A stretch of DNA of 64,000 bases from Candidatus Electrothrix aestuarii (GTDB taxonomy: Bacteria; Desulfobacterota; Desulfobulbia; Desulfobulbales; Desulfobulbaceae), in contig CP159373.1 in the NCBI GenBank assembly GCA_032595685.2, positions 1,943,001 through 2,007,000 on the forward strand, read 5' to 3'. The notes beneath the pieces are model-generated. The model saw nothing but the letters and a program-made list of their open reading frames with translations, ran no database searches and had not been told where the DNA came from. Numbering within the stretch: the stretch's first letter is position 1; the number at the start of each line of letters is the position of its first letter. This document shows, in pieces, positions 1 to 64,000 of the stretch. The translations under genes were made by a program, and so were the position numbers.

Positions 1-1
1 G

Positions 2-1138
2 AGCCTGCATGACCGACGAGGACGGGTCTTGGCCCGCCTTCGTTACTCCCGTCCCTTAACAGACCTGGATTTCAGCTATCTGGCAGCTAATCAGGAAGAG
101 GTTGACGAGGATGCCCTTCCCGCTGATGCTCTCGCTTCACCGGAAAGCCGGGTGGAGACAGGCGGGGCTGTTCCTGCCTTTGTGGGTCGTACCTCTGTGC
201 GGGAGGTTAATGAGAAAATTCTCCCTCTTCCTGAACCTGAACAAGCTTCCCATAAGAAAGCCTTTCATGAGATAAAGGTGGTCAAACCAAAGAAGAAGGT
301 CGCAAAAAAGAAAAAGGTGCGAGCTGTTGCCCAACCCGCTCAAGCCAAGGAGGTTGTTCCTGCTCCGAAGCCCTCAGCACCTTCTGTTGACCAGACCAAG
401 CAAGAACAGGAAGAGCAGCAACAGCACGAGCCACAACAGGATCAACAAAATAAACAGCAAAATGAAAAGGTTGTTGTGCCACCTCCAGCTCCCGTTGATC
501 AAGAAAAGAGCGTGCTGGGAAAGAAAGAGGCAAAAGCCTCTGTTGGAAATGGGATAAACGTCGACCCCACTTCAACTCCTCAGACACCCTCTCAGGAAGA
601 GAGAGAGCTTGCGCGAGAGTTACCTCTGCCTATCCCAGAAAAGGATGGGCCAGTCGCTCCTCCGATTGAATCAGAAGGGAGAGTGGTGAATAATGAAGCG
701 GAAATCCCTGTTGAACAGCCTGCGGGGCAAGAGCAGATACAGACAGGTACGGAGGGAGAACCTACATCGCCTCCTGCCTTGCCTCCCATCCCTGAAGAAG
801 ATGAGGGCGAGCAAAAAATCCAGGCTGAGCCAGTTATAATGGAGGAGAATGGCGAGCAGGTTCCTGCTGCTGAGACCTCGCAACAGGACTTGCAGGAGGA
901 AAACAAAGCTGAGCCAGATGACTTACCTTTTCCTGAAGTGATGCATCAGGAGCTGCAAGGGAAGGCCGAAGAAACTGTGATGGCCCTGCCGGAAGAGAAT
1001 GCTATGGAGGCTTCTCCTTCGAGTGAAGAAAGAAAGCCTGCCGAGTCTACCACAGGGCCGAAACAGCCTGAAGTGCAGGCTCAGGTTGAGGGGAATACCG
1101 TAAAACAGATCGCTCCTGTCACGATACCCACGCCTTAA
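2..1138 (+). CDS. Low-complexity Pro/Glu/Gln-rich protein, 5' end outside window
   Basis: The reading frame is open from the first bases of the window, with no ATG near its left end. A TTG at 29 is the only candidate start, so the gene most likely begins to the left. The visible part is about 370 residues and almost wholly low-complexity. It has a basic lysine stretch (KPKKKVAKKKK) around residues 86-97, a glutamine-rich run, then repeated proline/glutamate segments such as LPPIPEEDEGE. No catalytic motif, membrane helix or cysteine pattern is visible. Such composition is typical of a disordered linker or tail of an envelope or scaffold protein, but the function cannot be named. The next gene is convergent, with about 110 bases between them. 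Confidence 0.6.
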   Translation, partial: SLHDRRGRVLARLRYSRPLTDLDFSYLAANQEEVDEDALPADALASPESRVETGGAVPAFVGRTSVREVNEKILPLPEPEQASHKKAFHEIKVVKPKKKVAKKKKVRAVAQPAQAKEVVPAPKPSAPSVDQTKQEQEEQQQHEPQQDQQNKQQNEKVVVPPPAPVDQEKSVLGKKEAKASVGNGINVDPTSTPQTPSQEERELARELPLPIPEKDGPVAPPIESEGRVVNNEAEIPVEQPAGQEQIQTGTEGEPTSPPALPPIPEEDEGEQKIQAEPVIMEENGEQVPAAETSQQDLQEENKAEPDDLPFPEVMHQELQGKAEETVMALPEENAMEASPSSEERKPAESTTGPKQPEVQAQVEGNTVKQIAPVTIPTP

Positions 1139-1250
1139 TTCGTAGAGTTTTTTCTACGTCACTTATCTGCTCCTCCCTGCTCTTTACTTGGGCTGAGAGG
1201 AGCGGATTTGAAAAAAATGGAGGATGATAGCTTGTCGGGCTTTTGTCCTT

Positions 1251-1646
1251 TTACTGCTCGGTCCTAAAAAATTCCACGGGCGGTCCTTCAATACGTTCGT
1301 TCAACCAGTCTTTGAGGCTTCTGTTCAGGCGGTGGACTGTTCCACCAGGACGTCTTCCGTCTTCTTCGCAGGCAGCGTCAAATAAGTCTTTCGGTACTTC
1401 AATTTTTGCCAACTCTTCTGCGCCTTCAAGGGTGCGATGAAGCAGGGTAACCCGTGGCGGCTCTGTCTCCCAGTCAAAAATGACGAAATAAAAGCTCTCA
1501 TCATCAGAGCTTGAGACAAAATCGTTTCCCCTGACCCAGCCTGTTCCCCATTCCAGGAACATTTCCACAGCCTTTTCTGGTGTCATGGCCCAATCAATGC
1601 TGTTAACCAATGTTCTATTTTTTCGGAGCTCTGCTAAACTTAACAT
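1251..1646 (-). CDS. DVU0772 family protein
   Basis: This 131-aa protein starts MLSLAELRKNR and contains the segments NSIDWAMTPEKAVEMFLEWG and YYFVIFDWE-like FYFVIFDWETEPPRV. I recognise these as the DVU0772 family, named from Desulfovibrio vulgaris and found mostly in sulfate reducers and relatives. The biochemical role is unknown. The length is normal for the family. The ATG at 1644-1646 is preceded by a good ribosome-binding site (GGGAGGTG read on the minus strand), which supports this start. No signal peptide or membrane helix is visible, so it should be cytoplasmic. It lies alone, divergent from the secreted phospholipase-like gene, with an AT-rich spacer of 150 bases between them. Confidence 0.7.
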   Translation of the reverse strand: MLSLAELRKNRTLVNSIDWAMTPEKAVEMFLEWGTGWVRGNDFVSSSDDESFYFVIFDWETEPPRVTLLHRTLEGAEELAKIEVPKDLFDAACEEDGRRPGGTVHRLNRSLKDWLNERIEGPPVEFFRTEQ

Positions 1647-1795
1647 AGGGCACCTCCCTGGAAAATAATTTTTAAATTGTTATAATTATTATTATCAAAT
1701 AAAATATTAAAGTCAAGGAGGATGAGAAATAAAGAATAGGTCTATTTTTCAAGTTGTTAAATAATCATGTCAATACGATGTAGGGAGAGGGTATT

Positions 1796-3178
1796 ATGAA
1801 AAGTATTTCTTTTTTTGCAGTATTAGGTGCTTTGTTTTTTATATCATATCAGGCTGTTGCGTTTGAAGCTGGAGAGCATGCTCTATTAGGCAATTCAGCA
1901 TTTAATCAAGTCGTTCCTGATAAAAAGGATTATGAGTTTCAACGACTGCTTAATGCGGGTAGCTTTACTTATGGAGAGCTTGTTGCATTGGGAGGTGATT
2001 TTTATAAAACACCAGAAGGAATGCTTCTACATAATGCACCTTATTTTAGCTGGTTCCATAATGATAATCAGGAAAGGATAAAAAAATGTATCAGGAAAGA
2101 AATCAAAGCTATTCGTGAGGAAAGACAATATACAACTTGTGAGGACATAGATCTTATTCGTTCAAAGGCCCAGTATGTGACAGGCGCACATGATAATTTT
2201 TCACATTTCTCGTGGCATAACGTGAAGAATTATGTTCGTTATCATTCAATGGCATTGAAATTTGCTTTGCTGTATCACTATAAGATTACGGGGGATTCCA
2301 CGACCTTTTCTGATGTGCTGGAACAGCTGCCTTATAAAGATGAAGACGGTTGGCTCGCTGGTATATTATCTGGGCGATCATACCTGTCAAAAGAGTACAT
2401 CGGTGAGTTAACCACTGAGCAGTTGGAGTCCACAGCTATCTATTTTAATGCGTTTGCTGATCATTTTTTAACAGATGCATTTTCAGCAGGGCATTTGAGA
2501 GTGCCCCGTTCTCAAATTGATGCCTACATTAAGGACAGAGACGCCTTTTTGATCTCATTGGATTCGTCCCCTTCGTATTTGGAACTGGAAAGAAAACAGG
2601 GGACTGTAAGGTCAGGAGCATATGTTCAATTTTTGCATAATCTTGATGGAAAGTCTAAGGGGGTTCTTGTCACTAATTCAAAGAAAAATATTTTTTATGT
2701 TAGGGGAGATAAGTATCTTTTTGCAGATTCTACGGGAAAATTAACTAATCACCCTAATTCTAACATAACTGCAAAAATTGTAATTCAGGCCTTAAGGAGC
2801 TCTATCGCTGAACTGAAGCTGGTTTTTTTGCATGGACGCAAGGGACTTCCAGGGATATATAAGGCTACGGAGTTCATTCCCACTCCTCACATGAGTTCAA
2901 AATCATTAGTTTCCGAGGTTCAGAATTTTGCAAGAAGCAAAAGGTATGATGATATAATTGGAATGTTAAGCGATAGTGTAGGAGGGCTTTACGTAACTTT
3001 AGTGTCGGATAATGAAGCAAAGTTTTATAGGTTTATAGAGGACCTTCCAAAGATAATGGAGAAGTTTCGTCGTGATATAGCTTACGAGATCAAGAAGGAT
3101 TCTAAAAAAGGAGAAGAGTCAGGATTTGTGAAATTCATATCACCTAGTTACCTGCGGAATATTCAGAAAATACGTTGA
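1796..3178 (+). CDS. Secreted zinc-dependent phospholipase C / S1-P1 nuclease-like protein
   Basis: The 460-aa product begins with a clear signal peptide (hydrophobic residues 4-20, ending near AVAFEAGEH). The mature part has a spaced set of His/Asp residues typical of the zinc-dependent phospholipase C / P1 nuclease fold: GAHDNFSHFSWH around residues 130-142 and DHFLTDAFSAGHLR around 222-235. The second motif closely matches the metal-binding signature of this superfamily. By family, it should hydrolyse phospholipids or nucleic acids in the periplasm or outside the cell; which one cannot be decided here. The gene is more AT-rich than its neighbours, which suggests transfer. The start has a strong ribosome-binding site (AGGGAGAGG). 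Confidence 0.6.
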   Translation: MKSISFFAVLGALFFISYQAVAFEAGEHALLGNSAFNQVVPDKKDYEFQRLLNAGSFTYGELVALGGDFYKTPEGMLLHNAPYFSWFHNDNQERIKKCIRKEIKAIREERQYTTCEDIDLIRSKAQYVTGAHDNFSHFSWHNVKNYVRYHSMALKFALLYHYKITGDSTTFSDVLEQLPYKDEDGWLAGILSGRSYLSKEYIGELTTEQLESTAIYFNAFADHFLTDAFSAGHLRVPRSQIDAYIKDRDAFLISLDSSPSYLELERKQGTVRSGAYVQFLHNLDGKSKGVLVTNSKKNIFYVRGDKYLFADSTGKLTNHPNSNITAKIVIQALRSSIAELKLVFLHGRKGLPGIYKATEFIPTPHMSSKSLVSEVQNFARSKRYDDIIGMLSDSVGGLYVTLVSDNEAKFYRFIEDLPKIMEKFRRDIAYEIKKDSKKGEESGFVKFISPSYLRNIQKIR

Positions 3179-3203
3179 TTGAGAACCAAAATAGCTTTTT
3201 CTA

Positions 3204-3905
3204 TTACTCAAGATGCTCTGCTGAGATAAGGTGCATTTTTAAAAGATAGCCAGTTGCTCCGTAGGTCTGGAGCTCCAGATCTTGCGGGATTGAGTCCAAG
3301 CCGGAGCCCGCTTCTGTTGTCTGGCAGGATCGAGCGGTGATAGATCGGGTAAGTTTTTGATCAGGCGCGTAATTGCGGACCTGCCAGCAGGTTTCAGCGT
3401 TTTTATCCGGCAGGATATCTGTCACCCTCTTATCGCTGGTGTGGTATCGACAGACCGGGGCAGGGGGCTCGCCGAGAGCCCCTTGCTGTAGTTCCCCAAC
3501 AGGTTTGCGGAAGATGGCTTGCAGGTCTTCCAGCAGGCCCTGAGCAAAGGACGGCTTATCAAAAGGAGGAACTGCCCGTGTGATCTTGAAATTGTTTTTT
3601 TGGTCCAGGGTGCCGGAAAACAGCGTGAACCCTTCAGGGGTGACCAAGGCGCATTCCAGGCTGTCAGGACTGAGGGAGGTTACCCCGATGACGGTAGATC
3701 CACCACCGTGCTTCAAAGTGAAGTCAATGGAGTGGACAAATTGCCACGCGCCCTGGGGAAAGATTGCGGTGCAGGCAGCGGCTTTTTCCGAGGGAAAGGT
3801 GGTCTCGGTGAGGAGAGGGAGCGTCTGCTTTCCCCCACAGGCCGTGAGGGATAACGAGCCAGCAAGGAGTATAAGTATAGGGAGGAGAAAAGGAACTCGC
3901 ATCAT
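3204..3905 (-). CDS. DUF3261-like lipoprotein of an aryl-polyene-type cluster
   Basis: This 233-aa protein has a lipoprotein signal peptide: hydrophobic residues 5-20 followed by the lipobox LTACGG. It should therefore be anchored in the outer or inner membrane. The body (segments AWQFVHSIDFTLKHGGG and LVTPEGFTLFSGTLD) fits the small DUF3261 lipoproteins that accompany LolA-like proteins in aryl-polyene and related fatty-acid-derived pigment clusters. Its ATG overlaps the stop of the LolA-like gene by four bases, so the two are translationally coupled and probably act together in moving the lipid product to the outer membrane. The family assignment rests mainly on context and general pattern. 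Confidence 0.55.
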   Translation of the reverse strand: MMRVPFLLPILILLAGSLSLTACGGKQTLPLLTETTFPSEKAAACTAIFPQGAWQFVHSIDFTLKHGGGSTVIGVTSLSPDSLECALVTPEGFTLFSGTLDQKNNFKITRAVPPFDKPSFAQGLLEDLQAIFRKPVGELQQGALGEPPAPVCRYHTSDKRVTDILPDKNAETCWQVRNYAPDQKLTRSITARSCQTTEAGSGLDSIPQDLELQTYGATGYLLKMHLISAEHLE

Positions 3906-4507
3906 CGTTGCGTGAATGATCGGGCCGGGATCGCCTGATTCAGCACCCTGTTGCTGAAGCGCATAATCGTGCTCGCCCCAGGTCCCTCGGTGATGGTGAC
4001 TTGATCCAGCAGGCCCTTTTGCTCAGAGAGCTTAAGATCAATTCGTTCGATCAGCTTACCAAAGGCCTCGTCCTTCGGGGTCAGCTCAACGGTTTTGTCG
4101 TCAGGAAAGGACACCGAGAAGAGTTCATTGTCCGTAAAACGACCATCAAGCCAGCTGCTGATCTCTGTCAGGACCACCTGCATCGCATCAAGCTGCATGC
4201 CTGTCTCTTCCTGGAAAATCCCGTCGCGCTTGATGAAACGTTTGACCTTGCCCTCGTGCATGAGCAGGATGGAGGCAAAGGGGCTGGTGTACTCCCAGCG
4301 CAGGGAACCGGGGGCTTGAAAGAGCAGCTTACCGGTGGAGATAATGGGCTTAGCTAGGATCTTGAGGTGCTTTTCCTGGGTGAAATCCGCCTGGATGGAC
4401 TCGATGCGAAAGTCCTTTTCTTCTGCGGGCGCGTTGGCCGCAAGCCCGGAAGAAACGGCAAAGCAGCTAATAAAGAAAAGACAGAAAAAAAGAAGGATGC
4501 GACACAC
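3902..4507 (-). CDS. LolA-like outer membrane lipoprotein carrier
   Basis: The 201-aa product has a signal peptide (residues 1-24, ending SSGLAANA) and a LolA-type beta-sandwich sequence: IQADFTQEKHLKIL near residue 38, GKLLFQAPGSLRWEYTSPF near 61-79, and the following IDLKLSEQKGLLDQVTI strand. LolA proteins carry lipoproteins across the periplasm. Versions inside aryl-polyene clusters are thought to carry the polyene lipid instead. It follows fabG with a one-base overlap and overlaps the DUF3261 gene, so it belongs to this four-gene unit rather than to a housekeeping lol operon; no lolCDE or ftsK neighbour is present. Confidence 0.75.
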   Translation of the reverse strand: MCRILLFFCLFFISCFAVSSGLAANAPAEEKDFRIESIQADFTQEKHLKILAKPIISTGKLLFQAPGSLRWEYTSPFASILLMHEGKVKRFIKRDGIFQEETGMQLDAMQVVLTEISSWLDGRFTDNELFSVSFPDDKTVELTPKDEAFGKLIERIDLKLSEQKGLLDQVTITEGPGASTIMRFSNRVLNQAIPARSFTQR

Positions 4508-5250
4508 TAGATCATGCCTCCGTTGACGGAGATGACCTGGCCAGTCACATAGGAGGCTGCATCCGAGCAGAGAAAACCGACTACCTTGGCGACTTCCTCT
4601 GGTTTACCGATCCGGGCCATAGGGATCATGGATTTGATATGGTCCTTAGGCACCTCCTGGATCATATCCGTTTCAATGAGGCCTGGAGCAACCACATTGA
4701 CCCGAATACCCAGACGGGCTACCTCGGTGGCCACGGTTCTGCTGGCCGCGTTCAAGCCCGCCTTGGCAGCGGCATAATTGGCCTGGCCTCGGTTGGGCAC
4801 CAGGGAGCTGGCTGAGGAGATGGAGATAATGGAGCCCTTGCGTTTGCGCACCATTTTTTCCAGGACCGGACGGGTCATATTATAAAATCCGTTCAGGCTG
4901 GTATCAAGGACAGCGTTCCAGTTCTCCGGCTTCATCATCATGAACAGGCCGTCAGCAATAATGCCCGCATTATTGACCAGGACATCAATGCTACCCCGTT
5001 GTTCCGCGATTTTCTCAATGACCTGTTCGACCTTTTCCCGGTCCCGGATATCAAATTGGCAGATTTCTCCCTGCCCGCCCTGTTCTTCAATCTGGGCCAG
5101 GGTCTGCTCGGCCCCGTTCTTATCGCCCATATAATTGACAACAACGTAGTAGCCCTTCCGGGCCAGTTCCACGCAGATGGCCCTGCCGATTCCCTTGCTG
5201 CCGCCGGTCACGATGGCGGTTTCCTGTTCTTTTGCCTGTTCGTTACTCAT
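4507..5250 (-). CDS. fabG: 3-oxoacyl-ACP reductase, FabG-type SDR
   Basis: This 247-aa protein is a classical short-chain dehydrogenase. It has the cofactor motif TGGSKGIG at residues 15-22, NNAG near 92, the catalytic Ser in ISISSASS, the YAAAK pair near residue 158, and the C-terminal GQVISVNGGMI. FabG enzymes reduce 3-oxoacyl-ACP to 3-hydroxyacyl-ACP with NADPH. It overlaps the dehydratase upstream by 8 bases and the LolA-like gene downstream by one base. That context points to a ketoreductase dedicated to the aryl-polyene-type lipid rather than the housekeeping FabG, although the sequence alone does not separate the two. Confidence 0.85.
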   Translation of the reverse strand: MSNEQAKEQETAIVTGGSKGIGRAICVELARKGYYVVVNYMGDKNGAEQTLAQIEEQGGQGEICQFDIRDREKVEQVIEKIAEQRGSIDVLVNNAGIIADGLFMMMKPENWNAVLDTSLNGFYNMTRPVLEKMVRKRKGSIISISSASSLVPNRGQANYAAAKAGLNAASRTVATEVARLGIRVNVVAPGLIETDMIQEVPKDHIKSMIPMARIGKPEEVAKVVGFLCSDAASYVTGQVISVNGGMI

Positions 5251-5689
5251 CTGTTTTTGCCTGAAAGAGCTGAAGTGTCATTCTGCTGATCAATTGACCG
5301 TCTATGTGTTGTTCGCACGCCACTTCCCGGAGATTGTCAAAGCAGAACGTGTTTTTTGCCCAGCTGATAATATCGCAGGCAAAGGGAAGATGGTCAATGG
5401 AAAACTCTGCTTTTTTGATCCCGACGATCCAGCCCATCGGGTCTGAATCTGTTCCTTTGCTCTGGATTCGGTCCCAACCGTTGCACACACCAGCAGTCTG
5501 GGCCGCCAGCTCGACCAGAATGAGGGGAGGGACGCCCTTTGCATCGGCCATAGGCCAGGATGGTTTGGGGCGGCACAGGGTACGGGCTTCGGTTCTGTCT
5601 ACTTCGAGGACCTCCTGGATCAGCAGCATGTCGCCGCGTTGGGGAAGGAGATCCTCCAGGGTGAGGTCGGAGAATGATGGGGGATTCAT
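5243..5689 (-). CDS. Hot-dog fold 3-hydroxyacyl-ACP dehydratase-like protein (ApeP/ApeI type)
   Basis: The 148-aa product has the layout of the small hot-dog dehydratases of aryl-polyene clusters: LEDLLPQRGDMLLIQEVLEVD at the start, then PPLILVELAAQTAGV, the central helix that carries the acidic catalytic residue (E60 region). In most relatives the first motif reads LPHxxxM, where the His is catalytic. Here it is LPQRGDM, a Gln in its place. Either the family tolerates this or the enzyme is altered. It is the first gene of the four-gene overlapping unit. No ketosynthase, acyl carrier protein or ligase lies upstream, where unrelated accessory genes begin 48 bases away. Confidence 0.6.
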   Translation of the reverse strand: MNPPSFSDLTLEDLLPQRGDMLLIQEVLEVDRTEARTLCRPKPSWPMADAKGVPPLILVELAAQTAGVCNGWDRIQSKGTDSDPMGWIVGIKKAEFSIDHLPFACDIISWAKNTFCFDNLREVACEQHIDGQLISRMTLQLFQAKTDE

Positions 5690-5737
5690 GGGGATTTGTT
5701 GTCGGGTAAATGTCGTTTCGTCCGCTGAACTGACTGC

Positions 5738-6220
5738 TTATTTTATCCTTTTTATCTTTCCTTTCTTTCTGCGGAATTTTATTTTGCTCTTCTTGTCAAC
5801 TGTTTGACGAAACATAGCATAGTGTCGTTTTATTCTTTCGGTATAGGCTGTGTCTGGGAGTAACACCTCCCGGAATACCCTGAGAAGAGCCGGGGCCAGA
5901 TTTGACTGTGGACTCATCATATTCAGTACTGGTCCCATCATTTCCTTGATAACATCAGGATCGCTATTCTTCATCCACTTCGAATAAAAAACTTGATCTT
6001 CCCACCCCCAGGAAATAACCGCTTTAACGTCATCTTCACAGGAAGATATCACTGTAAAAAAAACTCGACGGCAGTCACAACCGGGTTCGTCACAGTACAT
6101 TTCGAGAAAAGCATAATCTGCGGGTGGGAGATTAAACTCTGAAGGATCATATATGGTGACTGATCTGGTCTTTTGTTCTGCGATCTCGGGAAAACGACTA
6201 TAAAAAAAAGAATAGGGCAT
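5738..6220 (-). CDS. Conserved hypothetical protein with C-x4-C-x-C cluster
   Basis: I do not recognise a named family with certainty. The 160-aa protein begins MPYSFFYSRFPEIAE, which resembles a family of small proteins starting with a 'pY..Y..FPEIA' segment. Around residues 42-51 it has YCDEPGCDCRRV, a compact cysteine cluster that could bind zinc. The C-terminus is very basic (KSKIKFRRKKGKIKRIK). There is no signal peptide. It lies between the aryl-polyene-type genes and the integron-cassette block on the same strand. The decamer GGACGAAACG (minus strand) occurs on both sides of it, near 5714-5723 and 6253-6262, which may be remnants of recombination sites. Confidence 0.55.
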   Translation of the reverse strand: MPYSFFYSRFPEIAEQKTRSVTIYDPSEFNLPPADYAFLEMYCDEPGCDCRRVFFTVISSCEDDVKAVISWGWEDQVFYSKWMKNSDPDVIKEMMGPVLNMMSPQSNLAPALLRVFREVLLPDTAYTERIKRHYAMFRQTVDKKSKIKFRRKKGKIKRIK

Positions 6221-6291
6221 TTGTTTCTACTTTGTACAATGTGTTGATAACAGAAGGCGTTTCGTCCAAACCTTATTGATGAGTGTTACAC

Positions 6292-6732
6292 CTACCAAAC
6301 ATCTTCAACTGAAGGATCGTCATAGCGGTCCAAGGTTGCCAACCATTCCGGCATGTCTTCTTTGATCCTTTGCTTGAGATCTGTCAGTTCTTCTTTCTCT
6401 ATCAAGCCTTTCTCATGCATAAAGGTGTAGAATTTTTTCAGGCTCGTTGCATGGCTCTTGATGCTTGATTGGCTTGCCCACATCGCCTTTTTTATGAACC
6501 AATAGCCAAGGAACATACCTACATCTTCAGCGCCATCTTTTGCTTCAATTGCATCTTCGTACAGCAGGTAATCGTTGAGGTAGAACGCAACGTTTTCAAG
6601 ATGGTTGTTTATCGTTTTTTTTGAGAGGCCAGCTGCTTTGAGCGATGCCTCGAACTCCTTTAATAGAACTTCGTTAGCTTTTCGTATCTTTTTACAATCT
6701 CGTTCGTATTTATCGTAGTCGTCCATTTTCAA
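6292..6732 (-). CDS. Integrase SAM-like (core-binding) domain protein without catalytic domain
   Basis: This 146-aa, all-helical protein resembles the N-terminal SAM-like DNA-binding domain of tyrosine recombinases: LLKEFEASLKAAGLSKKTI, then HATSLKKFYTFMHEKGLIE near residues 99-117. The catalytic R-H-R-Y domain is absent and the reading frame stops normally, so it is not simply cut by the window. It may be a DNA-binding accessory protein or a remnant. A related protein is encoded at 42234-42587 inside the efflux operon, with the same segment order (FxxFL...SVKKFFHFLVNKQGVS). It sits within the cassette-rich block, and its upstream flank carries a GTTATAC box that could be a cassette boundary, but its own attC is not convincing. 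Confidence 0.55.
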   Translation of the reverse strand: MKMDDYDKYERDCKKIRKANEVLLKEFEASLKAAGLSKKTINNHLENVAFYLNDYLLYEDAIEAKDGAEDVGMFLGYWFIKKAMWASQSSIKSHATSLKKFYTFMHEKGLIEKEELTDLKQRIKEDMPEWLATLDRYDDPSVEDVW

Positions 6733-6780
6733 TACTCTGTTGTTTTATTCTTTGGCGGTGTCTAAGTCCCAGTATAACCG

Positions 6781-6851
6781 AACCGATTAGTATAGACCCG
6801 CTTGCTAGGTGGTGTGGGGAGTGCGGGAGAAAGACCCGCCCTTACCCGATT
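6781..6851 (+). mobile_element. Possible 3'-terminal remnant of a group IIC-attC intron
   Basis: The 71-base stretch has no coding capacity. It contains a hairpin formed by GGGGAGTGCGGG and CCCGCCCTTACCC with a loop of about seven bases, and ends CTTACCCGATT. This resembles the domain V-VI end of group II introns as I remember them. The bases that follow are ATGT, the four bases that should remain from the R'' box (GTT/ATGT on this strand) of the 79-aa cassette if an intron of the IIC-attC class had entered between GTT and ATGT. The rest of the intron and its reverse transcriptase are missing. The identification is an inference from position and shape. Confidence 0.3.
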
Positions 6852-6863
6852 ATGTGTGTAATG

Positions 6864-7103
6864 TTAATTGTGACTTTTTCTACCTTTAACATGCCATTCA
6901 CTCTCTAAATAATTTGCAGCATCCAATAATTGTTGACTTGATATAGTCTGACCAATATCAATATTGAACTTTGCTTTAATAAGTTCTTTCCCTTGGTGAT
7001 AGCCTGCGTGACAAAAGGTAAGCGCATTACAAAGTGCGATTACTCTACGCTCGATAGGAGCGGATTCATCTCTTACGAGTTTTAGTCTATTTCTAAATCC
7101 CAT
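6864..7103 (-). CDS. Small hypothetical protein, probable integron cassette gene
   Basis: The 79-aa product starts MGFRNRLKLVRDESAP and has no motif I recognise, no signal peptide and no membrane helix. Its ATG lies ten bases downstream of the cassette boundary (G/TTATGT, minus strand) created by the attC site at 7107-7164, so it is positioned exactly like the first gene of the next integron cassette. Downstream of its stop the R'' box expected for this cassette (ACATAAC) is seen as ACATAAT, followed by the probable intron remnant. Cassette genes are often short and unmatched, which fits. The role is unknown. Confidence 0.5.
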   Translation of the reverse strand: MGFRNRLKLVRDESAPIERRVIALCNALTFCHAGYHQGKELIKAKFNIDIGQTISSQQLLDAANYLESEWHVKGRKSHN

Positions 7104-7106
7104 TAC

Positions 7107-7164
7107 ACATAACGCTGAAATCAGGGGCGCGGCTTTTTGCGTCCCCTGGATTTAATTGTTAGCA
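7107..7164 (-). other. attC recombination site following the STAND NTPase cassette
   Basis: Read on the minus strand, the site begins with R'' TGCTAAC directly after the STAND stop codon. It continues with an L''-like CCAGGGGACGC, a short loop, the partner GCGCCCCTG, then TTTCAGC and ends with R' GTTATGT. The arms CAGGGG.CGC and GCG.CCCCTG pair with one unpaired base, the arrangement that IntI reads in folded attC sites. At 58 bases it has normal attC length. The R'' box is the exact reverse complement of the GTTAGCA box at 10009-10015, at the other end of the cassette. Confidence 0.8.
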
Positions 7165-10014
7165 CTATTTCAAATTTGATAGCCTGACTTCCAGTTCGGC
7201 TTTATACTTCTCATCAGAGCAGTTCTCAACTGCCTTTTTTAACTCTTTTATTGCGTTATCATAATCCTTTAAAAATTCATGGCACCTGCTCAACAGATCA
7301 TGGTATATCGATATTCTATTGACCGATTTATCATCTGATTGAGCCATTTCAAAGCACTTTTCTGCGCTACTCAAAGCACTCTGATAATTATCGTCTCCAA
7401 GCTCAAGATATGCTTTGGCTTGCTCGTAAAGTAGCCAATGGTTTTGTTGATCTTCGGGAATTTTCTGAATTATCTCTATTGCCTTTTCTGGCTTACTACC
7501 AATATTATAAGCCTTGGCTACACATCTTGCTTCATATGAAGATAATTGTTTTCTTTTTATAATTTCATTAGCAAACGATAGCCCCGCCCCAATTAAACGA
7601 TTTGAAAGGCTTATTTTATTCTCTCGGCCCGCTGCTATTGATGCATTAGTAAGTGATTCACATGCACTTACCCATTGTTTTGACTCTACCAGATTTGGTG
7701 GTATAGCTGTCATTTCAGGAATAGCTTCCGCAATACTTGTACATGTGGCGCTGTGTTTATATCCGAACATAGAAGTAAAAGATACAAACGCCTCATAGAA
7801 CTGATCAAGACCTTCCAATGCAGACATTACGATGACATTTGCTAACTTTTTTACACTTTCATTCCGCTGGTTAATGTCTTGCGTGATCTCACGATATGAT
7901 CTAAGCCTTGCAAAGGCTGCCAACGAGACACGAAGGGGAACAGTAAATGAATCACTCTCAATATCCTGTAAAAGGATAAGCATTGATTTTTCACCAGCTT
8001 TTCGTACATGACTATCAACGTTTCTTAGAGTGCCTAAATGTGCAATTTGTCCATGAGTAGCATGCCACTCAGGTTTTAACTCTAACAAATCATTAAAAGT
8101 TGACAGAGCTTCGCAATATTGTCCGCAACGTCTTTGTGCCTTACCTTTGTGATGTAGAAGTTCTAAACGTTTATCCAGTGTGGGTTCTTCTTGAAGAACC
8201 TTTGTATATATTGCAACACATTCTTTGTAATAAGCTTGCCTACTTTCTATCTCGGGAATTGTGTAAGAATGAATTTCTTTTGCATCCATCACACACTTTA
8301 TTGTTGCCAAACTACTTTTTGTAGTGACCTCTAAGATATGAATATCGTTATGTAAATCTATTTTTTTATTTCCCTCGATTTGCAGAAGGGCATAATGTAT
8401 CCAATCAATTTCTCTGTTGCCACGACGTAAGTGCTCTTGAAAAAGTTGGTCTGAACATAAATGAATTTGGCGAAGAACGCTCGGCGTCATATCACCGTTT
8501 TTTTGTGAAATATAACTTTCAATCGAGGATGCTATAGGCTGACAATCAATATTATCTTGAACGGCAATTGCGATAAGATCGTGTATACGTAGAACGCCAA
8601 TTGTATTTTCCGGCACAAGAATTGAGAGCTTTTGAAGAGTATTGCAATTAAGCACGCCAGCAAAGTGCCTCAAAAATTCAGCATCATGGAAATTTTGACC
8701 TGAGTTTGAAATTATTTTCAAGGCATTAATTGTGCTTTTCTCAAGTCTATTGAGAATCTTTTTGATAATTGATGAGCCGCTATAATCACCAACTAATTCC
8801 GGATCATTTAGTATTTCATCATAGATACCTTCTTTTTCAACGCCCTGCTCAAGCGCCAACTTTTTTGTTATGGATAGAATAAGGGGCGAGAAACTACATT
8901 TTGATATAAACTCACTGCATTTTTGTGAAACGGCGGAGCCTGACTCGCCCAAAATCTTTAAAGCACTTGCCTTTGAAAACCTCGGAATAGATAGATACAG
9001 AGGGCTTTGTGGATCTGAAATCTGTGAGGAAACTAATACTACACCGCCTCTATCGAATCCTGACTTTAGTTCTTCAAAATTGTTATTTTCAAACACTCTA
9101 TTGCAATTGTCTATCACAAGAATAGATTTCTCCGAGTTGAATAATCCTGCGACATTAACAGGCGATCCTCCTCTTGTTCTTTGAACAGAGCTTAATGCTG
9201 AATTTTCCTTCCAGTCCTCCCCGCCAATCCATATATAATTTGTATATTGATTTGAATTTTTGTGTATAAAATCAATGGCCGCCTGGGTCTTGCCAGCACC
9301 ACTTACCCCATAAAGAACGCAAATACAATTTCTCTTTTCGTAATGCGAGGTGATTGCATTTAAAATATTAGGTTCACTAATATACCCCTCACAAACATTA
9401 GGTAACTTTCCAAAGTATTCATAATTATCCAGGTTTTGTGAAAATGTGGGGAAATATTGTTTGTAGAAATCCGCAGAAGAAGGATTATTTAATGACTGTT
9501 CATAAATCCCTTTAGCAAGTTCTCTTGCATCAATAATTATTAGCCGATCACCATACAATTCCCCATTCTCTGTTGCATTGAATTTTGCACGAAACGAAGG
9601 GTTCTCTTCCTGATTACTTATGAGATATATTTTGTCTGGGCCAGAAGGGTTTTTATGGGATATTGCATGAACTATGTCCTTGTTAATTTTCTTATAAACA
9701 GGATTATTATTTTCTCCTGTATAGTCAAAGTATCCTTTCTCAGCACTATATTCACCAACAATGGTAGAATCGTCAGAAAATGTATCGACAGTATAACCAG
9801 ACGGCATATAGTCTTTGTTTATACCATGATGAATAAATGGTTTGCCTTCGCGCAAGGAAATATATTTATGACCAACCAGTTCAATCTCTGTAGCGCCAAG
9901 ACAAGCTATCTCTTCTATTAGTCCTTTTATAATTCTTTTTTTAATATGCTCGAACATTTAATTTCTTCCTAAAATGTATAGCGATTGGTCAAGATATTGG
10001 TTCTGTTGTGCTAA
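7113..10014 (-). mobile_element. Integron gene cassette carrying the STAND NTPase
   Basis: The cassette is bounded by G/TTAGCA (minus strand; box at 10009-10015) and by the attC at 7107-7164. In an integrated cassette, the R' bases at its start must pair with the R'' bases of its own attC. Here GTTAGCA and TGCTAAC are perfectly complementary over seven bases. The content is a single large gene, a 5' leader of about 55 bases with an AGGAAG ribosome-binding site, and the attC. At about 2.9 kb it is unusually long for a cassette. No integron integrase gene is visible in the window, so this is a CALIN-type arrangement. Confidence 0.75.
7165..9957 (-). CDS. STAND-type P-loop NTPase with TPR C-terminus, candidate antiviral sensor
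   Basis: The 930-aa protein has three parts. Residues 1-150 form an N-terminal domain with segments FIHHGINKDY, GYTVDTFSDD and GEYSAEKGYFD; conserved-looking D58, E69 and K74 could be a PD-(D/E)xK-like nuclease centre, but this is a guess. Residues about 190-480 form a STAND/NACHT-like NTPase with Walker A GVSGAGKT at 217-224, Walker B SILVIDNCNR at 278-287 and a sensor strand GGVVLVSSQ at 304-312. The remainder (about 580-930) is helical with TPR-like repeats. This effector-NTPase-sensor order is that of Avs and other STAND defence proteins, which bind phage proteins and then activate the effector. The gene is AT-rich compared with the core genome and is the cargo of an integron cassette. 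Toxicity or defence function is inferred from architecture only. Confidence 0.65.
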   Translation of the reverse strand: MFEHIKKRIIKGLIEEIACLGATEIELVGHKYISLREGKPFIHHGINKDYMPSGYTVDTFSDDSTIVGEYSAEKGYFDYTGENNNPVYKKINKDIVHAISHKNPSGPDKIYLISNQEENPSFRAKFNATENGELYGDRLIIIDARELAKGIYEQSLNNPSSADFYKQYFPTFSQNLDNYEYFGKLPNVCEGYISEPNILNAITSHYEKRNCICVLYGVSGAGKTQAAIDFIHKNSNQYTNYIWIGGEDWKENSALSSVQRTRGGSPVNVAGLFNSEKSILVIDNCNRVFENNNFEELKSGFDRGGVVLVSSQISDPQSPLYLSIPRFSKASALKILGESGSAVSQKCSEFISKCSFSPLILSITKKLALEQGVEKEGIYDEILNDPELVGDYSGSSIIKKILNRLEKSTINALKIISNSGQNFHDAEFLRHFAGVLNCNTLQKLSILVPENTIGVLRIHDLIAIAVQDNIDCQPIASSIESYISQKNGDMTPSVLRQIHLCSDQLFQEHLRRGNREIDWIHYALLQIEGNKKIDLHNDIHILEVTTKSSLATIKCVMDAKEIHSYTIPEIESRQAYYKECVAIYTKVLQEEPTLDKRLELLHHKGKAQRRCGQYCEALSTFNDLLELKPEWHATHGQIAHLGTLRNVDSHVRKAGEKSMLILLQDIESDSFTVPLRVSLAAFARLRSYREITQDINQRNESVKKLANVIVMSALEGLDQFYEAFVSFTSMFGYKHSATCTSIAEAIPEMTAIPPNLVESKQWVSACESLTNASIAAGRENKISLSNRLIGAGLSFANEIIKRKQLSSYEARCVAKAYNIGSKPEKAIEIIQKIPEDQQNHWLLYEQAKAYLELGDDNYQSALSSAEKCFEMAQSDDKSVNRISIYHDLLSRCHEFLKDYDNAIKELKKAVENCSDEKYKAELEVRLSNLK

Positions 10015-10021
10015 CAGTATT

Positions 10022-10131
10022 AATAAGTGGAAACTTTCCATGCTATTGACTGTAATAGATTCCGTGAATTTCCACTTATTCCGATATTGAGGCGAAAAAC
10101 AGGAAAACTTTTCCACTTATCACTTTTCGCC
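10022..10131. repeat. Nested inverted repeats next to the cassette boundary
   Basis: AATAAGTGGAAA at 10022-10033 is the exact reverse complement of TTTCCACTTATT at 10069-10080, and the same TTTTCCACTTAT motif recurs at 10109-10120. The third copy sits inside a second inverted pair, GGCGAAAA at 10091-10098 and TTTTCGCC at 10124-10131, and overlaps GGAAAACTTTTCC. This lies immediately outside the cassette's GTTAGCA box. It could be a degenerate attC of a lost upstream cassette, a recombination or replication site, or operators for the cassette promoter. No gene is present here. Confidence 0.6.
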
Positions 10132-10222
10132 TCCATTTTTCCTCTTATCACGCTATACAGCAGCTAACATGGAACCCGGAACGAGTAACCGAAATTTTAA
10201 GAGCATCGTTTTTCCCGTATCG

Positions 10223-10537
10223 GAAGGTTCTACTCAGCAACACCCGGTTGCTGATAACTAAAAGCTCTTTGACAGGAGGAAATAATCTCCTTTTGATAGC
10301 TACCAACCTTCTGTTAAGAGCAAACAGCTCCTTGTTTATAACAAGCAACCTTCTCTTGTTAACTAACACTCCTTCGTTGGTTATCAAGAACCTTCTGTTG
10401 ATAGCAAACGTTCCTTCGTTAATTAACAAGAACCTTTTGTTTATAGCAAACAACCTTCTGTTAGCAATAAACAACTCCTTGTTGGTTACAAACAACCCTT
10501 TGTTTGCTATCAAAAATCTTCTGTTCCTTTATTGTAA
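10223..10537. repeat. Degenerate tandem array, exact 21-bp period, about 15 units
   Basis: Fifteen consecutive units of exactly 21 bases can be laid out without gaps. Most begin CCTTCTGTT, CTCCTTGTT or TCCTTCGTT and end AGCAAACAA or AACAAGAA, so each unit holds an imperfect dyad TTGTT..AACAA. The first three units are more diverged. Because 21 is a multiple of three, both strands stay open: the plus strand reads a heptad NLLLIAN-like peptide and the minus strand NRRLFAI-like heptads. There is no spacer-repeat structure as in CRISPR. No start codon with a ribosome-binding site supports translation. Confidence 0.85.
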
Positions 10538-10575
10538 TTAACTGATTTCATGTCTACTCAGCTCGTTAGCTTTCC

Positions 10576-11565
10576 TTACTTAAGCCGATACACAAACCCA
10601 CCACCATAGGTTTGCCCGAACAAACGCCCATTCTCTGCAAACACCCAGTTAAAGGCTGTGGGAACGAAATCGCGTGCCACTACGCGCCCTGTACTCACAT
10701 CTATGGCGTAAAGATAGTCGTTTTCACATGACCCACCATCCGAGGAATAAATGATGTCGCCAACAACAGCGAATTTGGCAGAGGCTGTGTTGTATGGCGT
10801 AACCCACTTTACTGTATAGTCTTTCAAACTGAACCGAATCAAGAAGCCGAGCTTGCGTTTGCCGTCGCCGCAGCGAGCCAATGCATCCACGGCAAGAATC
10901 AATGCGTCCTGCAAACGGGCTGATCCTACTATGCCGACATCAGCTATATATCCGCCTGTATCCCCGGTACTCAAGCCGTTACGACTGGATAACTCAATTC
11001 GGAAGATATTGTGGACTCTCAGGTCCTCGTCAATGATAGCCGCGACGATTTCTGTTTCAGCACCTTGGGGAAAGCGAGGCGCAACGTGAATAATATATAA
11101 TCCATCACCCAGGCTTTCTAAATATAAAAAAGGATTGGAAATGTCAGTTGCAAGAAAAGACGAAGCGTGTTCGGCAATCGCTTCCTTGAGACGCTGACGA
11201 AAAGACGGGTTACCAAGAGCGCATCTATCAAAATGATCCATCCGACATATATCCCATTTATCAGCGGAAAAGTCCGTCTCTGGATAGCTTTCAGCAAAAT
11301 CTTCAATATCATGGAGATAGTTGTTTTCTACCGCTAAGCCGATATCACGTTGCGGACCTGGATTTTTTAGCGGTTTAATGTCTTGAATGATAGGGATTTG
11401 CTGGATGAGTTGAGCGTCTTTAGGTTGGTCATTGCGCAGCGTTGAGGCAGCTTGGAGAAAAGTTGAAAAACTTGTGAGGTTGTATGCATGGCTTTCGAGG
11501 TCAGTACTCAAAAGGCTCAGGAAGAAGAGGGACAAAGCTACTCGAACGGTATAAAACATTTTCAT
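10576..11565 (-). CDS. Secreted protein of unknown function, possible beta-propeller
   Basis: The 329-aa protein begins with a signal peptide (MKMFYTVRVALSLFFLSLLS, cleavage after about residue 27). The C-terminal half has repeated short strands that read like blades of a beta-propeller: GDIIYSSDGGSCENDYLYAI, DVSTGRVVARDFV and AENGRLFGQTYGGGFVYRL, similar in style to PQQ- or WD-type repeats. The middle has a helical segment with cysteines (DICRMDHFDRCALG) and two further cysteines. I do not recognise a named family. It is the only gene between the 21-bp array and the divergent ettA gene, and its stop lies 39 bases from the array. Confidence 0.5.
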   Translation of the reverse strand: MKMFYTVRVALSLFFLSLLSTDLESHAYNLTSFSTFLQAASTLRNDQPKDAQLIQQIPIIQDIKPLKNPGPQRDIGLAVENNYLHDIEDFAESYPETDFSADKWDICRMDHFDRCALGNPSFRQRLKEAIAEHASSFLATDISNPFLYLESLGDGLYIIHVAPRFPQGAETEIVAAIIDEDLRVHNIFRIELSSRNGLSTGDTGGYIADVGIVGSARLQDALILAVDALARCGDGKRKLGFLIRFSLKDYTVKWVTPYNTASAKFAVVGDIIYSSDGGSCENDYLYAIDVSTGRVVARDFVPTAFNWVFAENGRLFGQTYGGGFVYRLK

Positions 11566-11863
11566 CCTCCAGGAAAAGCTGGTGATTTGGGTGCGCCCTG
11601 TATAAACCTCTTTATCTATCGCATGTCCCAGGAAAATTCAAGCGCTGAATTCTCGCGATTTGTGGTATCTCTCGACAAAGAAACATTCCCCTCGATTCAT
11701 GCAGAAATCCTTCGCAAAAAAACAAGATACAGTTTATGAACAGACAGTAACGTTGAACAAATCTTCCTGCTGCCTGGTCCCTGGCGGACGAGCAAAACAG
11801 GTTCGAGCGACCAAAGATGGCCAATAGGCGGTCAATAATCTCATTCAATACCGAACAAAAACT

Positions 11864-13549
11864 ATGGCACAAGAAGCGAATAAGATCATCTATTCGATGA
11901 TTAAGGTCAGTAAAAAGTACAAAGATCAAGTTATTATAAAAGATATCTCCCTCTCCTATTTCTACGGCGCCAAGATCGGGGTGCTGGGCCTGAACGGCTC
12001 AGGAAAGAGTACCTTGCTCCGTATCCTGGCGGGCAAGGATAAGGAGTTCGAGGGCGAGAGCCTCCTTTCTGAAGGCTTTACCGTGGACCTGCTGGAGCAG
12101 GAACCGCAGCTCGACCCGGACAAGACCGTGCGCGAGATTGTGGAGCAGGGCGTGCAGGGCGTTGTTGATCTGCTGGAAGAGTATAATCAGATCAATGCCC
12201 GATTTGCCGAACCTATGGACGACGATGCCATGCAGGCCTTGATTGATCGTCAGGGCGAGGTCCAGGATCAGCTGGATGCCGCTGATGCCTGGAACCTGGA
12301 CAGTCGCCTGGACATGGCAATGGATGCCCTGCGTTGTCCGCCTGCTGACACCAAGATAGGAGTGCTGTCCGGTGGTGAGAAACGCCGGGTGGCCCTCTGT
12401 CGCATCCTCCTTAAAAAGCCAGATATCCTCTTGCTGGACGAGCCGACCAACCATCTGGATGCCGAGTCCGTGGCCTGGCTGGAGCACCATCTTCAGCACT
12501 ACGAGGGCACCGTCATCGCGGTCACCCATGATCGGTATTTCCTGGATAACGTGGCAGGTTGGATACTGGAGCTTGATCGGGGACGCGGTATCCCCTGGAA
12601 GGGCAATTACTCCTCCTGGCTGGAGCAGAAGCAAAAGCGTCTGGCTCTGGAAGAGAAAAAGGAAACAGAGCGCCAGCGGACCCTGCAACGGGAGCTGGAG
12701 TGGATTCGTATGAGTCCTAAAGGCCGGCATGCTAAGGCCAAGGCCCGGATCAACCAATACGAGCAGCTCCTCAATCAGGATACCAGCGAGCGGATGAAAA
12801 AGCTGGAGATCTATATTCCACCCGGTCCCCGCTTAGGTAAGGTGGTCATTGAGGGCGAGGGGATCAGCAAGAGCTACGGTGATCGTATCCTGGTGGAGGA
12901 CCTTTCTTTCTCTCTGCCACCGGGCGGGATCGTTGGTATTGTCGGTCCCAACGGTGCGGGTAAGACCACCCTCTTTCGCATGATTACGGGGCAGGAAGAG
13001 CCAGATGAGGGAAGCATCCGCACAGGTGAGACGGTGAAGCTTTGCTATGTGGATCAGGGCCGCGATACCCTGGATCCTAACAAGACCATCTATGAGACCA
13101 TATCCGAGGGACAGGATACCATCTGGCTCGGTACCCAGGAAGTGAATGCCCGTGCCTATGTGGCAAAGTTCAACTTCAGTGGCTCTGCTCAGCAGAATAA
13201 GGTCTCAGAGATCTCGGGGGGGCAGCGTAACAGGGTTCATCTGGCCATGATGCTGAAGGAGGGAGGTAATGTCCTATTGCTGGATGAGCCCACCAATGAC
13301 CTGGATGTCAACACCCTGCGTGCTCTGGAAGAGGCTCTGGAGGGCTACGGTGGTTGCGCGGTCATCATCAGCCATGACCGTTGGTTTCTTGATCGCCTTG
13401 CCACCCATATCATGGCCTTTGAGGGCGATTCCAAGGTGGTCTGGTTTGAGGGCAATTACTCGGAATATGAGCAGGATTATAAAAAGCGGATGGGCGCGGA
13501 GGCTGATCAGCCCCATCGGATCCGCTATCGGAGCTTAACCAGGGCTTAA
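11864..13549 (+). CDS. ettA: Energy-dependent translational throttle protein EttA (ABC-F)
   Basis: The 561-aa protein carries two ABC ATPase domains and no membrane segment, the ABC-F layout. The first Walker A is GLNGSGKST near residue 44, with signature LSGGEKRR and Walker B LLLDEPTNHLDAESVAW. The second has GPNGAGKTT, SGGQRNR and LLLDEPTNDLD. The characteristic EttA arm and linker (WILELDRGRGIPWKGNYSSW, IPPGPRLG) and the length match E. coli EttA (555 aa) closely. EttA binds the ribosomal E site and gates the first elongation steps according to ATP/ADP. The gene stands alone, divergent from the secreted-protein gene. Confidence 0.93.
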   Translation: MAQEANKIIYSMIKVSKKYKDQVIIKDISLSYFYGAKIGVLGLNGSGKSTLLRILAGKDKEFEGESLLSEGFTVDLLEQEPQLDPDKTVREIVEQGVQGVVDLLEEYNQINARFAEPMDDDAMQALIDRQGEVQDQLDAADAWNLDSRLDMAMDALRCPPADTKIGVLSGGEKRRVALCRILLKKPDILLLDEPTNHLDAESVAWLEHHLQHYEGTVIAVTHDRYFLDNVAGWILELDRGRGIPWKGNYSSWLEQKQKRLALEEKKETERQRTLQRELEWIRMSPKGRHAKAKARINQYEQLLNQDTSERMKKLEIYIPPGPRLGKVVIEGEGISKSYGDRILVEDLSFSLPPGGIVGIVGPNGAGKTTLFRMITGQEEPDEGSIRTGETVKLCYVDQGRDTLDPNKTIYETISEGQDTIWLGTQEVNARAYVAKFNFSGSAQQNKVSEISGGQRNRVHLAMMLKEGGNVLLLDEPTNDLDVNTLRALEEALEGYGGCAVIISHDRWFLDRLATHIMAFEGDSKVVWFEGNYSEYEQDYKKRMGAEADQPHRIRYRSLTRA

Positions 13550-13746
13550 GTTTGATAGCCTGGTGAAAAGTCGGAAATCAGCAATTCGCTAACGACAACT
13601 CAAAGGGTTACGATACGATTTTTGGCAAAATTGGACTTTTTACGAAACCATCAAGTTTTTCTCCGGGGAAATAAATCTCGGAAAAGCTGAAAGGAGTACT
13701 GTCGCTATTCTGCGGTCGTGCTCCTTAAGGGGAGAGGGCTGGGGGA

Positions 13747-15975
13747 TTATCTACTTGAATCCAGAAGCTGACGATTGGCTGTTACCAGGCGTTCGGCAAT
13801 AACCCGCAGCATGAGATTTTTGATAGACTCAGCCAAGAGGGGCTCCTCTCGCTGAATGGCCTGCATGGCGTTCTTGGTGAGACGGTAGACAATCGTGTCT
13901 GTGTCTGCAACGATGGTTGAAGTGCGGGGAATATTAAGGCAATATCCGACTTCTCCGACCATCGTGCCGATACAGATAGTCTGTAAACGGACCGGGTGTT
14001 GATTACCTGTCTGAAGGTAGATGGAGATCTGTCCTGATTCAACAAAGTATATGGAATCTGAGGCCTCACCCTGCCGCATCAGGATCTCTTTTGCTCCCAA
14101 GGTGGATTTTTGTAGATACGCTTTCAGGAGGCGTATCTGGTCACGTTTAAAGCCTTGGGCAAGCAGCTGTAAGGGCAGGGCCAATGAGTCTTTTGCCCTT
14201 TTTCCACTGTCTGGTTCAAGCAGGGAGTCTTCACACCAGGACAGAGCCCTATCCAGGTCCGAGGAAAATCGGAGATATTTTTCATTGGGTCGAATGCCGT
14301 TATGGAGCATCTGCTGCTTGAGCTGCGGAGACTGCGAGCTGAGTATAACGGTAAAGTTGAGGGAGTCTGCAAGGTAAAGTATCCGGGTAAAGCAAAAGGC
14401 TGCTGAGGAGTCAACCCCTGTTACCCGCCGAAAGTCGATAACAAGGTATTGCAAGGGAAGTGTTGCTCGCAGGCGGGATTGCAGTTCATTCAGAATAGCA
14501 TTGGCTGTGCCAAAAAAGATGAAACCATGCAGTTCCAGTACATGAGTATGCCATCCCAGGCGAACGAGTTGTTTCCGTTCCCGGGAAGAGCGTAAAACAT
14601 TACTGGTAAGCTCTGCACCGGAGAGTTTACGGTAGAAAATATCTGTCCGGCTATAGCTAATAACAAAGGTAAACATCATAACGACAAAACCCAGCACGAT
14701 GCCGGTCATAAAGTTTGTCGCCATAATGGTCAGAGCAATAATTGAGATCATTCCATAGTCGGCTGCTGGAAGAGAACCCCATTTTTTTATCAACCAATTA
14801 TAGAGAAAGGTAATACCCTGGAAGACAAGCAGGCCGCCAAGGATAGATTTGGGAACAAAAAAGAGCAGGGGACGTCCAAAGAAGAGGATCAGGAGGGGCA
14901 TTATTCCGGCAATAACGCCTAAAGCATGGGTGCGGGTATCGGTCATATTCCGCCCCAATGAGGTCGTCCCTAAGGAGTGAAAGCCTATCATGCCACCTGC
15001 CAGCGCGGACAGTATATTAGTTTTGCCTGCTGCCTGAAGCTCGTGGTTCAGGTCCATATCTTTTCGGTCACCCATCTCTATACCGCTGAGATTCAGTAAG
15101 AGACTGATAGGCGTGATGATGAGGACTGCGCCCATATTGGCAATTTGGCTTTGAATGATATCCCAGCGTGCCGTGAAGAAATTTGTTGGATTGATAAAAG
15201 GCAACTCCCCGCCCAGATTCATATCTCCGAGCAATAAGCCAGCATCAGCAGCGTGTTGGACCGTGCTGTCACTGAGTATGAGCAAGAGGTAAAAAAGAAG
15301 TCCCTCTGCAAGGAGTAAACCTGGTAAGGCGAGACTATGTCCGATGCGACGGGTACCGATAAAGAGGAGGATGCCGAACAGAACACCGGGAAGCCATAGT
15401 TCAACTTGCTGTCCTGTAAACAGTCGCACTAAATTTTTAGCGCTGAGGCTGTAGTCAATCATGGTACCTATGCCACCAAGAAGGAGCATAATGCCGGTAC
15501 CTGCCATGAAACCACCGATGACCGGGTAGGGGAGATAGCGCACCAGGATACCCAGTTTAAATTTTCCCATCAGGATAAGGATCAGGCCATTGAGCAATGT
15601 TGTCAGGGTGATGAGAACGAGGATGGTGGGCATGGCCATCTCGGCTGTGGTCAGCGTGGTTGTTATCACTGAGATTGATGTTGCCATAACAACCAGAGGA
15701 CTGTCCTGTAAGCCAGCAATGATTCCTCTGTTCTTTGAGAAGAGAGTCATGCTGAGGGCCGTGATGGAGACCGTCACCAAGGCCATAGTAATACCATGGG
15801 GTAACTCTGAGGCGAGGGGGCCAACAAAGATAAGACCGGTAAGTGAAACAGAGAATATAGTCAGAAAGGTACCGAGGAGTATACCAGCTGTAATGGTTGA
15901 TAACCATTCTGGCGACTGCGTTCGGGTATCGACTTGTTCGGAGTATATTTCTTCTTCTGGTGGTACCGTTGACAT
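13747..15975 (-). CDS. SulP/SLC26 anion transporter with STAS and cyclic-nucleotide-binding domains
   Basis: The 742-aa protein has about 10-12 hydrophobic segments between residues 24 and 430, including the SulP-type stretch GGMIGFHSLGTTSLGRNM. A STAS domain follows at about 460-570 (YLVIDFRRVTGVDSSAAF), where the phospho-acceptor-like serines follow the D. A cNMP-binding domain occupies about 600-735 (EILMRQGEASDSIYFVESG, GTMVGEVGYCLNIPRTSTIV). SulP proteins move sulfate, bicarbonate or other anions. The extra C-terminal cNMP domain suggests control by a cyclic nucleotide. In a sulfate-using organism sulfate is a reasonable substrate, but this cannot be read from sequence. The nearest neighbour is a TAXI binding protein, co-oriented. 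Confidence 0.85.
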   Translation of the reverse strand: MSTVPPEEEIYSEQVDTRTQSPEWLSTITAGILLGTFLTIFSVSLTGLIFVGPLASELPHGITMALVTVSITALSMTLFSKNRGIIAGLQDSPLVVMATSISVITTTLTTAEMAMPTILVLITLTTLLNGLILILMGKFKLGILVRYLPYPVIGGFMAGTGIMLLLGGIGTMIDYSLSAKNLVRLFTGQQVELWLPGVLFGILLFIGTRRIGHSLALPGLLLAEGLLFYLLLILSDSTVQHAADAGLLLGDMNLGGELPFINPTNFFTARWDIIQSQIANMGAVLIITPISLLLNLSGIEMGDRKDMDLNHELQAAGKTNILSALAGGMIGFHSLGTTSLGRNMTDTRTHALGVIAGIMPLLILFFGRPLLFFVPKSILGGLLVFQGITFLYNWLIKKWGSLPAADYGMISIIALTIMATNFMTGIVLGFVVMMFTFVISYSRTDIFYRKLSGAELTSNVLRSSRERKQLVRLGWHTHVLELHGFIFFGTANAILNELQSRLRATLPLQYLVIDFRRVTGVDSSAAFCFTRILYLADSLNFTVILSSQSPQLKQQMLHNGIRPNEKYLRFSSDLDRALSWCEDSLLEPDSGKRAKDSLALPLQLLAQGFKRDQIRLLKAYLQKSTLGAKEILMRQGEASDSIYFVESGQISIYLQTGNQHPVRLQTICIGTMVGEVGYCLNIPRTSTIVADTDTIVYRLTKNAMQAIQREEPLLAESIKNLMLRVIAERLVTANRQLLDSSR

Positions 15976-16135
15976 GTTCGTTTTATAATCGGTCCTGCTG
16001 CAGCTGTCAGTGGATTATGCGGCAGGACATTCAGGCAAGTTGCGATGAATGTACGGCGCCTTAGGAAAATTACGAATATTATGAGTTTGCTGTGTTGGCA
16101 GGTGCTGTCAACACAACGAACTTGTGGTTAAAATG

Positions 16136-17140
16136 TTAATTCGATGTGTTGGAGACCTTTTTGCGCAAAAGGTTCTTGACTGAATTCGAATCTTCAGGGT
16201 TTTCCTCCTGAGCTTTCTTGAGATCTTTAATAGCCTTACTCACGCATTTGTACTGTTCCCAGCCTGCGAGTTTAGCATTCAGATCAACATGCTCCCATTT
16301 CGCATGTCCGTTTTTCTTCAGCCACCCTTCGTTGCTGTAGATAATTCGAGCAACTTCCCCCACGTTCTTGCAGTTTTCATGATTCTCATCATATCCGTAA
16401 CTCATAAGTACGGCCTTGACAGCAAAGGTATTGATGGGCTCTTTTTGCCAGCTATATGTTCCCGCAGGAATAATGGAGGAGACGTAATGCTCGGCAATGC
16501 GTTGGTCTGTTATCGGGAGAAGGTGAAGATTTTCTGTGTAGATGCCTGAAAACAGGCTTACCGGATATCCTGAAATATAGAACATCGCATCAATGACCTC
16601 TGAGCGTAGCAGCATGAGGGCTTTTTTTGCATCAACATGTTTGAGTTCTCCCGGGGTAACTCCAGCGATCTCGAAAAGGAGAGACGCGGTCAGGGCGGTG
16701 CCACTTCCTTCTGAACCGATAGCAACGACTTTGCCCTGTAAATCAGCAAAGGATTTGATGGAGCGGGAGGCCAGGACATGAACTTCCTCATTATATAGCG
16801 GGAAGATCATCTTGATCTGTTTTGCTATGTCATTCAGTTGCTTATCACCTGAAGAGTGAATAGAGGCGAGAACATCTGATTGGACTATACCCAATTGTAC
16901 ATCCTTCCGTTCATAAACATCAGCGACATTATCTAAGGAGCCATTAGATGGGTGAACGTTCAGGTAGAAGCCCTCCTGTTTTACCAGCCGGGCAATATCA
17001 TATCCTATTTGTATATATGTGCCCTTGGTCCCTCCGGTAACGATGCCCATATCTGTTGCAGCAAGAGTCGGGGTAACCAGAGAAACAGCATAAAGGATGG
17101 TTGCTGCGAAGATCAGCGTATATGATTTTAATGACTTCAT
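16136..17140 (-). CDS. TAXI-family TRAP transporter solute-binding protein
   Basis: The 334-aa protein has a signal peptide (residues 1-27, ending TLAATD) followed by the TAXI signature region MGIVTGGTKGTYIQIGYDIA. Other family blocks are VHPSNGSLDNVADVYERKDVQLGIVQSDVL and GSEGSGTALTASLLFEIAGV. These proteins capture organic acids or amino acids in the periplasm for TRAP permeases. No TRAP membrane subunit (DctM/DctQ fusion) is next to it here, so it is either an orphan serving a distant permease or has another role. It is co-oriented with the SulP gene, 160 bases away. Confidence 0.88.
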   Translation of the reverse strand: MKSLKSYTLIFAATILYAVSLVTPTLAATDMGIVTGGTKGTYIQIGYDIARLVKQEGFYLNVHPSNGSLDNVADVYERKDVQLGIVQSDVLASIHSSGDKQLNDIAKQIKMIFPLYNEEVHVLASRSIKSFADLQGKVVAIGSEGSGTALTASLLFEIAGVTPGELKHVDAKKALMLLRSEVIDAMFYISGYPVSLFSGIYTENLHLLPITDQRIAEHYVSSIIPAGTYSWQKEPINTFAVKAVLMSYGYDENHENCKNVGEVARIIYSNEGWLKKNGHAKWEHVDLNAKLAGWEQYKCVSKAIKDLKKAQEENPEDSNSVKNLLRKKVSNTSN

Positions 17141-17428
17141 AATTGTTATACCATTAAAAAAGTTTCGTCAGCTCTGAATACTGACATGCAATCCAGGAGT
17201 TCCTGTCGGAGGAGTAAAAGATGGCAAGATGGCAAAGAGCTCTGATGCCTTTGAAGGCTCAGTTTAATCAGCTGTCTTTATAAGTCAATAAAATAACGTA
17301 CCATGTCAAAAAAAGAACAAAAGGTGCTCGCTATATGCCAGAGAATAAATATTACCTTGATGTGGTACATATTTTTTATACACGATGAGGGAGGGTATGT
17401 ATATTTTTTTTCGATCTATTTGCCCTAT

Positions 17429-19414
17429 TCAGGATGATTTTTCTTTTTCTTTCAGTTCTTTCAGTACGATGTCTGCGTTTTTTTTCATTTGTAGCTGTTG
17501 TGCCTCTGTTAGGCCGTCCTTGTCAAATCGTTCTCTATAATAGAGGGTTAGGAAGGAGAGAATATTTTCTGAAAGCATGTGCGGAGGAGTTATTCTTTTG
17601 ATGCGGCGAACCCAGCTGAGAGGCGGTTCCCAGAAGTTTCGCTCAAAACCCAGTGCGTTAAGATGCTGCTCAATTTTGTAATATGTGGAGTCTTTCCTGA
17701 TGTCCTGCTCGGATTTTTTGCGGGAGTCTGTTTGTATTCTGCGAATTTTTCTCCCTGCTCGCAATCTCTTGGCAAGAATGATAACGAGGGGAATAAGAAG
17801 GACCCACCACCATTTTTCTAGTATCCCCTCCTCTGAACCCCACCACCATCGAGAAAATGTAAAGAGCAGAGAGGACCAGAGGTCCTGGAAAAAGTGGAAA
17901 GGCGAGGCGGCTGCATTTTCTTCTTCAATCCAGGATGAAGAGGTGGTGTCCAGATTATTCCAGGTACCGTTTTGATACACCAAGGTCCAGGCATGAGCAT
18001 GTCGCGAGCGAACAATAATTTGTTTTCCCCAAGCACTTCGTTCATGGGCGGACCAACCTGTGGCATAGCGGGCCGGAATGCCGCAAGCTCGGAGCAGCAG
18101 AACAGTGGCTGTGGCAAAATATTCGCAATGACCGGCCCGTGAGCTGAGGAGAAAGGTTGCCAAGGGGGTCTTTCCTTGCGCAGCAGCACGCAGCTTTAGG
18201 GAGTAGTTGAACTGCGTTTGAAAAAAATCCTCAAGCACCTGGATTACTTGCTCTGGAGTTTTTGCTGTGAGGTGTAGCTCCTTGATAATTTTTTGGATGG
18301 CCGGTAATTCTTCTTCGGGGATATAGAGGTCATTATCTGTTGGTGCCAAGTCGTCGCTTATACCTTCCTGATAATGCACCTGATACCCCAGCAGGCGTGG
18401 CCCTTCTTCAGCCTTGACCGCGCCCAAAGGCGTCTTTTTTAAGCGCGACACCGGAAGATTACCCAATTGATAGGATCCCAGGGGAAGTTTCAGGATGATC
18501 TTATCCTCTTCCAGAGGCGTCCAGACCGTGAAGAATTTTTTTGCTTTGACTCCATGATCAGGTTGGAGCTTCCAGGTACTTTGATCCTTTTCCGGTTTGA
18601 GGTCAGAGAAATGGGCTGGAGCAGCGTGCCAGATCGCCTCTTTATACAGGTTGTAGCTTGCTTCTCTGAGCAGGATTGGTTGAAAGGGCTTAGTCTCTGG
18701 GGTGACCCGGAAGACAATCCGATCAGAAAGCTTGAGCTCACCGATATCCCCCATAGAGGTGCTCCTTTTAAAGGGATCATTATTACCAGTGACCCACCAG
18801 TTACTAAACATCATCATCGCCTTTCTTTGGAGATGATAGAGACCGATATGTCCGGCATATCCTGCACTGCCTATGAGTGCGAGAAGAAGAAACCACAGGA
18901 GAGGAGAGTAGCGTTTTGAGCGCTGGGGCCACAGTGCCCATGCCGTAAATAGGAGTAAGCCGATAAAAAAGCTTCCATCTCTGGCATTGCCTGTTCCGGC
19001 TGCGAGGAGACAGATTGCCGCATAGGGAGAAGAAACATCTATGGTCCTGGGCTGATTATCTGCTGCAACCGCTTTGTTACGGGCAAGAAGCATCAGAGCC
19101 CGGATGTCAATTCTTCCTGCTACACTGTATTTCTGGGCCGCAAAGAGAGGAAAGCAGACCACAGGTAACCAGCGGAGGATTTTGAGAGAGGCCCTGAGGG
19201 AGTCAGTTGTGAGGAAAAAAATAGCCAGTCCTGCCAGGAGTATTGTGCAGATGTCCGTCAGCCGGTTGAAATCGGATTGGGAAAGATCCCACTTGGTTGT
19301 GACGTATCGTGAACCCTCGATAAGCCCTGCCAAAGGAAGGGCAAAGGGGAGGAGGCCTGTTTGCCAGCCCCAGAAGAGGAGGATTGCGCCGGAGAAGAAA
19401 GGAGGGAGAGGCAT
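17429..19414 (-). CDS. tgpA: TgpA-like transglutaminase membrane protein (DUF3488-transglutaminase-DUF4129)
   Basis: The 661-aa protein has several N-terminal membrane helices (residues 1-190), a large periplasmic domain, a further helix near 550 and a cytoplasmic tail. The transglutaminase core has its catalytic Cys in SSRAGHCEYFATATVLLLRA, the His in RSRHAHAWTLVY and the Asp in NLDTTSSSW. The C-terminal YYKIEQHLNALGFER..WEPPLSWVRRI segment fits the DUF4129-type end. TgpA-like proteins belong to MoxR-DUF58-transglutaminase operons thought to work on envelope proteins. Here moxR and the DUF58 gene lie upstream on the same strand, separated by two unrelated genes. Confidence 0.85.
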   Translation of the reverse strand: MPLPPFFSGAILLFWGWQTGLLPFALPLAGLIEGSRYVTTKWDLSQSDFNRLTDICTILLAGLAIFFLTTDSLRASLKILRWLPVVCFPLFAAQKYSVAGRIDIRALMLLARNKAVAADNQPRTIDVSSPYAAICLLAAGTGNARDGSFFIGLLLFTAWALWPQRSKRYSPLLWFLLLALIGSAGYAGHIGLYHLQRKAMMMFSNWWVTGNNDPFKRSTSMGDIGELKLSDRIVFRVTPETKPFQPILLREASYNLYKEAIWHAAPAHFSDLKPEKDQSTWKLQPDHGVKAKKFFTVWTPLEEDKIILKLPLGSYQLGNLPVSRLKKTPLGAVKAEEGPRLLGYQVHYQEGISDDLAPTDNDLYIPEEELPAIQKIIKELHLTAKTPEQVIQVLEDFFQTQFNYSLKLRAAAQGKTPLATFLLSSRAGHCEYFATATVLLLRACGIPARYATGWSAHERSAWGKQIIVRSRHAHAWTLVYQNGTWNNLDTTSSSWIEEENAAASPFHFFQDLWSSLLFTFSRWWWGSEEGILEKWWWVLLIPLVIILAKRLRAGRKIRRIQTDSRKKSEQDIRKDSTYYKIEQHLNALGFERNFWEPPLSWVRRIKRITPPHMLSENILSFLTLYYRERFDKDGLTEAQQLQMKKNADIVLKELKEKEKSS

Positions 19415-19418
19415 TGTA

Positions 19419-19982
19419 TTACATCAGCTCGGAAAAAAAGAAGAGGCAGATGACAGAGATCCCCCAAAAAAATGACATCGTAAAGGCAATTTTGAGCCGA
19501 TGAAATTTTATGTCTCTGATGTAGACCAGTTGCAGGTGTTCAAAAGCAAGCTCATTGACGATCTCCTCCAGTCCGGAAGGATAGTCTTTTGAAAAATCAA
19601 TGACATTTTTATTGGCTTTGATTGCTTCTCTGTTCAGAAAAATATCCAGTGCGCCGAAGTTATAACATCCGTTACCGTAGAATGATCCTTTGAATTTTTT
19701 TGAGTCAAGAATATGTTTTGCTGGGTTATCAATGGCTGATATTGTGCGGATGAGAATGAACACATTGACAAACCATAAAAAAATAAGCAGCAATGAAACA
19801 GAGATACCAAAGGAGTGGGAGATGACGTTTGATATTTTAATTAAATAGTTAAATATTTGCCCTTTAATAACCAGTGGTAAGAGTAAGCCCGCCAAGAGCG
19901 TTCCGACTTTAACATCAATAGCTCGGATCGTTGCCTGGGTATCGTTTATTGCTGCCAGTATAAAAAAGATCTTATCATTCAT
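19419..19982 (-). CDS. Small membrane protein resembling Pycsar effector (PycTM/DUF5706-like)
   Basis: The 187-aa protein has a short N-terminal helix, two adjacent membrane helices (about residues 28-45 and 53-78), a soluble part and a C-terminal membrane helix (about 165-185). The first part, NDTQATIRAIDVKVGTLLAG, resembles the I(K/R)..D.K...LL start of PycTM-type effectors, which disrupt the membrane on sensing a cyclic nucleotide. The similarity is short and I cannot run a profile search. No uridylate or cytidylate cyclase gene lies nearby. It sits four bases upstream of tgpA, inside the moxR operon region, so a structural role in that operon is the alternative. Confidence 0.4.
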   Translation of the reverse strand: MNDKIFFILAAINDTQATIRAIDVKVGTLLAGLLLPLVIKGQIFNYLIKISNVISHSFGISVSLLLIFLWFVNVFILIRTISAIDNPAKHILDSKKFKGSFYGNGCYNFGALDIFLNREAIKANKNVIDFSKDYPSGLEEIVNELAFEHLQLVYIRDIKFHRLKIAFTMSFFWGISVICLFFFSELM

Positions 19983-20072
19983 TTTTTTGCTTGGCTCTGG
20001 AGCTGGGAATGAAGCGTGTATATATTATCAATTATAATGCAATTATAATGACGCCTCATTCCCACTCATCGT

Positions 20073-20471
20073 TTACTCACAAATATTATCTGCCTGATGG
20101 CAGACAAGCACCTCAGTAACGTCAGAGTTTTCCATGAGCTCCTTGGCAAGTTCACTGTCAAAGCCACAATCGTAGCGATCTTTTACTTGAAGGAGAGGGC
20201 GCCTGATGAGGTAATTATCGTTTATCATCTCAGTAAAAATATTTTCTTTAGTCAGTTTCGCAGGATCAACCTCACCGCTCTTTATCCTGGGCGCATAAGG
20301 ATTATGCCAGCGGTCAAAAGATAGTTTTTGAAAAAAAGGCGCTAGTTTTTCTGTTGTCCAGTCTTCTTCGAAAATATTTTTAACAGTAACATCGTGCCCT
20401 TTGCTTTTGAGCATCTCTATTTGCTTCTTGTTGTTCTTACACTCAGGTTTTACATAGATTTCAACGTTCAT
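20073..20471 (-). CDS. ArsC/Spx-family protein, nitrogenase-associated type
   Basis: The 132-aa protein has the ArsC-like thioredoxin fold opening VEIYVKPECKNNKKQIEML, where C11 occupies the ArsC catalytic position, followed by KSKGHDVTVKNIFEEDWT and the IRRPLLQVKDRYDCGFDS strand near residue 90-105. The long insertion (FFQKLSFDRWHNPYAPRIKSG) and the Cys in RYDCGFD are features of the 'nitrogenase-associated' ArsC relatives rather than true arsenate reductases. No ars or nif gene is nearby, so the role is open: reductase, or a small redox or binding protein. A good ribosome-binding site (GGAGAGG) precedes the ATG. Confidence 0.65.
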   Translation of the reverse strand: MNVEIYVKPECKNNKKQIEMLKSKGHDVTVKNIFEEDWTTEKLAPFFQKLSFDRWHNPYAPRIKSGEVDPAKLTKENIFTEMINDNYLIRRPLLQVKDRYDCGFDSELAKELMENSDVTEVLVCHQADNICE

Positions 20472-20564
20472 GAAACCTCTCCTTGTTTGATTTTGATGGT
20501 ATTATTTTTTTACCTTACCTTGTCTTGTAAGTTTTTTTGACGAGGGTATTACGCTACGAAGAGC

Positions 20565-21914
20565 TTATAATTTCGCTACACCTTCTTCCATTTTACCAGC
20601 AGCTAATACGTGGAAATTTTCTGCATCACTCTGCATGGGGCCCGCATCGTTTACGCCCTCTGCCTCCTCCGTCACCACAATAACCTTCAACGGCACTCCG
20701 ATGCCCCGCAGCATTTTTATCATTTTTTGTCGTGCCTCATCCCAGGCAAGTAAAATGCAGAGGCACCCACTTATCCGCGAGGCATGACTGGTCAGCAAGG
20801 AAGAAAGCTCGGAAAACGGTCGGTCATGACAGGGCTGTACACAGGCCAGAACTTCCATCATACTCTCTGTATGTGAAACGCCGCGACCCGAAGAAAAACA
20901 ATAGGCCTTATTGCCAACAAACATCAGGTCGAGCAGAGACTCCTGAGTCTCTACCGTACTGACAAAGGAGGCTGCCAGGGAAACGGCCTCTTCAAAGGCC
21001 CTGCTGTAGGGCTGCTCCTGAAAGGTGTCCAGTACCAGACCATGCCGGACAAAAAACTCATCCTGATAATTTTTCACGATCAGCTTACCTGTCTTGGCCC
21101 AACTCTTCCAGTGAATTCTACGCAGGGGATCGCCGGAGCGGTATTCTCTCAGAGAAACAAATTCATCGGAATTGCCCACAGACGAGGCCAAGGCAACTCC
21201 GCCGGGTTGATGTCGACGTGAACCAGGTAGATCTAATTGCGGTAGGCGGTAGCGTTTAGGGAGTATTAAGATCCGTTCATAGCAAGGGAAAAAATGGCAG
21301 GCTTTGAAGAGGCCAAAGGGGTCAGGGCGCGAGACGGTAACGCCGGTGAGCTCCAGGTAGCCACGATGCAAGGGAAGGATTTCGAACCGAATCTGTTCGT
21401 TAGCGTGTGGAGGCAGTGTCGGGAGCACCTGCTCCTTTCCCTTTGCCTGGCGGTTTTGAGCAACCAGCCACATCCAGCGGTAGACCATTGTTCGCTTATC
21501 CCAGGCATTCCGGGTGTCTTCTTCCGGCTCCCTGGCCCGAAGAAATTCATCATAGGTGGGGCGGGGATCGCCGAATTGTTCTTTGATCAGCAGGCCTGAT
21601 TGCTGTTTGAGGGTGTGATTATGGATCCAGACTGAATAGGTCAGGGGGACTCCAGCCTGGGCAAATTTCGGGAGCCTTCTTTTTATCGTAAGGCGCACCC
21701 GGAAAAAAAAGCTAAAGAGAAAGGAAAGCAGGAGGAGAGGGGCGGCAAGGGCAAAGACCTGGTAGACCGTGCTGCGCCAGGGATTCATGCCGATACCGGC
21801 CGAGATAGCAAGAAGGGCCAGAATCAGCAGGCCTGCCGGAGTGAAACGCCGCTCCCGCCAGCTGCTTATCCCATCAAAGATCTTGTAGGATTGATAGAAA
21901 AAATATCGTATCAT
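20565..21914 (-). CDS. DUF58 domain protein of MoxR operon
   Basis: The 449-aa protein has two N-terminal membrane helices (about residues 27-65) and the DUF58 signature SLREYRSGDPLRRIHWKSW around residues 252-270, followed by a von Willebrand A-like region (HGLVLDTF, DLMFVGNKAYCFSSGRGV). DUF58 proteins are the constant partners of MoxR AAA+ ATPases and TgpA transglutaminases, and are thought to be the client-binding component. Its start overlaps the moxR stop by one base, which confirms translational coupling. Two unrelated genes separate it from tgpA downstream. Confidence 0.88.
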   Translation of the reverse strand: MIRYFFYQSYKIFDGISSWRERRFTPAGLLILALLAISAGIGMNPWRSTVYQVFALAAPLLLLSFLFSFFFRVRLTIKRRLPKFAQAGVPLTYSVWIHNHTLKQQSGLLIKEQFGDPRPTYDEFLRAREPEEDTRNAWDKRTMVYRWMWLVAQNRQAKGKEQVLPTLPPHANEQIRFEILPLHRGYLELTGVTVSRPDPFGLFKACHFFPCYERILILPKRYRLPQLDLPGSRRHQPGGVALASSVGNSDEFVSLREYRSGDPLRRIHWKSWAKTGKLIVKNYQDEFFVRHGLVLDTFQEQPYSRAFEEAVSLAASFVSTVETQESLLDLMFVGNKAYCFSSGRGVSHTESMMEVLACVQPCHDRPFSELSSLLTSHASRISGCLCILLAWDEARQKMIKMLRGIGVPLKVIVVTEEAEGVNDAGPMQSDAENFHVLAAGKMEEGVAKL

Positions 21915-22864
21915 TATGCCGGAACTGGGAGGGTTTCCAGGAGTTCTTCGACAATGCCCTGGGCGGTCTGACCGGAAAAGCGAGCCTGGGGATCAAGCAC
22001 GAGCCGGTGGGCAATCACCGGGACAGCTATTTCCTGGATATGATCCGGGGTGACGAAATCCTGTCCGTCAAACAGGGCCAAGGCCCGGGCCGTTTGCATC
22101 AGGGAGAGTGAGGCCCTGGGGCCTGCCCCCAGGACCAGGCCGGGAAAAGAGCGGCTGGTGTGGACAAGTTGGACAATGTATGTTTTCAGTTCTTCGCTGA
22201 TATGCACCTCCTGTACCTGTTTTTTTACCAGTAGAATATCATCTACAGTAGCGCATGGAGTAATATCTTCAATGGGATGATGGCCTGATTGGTTGGACAG
22301 CACTGCCACTTCATCTTCTACACTAATATAGCCAAGGCTGAATTGCAGGGAAAAGCGATCCATCTGTGCTTCTGGTAAAGGATAGGTTCCCCGCGATTCT
22401 ACAGGGTTCTGGGTGGCAATAACAAAGAAAAGGTCCTCAAGTTGGCAATTTCCACCGTCAATGCTCACCTGATTTTCTGCCATTGCTTCCAGGAGGGCGG
22501 ATTGGGTGCGGGGCGAGGCCCTGTTGATTTCGTCTGCCAGCAGGATATTTGTGAATACCGGTCCCTTGTGGAGGCGAAATTCTTTGTCCTTGGGGTCAAA
22601 GATGGAGACGCCGAGAATATCTGAAGGCAGGAGGTCCGGGGTGAACTGGATACGGGTAAAGCGGGTTTCGATAGAGAGCGCCAAGGTCTTGGCAAGAGTA
22701 GTTTTGCCTGTCCCCGGGTAATCTTCCAACAGGATATGGCCTCCTCCGGCAAAGCCTGCCAGCAATAAGCGGATAGAGTCTTTCTGGCCCTTCATAACCT
22801 TTGCGATATTCGCAGCTACGTTCTGCAGGACTGCTGTTGCCTGTGTCGCTGTGTCGTTTGTCAT
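21914..22864 (-). CDS. moxR: MoxR-family AAA+ ATPase
   Basis: The 316-aa protein is a complete AAA+ ATPase of the MoxR group. Walker A is EDYPGTGKTTLAK (residues 52-64), Walker B LLADEINRASPRTQSALLEAM, sensor 1 FVIATQNPVESRGTYPLPEAQ with its arginine finger region, and the lid contains GLVLGAGPRASLSLMQTARA. MoxR ATPases act as chaperones that load metal or remodel client proteins. With the DUF58 gene directly downstream and tgpA further on, it heads the operon. The promoter should lie in the 467-base divergent spacer shared with the amino-acid transporter. Confidence 0.92.
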   Translation of the reverse strand: MTNDTATQATAVLQNVAANIAKVMKGQKDSIRLLLAGFAGGGHILLEDYPGTGKTTLAKTLALSIETRFTRIQFTPDLLPSDILGVSIFDPKDKEFRLHKGPVFTNILLADEINRASPRTQSALLEAMAENQVSIDGGNCQLEDLFFVIATQNPVESRGTYPLPEAQMDRFSLQFSLGYISVEDEVAVLSNQSGHHPIEDITPCATVDDILLVKKQVQEVHISEELKTYIVQLVHTSRSFPGLVLGAGPRASLSLMQTARALALFDGQDFVTPDHIQEIAVPVIAHRLVLDPQARFSGQTAQGIVEELLETLPVPA

Positions 22865-23331
22865 ATGGCGCTCTCTTGAGATAGGTAGTATAGGGAAAAT
22901 ATTTCTAGATAGAATATACGAAAAAATGCTTTAATACTTAGGACGCAAGAAAGAAAAAGAAATTGTTTGGTTCAAAATGTTGAATAATTCTTTCCACAGA
23001 AAGCGTGTCGTGGTACTGTTTAGAAGTATATATCATACACTCATCTGGTGTGATTGTCATTTTTTGGAATTTGATAAATAATGTATTATCTCGAACAGCG
23101 TACAATACTGTCCTTTCTGTATCTTCTGGGCAGAATGCTGCTGTTTTTTGTTTCCTGGAGAAATAAAGGGGAATGGGAGTTTTGGCGATGCCACGGAGTG
23201 TCTCTCCCTTGGATAAACAAAAAAATAACAAAAGAAGACTGGACAAAAAATATTGGCATGATAAAAATATGTATCCTTAGCATGCGTTAACCTTGTCGCT
23301 TAGGTGTTTACGAGAGTTTACAGGAGAAAGG
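22865..23331. other. Divergent intergenic region between moxR and aapJ
   Basis: No convincing gene is visible in this AT-rich 467-base spacer. A minus-strand frame of 102 codons (22938-23246) has no ribosome-binding site and no recognisable motif. The region must contain the promoters of both divergent units, but I do not see a clear -35/-10 pair or a palindrome strong enough to report. Confidence 0.5.
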
Positions 23332-24351
23332 ATGAAAAAATATATACTCAGCAGCTTGGTAACGTTTTTGTTCCTGCTGTCTGTTGCCCCAATAATGGCA
23401 GGTACCTTGGATGAGGTAAAAAAACGTGGAACCTTGGTGTGCGGGGTGTCTACTGGCTTACCGGGGTTTTCTGCAACCGATGAAAAGGGGCATTGGAAGG
23501 GGCTGGATGTCGATGGCTGTCGTGCCATTGCTGCGGCTGTTTTCGGTGATGCCAAGAAAGTGAAATATGTTCCCCTGAATGCCAAAGAACGTTTTACCGC
23601 CCTCCAGTCCGGCGAGATTGACGTGTTAGTGCGCGGGACAACCTGGACAAAACATCGTGACACAGCTCTAGGCCTCAATTTTGCCGGAGTCAATTACTAC
23701 GATGGACAGGGATTCATGGTGTCCAAGAAGCTTGGAGTGAAATCTGCCAAGGATCTTGATGGGGCAATCTTCTGTATTCATGCCGGAACAACCACAGAGT
23801 TGAATCTGGCTGATTATTTTTCAAAAAATAACATGAGATACGAAGCCATTGTCTTTGACACCCACGATCAGGCCGCCAGAGGATTCGAGGCTGGACGTTG
23901 CGATTGCCTGACGTCGGACCAATCGCAATTATATGCCCTTCGTACGCATCTCAGTAAACCCTACAATGCTGTCGTTCTGAAGGAGGTTATCTCTAAGGAG
24001 CCTTTGGGGCCGGTTGTTCGCCAAGGCGATGATCCTTGGTTTAATGTGGTTCGTTGGGCCTTCTTTGCTATGATAAATGCAGAGGAGCTCCGAGTGACTT
24101 CTGCTAATGTCGACGCAATGCGAAGAGATTCGAAAAACCCAGATGTTCAGCGTCTGCTGGGGCTGGATGGTGATAAAGGCAAAAGCTTGGGGCTATCGGA
24201 AGATTGGAGTTACCAGATCATTAAACAGGTCGGTAATTATGCCGAGAGTTTTGAGCGCAATGTAGGGAAAGGATCTACCTTGAAAATTAAGCGCGGTCTT
24301 AACGCTCTCTGGAAGGATGGAGGCATATTGTATGCTCCGCCCATGCGATAA
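23332..24351 (+). CDS. aapJ: General L-amino acid ABC transporter, substrate-binding protein
   Basis: The 339-aa product starts at the ATG at 23332, which follows AGGAGAAAGG; an upstream in-frame extension lacks this. It has a signal peptide (MKKYILSSLVTFLFLLSVAP) and the AapJ/BztA block VKKRGTLVCGVSTGLPGFS, with later segments DVDGCRAIAAAVFGD, GTTTELNLADYF and KEPLGPVVRQGDDPW. AapJ proteins bind a broad range of L-amino acids in the periplasm. It is the first gene of a complete four-gene operon, followed after five bases by aapQ. Confidence 0.92.
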   Translation: MKKYILSSLVTFLFLLSVAPIMAGTLDEVKKRGTLVCGVSTGLPGFSATDEKGHWKGLDVDGCRAIAAAVFGDAKKVKYVPLNAKERFTALQSGEIDVLVRGTTWTKHRDTALGLNFAGVNYYDGQGFMVSKKLGVKSAKDLDGAIFCIHAGTTTELNLADYFSKNNMRYEAIVFDTHDQAARGFEAGRCDCLTSDQSQLYALRTHLSKPYNAVVLKEVISKEPLGPVVRQGDDPWFNVVRWAFFAMINAEELRVTSANVDAMRRDSKNPDVQRLLGLDGDKGKSLGLSEDWSYQIIKQVGNYAESFERNVGKGSTLKIKRGLNALWKDGGILYAPPMR

Positions 24352-24356
24352 CGGAG

Positions 24357-25535
24357 ATGGACAGTAAACCCGAAGAACCTATAGTCCGATGGTTGAACCG
24401 GGGACGGAATAGGGCCTTACTCTTTCAGATTCTTCTGATGCTGAGTACAGTGCTCTTTTTTGTCGTCATTGGCATCAATGCGCTCAGCAACCTGGAGGAG
24501 CAGGGAATAACCAGCGGCTTTGCCTTTCTGAGCCATAAGGCTGGTTTTAGCATCATCCAGACGCTTATTGAGTATAGCGAATCCAGCACCTATGCCGAAA
24601 CTTTTCTGGTCGGCCTCCTCAACACCCTCCTTATTTCAGTTTTAGGTATTATCGGTGCTACAATTCTTGGCTTTATTATTGGTGTAGCGAGACTTTCTTC
24701 TAACTGGCTGATTGCTCAACTCGCTGGTATCTATATAGAGATATTCCGAAATCTTCCTCTTCTTCTTCAGGTCTTTTTCTGGTATTTTACAGTCCTTCGT
24801 TCTCTTCCTTTGCCTCGTGGCAGCCTGCATATCGGAGATTGGCTCTTTCTCAATATCAGAGGGATCTATGTTCCGCGCCCGCTTCCTCACGCTGGGATGA
24901 ATTGGTTGCTTATCGTTTTCCTTATGAGTATAGTGGCGATTACTCTCTTTAAAATCTGGGCATGGAAATATAAGGAAAGAACAGGGGAAGAGTTGCCATT
25001 CATACGTATTTCTTTGGCTATCTTGTTCGTTCCAACCGTCATTACCTGGTGTGCTACTGGCGGCCCCTTGCATTGGGAACTTCCATCCTTGCAAGGCTTA
25101 AATTTTAATGGAGGGATAACTGTTATTCCCGAGCTTGCTGCTCTTCTTCTTGCTTTGGTTGTGTATACTGCCAGCTTTATTGCTGAAATTGTCCGGTCAG
25201 GCATTTTGTCTGTTAATCCTGCCCAAACGGAAGCGGCGCGTGCCTTGGGATTACCCCAAAGAAAAATCTTACGTCTGGTGGTTATTCCTCAGGCTATGCG
25301 GATGATTATTCCGCAGATGACCAGCCAGTACTTGAATCTGGTTAAAAACTCCTCTTTGGCTACGGCGATAGGGTATCCTGATCTCGTATCGGTTTTCGCC
25401 GGAACAAGCCTGAATCAAACAGGTCAGGCCATTGAGATTATAGCCATGACTATGGCTGTTTATTTGATCCTGAGTTTACTTATCTCCTGGTTGATGAATA
25501 GGTATAATGAGCGAGCCTTATTATTGGAGAGGTAA
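24357..25535 (+). CDS. aapQ: General L-amino acid ABC transporter permease AapQ
   Basis: The 392-aa protein has about eight hydrophobic segments and the HisM-type permease core, including the start block TFLVGLLNTLLISVLGIIGA, the segment YIEIFRNLPLLLQVFFWY and the ATPase-contact EAA loop SVNPAQTEAARALGLPQRK. The length is typical of AapQ/BztB, longer than ordinary polar amino-acid permeases because of the insertion with extra helices. It starts five bases after aapJ and is followed twelve bases later by aapM. Together the two permeases form the membrane channel of the importer. Confidence 0.92.
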   Translation: MDSKPEEPIVRWLNRGRNRALLFQILLMLSTVLFFVVIGINALSNLEEQGITSGFAFLSHKAGFSIIQTLIEYSESSTYAETFLVGLLNTLLISVLGIIGATILGFIIGVARLSSNWLIAQLAGIYIEIFRNLPLLLQVFFWYFTVLRSLPLPRGSLHIGDWLFLNIRGIYVPRPLPHAGMNWLLIVFLMSIVAITLFKIWAWKYKERTGEELPFIRISLAILFVPTVITWCATGGPLHWELPSLQGLNFNGGITVIPELAALLLALVVYTASFIAEIVRSGILSVNPAQTEAARALGLPQRKILRLVVIPQAMRMIIPQMTSQYLNLVKNSSLATAIGYPDLVSVFAGTSLNQTGQAIEIIAMTMAVYLILSLLISWLMNRYNERALLLER

Positions 25536-25547
25536 TAGAGAGCTATT

Positions 25548-26642
25548 ATGACGGAAGCGCATATTCCGCATCCTGATTTATCCCCACCTCTGACCAGTGT
25601 CGGACCTGTGGGCTGGGTGCGACGGAACCTGTTTTCAACACCGCTCAACAGCCTGTTCACATTGACGGCCCTTTATCTGCTCTACCATTTTATCCCTCCA
25701 ATGATTAACTGGGCTGTGGTTTCAGCGGACTGGTCAGGAACCAGCCGTGATGCCTGTTCGGGAGATGGTGCCTGCTGGGTCTTTGTCAGGTTGCGTTTTC
25801 TTCATTTCATGGTAGGCTTTTATCCGGAGGAGCAACTCTGGCGTCCTATTGCTGCCTTTGCTATGGGAGTTCTCTTGCTCCTTTATCTTTTTTTAAAAGG
25901 CATGCCACATAAAGATTGGGTTGCCGTATTCACCATTTTTGGTTCCCCTATTGTCGCCTTCTTTTTGTTTTACGGGGGGGTGTTCGGTTTACCTGTTGTG
26001 GAGACCCATCAGTGGGGCGGCTTGATGCTCACCCTGATTCTCTCTACAGTGGGTATGCTTTTTGCTCTTCCTCTGGGGACTCTGCTGGCCTTGGGGCGCC
26101 GTTCCTCAATGCCGTTTACTAAGTCGTTGTGTGTCGTTTTTATTGAGCTTTGGCGTGGCGTTCCGTTGATTACCGTCCTTTTTATGTCTTCCGTATTGAT
26201 TCCTCTGTTTATGCCGGAAGGGGTACGGATGGACAAGCTGTTACGTGCCCTCATAGGTATATCTTTGTTTCAGTCTGCCTATATGGCAGAGGTTGTGCGC
26301 AGTGGTCTTCAGGTTGTCCCACGGGGACAGTATGAGGCCGCAGATGCCTTGGGCCTGTCGTATTGGAAGGCCATGCTGCTGATCATCCTGCCTCAGGCTT
26401 TGAAAACAGTCATACCCGGTATAGTGAATACCTTTATTCAGCTCTTTAAAGATACAACCTTGGTGCTTATTATTGGCCTGTTTGATCTCCTGGCAACTGT
26501 ACAGGCTTCCTTTACTGACAGTAAATGGCTGGGCTTTTCGGCAGAAGGGTATATCTTTGCCGGACTGATTTATTGGCTGTTCTGTTTTTCCATGTCCAGG
26601 TACAGTCGCTATCTGGAAAAGAAACTTCATACTGGGTATTAA
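25548..26642 (+). CDS. aapM: General L-amino acid ABC transporter permease AapM
   Basis: This 364-aa membrane protein is the second permease. It has the family opening [17 protein letters not shown], several helices and the core [20 protein letters not shown] with [17 protein letters not shown]. The EAA loop is [20 protein letters not shown]. Length and segment order fit AapM/BztC. It pairs with AapQ and the ATPase encoded 37 bases downstream. A ribosome-binding site (GAGAGCTATT region) precedes the ATG. Confidence 0.92.
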
Positions 26643-26679
26643 AAAAAGCGCAGATATACTGGTCTGTTACAAGGGAGAT

Positions 26680-27450
26680 ATGGGGAATACATCTGTTCGA
26701 CAGAAAACTCAAGATCATCGTTCCATTGCAATTGAACTCGAAGGGGTTCATAAATGGTACGGAACTTTTCATGTCCTGAAGGATATCAATCTGACAGTTC
26801 AGCGGGGGGAGAAGATTATTATCTGCGGCCCCTCCGGTTGCGGGAAATCCACCCTGATTCGCTGTATAAACAGGTTGGAGGAACATCAGCGAGGGATAAT
26901 CCGAGTAGCAGGAATGGAGCTTACTGATAATATTAAGCAAGTTGAAAAAATCCGTCGTGATATCGGTATGGTTTTTCAGCAGTTTAATCTCTTCCCTCAT
27001 CTGACGGTGCTGGAGAATTGCTGTCTTGCCTTAATTTGGGTGCTGAAAAAACCTCGTCAAGAGGCGGAAAAGATTGCTATGGACTACCTGGAACGGGTTA
27101 AGGTCGTTGACCAGGTATATAAATATCCTGGCCAGTTGTCCGGTGGGCAGCAACAGCGGGTGGCCATTGCCCGCTCTCTCTGTATGAATCCCAATATTAT
27201 GCTCTTTGATGAACCTACTTCGGCCCTTGATCCCGAAATGATCAAGGAAGTGCTTGATGTTATGGTTGATTTGGCGCATGAAGGGATGACTATGCTGTGC
27301 GTTACCCATGAAATGGGTTTTGCCCGGACGGTTGCAGATAGAGTTCTTTTTATGGATTCTGGCGAGATTATTGAGGCGAATGATCCTGAGAGCTTCTTCT
27401 CCAATCCACAGTCGGAGCGAACTAAGCTCTTTTTGGGACAGATTTTATAA
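26680..27450 (+). CDS. aapP: General L-amino acid ABC transporter ATPase AapP
   Basis: The 256-aa protein is a polar-amino-acid ABC ATPase. It has Walker [10 protein letters not shown] near residue 51, the Q-loop [16 protein letters not shown], signature [15 protein letters not shown] and Walker [16 protein letters not shown], with the switch His in VTHEMGFA. It completes the aapJQMP operon and should energise uptake of amino acids. A strong hairpin follows the stop codon. Confidence 0.94.
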
Positions 27451-27485
27451 AAGGCTTCAGCGGTGGATCCCCACTGCTGAAGCCT
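27446..27485. terminator. Strong hairpin between aapP and the convergent gene
   Basis: GGCTTCAGC.GTGG and CCAC.GCTGAAGCC form a long stem with the loop ATCC. On the minus strand the stem is followed by TTTTATAAAA, so it is a good intrinsic terminator for the minus-strand gene at 27515. On the plus strand the T-run is weak. It starts just before the end of aapP. Confidence 0.75.
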
Positions 27486-27514
27486 GGGAACCACTTTAAG
27501 TAGAGTTTTCCCCT

Positions 27515-28225
27515 TCATTCCTTCAGCTTAATATACAACTCTCCTTCCCGAACCCGAATACTTTCCACACCTTCGCCCAAGCTCTGCCAGAATCCTGGCT
27601 CACCTCCGAACTCCTGCATCAGATCAATATTCTTCAAGCCGCCTAACCAGGCATTAGGGATAGGTACACCCATCACAGAGACCCCTTTGAGGGCCACAAT
27701 AGGCTTGCTATTACGATAGGCGAGCTCTGCACCTGCCCTTACCCGAAGGGTCTTGCCTCCCAGGATGGGGAAATCAGGATCAACCGGCAGAAGGAGACGC
27801 AGACTGACCAGGTCTGTGCTCAGGTCTATAGCCATTTTTTGGGCAAGATCTGTATTGTTTGCCAGGAGTCCGTTGAGCTCACGCTCCGTGAAAGTAATCT
27901 CTCGATTTGCGCCTTCTTCAGAATATGTTTCCGGTTTCAAGGAGCCTCGCTCGTCATAATCCTCTGCTTGTGGGGTGAAGGAGCGTGCTCGATTTCTGTT
28001 GTCGGTTTCAGGTAATTCAGCGGCAACGGCATCAAAGTGGCTGATTTTTTGTTCTAAACGCTGCTCTTCCTGTTGACTCAGTTCCACTGGTGTGAAGGGT
28101 GAGGGAAAGAGCCAGGTTTTGATCACGAAAAAGGTGATCACAACGGTCAAAACCATTGCCCCGGCAACAATCAGCAGAACCTGTTTAAGGGAAACTCCTT
28201 TTTTATTCGCTACCTGTTCTGTCAT
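27515..28225 (-). CDS. Conserved membrane-anchored protein of unknown function
   Basis: The 236-aa protein has a short cytoplasmic start, one membrane helix (residues about 17-37, VLLIVAGAMVLTVVITFFVI) and a large outer part. The segments ITFTERELNGLLANNTDL, ILGGKTLRVRAGAEL and GVPIPNAWLGGLKNIDLM look well conserved and recall membrane-anchored beta-rich proteins of the YpmS/DUF2140 style. I cannot name a function. It lies directly downstream of the FKBP gene on the same strand with a spacer of about 85 bases. Confidence 0.55.
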   Translation of the reverse strand: MTEQVANKKGVSLKQVLLIVAGAMVLTVVITFFVIKTWLFPSPFTPVELSQQEEQRLEQKISHFDAVAAELPETDNRNRARSFTPQAEDYDERGSLKPETYSEEGANREITFTERELNGLLANNTDLAQKMAIDLSTDLVSLRLLLPVDPDFPILGGKTLRVRAGAELAYRNSKPIVALKGVSVMGVPIPNAWLGGLKNIDLMQEFGGEPGFWQSLGEGVESIRVREGELYIKLKE

Positions 28226-28312
28226 GACACTTTTCTCCTGTGCATCCTTTCATTGTGAAGGTTTTCCGGGTTTGATATCTCGCCCCTTAGCGGCGAGGTT
28301 CATTATCATGCC

Positions 28313-28735
28313 TTACTGAACATCAATGATATGCACAGCGCAATAGAGCTCCTGGCCAGCCAGGGGATGGTTGAAGTCCACAATGACTGTTTCTTCTTTC
28401 ACTTCAACAACCTTGCCATTAATGGTTTGCCCTTTGGGACCATTCGCATGGATGATGGTTTCCGGGACAAGAGACTCAGGAGGGAGCTCGTTTTTCGGGA
28501 TTTCAAGCAGGGCCTCTGGATCGTGTTTGCCAAAGGCCTGATCAACCGGAAGAACAATGTCTTTTTTGCTCCCCTTTTCCATGCCTGCGACGGCCTGTTC
28601 CAGTCCCTCAATAACCTCTCCTGTCCCCTGAACATAGGTAACTGGCTCGTCGTCCCTTGTGGTTTCAATGATATCGCCATTTTTCAGGCTTAGGGTGTAA
28701 TCAATAATAACGGTCTTTCCGTCTGTTATTTTCAT
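28313..28735 (-). CDS. FKBP-type peptidyl-prolyl isomerase, SlyD/SlpA-like
   Basis: The 140-aa protein has the FKBP fold of the SlyD group: VIIDYTLSLKNGDIIETT at the start, the block GTGEVIEGLEQAVAGMEKGSK and then an inserted IF chaperone domain (residues about 65-120), closing with NHPLAGQELYCAVHIIDV. The NHPLAG segment is diagnostic for SlyD-like proteins. There is no histidine-rich tail, so it is closer to SlpA (FkpB) or short SlyD. It should catalyse proline isomerisation and assist folding in the cytoplasm. Confidence 0.9.
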   Translation of the reverse strand: MKITDGKTVIIDYTLSLKNGDIIETTRDDEPVTYVQGTGEVIEGLEQAVAGMEKGSKKDIVLPVDQAFGKHDPEALLEIPKNELPPESLVPETIIHANGPKGQTINGKVVEVKEETVIVDFNHPLAGQELYCAVHIIDVQ

Positions 28736-28767
28736 AGTGCTTTCTTCTGTTTGAATTTGTGGTGTTC

Positions 28768-29655
28768 TTATTTCGTAGCGTTTGAGGAGGTGTCGGCATT
28801 AAGCGTGCCGATCAGCGGGATTCCGTTAGCTCCGGCCGGAATGTACACAGTGGTGTGATTTGGCGAGGAGGCCATTTGTAACTGGGCCTGGATGGCTTCG
28901 TGTTGCAGATAGTTTTGCGTGAGAGTGGTGTTGATAATTTTTTGCGCTTCAGCAATGCCCTTGGCTTCTTCTATGCGGATTTCTGCGTCTTTTTTAGCGA
29001 TCTCTCTTTGCGTCTCTTTTTCATCAAGTAATTGTTGAGCTGCCAGTTTTTTTTCAACGGCCTGAGTGACCACAGGAGGATAGTCAATATTTCCGACAAC
29101 GCTGGAGACGAGAACAAAGGGTGTCCCTTTAAGATGCTCCTCAAGATCGCTTGCCACAGCCGCAGCTATCTCTTTGCGTTTTTCTTTAATCTCTCGGCTG
29201 TTCAGATATTGAACATGTTTGCGTACCATTGCCCTGAGTGGTTCTTTGATGTAGCGCTCGTAAAAGGCGTCTCCTGCATAATCCTCCACAACCGTCCTGA
29301 TCGTCCCTGGTTTTACTTTAATAATAGACTGAAAACGAAAAGAAATATTCAGCTCGTCCTTAGCAAGGATTTTAAAGGTCTCCGGGTAGGTCTGGGGGCG
29401 AAAATCAACATTTGTCACCTCATTTCTCCACAGAGAGATGCCGTAATTGGAAGGGCCCTTGAGTTCGCCGCGAAAACCTCCTTTACCGAATATTCGTGGT
29501 TTCTCAAAAACATATCCTTCGTACCCGGCTGGTGTGTTCGGATTCGTGCCAAATATCCCCAGAAGCACCACAAAGCCGCAACCTGGCAGTATGATAAGAA
29601 AGAAGAAAATTGATAGAGCAGCCTTTAAGCCGCGACGATGTGTTCCGCTCTTCAT
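28768..29655 (-). CDS. SPFH/prohibitin-family membrane protein
   Basis: I take the start at 29655 (MKSGTHRRGLKAAL), 21 bases inside the longest frame, because AGAGG lies just upstream of it. The product has one N-terminal membrane helix (about residues 10-35) followed by an SPFH domain (TPAGYEGYVFEKPRIFGKGG, KDELNISFRFQSIIKV) and a helical region rich in charged residues (KETQREIAKKDAEIRIEEAK) that should form a coiled coil. Proteins of this kind form large rings on the membrane and support proteases or membrane organisation. It is co-oriented with the FKBP gene. Confidence 0.8.
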   Translation of the reverse strand: MKSGTHRRGLKAALSIFFFLIILPGCGFVVLLGIFGTNPNTPAGYEGYVFEKPRIFGKGGFRGELKGPSNYGISLWRNEVTNVDFRPQTYPETFKILAKDELNISFRFQSIIKVKPGTIRTVVEDYAGDAFYERYIKEPLRAMVRKHVQYLNSREIKEKRKEIAAAVASDLEEHLKGTPFVLVSSVVGNIDYPPVVTQAVEKKLAAQQLLDEKETQREIAKKDAEIRIEEAKGIAEAQKIINTTLTQNYLQHEAIQAQLQMASSPNHTTVYIPAGANGIPLIGTLNADTSSNATK

Positions 29656-29710
29656 CTCTTGCCTCTTATATACCATGTTGTTTTTTATGCTGAGTGAATT
29701 GATTGGGCCT

Positions 29711-30793
29711 TTAGATACCTTGGATCAATGCACAGAGCTTATCGTATTGCCGTGCAATGGAACGCGCCAAGGCGAACTGGATTCGAGCCCGGAAAAGATT
29801 CTGCTCTGGATAACTCACCTTAAAATAACAGTTCTTGACCAGATAATCGCTATAAAAGCGCAGGCCGAGTTCAAAGCTGATCAGCCAGGCGCTGTCAACA
29901 AGGAGCGCCCTGTCTCCAGGTAAAAGAAGGTTAGCAGCCGTTGTCAGGTATCCTTTGACTACAGCAGCAAAAAAGTCCGCATGGAAGTAGATATCCTCCG
30001 GGCTCTTCACCTCTTCGCCCAAGGGGTTGCAGCAGGAGCGGAGGCAATCACCGATATCATGGAGCAGGAGGCCGGGACGCACCGTATCTAAATCAATGAG
30101 GCTGATGACTTTGTGGTCGTCTAAGGAAAAAAGGAAATTGGCCACCTTGGGGTCTGCATGAATGAGCTGCTGGCTGATTCTCCCTTGTTGACGGGCATTC
30201 TCCAGAAGAAAGGCCTCTTTTCTGTGCTGCTCAATACGTTCGCGGCAATCTTCTGCTTCGAAATTTTCCGGTGCGGAGAGCACCCGATCATATTGGGCAA
30301 GATAGAGGGGAGTGTCATGGAAGCCCGGTAGAGGGTCTGTGAGAGATTCCGGGGGAAGAGTGGCAAGAAGTTGATGAAACAGGCCTAAGGTTGCTCCGAT
30401 TTCCTCCGCTTGGTGAGTGGTGGAGATCGCAGGCAGGGCACAGGCCTGCTCAATATAGGTCAGCAAGCGCCAGTGAGCACCCTTGCTGTCCTGGTAACTC
30501 TTTACACCCGTTTCATGGGGGATAAGGCGGAACGGTTTGAAGTATCTGTTGAGCTGCGCCGAGAGGTCGGGAAGGTGGCTATGGATATGTTCGCTCACCT
30601 TATGGAGATTCTCCTGAACCGCGACCGGGTCGGGGAAAACAGCTAGGTTGAGGCGTTGCAGAATGTACTTACTACCAGAATGGAGGGTGATCCGCCAGGT
30701 GTCATTGACGATTCCCCCGCCCAGAGGCTCCTTGCGTATCTCTTTTTCATGAGGGAGGAAAAAGGAAAGAGCCTCTCCGCATTCTGCGGTCAA
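29711..30793 (-). CDS. Phosphotransferase family protein (APH/choline kinase fold)
   Basis: The 360-aa protein has the kinase-like fold of the aminoglycoside-phosphotransferase superfamily: the N-lobe GGGIVNDTWRITLHSGSKYILQRLN, the catalytic loop QLIHADPKVANFLFS with its HxDxxxxN core near residue 218, and the metal-binding segment SLIDLDTVRPGLLLHDIGD. The opening and the NQPxF-like details resemble sugar or N-acetylhexosamine kinases more than resistance enzymes. The substrate cannot be stated. Its start overlaps the MazG-like gene by four bases, so the two are expressed together. Confidence 0.8.
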   Translation of the reverse strand: MTAECGEALSFFLPHEKEIRKEPLGGGIVNDTWRITLHSGSKYILQRLNLAVFPDPVAVQENLHKVSEHIHSHLPDLSAQLNRYFKPFRLIPHETGVKSYQDSKGAHWRLLTYIEQACALPAISTTHQAEEIGATLGLFHQLLATLPPESLTDPLPGFHDTPLYLAQYDRVLSAPENFEAEDCRERIEQHRKEAFLLENARQQGRISQQLIHADPKVANFLFSLDDHKVISLIDLDTVRPGLLLHDIGDCLRSCCNPLGEEVKSPEDIYFHADFFAAVVKGYLTTAANLLLPGDRALLVDSAWLISFELGLRFYSDYLVKNCYFKVSYPEQNLFRARIQFALARSIARQYDKLCALIQGI

Positions 30794-31167
30794 GGAGTTT
30801 CCTCTCTTTGATAGCGGGTGTATTTATCCGACCTCCCTTTGGCTTGATCCACAGGGTATTTTATGCCGTTGAGCTTGATTTTTTTCTCGGCAGCATCAAG
30901 GAGGTCAATGTCCAGGCGTTCAGCCATCCGTACTAAATAGATGAGGACATCCGCCATCTCCAGAGACACGGCTTCCCGTTCGTCATCGCTGATTGCGCTG
31001 CTTTGTTGTTGGCTGAGCCATTGAAAATGCTCGACCAGCTCGGCTGCTTCAACAATAAGCGCCATTGCAAGATTCTTCGGAGTATGAAACTGATCCCAGT
31101 CCCGTTGTTCGGAAAATTCGCAGACCGCAGTGGTCAGGTCTGCAAGTGAATGTATGGAGGAAGACAT
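30790..31167 (-). CDS. MazG-like nucleotide pyrophosphohydrolase
   Basis: The 125-aa protein is a single-domain all-alpha NTP pyrophosphohydrolase. It shows FHTPKNLAMALIVEAAELVEHFQW (the first metal-binding ExxE pair) and VSLEMADVLIYLVRMAERL (the second, with ExxD). The length and the motif layout fit the dCTPase/RS21-C6 group, which clears non-canonical or excess dNTPs. It overlaps the kinase-like gene downstream by four bases. Confidence 0.88.
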   Translation of the reverse strand: MSSSIHSLADLTTAVCEFSEQRDWDQFHTPKNLAMALIVEAAELVEHFQWLSQQQSSAISDDEREAVSLEMADVLIYLVRMAERLDIDLLDAAEKKIKLNGIKYPVDQAKGRSDKYTRYQREETP

Positions 31168-31212
31168 AGAAAGTAAAAATATGTTAGTTAGGGGGAAGTT
31201 CGAGGCAGCAGG

Positions 31213-31286
31213 GGCACGGCACGCCGTGCCTCTACACGATGCTGGAACGATAACGATCCGTAGGGGCGCCCCCCTGTGTTCGCCCC
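31213..31286. repeat. Two dispersed palindromic repeats
   Basis: GGCACGGCACGCCGTGCC at 31213-31230 is a near-perfect palindrome. At 31260-31286 a copy of the dispersed repeat with core GTAGGGGCG..CCCCTGTG and tail TTCGCCC follows. Related copies lie at 53617-53643 and 56330-56355. All are intergenic. Confidence 0.75.
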
Positions 31287-31305
31287 TTTCTTATCGGGAA
31301 CGCCC

Positions 31306-32775
31306 TTATTGTTTTGTGCCCCGAAGTACCACGTATTTGCTGTACTCTCCTGCCCGAATGCGGAGAAGAAGTTGCTTCGGATCTTTTCCCTGTTTGATAG
31401 CGTTGCGGAGCTCTGCAATACTGTGAACCCGTACCCTGTTGACCTCTTCGATGAGCTGACCTGGTTGAATGCCGACGCTGTCTGCTGGGCTGTTAGGGGC
31501 AATCTGGGTGATGAGGACACCTTGTCTCTTGTTATAACCGAACTGTTGTGCAAGTTCGTCGCTCAGGTCCTGAAGGGTCAGGCCCATATTGTCAAGAGGC
31601 GAGCTGCTGTTTTTCTTTGCACGTATTTTCGTTGCCCGGCTGAAATCAGCAGGTTGCTCGGTAATGGCGACAGATAATTCTTGTTTTCTTCCTTCCCTGA
31701 TAAGTGCCAGATTTACCTTGTTGCCTGGAGTGGTCATCGCGATGCGATTGCGCAGGTCCGCAACATCAATCAGTTTGGTACCATTCAGGGACAGGAGGAT
31801 GTCTCCCTGCTGGATTCCAGCCTTTTCAGCCGGTGAGTCTTTGGTTACTTCAGCAACCAGTATACCTTCCGCCTTGTTGACGCCGAAGGATTGGGCAAGG
31901 TCCTCATTCATATCCTGAATAGCCACGCCCAGCCAGCCCCGTGTTACTTTGCCGTTGCTGCGCAACTGTTCCTCGACAGATTTAGCCATATTGATGGGAA
32001 TGGCAAAGCCAATCCCCATGTTGCCGCCATTGCGAGAAAAGATAGCCGTGTTTATCCCTACGACCTTGCCGTGAATATTAAGCAGCGGGCCTCCTGAGTT
32101 GCCTGGGTTGATTGCAGCGTCTGTTTGAATAAAGTTTTCATAGTCGCTGATTCCCATTCGTGAACGTCCTTTGGCGGAAACGATCCCGACGGTAACGGTC
32201 TGGCTCAGCTCAAACGGGCTGCCAATGGCTATGACCCATTCGCCAACTTCCAGTTTGTCAGAATCTCCCAAAGTCAAGGTCGGGAGGTTGCTCCCGTCGA
32301 TTTTGATGAGGGCTACATCGGATTGCGGGTCTGTGCCGACCACAGAGGCTGTGAATTCCCGTTTGTCCGCCAATCTGACCCGTATAGAGTCCGCGTCATC
32401 GACCACATGGTTATTTGTCAGGATTAAGCCCTCGCTGGAAATAAGAAAGCCTGAGCCTGCCTCGTGTTGTTTGAAGGGGCTGGGTTCCTGGCGGAAACGG
32501 TCAAATTTTTTTCCAAAGAAATGCTCGAAAAAAGGATCGTTGAACATGTCTAACTGGCCTTGACCATTGAGCCCTTTGCTTGTTTTTTCTACAGCTATGT
32601 AGACGACAGCCGGGCCAGCTTTGCGGACAACAGAGCTGAAGGCCTTAGCTGAACGATCCAGCATAGCTATGTCATGGTCAAGGTTCGCGGCTCTTGCCTG
32701 CGCTGTCAGCAGAAAAATACAGAGCGCAAGAAATGCCATTGTATTCAGTCGTGGAATAACATGCTTCTGTTTCAT
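31306..32775 (-). CDS. degP: Periplasmic serine protease Do (DegP/DegQ/HtrA)
   Basis: The start at 32775 (MKQKHVIPRLNTMAF) is preferred over one six codons upstream. A signal peptide ends near ARAANLD. The trypsin-like domain has the catalytic His in LILTNNHVVDDADS, the Asp in DPQSDVALIKI and the Ser in AAINPGNSGGPLLN. Two PDZ domains follow (GWLGVAIQDMNEDLAQSFG and DELAQQFGYNKRQGVLI). About 490 residues is normal for DegP/DegQ. It degrades or refolds misfolded proteins in the periplasm. Whether it is DegP or DegQ cannot be decided by sequence reading alone. Confidence 0.93.
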   Translation of the reverse strand: MKQKHVIPRLNTMAFLALCIFLLTAQARAANLDHDIAMLDRSAKAFSSVVRKAGPAVVYIAVEKTSKGLNGQGQLDMFNDPFFEHFFGKKFDRFRQEPSPFKQHEAGSGFLISSEGLILTNNHVVDDADSIRVRLADKREFTASVVGTDPQSDVALIKIDGSNLPTLTLGDSDKLEVGEWVIAIGSPFELSQTVTVGIVSAKGRSRMGISDYENFIQTDAAINPGNSGGPLLNIHGKVVGINTAIFSRNGGNMGIGFAIPINMAKSVEEQLRSNGKVTRGWLGVAIQDMNEDLAQSFGVNKAEGILVAEVTKDSPAEKAGIQQGDILLSLNGTKLIDVADLRNRIAMTTPGNKVNLALIREGRKQELSVAITEQPADFSRATKIRAKKNSSSPLDNMGLTLQDLSDELAQQFGYNKRQGVLITQIAPNSPADSVGIQPGQLIEEVNRVRVHSIAELRNAIKQGKDPKQLLLRIRAGEYSKYVVLRGTKQ

Positions 32776-33829
<1,054 letters not shown>

Positions 33830-33830
<1 letters not shown>

Positions 33831-36415
33831 TGTCTTTAGAACTGCACGCGCAACGGCAGGCCCTGGAGGAGCTCTGGGAACAGGGGCTCAGCGGACATCA
33901 GCTGCTTCAGCAGCATACAGCGCTGGTTGATGGATGTATTCTCGACCATTTTCAGGCCTCGCCAGCTGTTGGAGCGACCCGTGGAGAGATTGCGCTGATC
34001 GCCTTAGGGGGATACGGTCGCCGGGAACTCTATCCCTATTCTGATGTGGATCTCCTGCTCCTTCATGATCGCAAGGCCAAGAAGGATATGCAGGCCGTGG
34101 CAGAGTCTATCCTCTATCCCCTCTGGGATGCGGGATTTGATGTAGGACATAGCGTCCGTACGGTAAAGGATGCAATCCGTTTTGCCAAAGAAGACTTTAT
34201 TTTTGAGGTCTCTTTGCTGGATGCCCGGCTACTGACCGGTTCGGCGTCCTTATACCAGGAATTATTGGGTCGCTATCAGAAAAAGATCCTCTATGGTCAG
34301 CGGCAACGTTTTGTTCGGACAATGGACGAAATGTGTGCTGAGCGGCAGGAAAAATACGGTACCCATTCCTATCGCCTGGAGCCTCATATTAAAGAAGGGC
34401 GTGGTGGTATGCGGGATATCCAGGCCATGCTCTGGACGGCAAAAGCGGTTTTTGGTCTCCCGGACCTTGATGCTATGCAGGATGCCGGAATGCTGTCCCA
34501 GGCGGATCGCCGCAGTTTTCAGGAATCCTGGAATATGCTGGCCCGAATACGAAATCGGCTCCATTATGTCAGTCGCCGGCATAACGATCAGATGCATTTT
34601 GAATTGCAGGAAGAAATGGCAGCAGCCTTCGGTTATAAGGACCGGATGGGGATGTTGGCGGTTGAGCATTTTATGCGTGAGGTCTATGGGCACCTACAAA
34701 CCATTTCGGTTGTAACAGATCTTTTTTTTGAGCAGGTTCAAGAGCTTCTGGGGCTCAGTGAAAAGGATAAGGGAGAGCAGGAGGTTGAGCGGGATATCTG
34801 TATCCGGGCCAAAACCCTGCGCCTGGCAAGTACCGAATCAGAGCTTGCTGCTCGCCCAGGCGTGTTTATGCGTCTTTTCTTGCAGGCTGCACGCAAGGGC
34901 TTGCCGGTTCACCATAGCACTCGTCGCCTTATTGCCCGAAACCTCCATTTGGTTGATGAGCATTTTCGTTCTTCCAAGCGGGTTGCAAATACCTTCTTAG
35001 GGCTGCTGACTGGAGGGAATAATCCTGCGCCTGTTCTGGAGGTTATGCTGGAAACCGGATTGTTGCCCGCCTATATTCGAGAATTCGGCGCGGTTGAGTC
35101 TCTGGCTCAGCACGATCTGTATCATATATATACGGTGGATCGGCATCAGATACAGACAGTGGCTGAGTTACATGTCCTGCGTGAGACAGAAGCAGAGCTT
35201 TTTGCTTCTCTTTCTGCTCCGCATTTACTGTATTTGGGAGCTTTGCTCCATGATATCGGCAAGGGACAACGCAAAGATCACTCGGTGTTGGGTGCGGATC
35301 TCATCGACGAGGTTGGGCAGCGACTGGGGCTGGAGGAAAAGGAACGTGATGTGCTGGCCTTTTTGGTCCGTCATCATCTCTTTCTCCCGGAAAATGCCCT
35401 GCGTCGTGATCTGAGTGATCAGGATTTTATCCGTGATACAGCAGATCTGATCAAAGAGTCCGAGCTGTTGACTATGCTCTATCTTTTATCAATGGCTGAT
35501 TCCAAGGCGACAGGTCCTTCGGCTTGGTCGGCCTGGAAGGCAAGTCTGCTCAGTGATCTGTTTCTCAAGGTACGTTCCTGTCTGGAAGCAGAGTGTACCA
35601 CAGATGCCCATGTTGAACAGGGTGAGGAGCAGGGGGCGACTTGGTTGCTGGAGCAGGTTAAGGGGCTGCTTCAGGATGATGAGCCCCCGTTGCGTATAGC
35701 TGCTGAGGATTTGCCCTCGGATTATCTGATCAGCTTCAGACCGGAAGATGTGGCGTATCATTTGCGTTTACATCGGGATCAGGCCACAGCCCTTCAGCAG
35801 AAGGTTCTGCTTTTTCCAGAGAAAAAGCAGAGGTCCTGGTCTTTGCTCATGCTCTGTCGGGACAGGCAGGGGCTGCTGGCCAAGCTCTGTGGGGTCTTGG
35901 CTCTGCATAATCTTTCAGTATTGGCCGCTCGGATTTTTACCTGGCCTGACGGAACCGTGGTGGACATGTTGGATCTGGCTCCTGAGGCGGCAATTGCATT
36001 TGAGGAGCAAGATTGGAAGGCCCTGGAGTATGACTTGAATCAGGCGGTTAATTACCGTCTGGATGTAGGGCGGAAGCTGTACAACAAGCTGGAATCGACG
36101 ATTCATGGGCGGAAACGGCAGGTGCAGCAGCTACACCATGAGGTTGTCATTGATAATGAGACCTCGGCCCGTCATACAGTGATAGAGGTTTATGGTGCAG
36201 ATCATCTCGGGGCGCTGTTTCAGCTGACGCAGGCCTTGTCTGATTTTCACCTGAATATTCATCGGGCCAGAGTTGCCACGGAAGTGGAGCAGCTTATAGA
36301 TATTTTCTATGTGACCACGGAAGATCAGAAGAAAATAGAAAATAAAGAGCTGCTTGCCAGGGTAGAAAACACCCTCCTCTGTGTTGTTCGTGATGGGGAA
36401 GGGGATTTTTCATAA
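33830..36415 (+). CDS. glnD: P-II uridylyltransferase / uridylyl-removing enzyme
   Basis: The 861-aa protein has all GlnD parts: the nucleotidyltransferase motif GGYGRRELYPYSDVDLLLL near residue 62, a helical region with KEGRGGMRDIQAMLW, the HD domain with LLHDIGKGQRKDHS near 475, and two C-terminal ACT domains (LLMLCRDRQGLLAKLCGVLA and TVIEVYGADHLGALFQLTQAL). E. coli GlnD is 890 aa, so it is complete. It uridylylates P-II when glutamine is low and removes UMP when glutamine is high. It overlaps glnB and is followed by glnA after a hairpin. Confidence 0.95.
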
Positions 36416-36422
36416 GCGTTTA

Positions 36423-36447
36423 ATCATCCGGCTTGCCGGATTATTTT
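36423..36447 (+). terminator. Hairpin between glnD and glnA
   Basis: ATCCGGC-TT-GCCGGAT is a perfect stem with a two-base loop, followed by TATTTT. It can act as an intrinsic terminator or attenuator after glnD, and would partly separate glnBD from glnA expression. Confidence 0.6.
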
Positions 36448-36478
36448 AATAACACCTAAATGTAATAAGGAGATCAAA

Positions 36479-37828
36479 ATGGGCTGCAACTGCAATAAAA
36501 TAACTCGTGAAGATATCATGAAAATTATCGAGGAGCAGAATGTACACTTCTTCCGGCTCCAGTTTGTTGATATCCTGGGCAACATGAAAAATGTGGCTAT
36601 TCCGTTGAGCCAGATTGAAAAAGCCCTGGACGGTCAGATGATGTTCGATGGTTCTTCTATTGATGGTTTTGTTCGCATCAATGAGTCTGATATGTACCTG
36701 AAGCCTGACTTCAATACCTTTACTGTTTTGCCTTGGAGAAACCAAAACGGCACCAATGCAGCCCGTATTATCTGTGATGTAGCCAAGGCTGACGGTACTC
36801 CTTTTGAGGGTTGCCCGCGTAATAACCTGAAGCGCGTTTTGGCTGATGCCAAAGACATGGGGTACACCATGAATGTAGGAACCGAGGCTGAGTTCTTCCT
36901 GTTCGAGCTGAACGAAGACGGAACCGGCAGCACTGTTACCCATGACGTAGCTGGTTACTTTGATGTTGATCCTGGCGATAAGGGTATCAACTGCCGTCGT
37001 GAGATCATCGAGACCCTGGAGGCTATGGGCTTCGAGATTGAGGCTTCTCATCACGAGGTTGCAGAAGGGCAGCACGAGGTTAACTTCAAGTATGCTGATG
37101 CACTGACAGCTGCTGACAACACCGTGACCTTCAAGTGGGTTGTTCGCTCTATCGCTGCTGAGTATGGTCTGCATGCTACCTTTATGCCGAAACCGGTTTT
37201 TGGTATTAACGGTTCCGGTATGCACACCAACCAGTCTCTGTTCAACCTGGACGGCACCAATGCCTTCTTTGATGAGAAAGGTCCGCTGCAGCTTTCTGAG
37301 ACAGCATATAAGTATATCGCTGGTATTACCAAGAATGCTAAGGGTTTTGCTGCTGTTACCAATCCGCTGGTTAACTCCTATAAGCGACTGGTTCCTGGTT
37401 ACGAGGCTCCGGTTTATGTTGCATGGTCTGCGTCTAACCGTTCTGCGCTGGTTCGTATCCCTGCTTCTCGCGGCATGGGAACCCGTACAGAGGTACGTTG
37501 TCCGGATCCGACCTGTAACCCCTACATGGCCTTCGCTATGATGCTGAGCTCTGGTCTGGACGGTGTGAAGAATAACCTGGAAGCTCCGAGCTCAGTTGAT
37601 CAGGATATCTTCTCCATGACCCCTGCTGAGAAGGAAGCTGCTGGTATCGACAGCCTGCCTGCAAACCTGAAAGAGGCTATTGATGCGCTGAAAGAGAATC
37701 CTATTGCTGTAGAAGCTCTTGGCGAGCATATCCTGGAGAACTATATCGCCAATAAAGAGCAGGAGTGGGATGATTACCGCACCGCAGTTACCGATTGGGA
37801 GCTGAATGCTTATCTGAACAACTACTAA
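36479..37828 (+). CDS. glnA: Type I glutamine synthetase, alpha-like
   Basis: The 449-aa enzyme has the GSI motifs FDGSSIDGF near residue 57, [11 protein letters not shown] near 137, [12 protein letters not shown] near 254 and the GS signature [21 protein letters not shown] near 305, and the [18 protein letters not shown] block. It makes glutamine from glutamate and ammonia with ATP. The region that carries the adenylylated Tyr in GSI-beta (NLYDLPPEE) reads DIFSMTPAE here, and the length is that of GSI-alpha, so adenylylation by GlnE is unlikely. The codons are strongly biased compared with neighbours, which suggests high expression. The leader has a good AAGGAG site. Confidence 0.95.
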
Positions 37829-37882
37829 TCACGTTCTTGCTCCGCGCTATGTAAGGAGCGGATGTAGAAAAAGACTGGTTGA

Positions 37883-37919
37883 GGGCGGCTTTCACTGTGT
37901 GAGAGTCGCCCTTTTTTTT
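37883..37919 (+). terminator. Rho-independent terminator of glnA
   Basis: GGGCGGCTTTCAC-TGT-GTGAGAGTCGCCC is a stem of about 13 pairs with one or two mismatches, followed by eight T residues. It lies 55 bases after the glnA stop and is a textbook terminator. Confidence 0.92.
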
Positions 37920-38017
37920 CCAGGAAGATTAGAAGCCCAGAACAGGGCAATAAAAACCGGGTTACGCATTGAGCACGTACCCGGTGAGACTATCTCAAAG
38001 AATATAGAATAGATGTG

Positions 38018-38566
38018 TTATCCATTTTCACGGAATTGAAATTTCTCATCCATCTTTTTTTTGTATCCATTCACATTGATGTTGCCGAGATATTTGGTCA
38101 CTAAGGGATAGCCTTTTTCAGCCCATGCTTTAATGCCACCCGCTGCAAGATAAACATTTTTATACCCGTACTTATAAAGCATACCGGTAAAATAAGTTGC
38201 TCTGTGCTGGGTTCGGCAGAATACCCAAATTTCAGCATTCGGGTCATCAATCTTTTTAGGCATTGTATAAGCATGCCCGGAATCTACATTATTTGAATCC
38301 TGGATATGACCAGATTCGAACTCAGATGCAGTCCTGATATCAATAATAACGGCATTGCTTTTTCCTTCCTCCATTTCCTTCCATTTTGCATACAAATCAT
38401 CCACAGTTTTAATCTTCTCCTCAGGAATTGCTGCTTTCAGCTCAGCAGCAACAGCTTTTTCTCCATCTTGAAGTGATGAGGCAAAAGACAAAAAAGGCTG
38501 AGAAATAAAACATGCTGACATTGCAATGAGTAAAGAAATTTTTTTTCTATTCATAGGAGCCTCCAA
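38018..38566 (-). CDS. Periplasmic rhodanese-like domain protein
   Basis: The 182-aa protein has a signal peptide (residues 1-29, ending LSFASSLQ) and one rhodanese domain: NAVIIDIRTASEFESGHIQDS near residues 72-92 and the active-site loop FCRTQHRATYFTGML with the catalytic Cys, closing with YLAAGGIKAWAEKGYPLV. Rhodanese domains transfer sulfane sulfur. The loop C-R-T-Q-H-R is longer and more basic than in ordinary CRxGxR rhodaneses but complete. It should work in the periplasm on sulfur compounds, which would suit a sulfur-cycle organism. Confidence 0.88.
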   Translation of the reverse strand: MEAPMNRKKISLLIAMSACFISQPFLSFASSLQDGEKAVAAELKAAIPEEKIKTVDDLYAKWKEMEEGKSNAVIIDIRTASEFESGHIQDSNNVDSGHAYTMPKKIDDPNAEIWVFCRTQHRATYFTGMLYKYGYKNVYLAAGGIKAWAEKGYPLVTKYLGNINVNGYKKKMDEKFQFRENG

Positions 38567-38749
38567 ATTACTAATTGTTCAAATTTTAATTATCCATCAC
38601 TGTCAAAGAATTACATTTTTGTTGCAATTAAAGCGAGATAATACCTGTAAATTTTAAAAAAGCAAGAAAATTATCAAACTAGAAGGAAATAGGAGGCAAG
38701 CCTCAGTTAAACGATCAAAGGAAAAGTACCCATCCTGGTCACCGCAAAA

Positions 38750-38887
38750 AAGTCATCGTGTATCAAACAGATCATTTATCGAGTATCAAAAGGTTCATTT
38801 GTCGGGCGTAGACCGGATCACTTATCGCCCGTAGAGTGATGTACTTTACGCCCGTAACCCTAACCATTCATTGGGTATCAAAAGGGG
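38750..38887. repeat. Degenerate tandem array, 23-bp period, six units
   Basis: Six consecutive units of exactly 23 bases align. Each contains variants of ATCGGGTATCAAAAGG, for example TTATCGAGTATCAAAAGG, TTTGTCGGGCGTAGACC and CATTGGGTATCAAAAGG. It differs in period and consensus from the two 21-bp arrays at 10223 and 49662 but looks like the same class of element. It lies between the rhodanese gene and a truncated pseudogene whose left end begins inside the last unit. Confidence 0.75.
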
Positions 38888-39740
38888 CATTCTGATAAGC
38901 TTATCTTCACCTTCTCTCTGACAGGTCGTCTGGATAAGCCGGACGATCCGCTGCCGCCCGTTGCCGAAAGCGTGCATCTGCGGGTCCAACCCACGGCAAG
39001 TTTTATGAAGGAAATTCACGCGCAGGTCAAGTTGAAGCGGATCAGTATGACGGAAAAAATGCCGCAGATCAATCTGGTTGAGAATGCTACTCTGCAACTC
39101 GATGATGTTCTGAGCAGCACCGATGTGCTCCAGCTTCATGGGGATCATCTGGACTTTGATCCGCGCCTGGGCAACGGTGAATGTGTCATCACTGGGACCC
39201 GCAGTGGCACTGCGGTGCAGACCCAGTTCGGGCCGATCACAGAAACCGGCATTATCCTGATTCCTACCATTCCGGCTCAGGACGATCCCTGGAATAATGA
39301 ATATACGCTGTCGCTCTCGGTACGGTACACAGAGCGGCACCCTGCGCACGTCTACCTACCGCCGTAGGTTGCGCTCGCTCCTGTTGATTGAGGGGCTGTC
39401 GCCCGAAACCGGAGCAGGTATTCTCACCGGTAGCGCAACCATCCCCTATGTCAGAGTGACCAATAGTATAACGAGCGGAGATGCCTGGCTGCGCATCCAG
39501 GTGCTTCAGGACCTGGCGGAAAATCGGCTCCTTTTCTCGCTCCTTGCTTTGCAGGAGGACGGGGCAAAAGGCGCAGAGGTTGCCGTGACCGAAAACGGTG
39601 AGTACACCTTGCCCTGCTTTGCAGGTTCAACAGTGGGGCAATTGATGATCACTGTGGATTCGTATGCCGCGCTTTGGGATATGATCCGTAATGACTACTC
39701 GGGTAGGCTGGTGGATGTGTTGGAGTTGAAGGCGGCATAG
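38888..39740 (+). pseudogene. Frameshifted, 5'-truncated hypothetical gene
   Basis: Two overlapping plus-strand frames together read one protein. The first (from the repeat array to 39367) gives LTGRLDKPDDPLPPVAESVH and beta-rich text to SVRYTERHPAHVYLPP. The second continues from about 39360 with RRLRSLLLIEGLSPETG to a stop at 39740, ending MIRNDYSGRLVDVLELKAA. The first frame has no ATG start, because its coding text runs back into the 23-bp array. So the gene has lost its start and suffered a frameshift near 39355-39370. The protein family is not recognised; the sequence suggests a large beta-rich surface or phage-tail-like protein fragment. Confidence 0.5.
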
Positions 39741-39805
39741 CTGGCAATTTTCCATGCAATCCCTGCTTTGCTCTCTTGGGGCAGATGCAGAGAAGAATTG
39801 ATTAA

Positions 39806-39838
39806 GGGCGGTTTCCATAAAGTGGAAGCCGCCCTTTT
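39806..39838 (+). terminator. Rho-independent terminator-like hairpin
   Basis: GGGCGGTTTCCA-TAAAG-TGGAAGCCGCCC is followed by TTTT. The stem is strong. It sits after the pseudogene and before the TetR promoter and closely resembles the glnA terminator in sequence (GGGCGG...CGCCC). Confidence 0.8.
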
Positions 39839-39975
39839 GTATTGCCGGGGAAGGAAGGGGGCTGTCCTGAATCTTCCAGGATCTTGTATTGTTTCGTTTT
39901 GGTTAGTTTGTTGTACGGGATGGTATCTTTTTATGATTGCGAGTATCTTTGAGTATCCTGGTGTTGTTATTCTGC

Positions 39976-40004
39976 TTGACAGGTCTGAGGAATGCAGATA
40001 TAAA
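39976..40004 (+). promoter_or_regulatory. Sigma-70 promoter of the tetR-RND operon
   Basis: TTGACA at 39976-39981 and TATAAA at 39999-40004 are separated by exactly 17 bases, an almost perfect sigma-70 promoter. The operator palindrome begins inside the -10 element. It lies about 135 bases before the tetR start. Confidence 0.85.
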
Positions 40005-40024
40005 GTGAAGCGTTATTCACTTTA
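40001..40024. promoter_or_regulatory. Probable TetR operator (perfect palindrome)
   Basis: TAAAGTGAA-GCGTTA-TTCACTTTA is a perfect 9-base inverted repeat with a 6-base centre that overlaps the -10 box and the presumed start of transcription. A second half-site, TAAAGTGAA, occurs at 40041-40049, forty bases away. Binding of the TetR protein here would shut off the promoter, so the regulator and the pump operon are probably autorepressed. Confidence 0.75.
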
Positions 40025-40138
40025 TGATTTTACCTGCCCGTAAAGTGAATTCTGTAAATATGTAACAGCCGAAGAGGAAAAGCGTTTCGTGTCTCGGTTG
40101 GGAGCAGAAGGAATAATCATCGGGATAGGAAGTAGGTT

Positions 40139-40780
40139 ATGCCGGAAAAGAAACTCACTCGCCGGGAACGGGAAAAACAGCGGCAGCGCCGGGATATGTT
40201 GGATGCTGCAATGAAGCTTTTTGCAGAGAAAGGCTATCATAATGCGTCGATGCAGGAGATTGCTGAACATGCGGAGTTCGCGGTTGGAACCTTGTATAAG
40301 TTTTTCAAAAATAAGGAAGATATGTACAAGGCATTGGTTACTGAGCAGGCAGATCGCTTCCATGTGAGCTTGAGCGCAGCTCTTGCCTCATCAGAGGATG
40401 AGATAGAACAGTTGCGGAGTTATATCCAGACAAAGGGAGAGGTCTTTATGAGTAATGAATCCTTTATTCGCCTCTATTTTGCTGAAACCCGAGGGGCTAG
40501 CTTTAATATCAAGGCAGGATTAGATAGCGAATTACGGGATCGGCATCATCAGATGCTGCAGCGGGTTGCGGCAATCTTTGCCCGAGGCATGGAAAAGGGC
40601 CGATTTCGGCGCATTGCAGCGCCCTTTCATATGGCTGTGGCAATGGATAGCCTCTGTAATGCCTTTCTTACCAACTGGCTGGAAGGGAGAGATACCTATC
40701 CGGAATCCCCGGATACGATTTTAAATATCTTCTTTCAGGGGCTCTTGGCTTCTGAGGGGTCTGCAATTACTGATATATAA
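40139..40780 (+). CDS. TetR/AcrR-family repressor of RND efflux operon
   Basis: The 213-aa protein has the TetR helix-turn-helix at the N-terminus: MLDAAMKLFAEKGYHNASMQEI near residues 20-41 and AVGTLYKFFKNKEDMYKAL near 51-69. The rest is a helical ligand-binding and dimer domain. TetR-type proteins repress transport genes until a toxic ligand binds. The gene is 24 bases upstream of the adaptor gene and behind an operator palindrome at 40001-40024, so it is a local repressor. The true ligand is unknown. Confidence 0.92.
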   Translation: MPEKKLTRREREKQRQRRDMLDAAMKLFAEKGYHNASMQEIAEHAEFAVGTLYKFFKNKEDMYKALVTEQADRFHVSLSAALASSEDEIEQLRSYIQTKGEVFMSNESFIRLYFAETRGASFNIKAGLDSELRDRHHQMLQRVAAIFARGMEKGRFRRIAAPFHMAVAMDSLCNAFLTNWLEGRDTYPESPDTILNIFFQGLLASEGSAITDI

Positions 40781-40803
40781 AAAGAATATACCCTGGAGTA
40801 ACT

Positions 40804-42174
40804 ATGAATATCCTACGTACCTGGAGCCTCTTTCTGGTAGCTCTGTCAGGCAGTCTTTTGCTGACTGGTTGCGACCAGAAGGGCTTGCCTGAGTGGGCAG
40901 GACGGCTGGTTGGCCTGTTCTCAGAAAAAACGCAGCAACAGAGCGCAGGTCCGCAACGCCCTGGACCCGCAGTGTCTTTTCTTGTTATGAAACAGCAGCG
41001 AGTTGTACTGACCAATGAGCTGTCCGGTCGGACCTCGGCCTTTCGTGTCGCTGAAATTCGTCCACAGGTGAGTGGTATTATCAAGGAACGTCTCTTTACT
41101 GAGGGGACAGATGTTCAGGCGGGCGATGTTCTTTACCAGCTTGATCCGTCTTCTTTTCAGGCGGCTTTGGATAATGCAGAGGCAAACCTTCTCGCCTCAA
41201 AAAAAGCTGTTGATCGGGCCAAGGCTGCACTCAGGGCCAGTCAGGCTGATATCGGTCGAATCAAGGCGAAGCTGGACCTTGCTAAGGCAGACAGTAAGCG
41301 TTATGAACAGTCTTTTAAGCAAAAGATCGTTTCCGCTGCCCAGCGTGATCAGGCCGCGACCGGAGCCGTTGTGGCTGAGGCTGAGCTGGCATCTGCCCAG
41401 GCCCAGGTGGAGAGTAGCCGTAGTGCAATTGCTGCTGCTCAGGCTGCTGTCCAACAGGCAGAGGCAGCAGTGAAAACCGCCAAAATTAATCTTGGCTATA
41501 CCAAGGTGACAGCTCCTATCTCAGGACGAATTGGGATCTCTCATGTAACAGAGGGTGCTGTGGTTACGGCCTATCAGCCGACTCCAATGGCGGTTATTCA
41601 GCAGATGGACCCTATTTATGCCGATGTGCCCCAGGCTGCAACCAAACTGCTCGCCCTGAAAAAGGATCGTGCCGTAGCAGAGCAAGAGGAACTGGATAAG
41701 GTTCAGCTCATACTTGAAGATGGCACGCCTTATCCGCTGGAAGGTACCTTGCAATTCAGTGATGTAACGGTTGATCCAACCACGGGCTCAGTTACTCTGC
41801 GTGTGGTTTTTCCGAATCCTGATCGGATGCTCCTGCCAGGTATGTTTGTCCGCACAGTTATTCAGGAAGGGGTTCGTGAGCAGGCAATACTGATACCGCA
41901 ACAGGGCGTGTCCCGAAATCCTAAGGGTGATCCCTATGCCCTGGTAGTGAATGCGGAGAGCAAAGCCGAATATCGCCCGTTGGTCCTTGAGCGGGCCATT
42001 AAGGATAAATGGTTAGTCACTAAAGGACTTGCGCCCGGTGACAAGGTGATTGTTGAGGGGCTGCTGATGTTGCGTCCTGGGACTGTGGTCACTGCGACGC
42101 CCTTTGGCGAGAAACCGCAAGGGCCGCCGCAGGGTGGAGCTGCTCCCCAGAAAGAGGGGGGAGAGGGGCATTAA
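40804..42174 (+). CDS. RND efflux periplasmic adaptor (AcrA/MexA type)
   Basis: The 456-aa protein is a lipoprotein (lipobox LLLTGCDQ near residue 23) with the membrane-fusion-protein core: the lipoyl half-motif IRPQVSGIIKERLFTEGTDV near 86, a long coiled coil (about 115-215, RAKAALRASQADIGRIKAK), the second lipoyl half YTKVTAPISGRIGISHVTEG, then beta-barrel and membrane-proximal domains. It connects the inner-membrane pump to the outer-membrane channel. It is the first structural gene after tetR. Confidence 0.93.
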   Translation: MNILRTWSLFLVALSGSLLLTGCDQKGLPEWAGRLVGLFSEKTQQQSAGPQRPGPAVSFLVMKQQRVVLTNELSGRTSAFRVAEIRPQVSGIIKERLFTEGTDVQAGDVLYQLDPSSFQAALDNAEANLLASKKAVDRAKAALRASQADIGRIKAKLDLAKADSKRYEQSFKQKIVSAAQRDQAATGAVVAEAELASAQAQVESSRSAIAAAQAAVQQAEAAVKTAKINLGYTKVTAPISGRIGISHVTEGAVVTAYQPTPMAVIQQMDPIYADVPQAATKLLALKKDRAVAEQEELDKVQLILEDGTPYPLEGTLQFSDVTVDPTTGSVTLRVVFPNPDRMLLPGMFVRTVIQEGVREQAILIPQQGVSRNPKGDPYALVVNAESKAEYRPLVLERAIKDKWLVTKGLAPGDKVIVEGLLMLRPGTVVTATPFGEKPQGPPQGGAAPQKEGGEGH

Positions 42175-42233
42175 TGGATACGCTTCTGGTCGAGCAAGGG
42201 CGGTTCGTGAGCTGTCCCACACGAGGTGCTGCT

Positions 42234-42587
42234 ATGAAGGATAATGAGCAACGTGATTTGTTTCGTAAAGAACTTGAACGGCAGGCAAGACACCTTGCTG
42301 CCTGCCTGCAAGCGAAGCAGCAGCCCCTCACCATTTATAGGCATATGGTGGTGATTGGCAATCTCATCGATTTTCTCTGTTTCGATTGCGGAATTACTCG
42401 GTTTGAGGATATCCAGCAAGAGATGCTCTGTAATCGTTTCTGTAGTGAATATGGCAGTAACGTGCAGGGGCAAACAGAAAGTGAGGTTAAGGCCTCAGTA
42501 AAAAAGTTTTTCCATTTCCTGGTGAACAAGCAGGGCGTCTCTGTTGGGAAGGATGTGTTGGTTGGATTGAATCTCACCAGTAGGTGA
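42234..42587 (+). CDS. Integrase SAM-like domain protein inserted in the efflux operon
   Basis: I place the start at 42234 (MKDNEQRDLFRKELERQ), which has GAGGTG ten bases upstream and aligns with the start of the related protein at 6292-6732. A longer form from 42174 overlaps the adaptor stop by one base. The product of about 117 residues is helical and reads YGSNVQGQTESEVKASVKKF then FHFLVNKQGVSVG, matching the core-binding domain of tyrosine recombinases, without a catalytic domain. It lies between adaptor and pump on the same strand, where most RND operons have nothing. A role in the operon or a mobile insertion are both possible. Confidence 0.5.
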   Translation: MKDNEQRDLFRKELERQARHLAACLQAKQQPLTIYRHMVVIGNLIDFLCFDCGITRFEDIQQEMLCNRFCSEYGSNVQGQTESEVKASVKKFFHFLVNKQGVSVGKDVLVGLNLTSR

Positions 42588-42688
42588 GCACAGAATCTGA
42601 GGGAGGGTGATTTGTGAAGCGCCATAGAAATATCCTCAGAATCAGCTTGCAACCAAACAATTAATCAAGCATAAGAAAGGAGCCACTG

Positions 42689-45600
42689 ATGCTCTCAAAA
42701 TTTTTTCTTGAACGACCCGTCTTTGCCTGGGTTGTTGCCATTATTATTATGACCTTGGGAGCACTGGCTATCCACCAGATGTCCATCTCCCAGTATCCGC
42801 CGATTGCCCCGCCAGCTATTGCCATTGATGCCTTTTTCCCTGGTGCATCTGCTGAGACTGTGGAAAACACCGTGACCCAGGTTATTGAGCAGAAGATGAC
42901 GGGCCTGGATGATATGATCTATCTCTCCGGTACCAGCTCCTCTTCAGGCTCTGCCCGGGTGGAGTTGACCTTTGCTGCCGGAACCGACCCTGATCTGGCC
43001 TGGGCCAAGGTGCAGAACAAGCTCCAGCTGGCCCTGGCTAGCCTGCCGGACGTGGTGCAGCGTTCTGGTGTACAGGTAAGTAAGTCCACCCGCAACTGGC
43101 TGTTGATTCCTGCCCTGATCTCGGAAGACGGGAGCATGGATAATAACGACCTCCAGGACTATGCTCAGTCCAACCTGGAGAAGGTACTGGCCCGTATCCC
43201 CGGCGTTGGTGAGGTGCAGGCATTCGGTTCCCAGTATGCCATGCGGATCTGGATCAACCCGGATCAGCTGACCAGCTATAGCCTGACCTTTGAGGACGTA
43301 ATGGCAGCGCTGAAATCCTACAATGCTGAGGTCTCTGCTGGTCAGCTGGGTGGTACCCCGGCAGCAGAAGGACAGCGACTCAATGCCCCTATCGTTGTCC
43401 AGCATCTTCTTCAAACACCGGAAGAGTTTGCTGAAATTCCTATTCGTATCAATCAGGATGGTTCTGCTGTCCGGATTAAGGATGTGGGCCGTACTGAGCT
43501 GGCTATTGAACGGAGCGACTCGGTAGTTCGTAGTAACGGTCGGCCCGCTGCGGGTATGGCAGTCCGCCAGGCGGCAGGTGCCAATGCCTTGGAAACAGCC
43601 ACCGCTATCAAGGCAAAGCTGGAAGAAATGAGTAAGTTCTTCCCGCCCGGCGTGAAGGTGATCTACCCCTATGATACCACCCCCTTTACCCAGGTTTCTA
43701 TTGACGAGGTGATCAAGACCCTGTTTGAGGCAATTATTCTGGTCTTTATCATAATGTATGTGTTCATGGGCAATATTCGGGCCACGATTATCCCGACCAT
43801 TGCCGTGCCCGTAGTACTGCTCGGTACTTTTGCCGTGCTCGGCTTTGCAGGCTACTCTATTAATATGCTGACAATGTTCGCCATGGTTCTGGCCATCGGT
43901 TTGCTGGTGGACGATGCCATCGTGGTGGTGGAAAACGTGGAGCGTATCATGAGCGAGGAGGGGCTCCCGGCCAAGGAGGCCACAGCCAAGTCAATGGACG
44001 AGATCACCAGTGCTCTGATCGGTATCGGTCTGGTCCTGTCAGCGGTCTTTGGTCCTATGGCCTTTTTCCCTGGCTCTACAGGAATCCTCTATCGGCAATT
44101 CTCAGTGACCCTGATTGCGGCCATGCTGTTTTCGGTGATAGTGGCCCTGGTCCTGACTCCAGTGCTCTGCGCTACCTTTCTTAAACCTGTGAAGGCGGGC
44201 CATGCGCCTTCAGAGAATGCTATCTTCTTTATGCGGCCTTTTTTTGCCGTGTTCGAGTTTTGTTTCGGCACTATCCGTAGACTCTATGTGCGCTTTGTCG
44301 CCTTTTCCCTACGGGTGAAGATCATTTTCATTGTCTTTTATCTGGTTATCCTGGCCTTGGTTGGTTTTCTTCTTCAGCGGATGCCGACTTCCTATATCCC
44401 GGATGAGGATCAGGGTATGGTGCTGGTCCAGATCATGCTGCCCTCAGGTTCCACTCTGGAGCAAACCGAAGCCGTGGTGACCAAGGTTCGGAATTATTTT
44501 CTGGAGCATGAAAAGGAGGCCGTGAAAAATGTCATGACCATCTCTGGCCGTAACTTCGGTGGACAGGGCCAAAACCTGGCTATGAGCTTTGTTAAACTGA
44601 AAGACTGGGAGGAACGGCAGGAGCCGAATCTGAAGGTTAAACCCATCGCAGGCCGGGCAATGGCTGCCCTGTCCCAGATCAAGGAAGCCAAGGTCTTTGC
44701 CTTTCCACCACCACCGGTGCTTGAGTTGGGTATGGCCAACGGATTCGATTTTCAGCTCCAGGATTTGGGTGGCCTGGGACATGAGGCTCTGACCCAGGCC
44801 CGTAACCAGCTGTTGGGTATGGCTGCCCAGGATCCCCGTTTGATGGGTGTTCGCCCCAATGGTATGATGGATACTACGGAATATCGAGTGGATGTGAATT
44901 GGGATCGGGCTGGCGCCCTGGGTGTGCCGCTGAGCTCCATTCACAGCACCTTGTCCACCGCCTTTGGTAGTTCCTATGTGAACGATTTTATCCAGGCTGG
45001 CCGGGTCAAGAGGGTCTATGTGCAGGCTGATGCTGCGTATCGTGGTTTGCCCCAGGATATGGAAAAACTCTATGTCCGGAACACAGCAGGAAAGATGGTC
45101 CCCTTTTCCGCCTTTGCCACAGGTCGCTGGGCCCAGGGGGCTCCCCAATTGGAACGCTATAATGCCTTCCCGTCCATGAATATTCAAGGCCAGCCTGCAC
45201 CGGGCCATAGTACGGGTGAGGCAATGGTGGCTATGGAAGAACTGGTCTCCCGGTTGCCCCAGGGTATTGGTTTTGACTGGAGTGGTCTCTCCTACCAGGA
45301 GAAAATGGCCACCAAGCAGGGACCGATTCTTTATGCCTTCTCCATTTTGGTTATCTTCCTTTGTGTGGCAGCCCTGTATGAGAGTTGGACCATTCCCATT
45401 GCCAACTTGCTCATGCTGCCTCTGGGCGTGTTCGGGGCTATTGTGGCTTCTTCCTGGCGTGGAATGCCCAATGATGTCTATTTTCAGATCGGCTTTCTGA
45501 CCACGATGGGTTTGTCCACCAAGAACGCCATCTTGATTATCCAGTTCATCAAAGAGCGTATGTCCGTGGGCCAGGGCCTGATTGAAGCCACTCTGGATGC

Positions 45601-45946
45601 GGTCAAGACCAGGTTTCGTCCGGTTATGATGACCTCCCTGGCCTTCTTCTTTGGCGTCTTACCCTTGGCTATTGCCAGCGGTGCAGGTGCAGGTGCTATG
45701 AATGCCTTGGGAACAGCGGTTTGTGGTGGTATGCTTTCCGCTACCTTCATCGATCTGGTCTTTATTCCGCTCTTCTTTGTTCTCGTTTCCCAGCTTTTTG
45801 GCAAGAAAGAGGACAAGCAGGGACCAAGTCAACCCATGCAACCAGCCAAGGTTTCAGAGAAAAAGCAGGAATCGAAGGAGGTTCTGCCCCCTTCTCAGCA
45901 GCCTAAGCAACTTGATACTTCCCACCCTCAGGAGATGCAGTCATAA
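42689..45946 (+). CDS. RND multidrug efflux pump, HAE-1 family (AcrB-like)
   Basis: The 1085-aa protein is a full HAE-1 RND transporter with 12 membrane helices and two large periplasmic loops. It starts MLSKFFLERPVFAWVVAIII, has the proton-relay pair in AIGLLVDDAIVVVENVERI near 405-420 and the lysine-containing helix in TTMGLSTKNAILIIQFIKE near 945. The long C-terminal tail is rich in lysine and proline. It exports hydrophobic drugs, detergents or metabolites using the proton gradient. It overlaps the outer-membrane factor gene by one base. Confidence 0.95.
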   Translation: MLSKFFLERPVFAWVVAIIIMTLGALAIHQMSISQYPPIAPPAIAIDAFFPGASAETVENTVTQVIEQKMTGLDDMIYLSGTSSSSGSARVELTFAAGTDPDLAWAKVQNKLQLALASLPDVVQRSGVQVSKSTRNWLLIPALISEDGSMDNNDLQDYAQSNLEKVLARIPGVGEVQAFGSQYAMRIWINPDQLTSYSLTFEDVMAALKSYNAEVSAGQLGGTPAAEGQRLNAPIVVQHLLQTPEEFAEIPIRINQDGSAVRIKDVGRTELAIERSDSVVRSNGRPAAGMAVRQAAGANALETATAIKAKLEEMSKFFPPGVKVIYPYDTTPFTQVSIDEVIKTLFEAIILVFIIMYVFMGNIRATIIPTIAVPVVLLGTFAVLGFAGYSINMLTMFAMVLAIGLLVDDAIVVVENVERIMSEEGLPAKEATAKSMDEITSALIGIGLVLSAVFGPMAFFPGSTGILYRQFSVTLIAAMLFSVIVALVLTPVLCATFLKPVKAGHAPSENAIFFMRPFFAVFEFCFGTIRRLYVRFVAFSLRVKIIFIVFYLVILALVGFLLQRMPTSYIPDEDQGMVLVQIMLPSGSTLEQTEAVVTKVRNYFLEHEKEAVKNVMTISGRNFGGQGQNLAMSFVKLKDWEERQEPNLKVKPIAGRAMAALSQIKEAKVFAFPPPPVLELGMANGFDFQLQDLGGLGHEALTQARNQLLGMAAQDPRLMGVRPNGMMDTTEYRVDVNWDRAGALGVPLSSIHSTLSTAFGSSYVNDFIQAGRVKRVYVQADAAYRGLPQDMEKLYVRNTAGKMVPFSAFATGRWAQGAPQLERYNAFPSMNIQGQPAPGHSTGEAMVAMEELVSRLPQGIGFDWSGLSYQEKMATKQGPILYAFSILVIFLCVAALYESWTIPIANLLMLPLGVFGAIVASSWRGMPNDVYFQIGFLTTMGLSTKNAILIIQFIKERMSVGQGLIEATLDAVKTRFRPVMMTSLAFFFGVLPLAIASGAGAGAMNALGTAVCGGMLSATFIDLVFIPLFFVLVSQLFGKKEDKQGPSQPMQPAKVSEKKQESKEVLPPSQQPKQLDTSHPQEMQS

Positions 45947-47361
45947 TGAGAACAATACAGATGCTGGCCTTGGCTACCCTGCTCTTGTCGAGCGGGTGTA
46001 CCTTGGCCCCCCAATATATCCGGCCCAAAGATCCTGTCCCGGCAGAATGGCCAGCGGGAGATGCTTATAAGGGTCTCCAGAAAGATGCGATCAAAAAGGT
46101 CGCTGGCATTCCCTGGCAGGAATTTATTACCGATGCCAAGCTGCGTAAGGTTATTGCAGCGGCCCTGAAGAATAACCGTGACCTTCGGGTGGCGATTCTG
46201 AATGTGGAACGGGCCCAGGCCATGTACGGCATCCAGCGGTCCAGTCTTTGGCCCTCAGTGGACGGTACTGCAGGCATGGCCAAGGAACGCCGTTCTGTTG
46301 ATTTGATCAGTGCTGATAGTTCCAGAACCATTGAGCAGTATAGTCTGAACCTGGGCATGGCCGCTTGGGAGATAGATTTCTTTGGCCGTGTTCGGAGTTT
46401 GGCCGATCAGGCCCTGGAAGATTACCTGGCCACAGAGGAGGCTCGTCGCAGTGCAGAGCTTGCCCTGATCAGCCAAGTGGCCAAGGCCTACCTAACCTTA
46501 GCTGCTGATCAGGAAAATCTGAAGTTGGCCAGGGCAACCCTGGAAAGTCAGCAGGATTCCTATGATCTGGTTGATAAAAGCTATGCAAATGGTTTGGCTA
46601 CGGAGCTTGATCTCCGTCGGGCCCAGACTGAGGTCGAAGCAGCTAAGCGCGATGTCCCCCGTTTCGCTCAGATGGTGGCTCAGGACCGCAACGCCTTGAA
46701 TCTCCTGGTTGGTGCCCCTGTCTCTGAAAAACTCCTGCCAACCAAACTGAGCTCTGTTGCTGAACTCAAGGAGGTTGATCCTGGTCTGCCTTCAGCGGTG
46801 TTGCTTAACCGCCCGGATATTGCCGCAGCAGAGCATAAGCTCAAAGGCGCCTATGCCTATGTAGGGGCTGCGCGGGCTTCGGTTTTTCCCCGCATCACCC
46901 TGACCGCATCTGCTGGGACGGCTAGCGATGAGCTTTCCGGGCTCTTTGGTTCCGGTACCGGGATATGGAGTTTTGTTCCTCAGCTGCAATTGCCGATTTT
47001 TGATCCCCGGGTCTGGAAGGCCTTGCAGGTGAGTAAGGTGGATAGGGAGATCCTGCTGACCCAGTATGAGAAGACCGTGCAAACGGCCTTTAAGGAAGTG
47101 GCAGATGCCCTGGCTGTGCAGGGAACCATCAGTGAGCAGGTAGCTGCTCAGGAATCCCTGGTGGAGTCAGCTGAAGCCACCTATGAGCTTTCGGATAAGC
47201 GCTACACGATGGGTCTGGATAGCTATCTCAGTGTCCTGGATGCCCACCGTTCTCTCTATGCGCAGCAACAGGCCCTGATTTCTCTTCGCCTGGCCCGGCT
47301 CGCCAATCAAGTTACGCTCTATACTGTCCTTGGTGGAGGGCAGGAGAGCAAAAAGAATTAG
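45946..47361 (+). CDS. Outer-membrane efflux channel lipoprotein (NodT/OprM family)
   Basis: The 471-aa protein has a lipoprotein signal (LLLSSGCTLAPQYIRP) and the NodT-type repeats: VARQAYLTLAADQ-like QVAKAYLTLAADQENLKLAR near 175, then LLNRPDIAAAEHKLKGAYAYVG near 285 and the second repeat from about 375. It forms the trimeric outer-membrane duct of the tripartite pump. It starts one base inside the pump's stop codon, which indicates tight coupling, and ends the operon. Confidence 0.94.
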   Translation: MRTIQMLALATLLLSSGCTLAPQYIRPKDPVPAEWPAGDAYKGLQKDAIKKVAGIPWQEFITDAKLRKVIAAALKNNRDLRVAILNVERAQAMYGIQRSSLWPSVDGTAGMAKERRSVDLISADSSRTIEQYSLNLGMAAWEIDFFGRVRSLADQALEDYLATEEARRSAELALISQVAKAYLTLAADQENLKLARATLESQQDSYDLVDKSYANGLATELDLRRAQTEVEAAKRDVPRFAQMVAQDRNALNLLVGAPVSEKLLPTKLSSVAELKEVDPGLPSAVLLNRPDIAAAEHKLKGAYAYVGAARASVFPRITLTASAGTASDELSGLFGSGTGIWSFVPQLQLPIFDPRVWKALQVSKVDREILLTQYEKTVQTAFKEVADALAVQGTISEQVAAQESLVESAEATYELSDKRYTMGLDSYLSVLDAHRSLYAQQQALISLRLARLANQVTLYTVLGGGQESKKN

Positions 47362-47483
47362 AGGAGTACTCCTCCTGCTCCTCAGAGGGACCAGCGCTTC
47401 AACCCTGCTGGTTCCTCTTTTTTTATTGGCGATTTTTTATATCACCGCTTCTCTTTCATGCTTTTTCATCCCCTTGAGGACAG

Positions 47484-48176
47484 TTATTTTCCAGGAGCTT
47501 CCTGAGTGGGGACCTGTGCTCCGGCGATTTGATAGAGTTCCCAGTTCGTGGTTGAGGAAACAAAGGCATCAGGGATGACCTTTTTAACGACGGCAAGCAG
47601 GGCTCGGGCCTTGGCATAACTGGAGTTACTTGCCAGTGTAATGACATACATACCGTTGTTCATGACATAGATAACCGGATTATTCAGTTCCTGTTGCTTT
47701 GCTTTGGGAGCAGCTTTCTGGATTTTTTCCGTTAACGTACTGGCTAGTGTGTCAAGTTGTTTGATACTTTTGGTACTATGAATCACTACGGCAAAGATGC
47801 CGGGTAGATCAGGGTTTTGTTTTTCCTGAGTCTCAATGAGTGAATTAACTTTATCGATGTTTTTGACAGCGATCTGGCTGCCCATATCCCGTGCCTTGGC
47901 AAATTCATCTAAAGCCTCTTCATAACGGTCAATAAGCATGAGAGCAAAGCCTGTGTTATTATGAATTTTCATTCTGGTTGATTCGCTCAGGCGTTTATAG
48001 ATCTCCGGGGCTGTTGCCATCTTGAAATATTCCAGGGCCTGATCAAATTCTCCCATCCGAAGATGAACGTAGCCGAGGGTGTTGTACAGCGAAGGATCAA
48101 GAAGCTGTCCGCTGCTGTCTGAACCGAGCTTCAGAGCAGCTTCGAGAATCTTTGCCGACTCCTGGTATTCCTTCAT
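47484..48176 (-). CDS. TPR-repeat protein with a missing 5' end
   Basis: The ATG at 48176 gives a 230-aa protein with TPR repeats (LYNTLGYVHLRMGEFDQALE, MKIHNNTGFALMLIDRYEEA) and a C-terminal domain. However, the same frame continues upstream to about 48410 and reads QQLFALILLVQTAIAQE, an obvious signal peptide, then a further TPR-like segment. No ATG, GTG or TTG starts that part, because the truncated AAA-ATPase-like gene is joined there. So the original secreted protein has lost its start; the internal start may give a shortened protein without signal. I read this as a disrupted gene. Confidence 0.6.
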   Translation of the reverse strand: MKEYQESAKILEAALKLGSDSSGQLLDPSLYNTLGYVHLRMGEFDQALEYFKMATAPEIYKRLSESTRMKIHNNTGFALMLIDRYEEALDEFAKARDMGSQIAVKNIDKVNSLIETQEKQNPDLPGIFAVVIHSTKSIKQLDTLASTLTEKIQKAAPKAKQQELNNPVIYVMNNGMYVITLASNSSYAKARALLAVVKKVIPDAFVSSTTNWELYQIAGAQVPTQEAPGK

Positions 48177-48352
48177 CTGGGCCAGCAGGCGACCGTAGTC
48201 GTAAGCAATGGAAAAACTGTTTGGATATTTTTTCAGCAGCTCGCTGTATTCCTGCCGGCTTTGTTCCAGGAGTTTGCGGTTCTTATAGGTTTCCGCTACG
48301 GCGAGCTGGGCTGCCGCTTCTGCCGGGACATCCTTTTGCGCCGTTTCTTGGG

Positions 48353-48781
48353 CTATAGCTGTCTGTACCAGCAGTATAAGAGCGAAAAGTTGTTGTCCTC
48401 TTGCGGGTATTGGTAATCCTCTAAGAAGATGCGGAGGCGTTTGCGAATTTCAAAGAGGAAATCCTCAAGGATCGTTGCAGTGTCGTTGTCGCGGATACCA
48501 CTGAACTCCATGAAGAGCACTTGGTAGCTGTTGCGCAGTGGGGTAGGGGCTTCACCGATGGCAAGCCCGGAAAAGAGTTGCTCGAATTGATCCTTGTGGC
48601 GGACATCGTAATAATGCCAGAGGGTGGAGAGAAAGAGGCTTTTACCGAAGCGGCGGGGGCGGAGCAGGATGTTGAATTTTCCCTCTTGTTCCAGGGCTGC
48701 TATATATGCGGTTTTGTCGATATAGAGGTAGCTTTCGGTGATAACATCTTTGAAATTGTTTAATCCGTAGGGGATCTTCAT
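48353..48781 (-). pseudogene. Truncated AAA-ATPase-like protein (PF09820 type)
   Basis: The 142-aa product opens MKIPYGLNNFKDVITESYLY, IDKTAYIAALEQEGKFNILLRPRRFGKSLFLSTLWHYYD, which is the N-terminal part of the AAA-ATPase-like family with its RPRRFGKS P-loop. Full-length members have about 500 residues, including a C-terminal PD-(D/E)xK nuclease. Here the sequence runs into the signal-peptide end of the TPR gene in a different frame near 48410-48440, and stops. It is therefore a fragment, probably inserted, that has also removed the start of the TPR gene. Confidence 0.65.
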
Positions 48782-48968
48782 GGCGCTCTGGTGTGTTTTT
48801 GATCTGCCGGGTGGTTACAAGGGCACTTACAGCGCATGATGGAATGCGTAGGTTATAGAGTGGCGATATTTTTTTAATGCGGAGTCGGGATGAGCGTTCT
48901 TTCAAAGATTGATCTGCCATCGAATGGAGAGCAGATATGCCCGGCATGGTACAGCCGGGCCTTTTCCG

Positions 48969-49574
48969 CTACAGTACCGCTGCCACAGTATTGCTCGGTT
49001 CACTCTCACCGGCCTTATTCACCGCGATGACCCGATATTCGTGCTCTTTGCCGCGCTCCTGATTATTCAGGATGATCTCGGTTTCCAGGGCCGTGCCGAC
49101 CATCATCCATTCTCCTTCAGGCACTTCCCGCCGCTCCACCCGGTAAAAAGCCACCTTGCCGCCGTCCACTGGCTTTTTCCAGTCCAGAGTGATCCGGCCC
49201 GGCCCTTCTTTCGGGGCCTCCAACATCCTGGGCTGGCCCGGAGCCTGCAAGGGGGTCGGCTCCGCCCTGCCGCTCCAGCCGAGAGCAACCAGTTTGGCGT
49301 CATTGCCGTGTACTGCGTCTTCGGCATAATTCAGAACGCTCTTTGCTGCGGAGATCATTTCGTTATTCCCGGCCTGCTTGGCCTCGGTGGCCTGCTGCGC
49401 AGCTGCCTGAGCCGCAACCTGTTCATCCTCCAGTGTGATGGAGTTATCCAGGAGGGTCTGGAGTTGTGCCGGAGTGAAAGGAGGGTTAGGAAAGTCGGGA
49501 TTGTCTGTAAGCCCGGCGATGATCTTCTGTACCAACGTTCTGATGTCCGCTTCACGGGTGGGAAAACGTGCCAT
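48969..49574 (-). CDS. Fibronectin type III domain protein
   Basis: The 201-aa protein begins MARFPTREADIRTLVQKIIAG and has an N-terminal helical half with an alanine-rich segment (QVAAQAAAQQATEAKQAGNN) and a C-terminal Fn3 domain: PGRITLDWKKPVDGGKVAFY, RVERREVPEGEWMMVGTALETE and EHEYRVIAVNKAGESEPSNT. No signal peptide is visible. Such two-part proteins occur in several Desulfobulbales-like genomes, but their role is unknown. The 21-bp array at 49662 lies 88 bases upstream of its start. The start has a GGAGG site. Confidence 0.8.
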   Translation of the reverse strand: MARFPTREADIRTLVQKIIAGLTDNPDFPNPPFTPAQLQTLLDNSITLEDEQVAAQAAAQQATEAKQAGNNEMISAAKSVLNYAEDAVHGNDAKLVALGWSGRAEPTPLQAPGQPRMLEAPKEGPGRITLDWKKPVDGGKVAFYRVERREVPEGEWMMVGTALETEIILNNQERGKEHEYRVIAVNKAGESEPSNTVAAVL

Positions 49575-49661
49575 GATAACCTCCTGTGCTGTTTTAATTG
49601 ATTTTTTTACTGATTAAAACACTCCGTTCTTTTTTGCAATTACTCTGTTTCACCGTTCATA

Positions 49662-49934
49662 CGCCTCATACGAAGCTTCGAATGGCTCGTTTGATGCTTT
49701 AAATGCCTCTTATGAAGCATCGAATGCCTCATTTCATGCTTCAAACGTCACGTTTTAAACTTCAAATGCCTTACATGAAGCTTCGAATGCCACGTTTGAA
49801 GTATCGAAGGGCTCATTTGATGTTTAAAATGCCTCATTCCAAGCTTCATATACGACGTTTTAAGCTTTGAATGACCCTTATGAAGCGTCGAATGCCTCAT
49901 TGCAACCTTCAAACGTCACGTTGTACCTTCCGTA
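49662..49934. repeat. Second degenerate tandem array, exact 21-bp period, 13 units
   Basis: Thirteen consecutive 21-base units align without gaps. A common unit reads TGCCTCATTTGAAGCTTCG then AA. Each carries the palindromes GAAGCTTC or TTCGAA in changing forms. The consensus differs from the array at 10223, but the period is the same. The frame is not open, so the period is not explained by a peptide. There are no CRISPR-like identical repeats or unique spacers. Confidence 0.85.
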
Positions 49935-50433
49935 TTCCCTGGTGCGGATAGGCAACGGGGCATGATCAACCGCTCCCGGAAAACTTTTGCCTGCATACAG
50001 CAGTTTTTTTCAGTTAGCTGAATGGAATTATGAACAAGTATCTTATGTTGCGTGAAATTTCAAGGGGAAACAGCTTGATTTTCTGTTTTTTCTTTTCTTG
50101 TGGGAAAGTCTGCAATGAAGATTCAGAGGGAGCGGTATTTGAACCAGCAACTCAGCGCTGTAACCCGCATGGTTGCGCGGTTTGAGAATGGGGTGTGATG
50201 CAGGGATGTATATTTTTTCTCCCCCTGTTTACGGCGTGAGAGGCCGTGAAAAATGACCACTCCAGGCAACAATAGACCATTTTAGACGGTTTTAAATGGT
50301 CTGAGTCGCACCAGTCGCACAAAACCGGCCCTCTTACGGCCCTCTTACGGCCCTCCAAACCCGCTTTTTGCCCATTTTTCCATTTTTGGCCGTCATGAGC
50401 GCCGTCGTCCTCTGTGAATGGTTATTACGTCAA
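49935..50433. other. Non-coding region
   Basis: About 500 bases with no supported gene. It holds the first copy of the ~70-bp direct repeat (50128-50199) and GC-rich direct repeats of CCTCTTACGGCC around 50330-50355. I see no promoter that I would defend. Confidence 0.5.
50128..50199. repeat. Direct repeat copy A (tRNA-like fragment)
   Basis: This copy aligns with 51110-51180. The shared core is TGCGCGGTTTGAGAATGG, followed by GTGTGAT, and the left part of each reads like a T-arm on the minus strand (GGTTCAAAT or GGTTCGAAT). The pair brackets the thioesterase gene at 50434-50964. Confidence 0.7.
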
Positions 50434-50964
50434 TCACAGCATTCTTTTCTTTAAGTGGCTATCAATCTCGCTCATGTTTTTTTCGGGATATTTGAGGACA
50501 ACATTAACATATTTTAGAGGGGCTTTTTTAGGCTTTCCTTGTTTTGAGGTCATAAGGATGAGCTGTTTAGCCACGGCATATAATTCCTGCTTCTCTGCAT
50601 GGATATACCTAAAACATAATTGAACTGTTGAGGCGGTCAATTTGCCTGTTGTCACATGTAGTTCTACTTTATCGTAGAGGTCAAATTCCTTTAGATAGGC
50701 GATAGCTGTATTTTTTGTGACTAATATTATTTCACCGCTAACGATTTCTGATGGATTAACAGTATTAATAAGCATGGCCTCTCTTGCGTAACCTAACCAC
50801 TCAAGATATCTTGTAAAGTAAACACTACGAGTAATATTGGTATCACCTATTGAAACCGTATGATGGTAAATGAAGGAACTAAGCTTGTTTACGTATTTTT
50901 TTGGGTTTGTTTCGTTGCTTACCTTTAGTTTCTTTTCAGTTGAAAAAGTAGGGAAAAAAGCCAT
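50434..50964 (-). CDS. Hot-dog fold thioesterase-like protein
   Basis: The 176-aa protein fits the 4-hydroxybenzoyl-CoA/YbgC-type acyl-CoA thioesterase fold: FIYHHTVSIGDTNITRSVYF then TRYLEWLGYAREAML near residues 35-61, and strands such as VELHVTTGKLTASTVQLCFRY. The Asp expected near the start of the hot-dog helix (GDTN) is present. The gene is AT-rich and lies alone between two ~70-bp direct repeats, so it may be part of a small mobile or duplicated unit. Its substrate is unknown. Confidence 0.6.
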   Translation of the reverse strand: MAFFPTFSTEKKLKVSNETNPKKYVNKLSSFIYHHTVSIGDTNITRSVYFTRYLEWLGYAREAMLINTVNPSEIVSGEIILVTKNTAIAYLKEFDLYDKVELHVTTGKLTASTVQLCFRYIHAEKQELYAVAKQLILMTSKQGKPKKAPLKYVNVVLKYPEKNMSEIDSHLKKRML

Positions 50965-51440
50965 TTAGTTTCTCCTGTTGTCATGCAAATAAATAATGAA
51001 AATTCCTTTCAGGAAACGGATCGGAATTATTGTATTTTTGCCTGATAACATATTAAGGAGATATAGTCACCCATAGTGAGTGTTCGTGCTTTTGTCTTCC
51101 TCAATTCTATATTTGGGATTCGAACCTGTGATCCTAGCCTGTATCCCCCACCACTGCGCGGTTTGAGAATGGGTTGTGATACCGAGATGGATACATTCTT
51201 TTATTACAACAGTCAGTTTATCCTTGCGTTATGAATGTTCTTTGATTTATTAATTGTATTAGTCACAACTGATTAAGTTTCCATGTTATCAATAGATAGC
51301 TGTTGATATCCTGGAGAAGCAAAAAAGGAATCAATAAACTGGAAATATTTTTCCAGTTTTCTCGCTTAATACGTAATAATCTGGAAAGTTGGTCCATATA
51401 TAGGGTAATACCCTGTCCCGATACCAGGTTATCCACACTG
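50965..51440. other. Non-coding region before the second cassette array
   Basis: No supported gene. It contains the second copy of the direct repeat (51110-51180) and ends with the GTTAAAC box at 51440-51446, the left boundary of cassette 1. No attI-like element or integrase gene is visible. Confidence 0.5.
51110..51180. repeat. Direct repeat copy B (tRNA-like fragment)
   Basis: Partner of the copy at 50128-50199: TGCGCGGTTTGAGAATGG followed by TTGTGAT, preceded by GGGATTCGAACCTGTG, which looks like the T-arm of a minus-strand tRNA. A whole tRNA cannot be folded from it by eye. Confidence 0.65.
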
Positions 51441-52189
51441 TTAAACCACAAACGCCATGCGATACTTCACGTACATCGCCGAACAGTCCTTCAAACACCT
51501 GGAAGACGGACAATGCCTCTTTTACCTTGGCAGCCCCTTCTCGCGCCCCTACATTGTACCGGACGTGGCCACCGAATCACGGTTGCGTGGCAAGCTCACG
51601 TGGTATCATCGCATTTTCCTTGGCACGCTGATTGTCAGCCAACCATTCCTCTTACCGTACCTAATCCAAAAGACATGGATGTTCTTCGCGTTCCTGGCGG
51701 CCGTTGTCGCCCTCAATTCGGTGGTAATTCGTATTCTGTTCTGGACTGATCTCCGAAACTTATCTCGGAGACCCAATCACGTGCCTCTCCGAACGTGCTA
51801 TGCGGCAGCGACCGCGCAGCATTCCGAGAATACGCTAACACTTGGATTCAGCGTATCGTTGGCGTTCGTCGTAATTGCCGTCCCCATGTTGTTTTTCGGT
51901 CCCGGGCCATTTGTGGCCGGGCTCACCGGAATCGTTTTTTTCGGACTCTGCGCCATCGTATGGGGCTACAAATTGAAACGTAAGCGCAGCGCAAATAAAC
52001 TGGAAAAAGGTCTCGTTGAATCAACACACGCCGGTCGCGATACATTGTAGCTACGTCGAACAATGTGGTTTAACAAGGCCGTTGCAGCCGACGTGCTACC
52101 CGTATGATTATTCGACCGTTAACGAGAATGGAAAAATGCTCGGTGGTTCAAACTGTTACCGTGTCGCCAGCACGCGGCTGAACTTCGCG
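51441..52189 (+). mobile_element. Integron gene cassette 1
   Basis: The cassette begins at G/TTAAAC (51440-51446) and ends at the G of the next R' box (52189). Its attC starts with R'' GTTTAAC (52068-52074), the exact reverse complement of GTTAAAC. It carries one membrane-protein gene. This seven-base start/end complementarity is what an excised circular cassette requires. Confidence 0.8.
51457..52050 (+). CDS. Cassette-encoded membrane protein, unknown function
   Basis: The 197-aa protein has about four membrane helices (roughly residues 50-68, 70-90, 128-148 and 152-172) and a basic C-terminal end (YKLKRKRSANKLEKG). The N-terminal part (RYFTYIAEQSFKHLEDGQCL) is soluble. I do not recognise a family. 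The ATG lies 16 bases inside the cassette boundary at 51440 and the stop 17 bases before the attC, as in typical single-gene cassettes. Base composition is more GC-rich than the thioesterase region beside it, which supports separate origin. Confidence 0.6.
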   Translation: MRYFTYIAEQSFKHLEDGQCLFYLGSPFSRPYIVPDVATESRLRGKLTWYHRIFLGTLIVSQPFLLPYLIQKTWMFFAFLAAVVALNSVVIRILFWTDLRNLSRRPNHVPLRTCYAAATAQHSENTLTLGFSVSLAFVVIAVPMLFFGPGPFVAGLTGIVFFGLCAIVWGYKLKRKRSANKLEKGLVESTHAGRDTL

Positions 52190-52195
52190 TTAGCC
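52068..52195 (+). other. attC site of cassette 1 (long type, 128 bp)
   Basis: It runs from R'' GTTTAAC, through L'' GTTGCAGCCGACGTGCT, a variable centre, L' AGCACGCGGCTGAACTTCGC to R' GTTAGCC. The arms TGCAGCCG.CGTGCT and AGCACG.CGGCTGAA pair as a stem with unpaired bases. Length is like the long Vibrio-type repeats. Confidence 0.78.
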
Positions 52196-52587
52196 GCAGA
52201 ACCAAATAACAAACATGAAGCCTGGAAAAAACGATATAAAGACAAATCTCCTTATTCAAGGAGATGAACTAGATGCCATGCAGGATATTGGCTATGTATT
52301 TACCGAATGCTTCGGGTTGGATACAAGAATCGCCAATTATAAAGGCAAAAAGCCACTTGGTTTATATCAATGGGACTATGAGTGCCTCATTGCTGGATTG
52401 GATTATATAGTGAATAATGAAAAAGGAAGAGAAGGGCAATCACAAAATGATCTTGACCTTCTTAGTAATCTTCTAGAACGAATTAATAGAGTATATAAAA
52501 AAGCATATGACTCAGCCGGTTAAAATGCGGCGGCTAACAAGCGCCTACAGCGGACGCGCCAAAGGCGCGCGCCGTTGAGCCTTAACG
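52190..52587 (+). mobile_element. Integron gene cassette 2
   Basis: It begins at G/TTAGCC (52189-52195) and its attC opens with R'' GGCTAAC (52532-52538), again the exact reverse complement. It carries one small gene. The next boundary, GTTAGTC at 52587-52593, has no matching GACTAAC in the sequence downstream, so the array ends here or the following cassette is decayed. Confidence 0.8.
52215..52523 (+). CDS. Cassette-encoded small soluble protein, unknown function
   Basis: The 102-aa protein starts MKPGKNDIKTNLLIQGDELD and is helical and soluble, with FTECFGLDTRIANYKGKKPL in the middle and LDLLSNLLERINRVYKKAYD at the end. No family is recognised and there is no signal peptide. The ATG is 26 bases after the cassette boundary and the stop is 8 bases before the attC. 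Such compact single-gene layout is normal for integron cassettes. Confidence 0.6.
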   Translation: MKPGKNDIKTNLLIQGDELDAMQDIGYVFTECFGLDTRIANYKGKKPLGLYQWDYECLIAGLDYIVNNEKGREGQSQNDLDLLSNLLERINRVYKKAYDSAG

Positions 52588-52593
52588 TTAGTC
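52532..52593 (+). other. attC site of cassette 2 (62 bp)
   Basis: R'' GGCTAAC, then L'' CTACAGCGGAC, the central palindrome GCGCC-AAA-GGCGC, L' GCCGTTGAGC, and R' GTTAGTC. The order and sizes match short attC sites such as that of aadA cassettes (TTCAAGCCGAC ... GGCTTAACTCAAGCGTTAG). Confidence 0.85.
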
Positions 52594-52620
52594 GCATAAG
52601 GAATGTTATGTGAAGTAAAA

Positions 52621-52658
52621 AAGACCATAAGCTCATACTTGTGGCCTTTTCTTTTTTT
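52621..52658 (+). terminator. Rho-independent terminator-like hairpin
   Basis: CCATAAG-CTCATA-CTTGTGG forms a stem with one G.T pair, followed by CCTTTTCTTTTTTT. It lies just after the cassette array and would end transcription of it. Confidence 0.65.
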
Positions 52659-52883
52659 GGAGGATGCCCACGCAACACTGCGTGACCACTCATAATCTCA
52701 GCACCCTTCTGAGAGAAAATCATGCGATCAGCCAACCCAATCTATGAATACCTGATCAAGGCACAGAACGCCCTGGAAAGACTGGCCGGGTGGGTTTACA
52801 TTCTTACCGGTGGGTGAAGGCGGTGCCCCTTTTTAAGCAGGAACCAAAAAAACTATTTCAACCTCAAACATAACGAACACAAC

Positions 52884-53543
52884 ATGGCGTTAAATCAGAA
52901 AAAACTACAAAAGAAAAAAGCAAAACAGGCCGCGAAGAGCAAGGCCCGCAAAACAGCACAGAAACAAAAGGCCCTGATGTCCGCTTTCAGCCGTAAGCTG
53001 GCAATCCAGCAGGCCTTCAACGCCCCGGTCTTTGAATGCTGGGAGGCAGAACCTCTCTTCGATCAGGATAGCGACGTGGGGATTGGCTCAGTTATGATCA
53101 CCCGAAAAGCAAACAATGGCGATATCCTGGCAGGCGTTTTTCTCATTGATGTCTATTGCCTTGGCATTAAAGACTGCTTTGTCAGAGTATTTAGCGAAGA
53201 AAACTACCCATCTTTCCTGGAAGAGGTCAACATGCAGGGGAAGCTTAAAAAAATACATCCCACCTGCGCCAGAAAACTTATTGAGAAGGCAGGGGAATAT
53301 GCCGCAGACCTGGGCTTTACCCCGCATAAGGACTACCGCGAAGCCAAAAGGATCTTTGGTGATATCGAGAGTGCCGCCTGTCCTCGTTCCTTTGAATTCG
53401 GCAAAAACGGCAAGCCGTTTTATTTTGCTGGCCCCTATGATAAACCGAAATTTATAAAGAACGTGCTGGACAACCTGGAAAAGAACTGCGGACCGGATGG
53501 ATATAATTACGTCGCGTACTCAGGCGACGACTTCTTTTTATAA
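52884..53543 (+). CDS. Conserved hypothetical protein with lysine-rich N-terminus
   Basis: The 219-aa protein has a very basic helical start (QKKLQKKKAKQAAKSKARKT) followed by a soluble domain with ECWEAEPLFDQDSDVGIGSV, LAGVFLIDVYCLGIKDCFVR and, near the end, DYREAKRIFGDIESAACPRSFEFG. The last block looks well conserved and is known to me from unnamed proteins of several phyla. No catalytic motif or signal peptide is seen. The gene is convergent with secDF, separated by a hairpin terminator. Confidence 0.65.
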   Translation: MALNQKKLQKKKAKQAAKSKARKTAQKQKALMSAFSRKLAIQQAFNAPVFECWEAEPLFDQDSDVGIGSVMITRKANNGDILAGVFLIDVYCLGIKDCFVRVFSEENYPSFLEEVNMQGKLKKIHPTCARKLIEKAGEYAADLGFTPHKDYREAKRIFGDIESAACPRSFEFGKNGKPFYFAGPYDKPKFIKNVLDNLEKNCGPDGYNYVAYSGDDFFL

Positions 53544-53616
53544 CCGGGAGAACAGAGTTTGATGATGTTCCCAAACCGGAGTTTGGGAACAAGAGGATAG
53601 CCTGGAAAAATTAGGG

Positions 53617-53643
53617 TAGGGTGCGAACCTCTGTGTTCGCCCT
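53617..53643. repeat. Dispersed palindromic repeat copy
   Basis: GTAGGGTGCGAACC-TCTGTG-TTCGCCC is a diverged copy of the repeat also found at 31260-31286 and 56330-56355. Confidence 0.75.
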
Positions 53644-53646
53644 GAC

Positions 53647-53685
53647 AAAACGGGATGCACCTTGCGGCGCATCCCGTTTTCTTTT
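53647..53685. terminator. Bidirectional terminator between the 52884 gene and secDF
   Basis: AAAACGGGATGC and GCATCCCGTTTT form a long stem with flanking A and T runs, so it can work for both convergent genes. Confidence 0.85.
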
Positions 53686-53698
53686 GCGTGGCTTATGC

Positions 53699-56263
53699 TT
53701 ATCGTTTCTTCAACGTCAACAGCGGGCTGGCAATGAATACCGAAGAATAGGTACCCACAAGCACACCGACCAGGAGGGCAAAAGAGAAATCATGGATTGC
53801 TGAACCGCCGAAAAAGAACAGGGCAACCAGAACCAAGGAGGTGGTCAGCGAGGTCACAATGGAACGCCCCAGGGTGTCGTTGATACTGATATTAATCACG
53901 TCCTCAAAGGCCTTCTCGTGGAACTTCGCCATGTTTTCCCTGATCCGGTCAAAAACGACCACCGAGTCGTTCAGAGAGTAACCCGCCAAGGTGAGGAGGG
54001 CAGTCACCAGGAGCAGGTTGACCTCCACATCCATTATCCAGCAGATACCCAGCACTACCAAAACATCGTGGAAGGTAGCTGCTGCTGCTGCCAGGCCAAA
54101 GCTGAAGTCAAAGCGGATAGCCAGATAGAACAACACACCCAGCAGGGAGATGGCAATGGCTTCAATGGCCTTATTGCGCAGGACATCAGAGACTGATGAG
54201 CCAATCTCAGACTCACTCTCCAATACAAAAGTATTACCCTGCTGCTGAGCCAGAATTGCTGAGACCTCTTCGCCCAGATGACCAACTGTATCTTCGGTCT
54301 TTTTCACCTTCACAATCAGACGATTTTCGCTGGTCACCTGCTGGAGATCCACAGAACCAAGGTTCTTCGCATTCAGTGCTGAACGGATGGCGTTCAGCTC
54401 AAAGGGTTGTTCTGCCTTGTATTGCAGCAGCGAACCACCGGAGAAATCTACACCAAGATTAGCCTTGCCCAGCAGGATCTCAACAAAGGAGACCGCACCG
54501 AAGATAACCAGCAGCGCGGATATGGTAAAGGCAATCTTTTTTACTCCCATAAAATTGAAGTTGGGCTTTTTTACAAAACGGAGAAACTTCAACTCATGTA
54601 GTTTTTTCTTTCTGCTGAACAGCCATTCATAGGCCAGGCGGCTACAGAAGAGGACAGCAAAAAGGTTGAAGATAATACCGAAAAGCAGGGTGACGGCAAA
54701 GCCCTTGATCGGTCCGGTACCAAAGAGGAACAGGACCGATGCGGTAATCAGGGTGGTCACCTGAGAGTCAACAATAGAGGAGAAGGCCTTCTCAAAACCG
54801 GTATCAACCCCGGAACGGGCTGATTTGCCTAGATTGAATTCCTCCCGCATACGTTCAAAGATGAGAACATTGGCGTCCACTGCCATACCGATGGTGAGGA
54901 TGATACCGGCGATACCTGGCAGGGTTAGAGTGGCGCCGAGCATAGCCAGCCCGGAAAAGAGAAAGAGGATGTTCAGGGCCAGGGACAGATCGGCAATCAC
55001 ACCAGAGAGGCGATAGTAGACCACCATAAAGAGGAGAACCATCAGAGCGCCAAAAAGACCGGAGTTGAGACCTCGCTTGATGGAGTCTTTACCCAGGCTG
55101 GCGCCGACGGTCATGTTCTGGATGATCTCAACCGGGGCGGGCAGGGCACCTACCCGGAGCACGATGGCCAGGTCGCTGGCCTCTGATTGGGTAAAGCTGC
55201 CTGAAATCTGGGCAGAACCACCAAGGATAGGCTCGTTGATATTCGGAGCAGAGCGAACTACACCGTCCAGGACGATGGCCAACTGTCTGTTGACATTGTC
55301 CTTGGTGATTTCACCAAATTTATCGCTCCCATCGCTGGTCAGGCTCAGGCTGACAAGAGGATCGTTAAAGGTGCCACCGTAACCCACCCGGGCGTCCTTG
55401 ACCATATCACCGGTCATGAGGACCGGGCTTTCCAGCAGAATCGGTCTTTTGATATCCTTTTCGGTTTGCTCATCAATAACAACCTGGAAGGCGAGCTCGG
55501 TGCCCTTGGGCAGGCTGGTCTGGAGGGCCAGGTTCAGTTGCTTGAGTTGTTCTGCATTGCCGTCATCCTGCCATTGACCAGCAGCCTTGGCCTGATTAAC
55601 CAGCTCCTGGAGATTGACATTATGCAGGGCCACGAGCTTGAACTCCAGCTGAGCAGTATCCTTGAGTAATTTTTTGGCCCGCTCATGGTCATCAATACCA
55701 GCCAGCTGGACTACAATCTCATCCTCACCCTGGCGAACAATCACCGGCTCACCTACACCGAATTGGTCAACGCGGTTTCTGATGATCTCCAGGGACTGAT
55801 CCACCGCATTATTGCGGACAAAGTCGATTTTTTTCTGGGTCAGACGCAGGGTAATGCGGGGAAAGGTGCCTTCCTCTGACTGCACATCAATGTCCAGATC
55901 AGGAAAGTCCTCTTTCATGGTTTCATTGACCTCTGACAGAACACCGGTGTTGGGCAGGGTGAAGGTAATCTGAGCAGGATCAGGTGAGTCTAGCTGCACC
56001 ACAGAGATATTTTTCTTTTCTAGACCCTTTTTCAAATCCTGGGCAGCCAAGTGGAGGTTATTGGTGACGGCCTTGTCCAGGTCCACCCGCAACACCATAT
56101 GGACGCCACCCTGAAGGTCCAGACCGAGTTTCAGGCCTTGCGGTGCCAGGTATTTTTTCCACCATTCTGGCGAGTCCTCATAAAAGGAGGGCACAATGGT
56201 CATGACGGAAAAGACGATAAGGGTAAAAAGCAGCCCGATCTTGAGTTTCAGGTTGGTATTCAT
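53699..56263 (-). CDS. secDF: Protein translocase SecDF fusion
   Basis: The 854-aa protein joins SecD and SecF. The SecD part opens APQGLKLGLDLQGGVHMVLR near residue 40 and has the core GNAGVTV-region equivalent GIAGIILTIGMAVDANVLIFERMREE near 455. The SecF part begins near residue 570 with LGVDFSGGSLLQYKAEQPFE and ends with LTLAGYSLNDSVVVFDRIREN, the second D-containing helix. SecDF uses the proton gradient to pull exported proteins out of the SecYEG channel. In many Desulfobacterota secD and secF are separate; here they are one gene. No yajC is adjacent in the window. Confidence 0.93.
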   Translation of the reverse strand: MNTNLKLKIGLLFTLIVFSVMTIVPSFYEDSPEWWKKYLAPQGLKLGLDLQGGVHMVLRVDLDKAVTNNLHLAAQDLKKGLEKKNISVVQLDSPDPAQITFTLPNTGVLSEVNETMKEDFPDLDIDVQSEEGTFPRITLRLTQKKIDFVRNNAVDQSLEIIRNRVDQFGVGEPVIVRQGEDEIVVQLAGIDDHERAKKLLKDTAQLEFKLVALHNVNLQELVNQAKAAGQWQDDGNAEQLKQLNLALQTSLPKGTELAFQVVIDEQTEKDIKRPILLESPVLMTGDMVKDARVGYGGTFNDPLVSLSLTSDGSDKFGEITKDNVNRQLAIVLDGVVRSAPNINEPILGGSAQISGSFTQSEASDLAIVLRVGALPAPVEIIQNMTVGASLGKDSIKRGLNSGLFGALMVLLFMVVYYRLSGVIADLSLALNILFLFSGLAMLGATLTLPGIAGIILTIGMAVDANVLIFERMREEFNLGKSARSGVDTGFEKAFSSIVDSQVTTLITASVLFLFGTGPIKGFAVTLLFGIIFNLFAVLFCSRLAYEWLFSRKKKLHELKFLRFVKKPNFNFMGVKKIAFTISALLVIFGAVSFVEILLGKANLGVDFSGGSLLQYKAEQPFELNAIRSALNAKNLGSVDLQQVTSENRLIVKVKKTEDTVGHLGEEVSAILAQQQGNTFVLESESEIGSSVSDVLRNKAIEAIAISLLGVLFYLAIRFDFSFGLAAAAATFHDVLVVLGICWIMDVEVNLLLVTALLTLAGYSLNDSVVVFDRIRENMAKFHEKAFEDVINISINDTLGRSIVTSLTTSLVLVALFFFGGSAIHDFSFALLVGVLVGTYSSVFIASPLLTLKKR

Positions 56264-56329
56264 GGATGTTTTCCCAGGTAAACGTAAATATTTAACGTGG
56301 ATGAACGGATTTATTTTATTTAGTCGACT

Positions 56330-56355
56330 GTAGGGGCGAACCCCTGTGTTCGCCC
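56330..56355. repeat. Dispersed palindromic repeat copy
   Basis: GTAGGGGCGAACC-CCTGTG-TTCGCCC, in the spacer between secDF and larB; the best-preserved of three copies in the window. Confidence 0.75.
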
Positions 56356-56507
56356 TTTCACTAGTGGTCAGGCGCAGAGGCCTGCTCTATATAGCGTCAC
56401 TAGATGCCAGGTGACAAGAAAATATTCAGGAATATACGTCAGGGAGGGATATCTTGCAACGTCGGGGATACATTTTTTTCTTTGTTTCTCCGTCTCCAGC
56501 AGAAAAA

Positions 56508-57323
56508 TTACTCCTCAGAAGAGGGACAAGACCCGCAGACGTCCTTATTGGATTCCGTTTGGAGGTGGATTTGTTTTCTATTGATGGCTGCCGCCATGCA
56601 GGCTGCACCGAAGCCGTTATCGATATTGACCACGGCCATTCCGGCGGCACAGCTGTTTAGCATGCCAAGCAAGGCGGAAAAACCACCAGTCCCGGTCCCG
56701 TAACCGATGGAGCTGGGCACCGCGACCACGGGCGCTGGGGTCATGCCCGCCACCACCGAGGGCAGGGCTCCCTCCATGCCTGCCACGACGATCAGGACCG
56801 AGGCTTGCTGAATCTGTTCCGCATGAGAAAGGATACGGTGGATGCCTGCAACTCCGGCATCATACAGGGTGTCAACGGAGTGGCCGAAATACTCAAGGCA
56901 GAGCCGTGCTTCCTCGGCTACCGGTAGATCAGAAGTTCCCGCAGTGACCACCATGATGGTCCCTCTGCCGCTACCTGTCGGAATATATGCCTCATTACCA
57001 GTCAATAAACGGGCGTGCTCGTGATATCGCAGCCTCTCCACCTGGGCACAGACCTGTTCAGCCTTGTCCGGGCTGATGCGGGTGGCCAGGACCACGATGG
57101 GGCGCTTGAGCATGGCCTGTAGGATCTCCACCAGCTGCTCTACGCTTTTGCTTTCACCAAAAACAGCCTCAGGGATACCGGTACGGAGCACACGGTGGTA
57201 GTCTAATCTTGCAGAGTCCAGGATTTCTACAGGGGGTAAACGTATTTTTTTCAGGGCCTGTTCAGGGTTTATCCTTCCGTTTTTTACTTGTTGCAGTAAA
57301 GTGAAAAGTTCATGTTCATTCAT
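56508..57323 (-). CDS. larB: LarB, nickel-pincer nucleotide biosynthesis carboxylase/hydrolase
   Basis: The start at 57323 (MNEHELFTLLQQVKNGRIN) is preferred; an extension of 25 codons upstream is not family-like. The 271-aa product has the LarB N-terminal helical part and then the PurE-like domain with SGRGTIMVVTAGTSDLPVAEEA, GVAGIHRILSHAEQIQQASV and VAGMEGALPSVVAGMTPAPVV. LarB carboxylates nicotinate adenine dinucleotide and hydrolyses it, the first step to the nickel-pincer cofactor of lactate racemase. No larC, larE or larA lies near it in the window. Confidence 0.9.
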   Translation of the reverse strand: MNEHELFTLLQQVKNGRINPEQALKKIRLPPVEILDSARLDYHRVLRTGIPEAVFGESKSVEQLVEILQAMLKRPIVVLATRISPDKAEQVCAQVERLRYHEHARLLTGNEAYIPTGSGRGTIMVVTAGTSDLPVAEEARLCLEYFGHSVDTLYDAGVAGIHRILSHAEQIQQASVLIVVAGMEGALPSVVAGMTPAPVVAVPSSIGYGTGTGGFSALLGMLNSCAAGMAVVNIDNGFGAACMAAAINRKQIHLQTESNKDVCGSCPSSEE

Positions 57324-57458
57324 GGCGGTATAATGCATGGAGAGGCGGAATAATCGAAAATATTCCAATGTCCATAAGGAGATTATCCTTGTGTTCACAA
57401 GAGGTATGCGTGTAAATTATATAAGTATAATCATTAATCAATCTTTGACCGCTTTGCC

Positions 57459-60400
57459 ATGAAAATATTCAGTGAAAAAAATATCGGTAAACTGATTATC
57501 CTCAACTCAAGTTTAGTTGCTTTGCTGATGTGGTTGGGAATAGTGGCGCATACTGTTTGGGATTCTAAGATTAATCTCAAGATGGAACTCCTCCAGATGG
57601 AGGAAGATTATATAAGAAATAAGAAAATCAGCGTGCGCGAGTCTGTGCTCGATTTTATCCATAGCATGGATATGCGGCATAAGAACACCAATACTGTGCT
57701 GCGACAGACCCTGCGGGACCAGGTGGAGCAGGTCCATTCCATTGCTACTCATCTGTACCGGCAGAACGCTGCCACGATGAACAAGGACACCCTGGAACAA
57801 TTGATTATAGAGGCGATTCGTCCCATCACCTTTAATAAAGGACGGAATTATTTTTTTATTCGCTCTATGTCCGGTATCACCAAGCTTTGGCCTCCTGATC
57901 CGGCCCAGGAAGGGAAGAGTATTTATAATAATAGCAATGAAAACAGACTGCGAGTTTTTAACAGTATGTTTGCCACAGTCCGTAATCACAGTGGTGGCTT
58001 TAATGAGTATCTCTGGCCTAAACCCGGTGAGGATCCGAATAAGCTTTTTCAAAAAATAGCCTATCTTAAATATTTTGAACCCTTTGACTGGTATATGGGG
58101 GCAGGGGATTACCTGATTGAGGTTGAGCAGGATGTCCAGCAGCATGTCACCAATATTATCAGGCAGCATGCCAGCCGGACAGATAATGAATATATGTTCA
58201 TTCTGGACCTGCGCAGTATGAAGGGAGGGGAAAAATTTGCCACTATGTTGGTGAACCCCAATACACCTGACCCAATCAATGAGCTTTTGGGTGATGAGTA
58301 CCAGGATATTGAGGGAGAAAAATTTCGGGAGAAATTCCTCAACGGGTTGAAAGAGCACGGTGAGGTCTTTGTAAAATACCGAGATAACAAGCCGGGTACC
58401 AATGAGGTTCGGCCTAAAATGTCCTATTTTAAATTGTATCCCAAATGGAGCTGGATCATTGCCCGTGGCTTTTATTATGATGATCTGCTTGAACAGATTG
58501 ATCGATATAAGGAACAGCATGAGAAACTTTTTTACGAAAAAATAAAGATTTCTATCGCTATCTTATGCTTTATTCTCCTTGGCGCCCTTTGTCTGTCTCT
58601 CCTTTTTTCTCATAAGGTACGTACCCTTTTCCTTTCCTATCGCCAGCGTCTGGAAAAATCCAATCGGGAGCTTACCAAGGCTATGGATAAGGCCCATGCT
58701 GCCACCTTGGCCAAATCAGAATTCCTGGCCAATATGAGTCATGAAATCAGAACCCCGATGAATGGGATTATCAATCTCTCTGAATTGGCCCTTGAAACGG
58801 AGCTGACTGATAAGCAGTCTGATTATTTGCGGAAGATACTTTTTTCTTCTAAAAACCTCTTGGAGATTATCAACGATATACTTGATTTTTCCAAGATTGA
58901 GGCCGGGATGCTCGCCATCGAAAAGATCTATTTTCATCTCCCCGGCCTGTTTGATAAGCTTATGCTGATGTTTACCGAACAGAGCCAGCGGAAGAAGTTA
59001 CAGCTCACCCTGGATTTGGCCCCGGACCTGCCGGAGCATGTTATCGGTGATCCCATGCGGCTGTATCAGGTCCTGTCCAATCTGATTGGTAATGCCATTA
59101 AATTCACGGAAGAAGGCGAGGTTATCGTGGAGGCCGCAGTCTTGCAAAGAAAATTGGAGCGGGCAGTTATTCAATTCACGGTCAAGGATACCGGTATAGG
59201 CATCCCGGAAGAAAAAATAGCCCTGCTTTTTGAATCCTTTACCCAGGCAGATAACTCGACAGCAAGGAAATATGGTGGTACTGGTCTAGGGCTGACCATC
59301 TGTAAACGACTTGTCTCTCTGATGGGGGGCAAGTTGTCGGTTGTGAGTGAGGTGGGCCAAGGGAGCACGTTTACCTTCTCTCTGAGTGTGGCCTTGAATG
59401 GTCTGGAAAAAGAAAATGATGAGGCTGGCAGCACCAGTGAGATCGCTGCGGCCATGACCGCCATCCGCTACGCCCGTATTCTGTTGGTTGAGGATAATGT
59501 TATCAATCAGCAGGTGGCCCAGGAAATCCTTGCTAAGGCAAATTTGCATGTGGAAACGGTGAGTAATGGAAGAGAGGCAGTTGATGCCGTGGCTGCCCGA
59601 GAGTTTGATGCCGTGCTTATGGATATTCAGATGCCGATCATGGATGGCTATGAAGCAACCCGAAGGATTCGTCAAGAATTGGGAAAAATAGATCTTCCTA
59701 TCCTGGCCATGACCGCCCATGCTGTGAGTGAAGAGCGAGATAAATGTTTTCGGATCGGTATGAATGACCATATTGCTAAACCGATTAATCGAAGTAACCT
59801 CTTTCTCGCACTCAGTAACTGGATTGGCGACAAGCAGGAGAGGCAGAGGAAAAGACAGGTACAACAAGTTGTTCCACAACCTACTCAAAAGGTTGGGCAG
59901 CAGGTTGCTGGGCAGATGCCAGTGAGTCTGGTCGCCTCCGCTGGCCCTTTGGAGCAGCTTCTTGCCGAGGCAGAGGCTGGTGAGGCCCCGGCAGGTGCTG
60001 ATTTTGCCAAGGGCATTCAACGGGTTGAAGGAAATAGAAAGCTGTACCTGAAGTTACTCAAAAGTTTTTGTCGGGAGCAAGAGAGCGCATTGGAAAAAAT
60101 ACCTGCCCTTCTTCAAGCAGAGGACAGGCAGAAACTCCGGCATCTTGCCCATACTCTGAAGGGGGTTGCTGGCAATATTGGCATGTTTGCCGTGCAGGGC
60201 GTAGCAGCCTCTGCTGAACAAAAGGCAAGTGAAGGGCCAGCTAATGAGTTACAGGAGGCTTTTCAGGTGCTTGAACGTGAATTGGATAAGATCGTCACCT
60301 ATCTTGCTCCCCGTATAGAAGAGCAGGAGAAGCAGAGGCAAATAGCAGAGTCGCAGGAGCCTGCCAGTGAGCAGGATAAGCATAAGGCCTTGCTGTTCCT

Positions 60401-60587
60401 CCGGCGCTTGGCTGTGCTGTTGGAGCAATCTGATTTTTCTTCCCTGCAGTTTTTAGAAGGTAATCAGGATGTGGTCAGGGCCTTAGTGGACGAGAGCTCT
60501 CTGACTCAGCTGACAGGGTATATTGAAGGGTTTCATTTTAAAAATGCCCTGGGGCTGATTCATGAGATTATTGATGGAAAGGATTGA
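57459..60587 (+). CDS. Hybrid sensor histidine kinase with tandem Cache sensor, receiver and HPt
   Basis: The 1042-aa protein has a membrane helix at about 10-32, a periplasmic double sCache_2-like sensor (FEPFDWYMGAGDYL and YPKWSWIIARGFYYDDL mark the two units) and a second helix near 360-380. The HisKA block FLANMSHEIRTPMNGIINL carries the phospho-His, then come the ATPase motifs (DTGIGIPEEKIALLF, GTGLGLTICKRLV), a receiver domain (LVEDNVINQQVAQEI, VLMDIQMPIMDGYEAT) and a C-terminal HPt domain (LAHTLKGVAGNIGM). It senses small molecules outside the cell and starts a multistep phosphorelay. The HPt protein encoded convergently at 60623 may share the relay. Confidence 0.92.
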   Translation: MKIFSEKNIGKLIILNSSLVALLMWLGIVAHTVWDSKINLKMELLQMEEDYIRNKKISVRESVLDFIHSMDMRHKNTNTVLRQTLRDQVEQVHSIATHLYRQNAATMNKDTLEQLIIEAIRPITFNKGRNYFFIRSMSGITKLWPPDPAQEGKSIYNNSNENRLRVFNSMFATVRNHSGGFNEYLWPKPGEDPNKLFQKIAYLKYFEPFDWYMGAGDYLIEVEQDVQQHVTNIIRQHASRTDNEYMFILDLRSMKGGEKFATMLVNPNTPDPINELLGDEYQDIEGEKFREKFLNGLKEHGEVFVKYRDNKPGTNEVRPKMSYFKLYPKWSWIIARGFYYDDLLEQIDRYKEQHEKLFYEKIKISIAILCFILLGALCLSLLFSHKVRTLFLSYRQRLEKSNRELTKAMDKAHAATLAKSEFLANMSHEIRTPMNGIINLSELALETELTDKQSDYLRKILFSSKNLLEIINDILDFSKIEAGMLAIEKIYFHLPGLFDKLMLMFTEQSQRKKLQLTLDLAPDLPEHVIGDPMRLYQVLSNLIGNAIKFTEEGEVIVEAAVLQRKLERAVIQFTVKDTGIGIPEEKIALLFESFTQADNSTARKYGGTGLGLTICKRLVSLMGGKLSVVSEVGQGSTFTFSLSVALNGLEKENDEAGSTSEIAAAMTAIRYARILLVEDNVINQQVAQEILAKANLHVETVSNGREAVDAVAAREFDAVLMDIQMPIMDGYEATRRIRQELGKIDLPILAMTAHAVSEERDKCFRIGMNDHIAKPINRSNLFLALSNWIGDKQERQRKRQVQQVVPQPTQKVGQQVAGQMPVSLVASAGPLEQLLAEAEAGEAPAGADFAKGIQRVEGNRKLYLKLLKSFCREQESALEKIPALLQAEDRQKLRHLAHTLKGVAGNIGMFAVQGVAASAEQKASEGPANELQEAFQVLERELDKIVTYLAPRIEEQEKQRQIAESQEPASEQDKHKALLFLRRLAVLLEQSDFSSLQFLEGNQDVVRALVDESSLTQLTGYIEGFHFKNALGLIHEIIDGKD

Positions 60588-60622
60588 ATTCGAGAGGAGT
60601 AGAGAGGGGAGGAAGGTGGATG

Positions 60623-61246
60623 TTACAGGGGACGGTTGCGTAGGTTGAGCCGGAGCATTGCCAGCTTTTCAGCAGTTTCTTTGTATTTAAAATGGTTTAT
60701 ATGAGTAGCCCAGGCGTTCACCTCTTCAGCAAGCTCTGTTGCTGTGACAGCCTGTTGCAGGGCTGCGTAGCCTTCCAAGGCTTGAAAATCGCCGGATTGA
60801 AGATAGGCGTCAAGTTTGTCCAGAAGCGGTAACAGGGTCTCAATATCTACATTCTTCCTTTCGGCTGGGGGCGATACCGGGATTTGCGGGTCTTGGTCCT
60901 GGAGTAGGGCCTCTATTGATTGGAGGACGGTGTTGAGCGTAGAGGAAAAGCTTTGGAGAGCCTGTTCCGTTTTTCCCTGGTTGATAGCCGCCTCCAAAGC
61001 GGCAGAAGCAAGATACAGCTCTGTTGCCCCGATACTTCCAGAAACACCTTTGGTGGAATGCGCTAAGAGCCGGGCCTTTTCGTCGTCCTGAGATGTCAGT
61101 CTCTCCGCTATTTTTTCCGCTAAATCGTGATTGCATTCAGCAAATTTTTTCAGCAGTTTGATGTACAGGTCCTGGTTTCCCTCAAGCTGTTGTATTCCAG
61201 CTTGAATATTCAGGCAGGGGAGGCTGCGTGGTAATTTGTCAGACAT
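60623..61246 (-). CDS. Stand-alone HPt phosphotransfer protein
   Basis: The 207-aa protein has an HPt domain with the phospho-His motif LLAHSTKGVSGSIGATEL near residue 80-97. The opening AGIQQLEGNQDLYIKLLKKF matches the HPt domain of the neighbouring hybrid kinase (KGIQRVEGNRKLYLKLLKSF). A second helical domain of about 75 residues follows, like that at the end of the kinase. So the two proteins share a common ancestral module. It should pass phosphate between the receiver of a hybrid kinase and a response regulator. The genes are convergent, 35 bases apart. Confidence 0.85.
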   Translation of the reverse strand: MSDKLPRSLPCLNIQAGIQQLEGNQDLYIKLLKKFAECNHDLAEKIAERLTSQDDEKARLLAHSTKGVSGSIGATELYLASAALEAAINQGKTEQALQSFSSTLNTVLQSIEALLQDQDPQIPVSPPAERKNVDIETLLPLLDKLDAYLQSGDFQALEGYAALQQAVTATELAEEVNAWATHINHFKYKETAEKLAMLRLNLRNRPL

Positions 61247-61375
61247 ACCTCTTTTTCGTGCTATCTTGGATTCCTAAAAAAAATGTGTGCTGGAAGAATG
61301 CATCCGGCGATAGAAAAAATGCGATGCCGAGGTGCCGAAGTATTTGAAAACTTTGAAGTGAAGGAGGATCTAGCA

Positions 61376-61473
61376 TGGCGGAAGTGCATGGGAATCGAAC
61401 CCACCTGCCGAGCTATTCACCCGGCACACCGGATTTGAAGTCCGGGAGGGCCACCAGTGCCCTTTCCACTTCC
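61376..61473 (-). tRNA. selC: tRNA-Sec (anticodon UCA)
   Basis: On the minus strand a long tRNA is visible. The acceptor GGAAGTG pairs with CACTTCC and is followed by GCCA, so the CCA end is encoded. The anticodon arm reads CCGGA-CTTCAAA-TCCGG with anticodon TCA. A long variable arm lies between, TGCCGGG..CTCGGCA, and the T-loop is GGGTTCGATTCCC. A length of about 95 bases before CCA is typical for selenocysteine tRNA. It reads UGA codons as selenocysteine together with SelA/B/D, none of which is in the window. Confidence 0.93.
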
Positions 61474-61506
61474 AATCGTAGATCTACAAAAGAGAATACA
61501 GTACTC

Positions 61507-61535
61507 TATATAATAACTATTGACCTGAAAAACAA
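61507..61535 (-). promoter_or_regulatory. Candidate sigma-70 promoter of selC
   Basis: On the minus strand TTGTTT at 61530-61535 and TATATA at 61507-61512 are separated by exactly 17 bases, with the tRNA start 34 bases further. The spacing and position are right for a tRNA promoter, but the sequence is AT-rich, so chance matches are possible. Confidence 0.5.
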
Positions 61536-61673
61536 CTTATTATTATAATAATCGCATTTCTCTGGATGCTGGAAACTCGGCGTATTTACCTGACGAGATA
61601 ACTTTTTGTACGGTTACTTTTCCGGGCTTTCTTATCACTTATCAACCACCGAATATATAAGCACTGTTTCCCC

Positions 61674-62072
61674 ATGCAATGTAAGCAATTAATTCGTCTT
61701 TCTAAGGACTGGTATACACATGTCAAGCAGGAGACTATGGCTCCGGCCCGTATGATGCAATTTGTTGATCAGCATATTAAAGACTGCGCAATATGCCAGT
61801 TTGACCCCGACTTGCCGCAAGAGGTCGAGAAAATCAGAGAGCACGTTCTGCCCGAGTCCAAACTCCCCAGAGCCTTTCGTGCGCCCAATAAGTCCCTCAC
61901 CCCGGAAATTTCTCCTTCTTTGGATGATGAGAATGATTTGGATTCCGCAGACGCAGACGCAGACGAAGACGAAGACTTGGACTCTGATGATGATCTCGAT
62001 TCTGATGATTCTGATGATTCGGATGATTCCGATAACGAAGAGGATATAGATGATGAAGACGATCTTCTTTGA
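61674..62072 (+). CDS. Small protein with cysteine pairs and acidic tail
   Basis: The 132-aa protein has a soluble N-terminal half with Cys3 and a CxxC pair in HIKDCAICQFDPDL (residues about 37-43), which could bind zinc. The last 45 residues are nearly all Asp, Glu and Ser (DLDSDDDLDSDDSDDSDD). Such acidic tails bind calcium or basic proteins or act as disordered spacers. I do not recognise a family. It sits between tRNA-Sec and the helicase gene, on the helicase strand. Confidence 0.6.
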   Translation: MQCKQLIRLSKDWYTHVKQETMAPARMMQFVDQHIKDCAICQFDPDLPQEVEKIREHVLPESKLPRAFRAPNKSLTPEISPSLDDENDLDSADADADEDEDLDSDDDLDSDDSDDSDDSDNEEDIDDEDDLL

Positions 62073-62145
62073 TTTATCCTCTTCTGTACGTTTTTTTGTT
62101 TGATGTACCCTTATTCCAAGGAAACACCGTAGCTCTTGGTTTTGC

Positions 62146-64000
62146 ATGCACCTGACTGAGGAGCAGGAGGCTATCATCCGGCATGGCGATGGTCATGCCA
62201 GGGTGAGCGCTGTGGCGGGCTCTGGCAAGACAACGGCCATGATAGGTCGGGTGAGACATCTCCTGCAGCAGGGTATTGCCCCGGAAAAGATCTTGGTCCT
62301 GATGTTTAATCGCTCTGCCAGGGAAGTCTTTGCAGAGCGACTGCATCGATCACTCCAGGGGAGTGGTCTGCGTCCCCCGGCAGTTCGTACTTTCCATGCT
62401 CTCGGGCTCCGCTTGGTGGAGAGCTTTACAGCCAAGCAGCATCTTCCTCGGTATCGGTTGGTTACGGAAGAGTTCCAGTTGGAGCGCTTGGCCAGAGAGG
62501 CCATGAAAAAACATGCGGCCAAGGTAGATGGAGAGGAGAGCTGGGCCTCCAAAGAAGGGATTGAGGGTTTTCTTCTCTTCCTTGATAGGGTGAAGTCCGA
62601 CATTGCTCCTCCCCAAGAGGTCTTTGCGGCTTGTGAGCTGGGGGAGCAGTTCTCACATTATATCGGGGCCTATAAGGTTTTTGAGTCTCTCCGTCGTGCT
62701 GCCCGGATTCGATTTTATCAGGACCTGATCCACGAACCGGTTTTGGCTATGCAGCAACAGGAGGCCTTGGCTGACTGGGTTGCTAACCATGTGGGGCATA
62801 TACTGGTCGATGAATACCAGGATATTAATGAGGTACAGCAACAGCTCCTGGTTCACATTGCCGGGCAACGTGCCCAGGTCATGGTTGTAGGCGATGTGGA
62901 TCAGTGCATCTACGCATGGCGAGGGGCCAAGCCAGATTATATTGTCTCTCGTTTTGCCCATGATTTTTCCCGACCTTCCACCTACACCCTCAGCTATAGT
63001 TTTCGCTATGGCCATCGTCTCGCCCTAGCAGCGAATCATCTCATCGCCAATAACAGACTCCGAGACCGTAAACTCTGTCTGGCTTGGCCTGCTAATCCCG
63101 ATACCCGCATTTTTTGTCTTCCTGAGGGCAAAGTGCATCCTGTGGTCAGTGCATTGCTGGGCTGGCAAAAGGAGAACCGATGCCTTGACGAGGCTGTTAT
63201 TTTGGTTCGGATTTACGCCCAGTCCGTGCCTGTTGAGTTGTCCTTATTGGAGCATAATATTCCATATCGCCTCATGGGGTCTGATACGGTGTTTACCTGT
63301 CCCGAGGTCAGAGCTCTGCTCGGCTATCTCCGGCTTTGTCAGGGGACTTTGCAGGAATCAGAGGGGGAGGGAACTGGCTTTGCCACTGTCCTGGCCATGC
63401 TTATGACGCCTCATCTTTGGCTGAAGAAAGAGCAGCTCCACGCCTTGGCCCAGAAGATTATGCATAAGCCAGGAACAGCTGATACCTTGATTGAGAACTA
63501 TGCTGACGAGGCCAGTTCTCCCTATCTGTCCTCCAGAATATTGGACCTGGCCAAGGTCTGGCGAAGGATCAGAAAAATGTCCCCTACGATACGCGCTTCG
63601 ACCGTATTACATACCCTGATTGAGGATACAGGGCTGTATGAGCATTTCTTGTACGCCTCCCGCCCTGCGCTTGCTGAAAATAAGATCAAGACCTGCCAGG
63701 CCTTTGTCCGTTTTGCTCAAAAGACAGGGAAGAGCGTGGAGAAATTTTTGCTGGAAATTGAGGAGCTCGCAGTAAAAGGAGCGGGAAAGAGCCTTGGCGG
63801 CCAACATGAGGGGATTCTCATCACCTCCATTCATCGTGCTAAGGGCCTGGAGTGGCCTTTAGTCATCCTGCCTGGGCTGGAAGAGGGGATTGTGCCCTTT
63901 TGTCAGGATAAGGAAGGTAAGGCTGAACAGGAGGCAGGGGATATTGAGGACGAACGGCGCCTCTTTTACGTGGGCATGACCCGTGCAAAGGAGCAGCTTT
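62146..64000 (+). CDS. UvrD/Rep-family superfamily 1 helicase, 3' end outside window
   Basis: The visible 618 residues start MHLTEEQEAIIRHGDGHARV. The helicase motifs are complete in order: motif I SAVAGSGKTTAM, II HILVDEYQDINEVQQ, III VVGDVDQCIYAWRGAKPDY, IV SYSFRYGHRLA, V ITSIHRAKGLEWPLVILPG and VI DERRLFYVGMTRAKEQLF, where the window ends. The protein unwinds DNA 3'-5' with ATP in repair or replication restart. The sequence is closer to general UvrD/Rep/PcrA proteins than to RecB. Its C-terminus cannot be judged. Confidence 0.9.
   Translation, partial: MHLTEEQEAIIRHGDGHARVSAVAGSGKTTAMIGRVRHLLQQGIAPEKILVLMFNRSAREVFAERLHRSLQGSGLRPPAVRTFHALGLRLVESFTAKQHLPRYRLVTEEFQLERLAREAMKKHAAKVDGEESWASKEGIEGFLLFLDRVKSDIAPPQEVFAACELGEQFSHYIGAYKVFESLRRAARIRFYQDLIHEPVLAMQQQEALADWVANHVGHILVDEYQDINEVQQQLLVHIAGQRAQVMVVGDVDQCIYAWRGAKPDYIVSRFAHDFSRPSTYTLSYSFRYGHRLALAANHLIANNRLRDRKLCLAWPANPDTRIFCLPEGKVHPVVSALLGWQKENRCLDEAVILVRIYAQSVPVELSLLEHNIPYRLMGSDTVFTCPEVRALLGYLRLCQGTLQESEGEGTGFATVLAMLMTPHLWLKKEQLHALAQKIMHKPGTADTLIENYADEASSPYLSSRILDLAKVWRRIRKMSPTIRASTVLHTLIEDTGLYEHFLYASRPALAENKIKTCQAFVRFAQKTGKSVEKFLLEIEELAVKGAGKSLGGQHEGILITSIHRAKGLEWPLVILPGLEEGIVPFCQDKEGKAEQEAGDIEDERRLFYVGMTRAKEQL

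Follow-up and report, generated by a model that had tools for sequence, protein, structure and literature searches.

A 21-base repeat array in Candidatus Electrothrix as a candidate set of phased DNA sites

How can a tandem array hold its 21-base period while the letters of its units drift, and is that period read as protein, as RNA or as DNA? The question is raised by positions 10223-10537 of the window, by which we mean the whole 64,000-nucleotide stretch analyzed here; it lies within one contig of 5,110,699 bases from Candidatus Electrothrix, a genus of cable bacteria. The original prediction described fifteen drifting 21-base units, and the period itself holds: self-identity over 10223-10537 is 0.60 at lag 42, 0.53 at lag 63 and 0.51 at lag 21, with the best of these three lags at or below 0.366 in all 2,000 base-shuffled copies. 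Tandem Repeats Finder likewise reported arrays of period 42 and 21. The number of units has to be lowered, because 10223-10243 falls outside the pattern and the last row is incomplete, which leaves thirteen units in phase at 10244-10516 on the minus strand (the W1 array). This strand is the counterpart of the sense strand of a linked protein gene in relatives. A unit profile called 12 of the 13 unit positions, and every step was 21 or 42. The dyad TTGTT..AACAA had been ascribed to every unit, but in its exact form it is present in three of the fifteen printed rows (10328, 10433 and 10475).

Phase retention and coding potential

In its own genome W1 matches seven further places at E <1e-7, two of them within one array; matches are found in seven of the eight genomes of the genus and in none of the 29 genomes examined from elsewhere in the order. 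We collected 27 W1-type arrays; nine precede a gene of ~127 codons, which is absent beside the remaining 18 (some of these at contig ends). W1 itself lacks this gene. When units were tracked through the 27 arrays with steps of 11 to 31 permitted and penalized, four of 369 unit steps were not 21, all four at array ends, while the 349 units depart from the consensus at a mean of 5.9 positions. An earlier unit pass had placed 3-base offsets at the ends of L026 and L038 and other offsets at the ends of L006, L021 and L089. For this reason L026 and L038 were excluded from the stop, covariation and unit-order analyses described below, and four arrays were trimmed. One-base insertions and deletions are present in the neighboring head sequence.

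The phase is thus never broken inside these arrays over 369 steps, which supports the proposal that it is under selection. Repeat renewal, which had been offered alongside selection, also occurs. Cheap-gap pairwise alignments of related arrays contain gaps that are mostly multiples of 21 bases (21n), and the few small gaps may be alignment effects. Some arrays are near-homogeneous (L071:1874-2230 and L072:1778-2176, both in genome G003), which points to recent growth by 21 or 42 bases at a time. Phase slips are seen in other phyla, where L212, L180, L204 and L231 peak at lags 64, 85, 83 and 85. The 21-base phase rule is strong, not absolute.

Both strands had been described as open in heptad frames, and W1 does contain one such frame per strand, a 121-aa frame on the minus strand (10148-10513) and a 97-aa frame on the plus strand (10248-10541). 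Each opens with TTG and neither contains an ATG; from the coordinates, their third codon positions coincide. The minus-strand frame reads as the heptad LFAINRR and is free of stops in 25 of the 27 W1-type arrays, with one stop each, at an end, in L006 and L071. Shuffling columns among units gave 2.2 expected stops against 0 seen (P 0.07; 25 arrays, 349 units), a count made with array ends trimmed, so that the single stops of L006 and L071 drop out.

A gene for a heptad-repeat protein is expected to accumulate differences at third codon positions. Five disjoint W1-type pairs (L088/L073, L078/L079, L006/L076, L080/L081 and L022/L026) differ 33/35/36 times at the three codon positions (P 0.93 for uniformity), or 32/34/33 times after realignment with cheaper gaps. 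For 13 further pairs of gene-linked arrays the sorted phase sums are 154/121/84, against 151.5/118.6/88.9 expected without a codon signal (P 0.35); two of these pairs lean to one codon position (L221/L223, 10/6/18, P 0.04; L112/L115, 7/10/18, P 0.06). The genes belonging to the same 13 pairs gave 46/42/167, and the control genes gave 31/15/133 (integrase), 4/3/14, 5/3/19, 14/14/41 (127-aa gene). The third-position excess is therefore strong in the control genes and absent from the arrays. Stops interrupt every sense frame in 40 of 88 gene-linked arrays. The other 48 have an open sense frame, where column permutation gives 38.5 (P 0.005). Openness on both strands is seen in 36, where permutation gives 24.6 and reached this count in 0 of 200 runs; the 88 arrays are not independent. 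We tentatively ascribe the excess of both-strand openness to two candidate causes, dyad symmetry and shared descent. Given the even codon-position differences and the stops in many gene-linked arrays, translation of the heptad frames was rejected.

Linkage of the arrays to a small protein family

The 127-aa protein encoded beside some of the arrays belongs to a family with the conserved end YGkDSNEYEMAGGtRxSD. It has no NCBIfam match and no Pfam match above cut-off, and a comparison of 20 family members with Pfam and PADLOC gave scattered weak matches only. The main helices of its AlphaFold2 model (mean pLDDT 84, pTM 0.54) span residues 9-24 and 36-89, and fold searches with this model returned no solved-structure match at E<=0.001. 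The best solved-structure profile match, to a DARPin (E 4.7e-8), was discarded as spurious, being the sum of several 4-bit matches to DARPin repeats. A genome scan for the family found 31 loci in four phyla, with hosts among the Desulfobulbaceae (Electrothrix, Electronema and others), the Acidobacteriota (Acidobacteria, Pyrinomonadaceae), the Bacteroidota (Chitinophagaceae, Chitinophagales, Crocinitomicaceae) and the cyanobacteria. One plasmid record, from Kovacikia, carries a member, none was found in phages, and in a draw of 395 genomes of the phylum the family occurs in one, the window's own.

We scored the 800 bases upstream of each gene match for an array, defined as an identity of at least 0.5 in 100 bases at a lag of 21n that is at least 0.06 above any other lag, a definition chosen after the first cases had been seen. 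A 21n array lies upstream of 86 of 96 copies, many of them related as orthologs or paralogs and so not independent (a single broken gene accounts for both L118 and L120): 26 of 27 in Electrothrix and 60 of 69 in 15 further genomes, each of which has at least one copy with such an array. Cultured cyanobacterial carriers of the gene-array pair include Fischerella sp. PCC 9431 and a Leptolyngbya. The ten misses include L212 and L180, whose arrays slip in phase. Among the controls, 1 of 54 downstream regions and 0 of 141 far tiles of the genome-scan loci were positive; in the window itself 3 of 79 tiles were positive, two of them from W1 and the third from a second array, W2. The test covered all 27 Electrothrix matches and 69 of 85 in the further genomes. 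The exclusions were L188, whose upstream region is too short, 15 matches that are weak, fragmentary or close to a contig start, and three weak ones in the window's own genome.

Across the 88 gene-linked arrays, identity exceeds that expected from composition by 0.30, 0.33 and 0.35 at lags 21, 42 and 63, with no excess, and slightly negative values, at lags 7, 10 and 11 (-0.01 at lag 7). The dominant period is 21 in 38 arrays, 42 in 30 and 63 in 20, and mean G+C of the arrays ranges by genome from 0.26 to 0.59. No trinucleotide is fixed in phase throughout, the commonest being AAG (23/88), GTT (21/88) and AAC (16/88). With AAC phase-fixed in only these 16 arrays, an AAC (+9) TTY motif first seen by eye is not universal and was dropped.

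In close pairs the unit sequence follows the gene subfamily. Across families of copies the unit sequence varies, whereas the period is constant. L181/L194 is a clear exception, with genes 94% identical and a unit identity of 0.38 between the arrays as opposed to 0.65 within them; L184/L199 is a milder one (0.52 between, 0.64 within). The arrays of L113 and L114, from two genomes, differ at 46 of 339 positions and their genes at one, while in L095/L096 and L101/L103 the array changes more slowly than the gene. Neighbors are kept on both sides of the array in L004/L039; L113 and L114 differ beyond the far end of the array and not on the gene side.

The second array, W2 (49656-49928, minus strand), has a 21-base unit unlike that of W1 and stops in all six frames. 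Directly downstream in the sense direction is the gene for a 201-aa protein with a C-terminal fibronectin type III domain (48969-49574, minus strand), for which no plasmid match was found. In the genus, 14 of 21 tested copies of the W2-type gene have an upstream 21n array, including all 13 copies of at least 59% identity with the start present; the test took 21 of 28 matches, leaving out six that lack the gene start and L247, a 62-residue fragment. The 127-aa family may be homologous to the N-terminal part of the W2 protein; the two align over 57 columns with an hhalign probability of 10% and E 0.003. A perfect 11-base repeat, CGGCCCTCTTA, is present in 2.7 copies near W2 (50326-50355). Further along the window there is a tRNA-Sec gene on the minus strand (61380-61473).

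Folding, surroundings and competing explanations

The folding z score of W1 is -4.55 for the minus and -8.73 for the plus strand. For the 88 arrays, the mean z is -3.50 (sense) and -3.89 (antisense) against dinucleotide shuffles and -2.40 and -2.52 against column-permuted copies, with a rank P<=0.034 against column permutation in 59% (sense) and 64% (antisense) of them. The two strands gain about equally, leaving no sense-strand advantage. Shuffling the order of units alters folding little (mean z between -0.15 and -0.53 for 25 W1-type and 45 other arrays), and specific long-range hairpins between units were rejected as a general feature on this ground; for W1 itself the order matters somewhat (mean z -1.46). 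Covariation within the unit dyad is weak. Such strand-balanced, order-insensitive folding fits dyad-like units better than one particular RNA structure. Together with the missing codon-position signal and the 40 of 88 arrays that lack an open sense frame, it supports the suggestion that the array acts as nucleic acid rather than as protein.

The array end lies a median of 163.5 bases upstream of the ORF match. In 13 of 43 rows (Electrothrix, Electronema and relatives), a scan running from 60 bases before the array end to the ORF located a TTGACA downstream of the array and 93-95 bases short of the ORF. The gap between array and ORF measures 31-52 bases at 12 other loci and contains AGGAGG at 11 of them, so the array is possibly a transcribed leader there; at three of these (L164, L179 and L190) TTGAC[AG] was seen by eye upstream of the array. 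In a scan with a promoter consensus, W2 had one site nearby whereas W1 and L114 had none, a yield not above that of shuffled sequence. At gathering score the only Rfam match in the window is tRNA-Sec, and matches over the array are below threshold.

W1 is joined to an element of ~210 bases that we call the head (10013-10222, minus strand). It has two inverted repeats, read from the sequence (10022-10033/10069-10080 and 10089-10098/10124-10133). Its outer edge, at 10013, is sharp and reads ..ACTGTT on the minus strand, and GCTAACATGGAA (10163-10174) is a landmark on its inner side. The first gene past the head encodes 930 aa with TPR matches (7165-9957, minus strand); on the other side of the array, a 329-aa gene without a Pfam or NCBIfam match (10576-11565, minus strand) stops ~60 bases upstream of W1 in the minus-strand sense. 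The head has dispersed matches in all eight genus genomes (85 matches, some of them pieces of one copy), and its orientation relative to the array is identical in all 17 loci holding both. In W1 and six others (L077-L082) the two are adjacent or a few bases apart; elsewhere they are separated by the 127-aa gene or by a gene for an integron integrase. The outer edge stays sharp in unlike contexts, and the sequence past the head differs even where the array side is common (the window and L077; L095/L096). At the orthologous place in genome G007 (L077), the head is followed by a different gene than the 930-aa gene of the window.

A Pfam scan of 10 of the 13 genes downstream of gene-less arrays found GmrSD, SnoaL-like, DMP19, ankyrin, GGDEF and C5 methylase matches above the cut-off, TPR at the cut-off (the 930-aa gene), PLD-like and HsdR-like matches below it, and one gene without a match; PADLOC called a type IIG restriction enzyme at L004. 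Judged by these scans, the neighbors of gene-less arrays are varied and partly defense-related. Near-full copies of the integron integrase are present in three of the eight genus genomes (L085:6867-7871, L074:1221-2225 and L091:1501-2505, assigned to TIGR02249 by L085). In G001 (L074) the gene is flanked by the head and a 21-base array; in G000 (L085) it is flanked by a 22-base remnant of the head and an array. In L074 the landmark GCTAACATGGAA at the inner end of the head contains the start codon of the integrase, a role that it may also have for other genes. The core motif of integrons is GTTRRRY/RYYYAAC; by eye, ..ACTGTT is conserved at the head edge and the next bases are variable.

Four other explanations were weighed on this evidence. 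The array could be an RNA element, transcribed as the leader of the small-protein gene or as the 3' tail of the preceding gene, whose repeated hairpins control expression or bind a protein. The strong folding of W1 and of the 88 arrays argues for it, as do the 12 loci with a short gap, with their AGGAGG (in 11) and upstream TTGAC[AG] (in three), and the effect of unit order in W1. We nevertheless regard it as rather unlikely: neither a sense-strand advantage nor, over the 25 W1-type and 45 other arrays, much dependence on unit order is seen, TTGACA lies between array and ORF in 13 of 43 rows, promoter-like sites near W1, L114 and W2 are no more frequent than in shuffles, nothing in the window except tRNA-Sec reaches the Rfam gathering score, and a period of 21.0 is a better match to B-DNA than to A-form RNA. 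Array and head might instead mark the fixed border of a site of accessory-gene exchange, perhaps served by the integron-type integrase. This would account for the sharp outer edge in unlike contexts, for a common array side with different sequence beyond the head (the window and L077; L095/L096), for restriction or methylation genes among those beyond gene-less arrays, and for the TIGR02249 genes between head or head remnant and array in L074 and L085. It is made quite improbable by the apparent lack of a consistent GTTRRRY/RYYYAAC core at the edge (by eye), by the restriction of full integrase copies to three of eight genus genomes, the head having been searched for within the genus, and by array pairs that keep the same neighbors on both sides (L004/L039) or differ on the far side of the array (L113/L114).

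That a neutral minisatellite expands in 21-base steps without any selected function agrees with length changes of mostly 21n and with the near-homogeneous L071 and L072. Diverged units would then be expected to collect single-base indels, which are found in the head and not inside W1-type arrays, and a neutral repeat is not expected to accompany one gene family in four phyla; we hold this explanation to be very doubtful. A coding function, in which the minus-strand frame yields a coiled-coil-like heptad peptide (LFAINRR), is the least credible and can be given hardly any weight. The frame is stop-free in 25 of 27 W1-type arrays, open frames are in excess in the sense direction (48/88 against 38.5) and on both strands (36 against 24.6) among arrays that are not independent, and two of 13 pairs lean to one codon position (P 0.04 and 0.06). 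Against this stand the absence of an overall third-position excess, a stop depletion close to what column composition gives (0 against 2.2, P 0.07, ends trimmed), the 40 of 88 arrays with stops in all sense frames, the stops of W2 in all six frames and the lack of an ATG in W1.

There is, in our judgment, about an even chance that W1 works in cis, without coding for anything, as a series of 21-base dyad-like sites set in helical phase, 21 bases being two turns of B-DNA. We infer such sites from the absence of any sign of coding selection combined with the maintained 21-base step. W1 itself is best read as a gene-less representative of the arrays that elsewhere precede the genes of a small helical protein family. 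Many sites on one face of the helix would be filled by a protein, most likely a dimer, and the resulting extended complex would control or mark the gene next to it; selection would keep the spacing, and the letters of the units may drift along with the gene subfamily. That DNA rather than RNA is the acting form, that protein occupies it and that the neighbor is affected are what we infer from the sequences. Phase, the lack of a codon signal, gene linkage, dyad content and the TTGACA downstream of the array count for the DNA-site reading. Weak covariation, the 12 leader-like loci, L181/L194, the 18 of 27 W1-type arrays without the gene, the lack of a universally fixed trinucleotide and the excess of arrays open on both strands count against it.

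More tentatively, family and array may form a two-part module, patchy over at least four phyla, that consists of the small helical protein (..YGkDSNEYEMAGGtR.Sd..) and the upstream array, the latter conserved in geometry (21-base units, often in twos or threes) and not in sequence, as a phased scaffold read by its spacing. A period kept across phyla while the sequence changes, beside one unstudied family, would represent a conserved system that is invisible to sequence-based annotation. The arrays permit a direct test of DNA spacing itself as a selected signal and offer a way into a protein family that cable bacteria, cyanobacteria, Acidobacteriota and Bacteroidota carry in multiple copies.

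Comparison with known systems

A literature search, with most subscription papers outside its scope, found no recognized description of the arrays or of the array-gene pairing. Several known systems are similar in part. The integrase genes and the sharp, variable edge beside some heads recall the attI/attC sites of integrons; here, however, no attC-like core was seen by eye, and the integrase is present in three of eight genus genomes. Whereas CRISPR arrays have near-identical repeats with unique spacers, the units described here are contiguous and diverged. Type III toxin-antitoxin systems (ToxIN) have tandem repeats upstream of a small-protein gene, an arrangement also found here, but the partner in our case is predicted to be helical, the units are diverged and folding has no sense-strand advantage; Pfam, NCBIfam and PADLOC gave no match to a ToxN/AbiQ-type endoribonuclease downstream of the repeats.

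Iterons, the direct repeats of 17-22 bases beside the rep gene at plasmid origins, are similar in that they too are direct repeats of about two helical turns beside a protein gene. The present arrays differ in occupying many chromosomal loci per genome, with a unit sequence that varies between loci, and in having a 127-aa partner without an initiator family match in NCBIfam or Pfam. The likeness to iterons and to phased operators is one of possible working, not of membership.

The excerpts of three papers (PMC10580974, PMC10926707 and PMC10030654) deal with protein repeats, insertion sequences, long identical repeats and repeats that cause assembly problems, and do not mention these arrays. 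The TAACTGA heptamer arrays of Beggiatoaceae, cyanobacteria and Bacteroidetes, as described in excerpts of PMC4679880, consist of one fixed 7-base unit, are intergenic, often lie before start codons and on one strand read as a repeating 7-residue peptide. Judged by those excerpts, they share with the arrays reported here the intergenic direct repeats, the frequent position ahead of start codons, the 7-residue reading on one strand and a patchy distribution over partly the same phyla (PMC4679880), whereas our arrays have 21-base varying units, no lag-7 signal (-0.01) and a linked protein family. In these respects the heptamer work (PMC4679880, in excerpt) is the nearest description that the literature search found, with a different unit.
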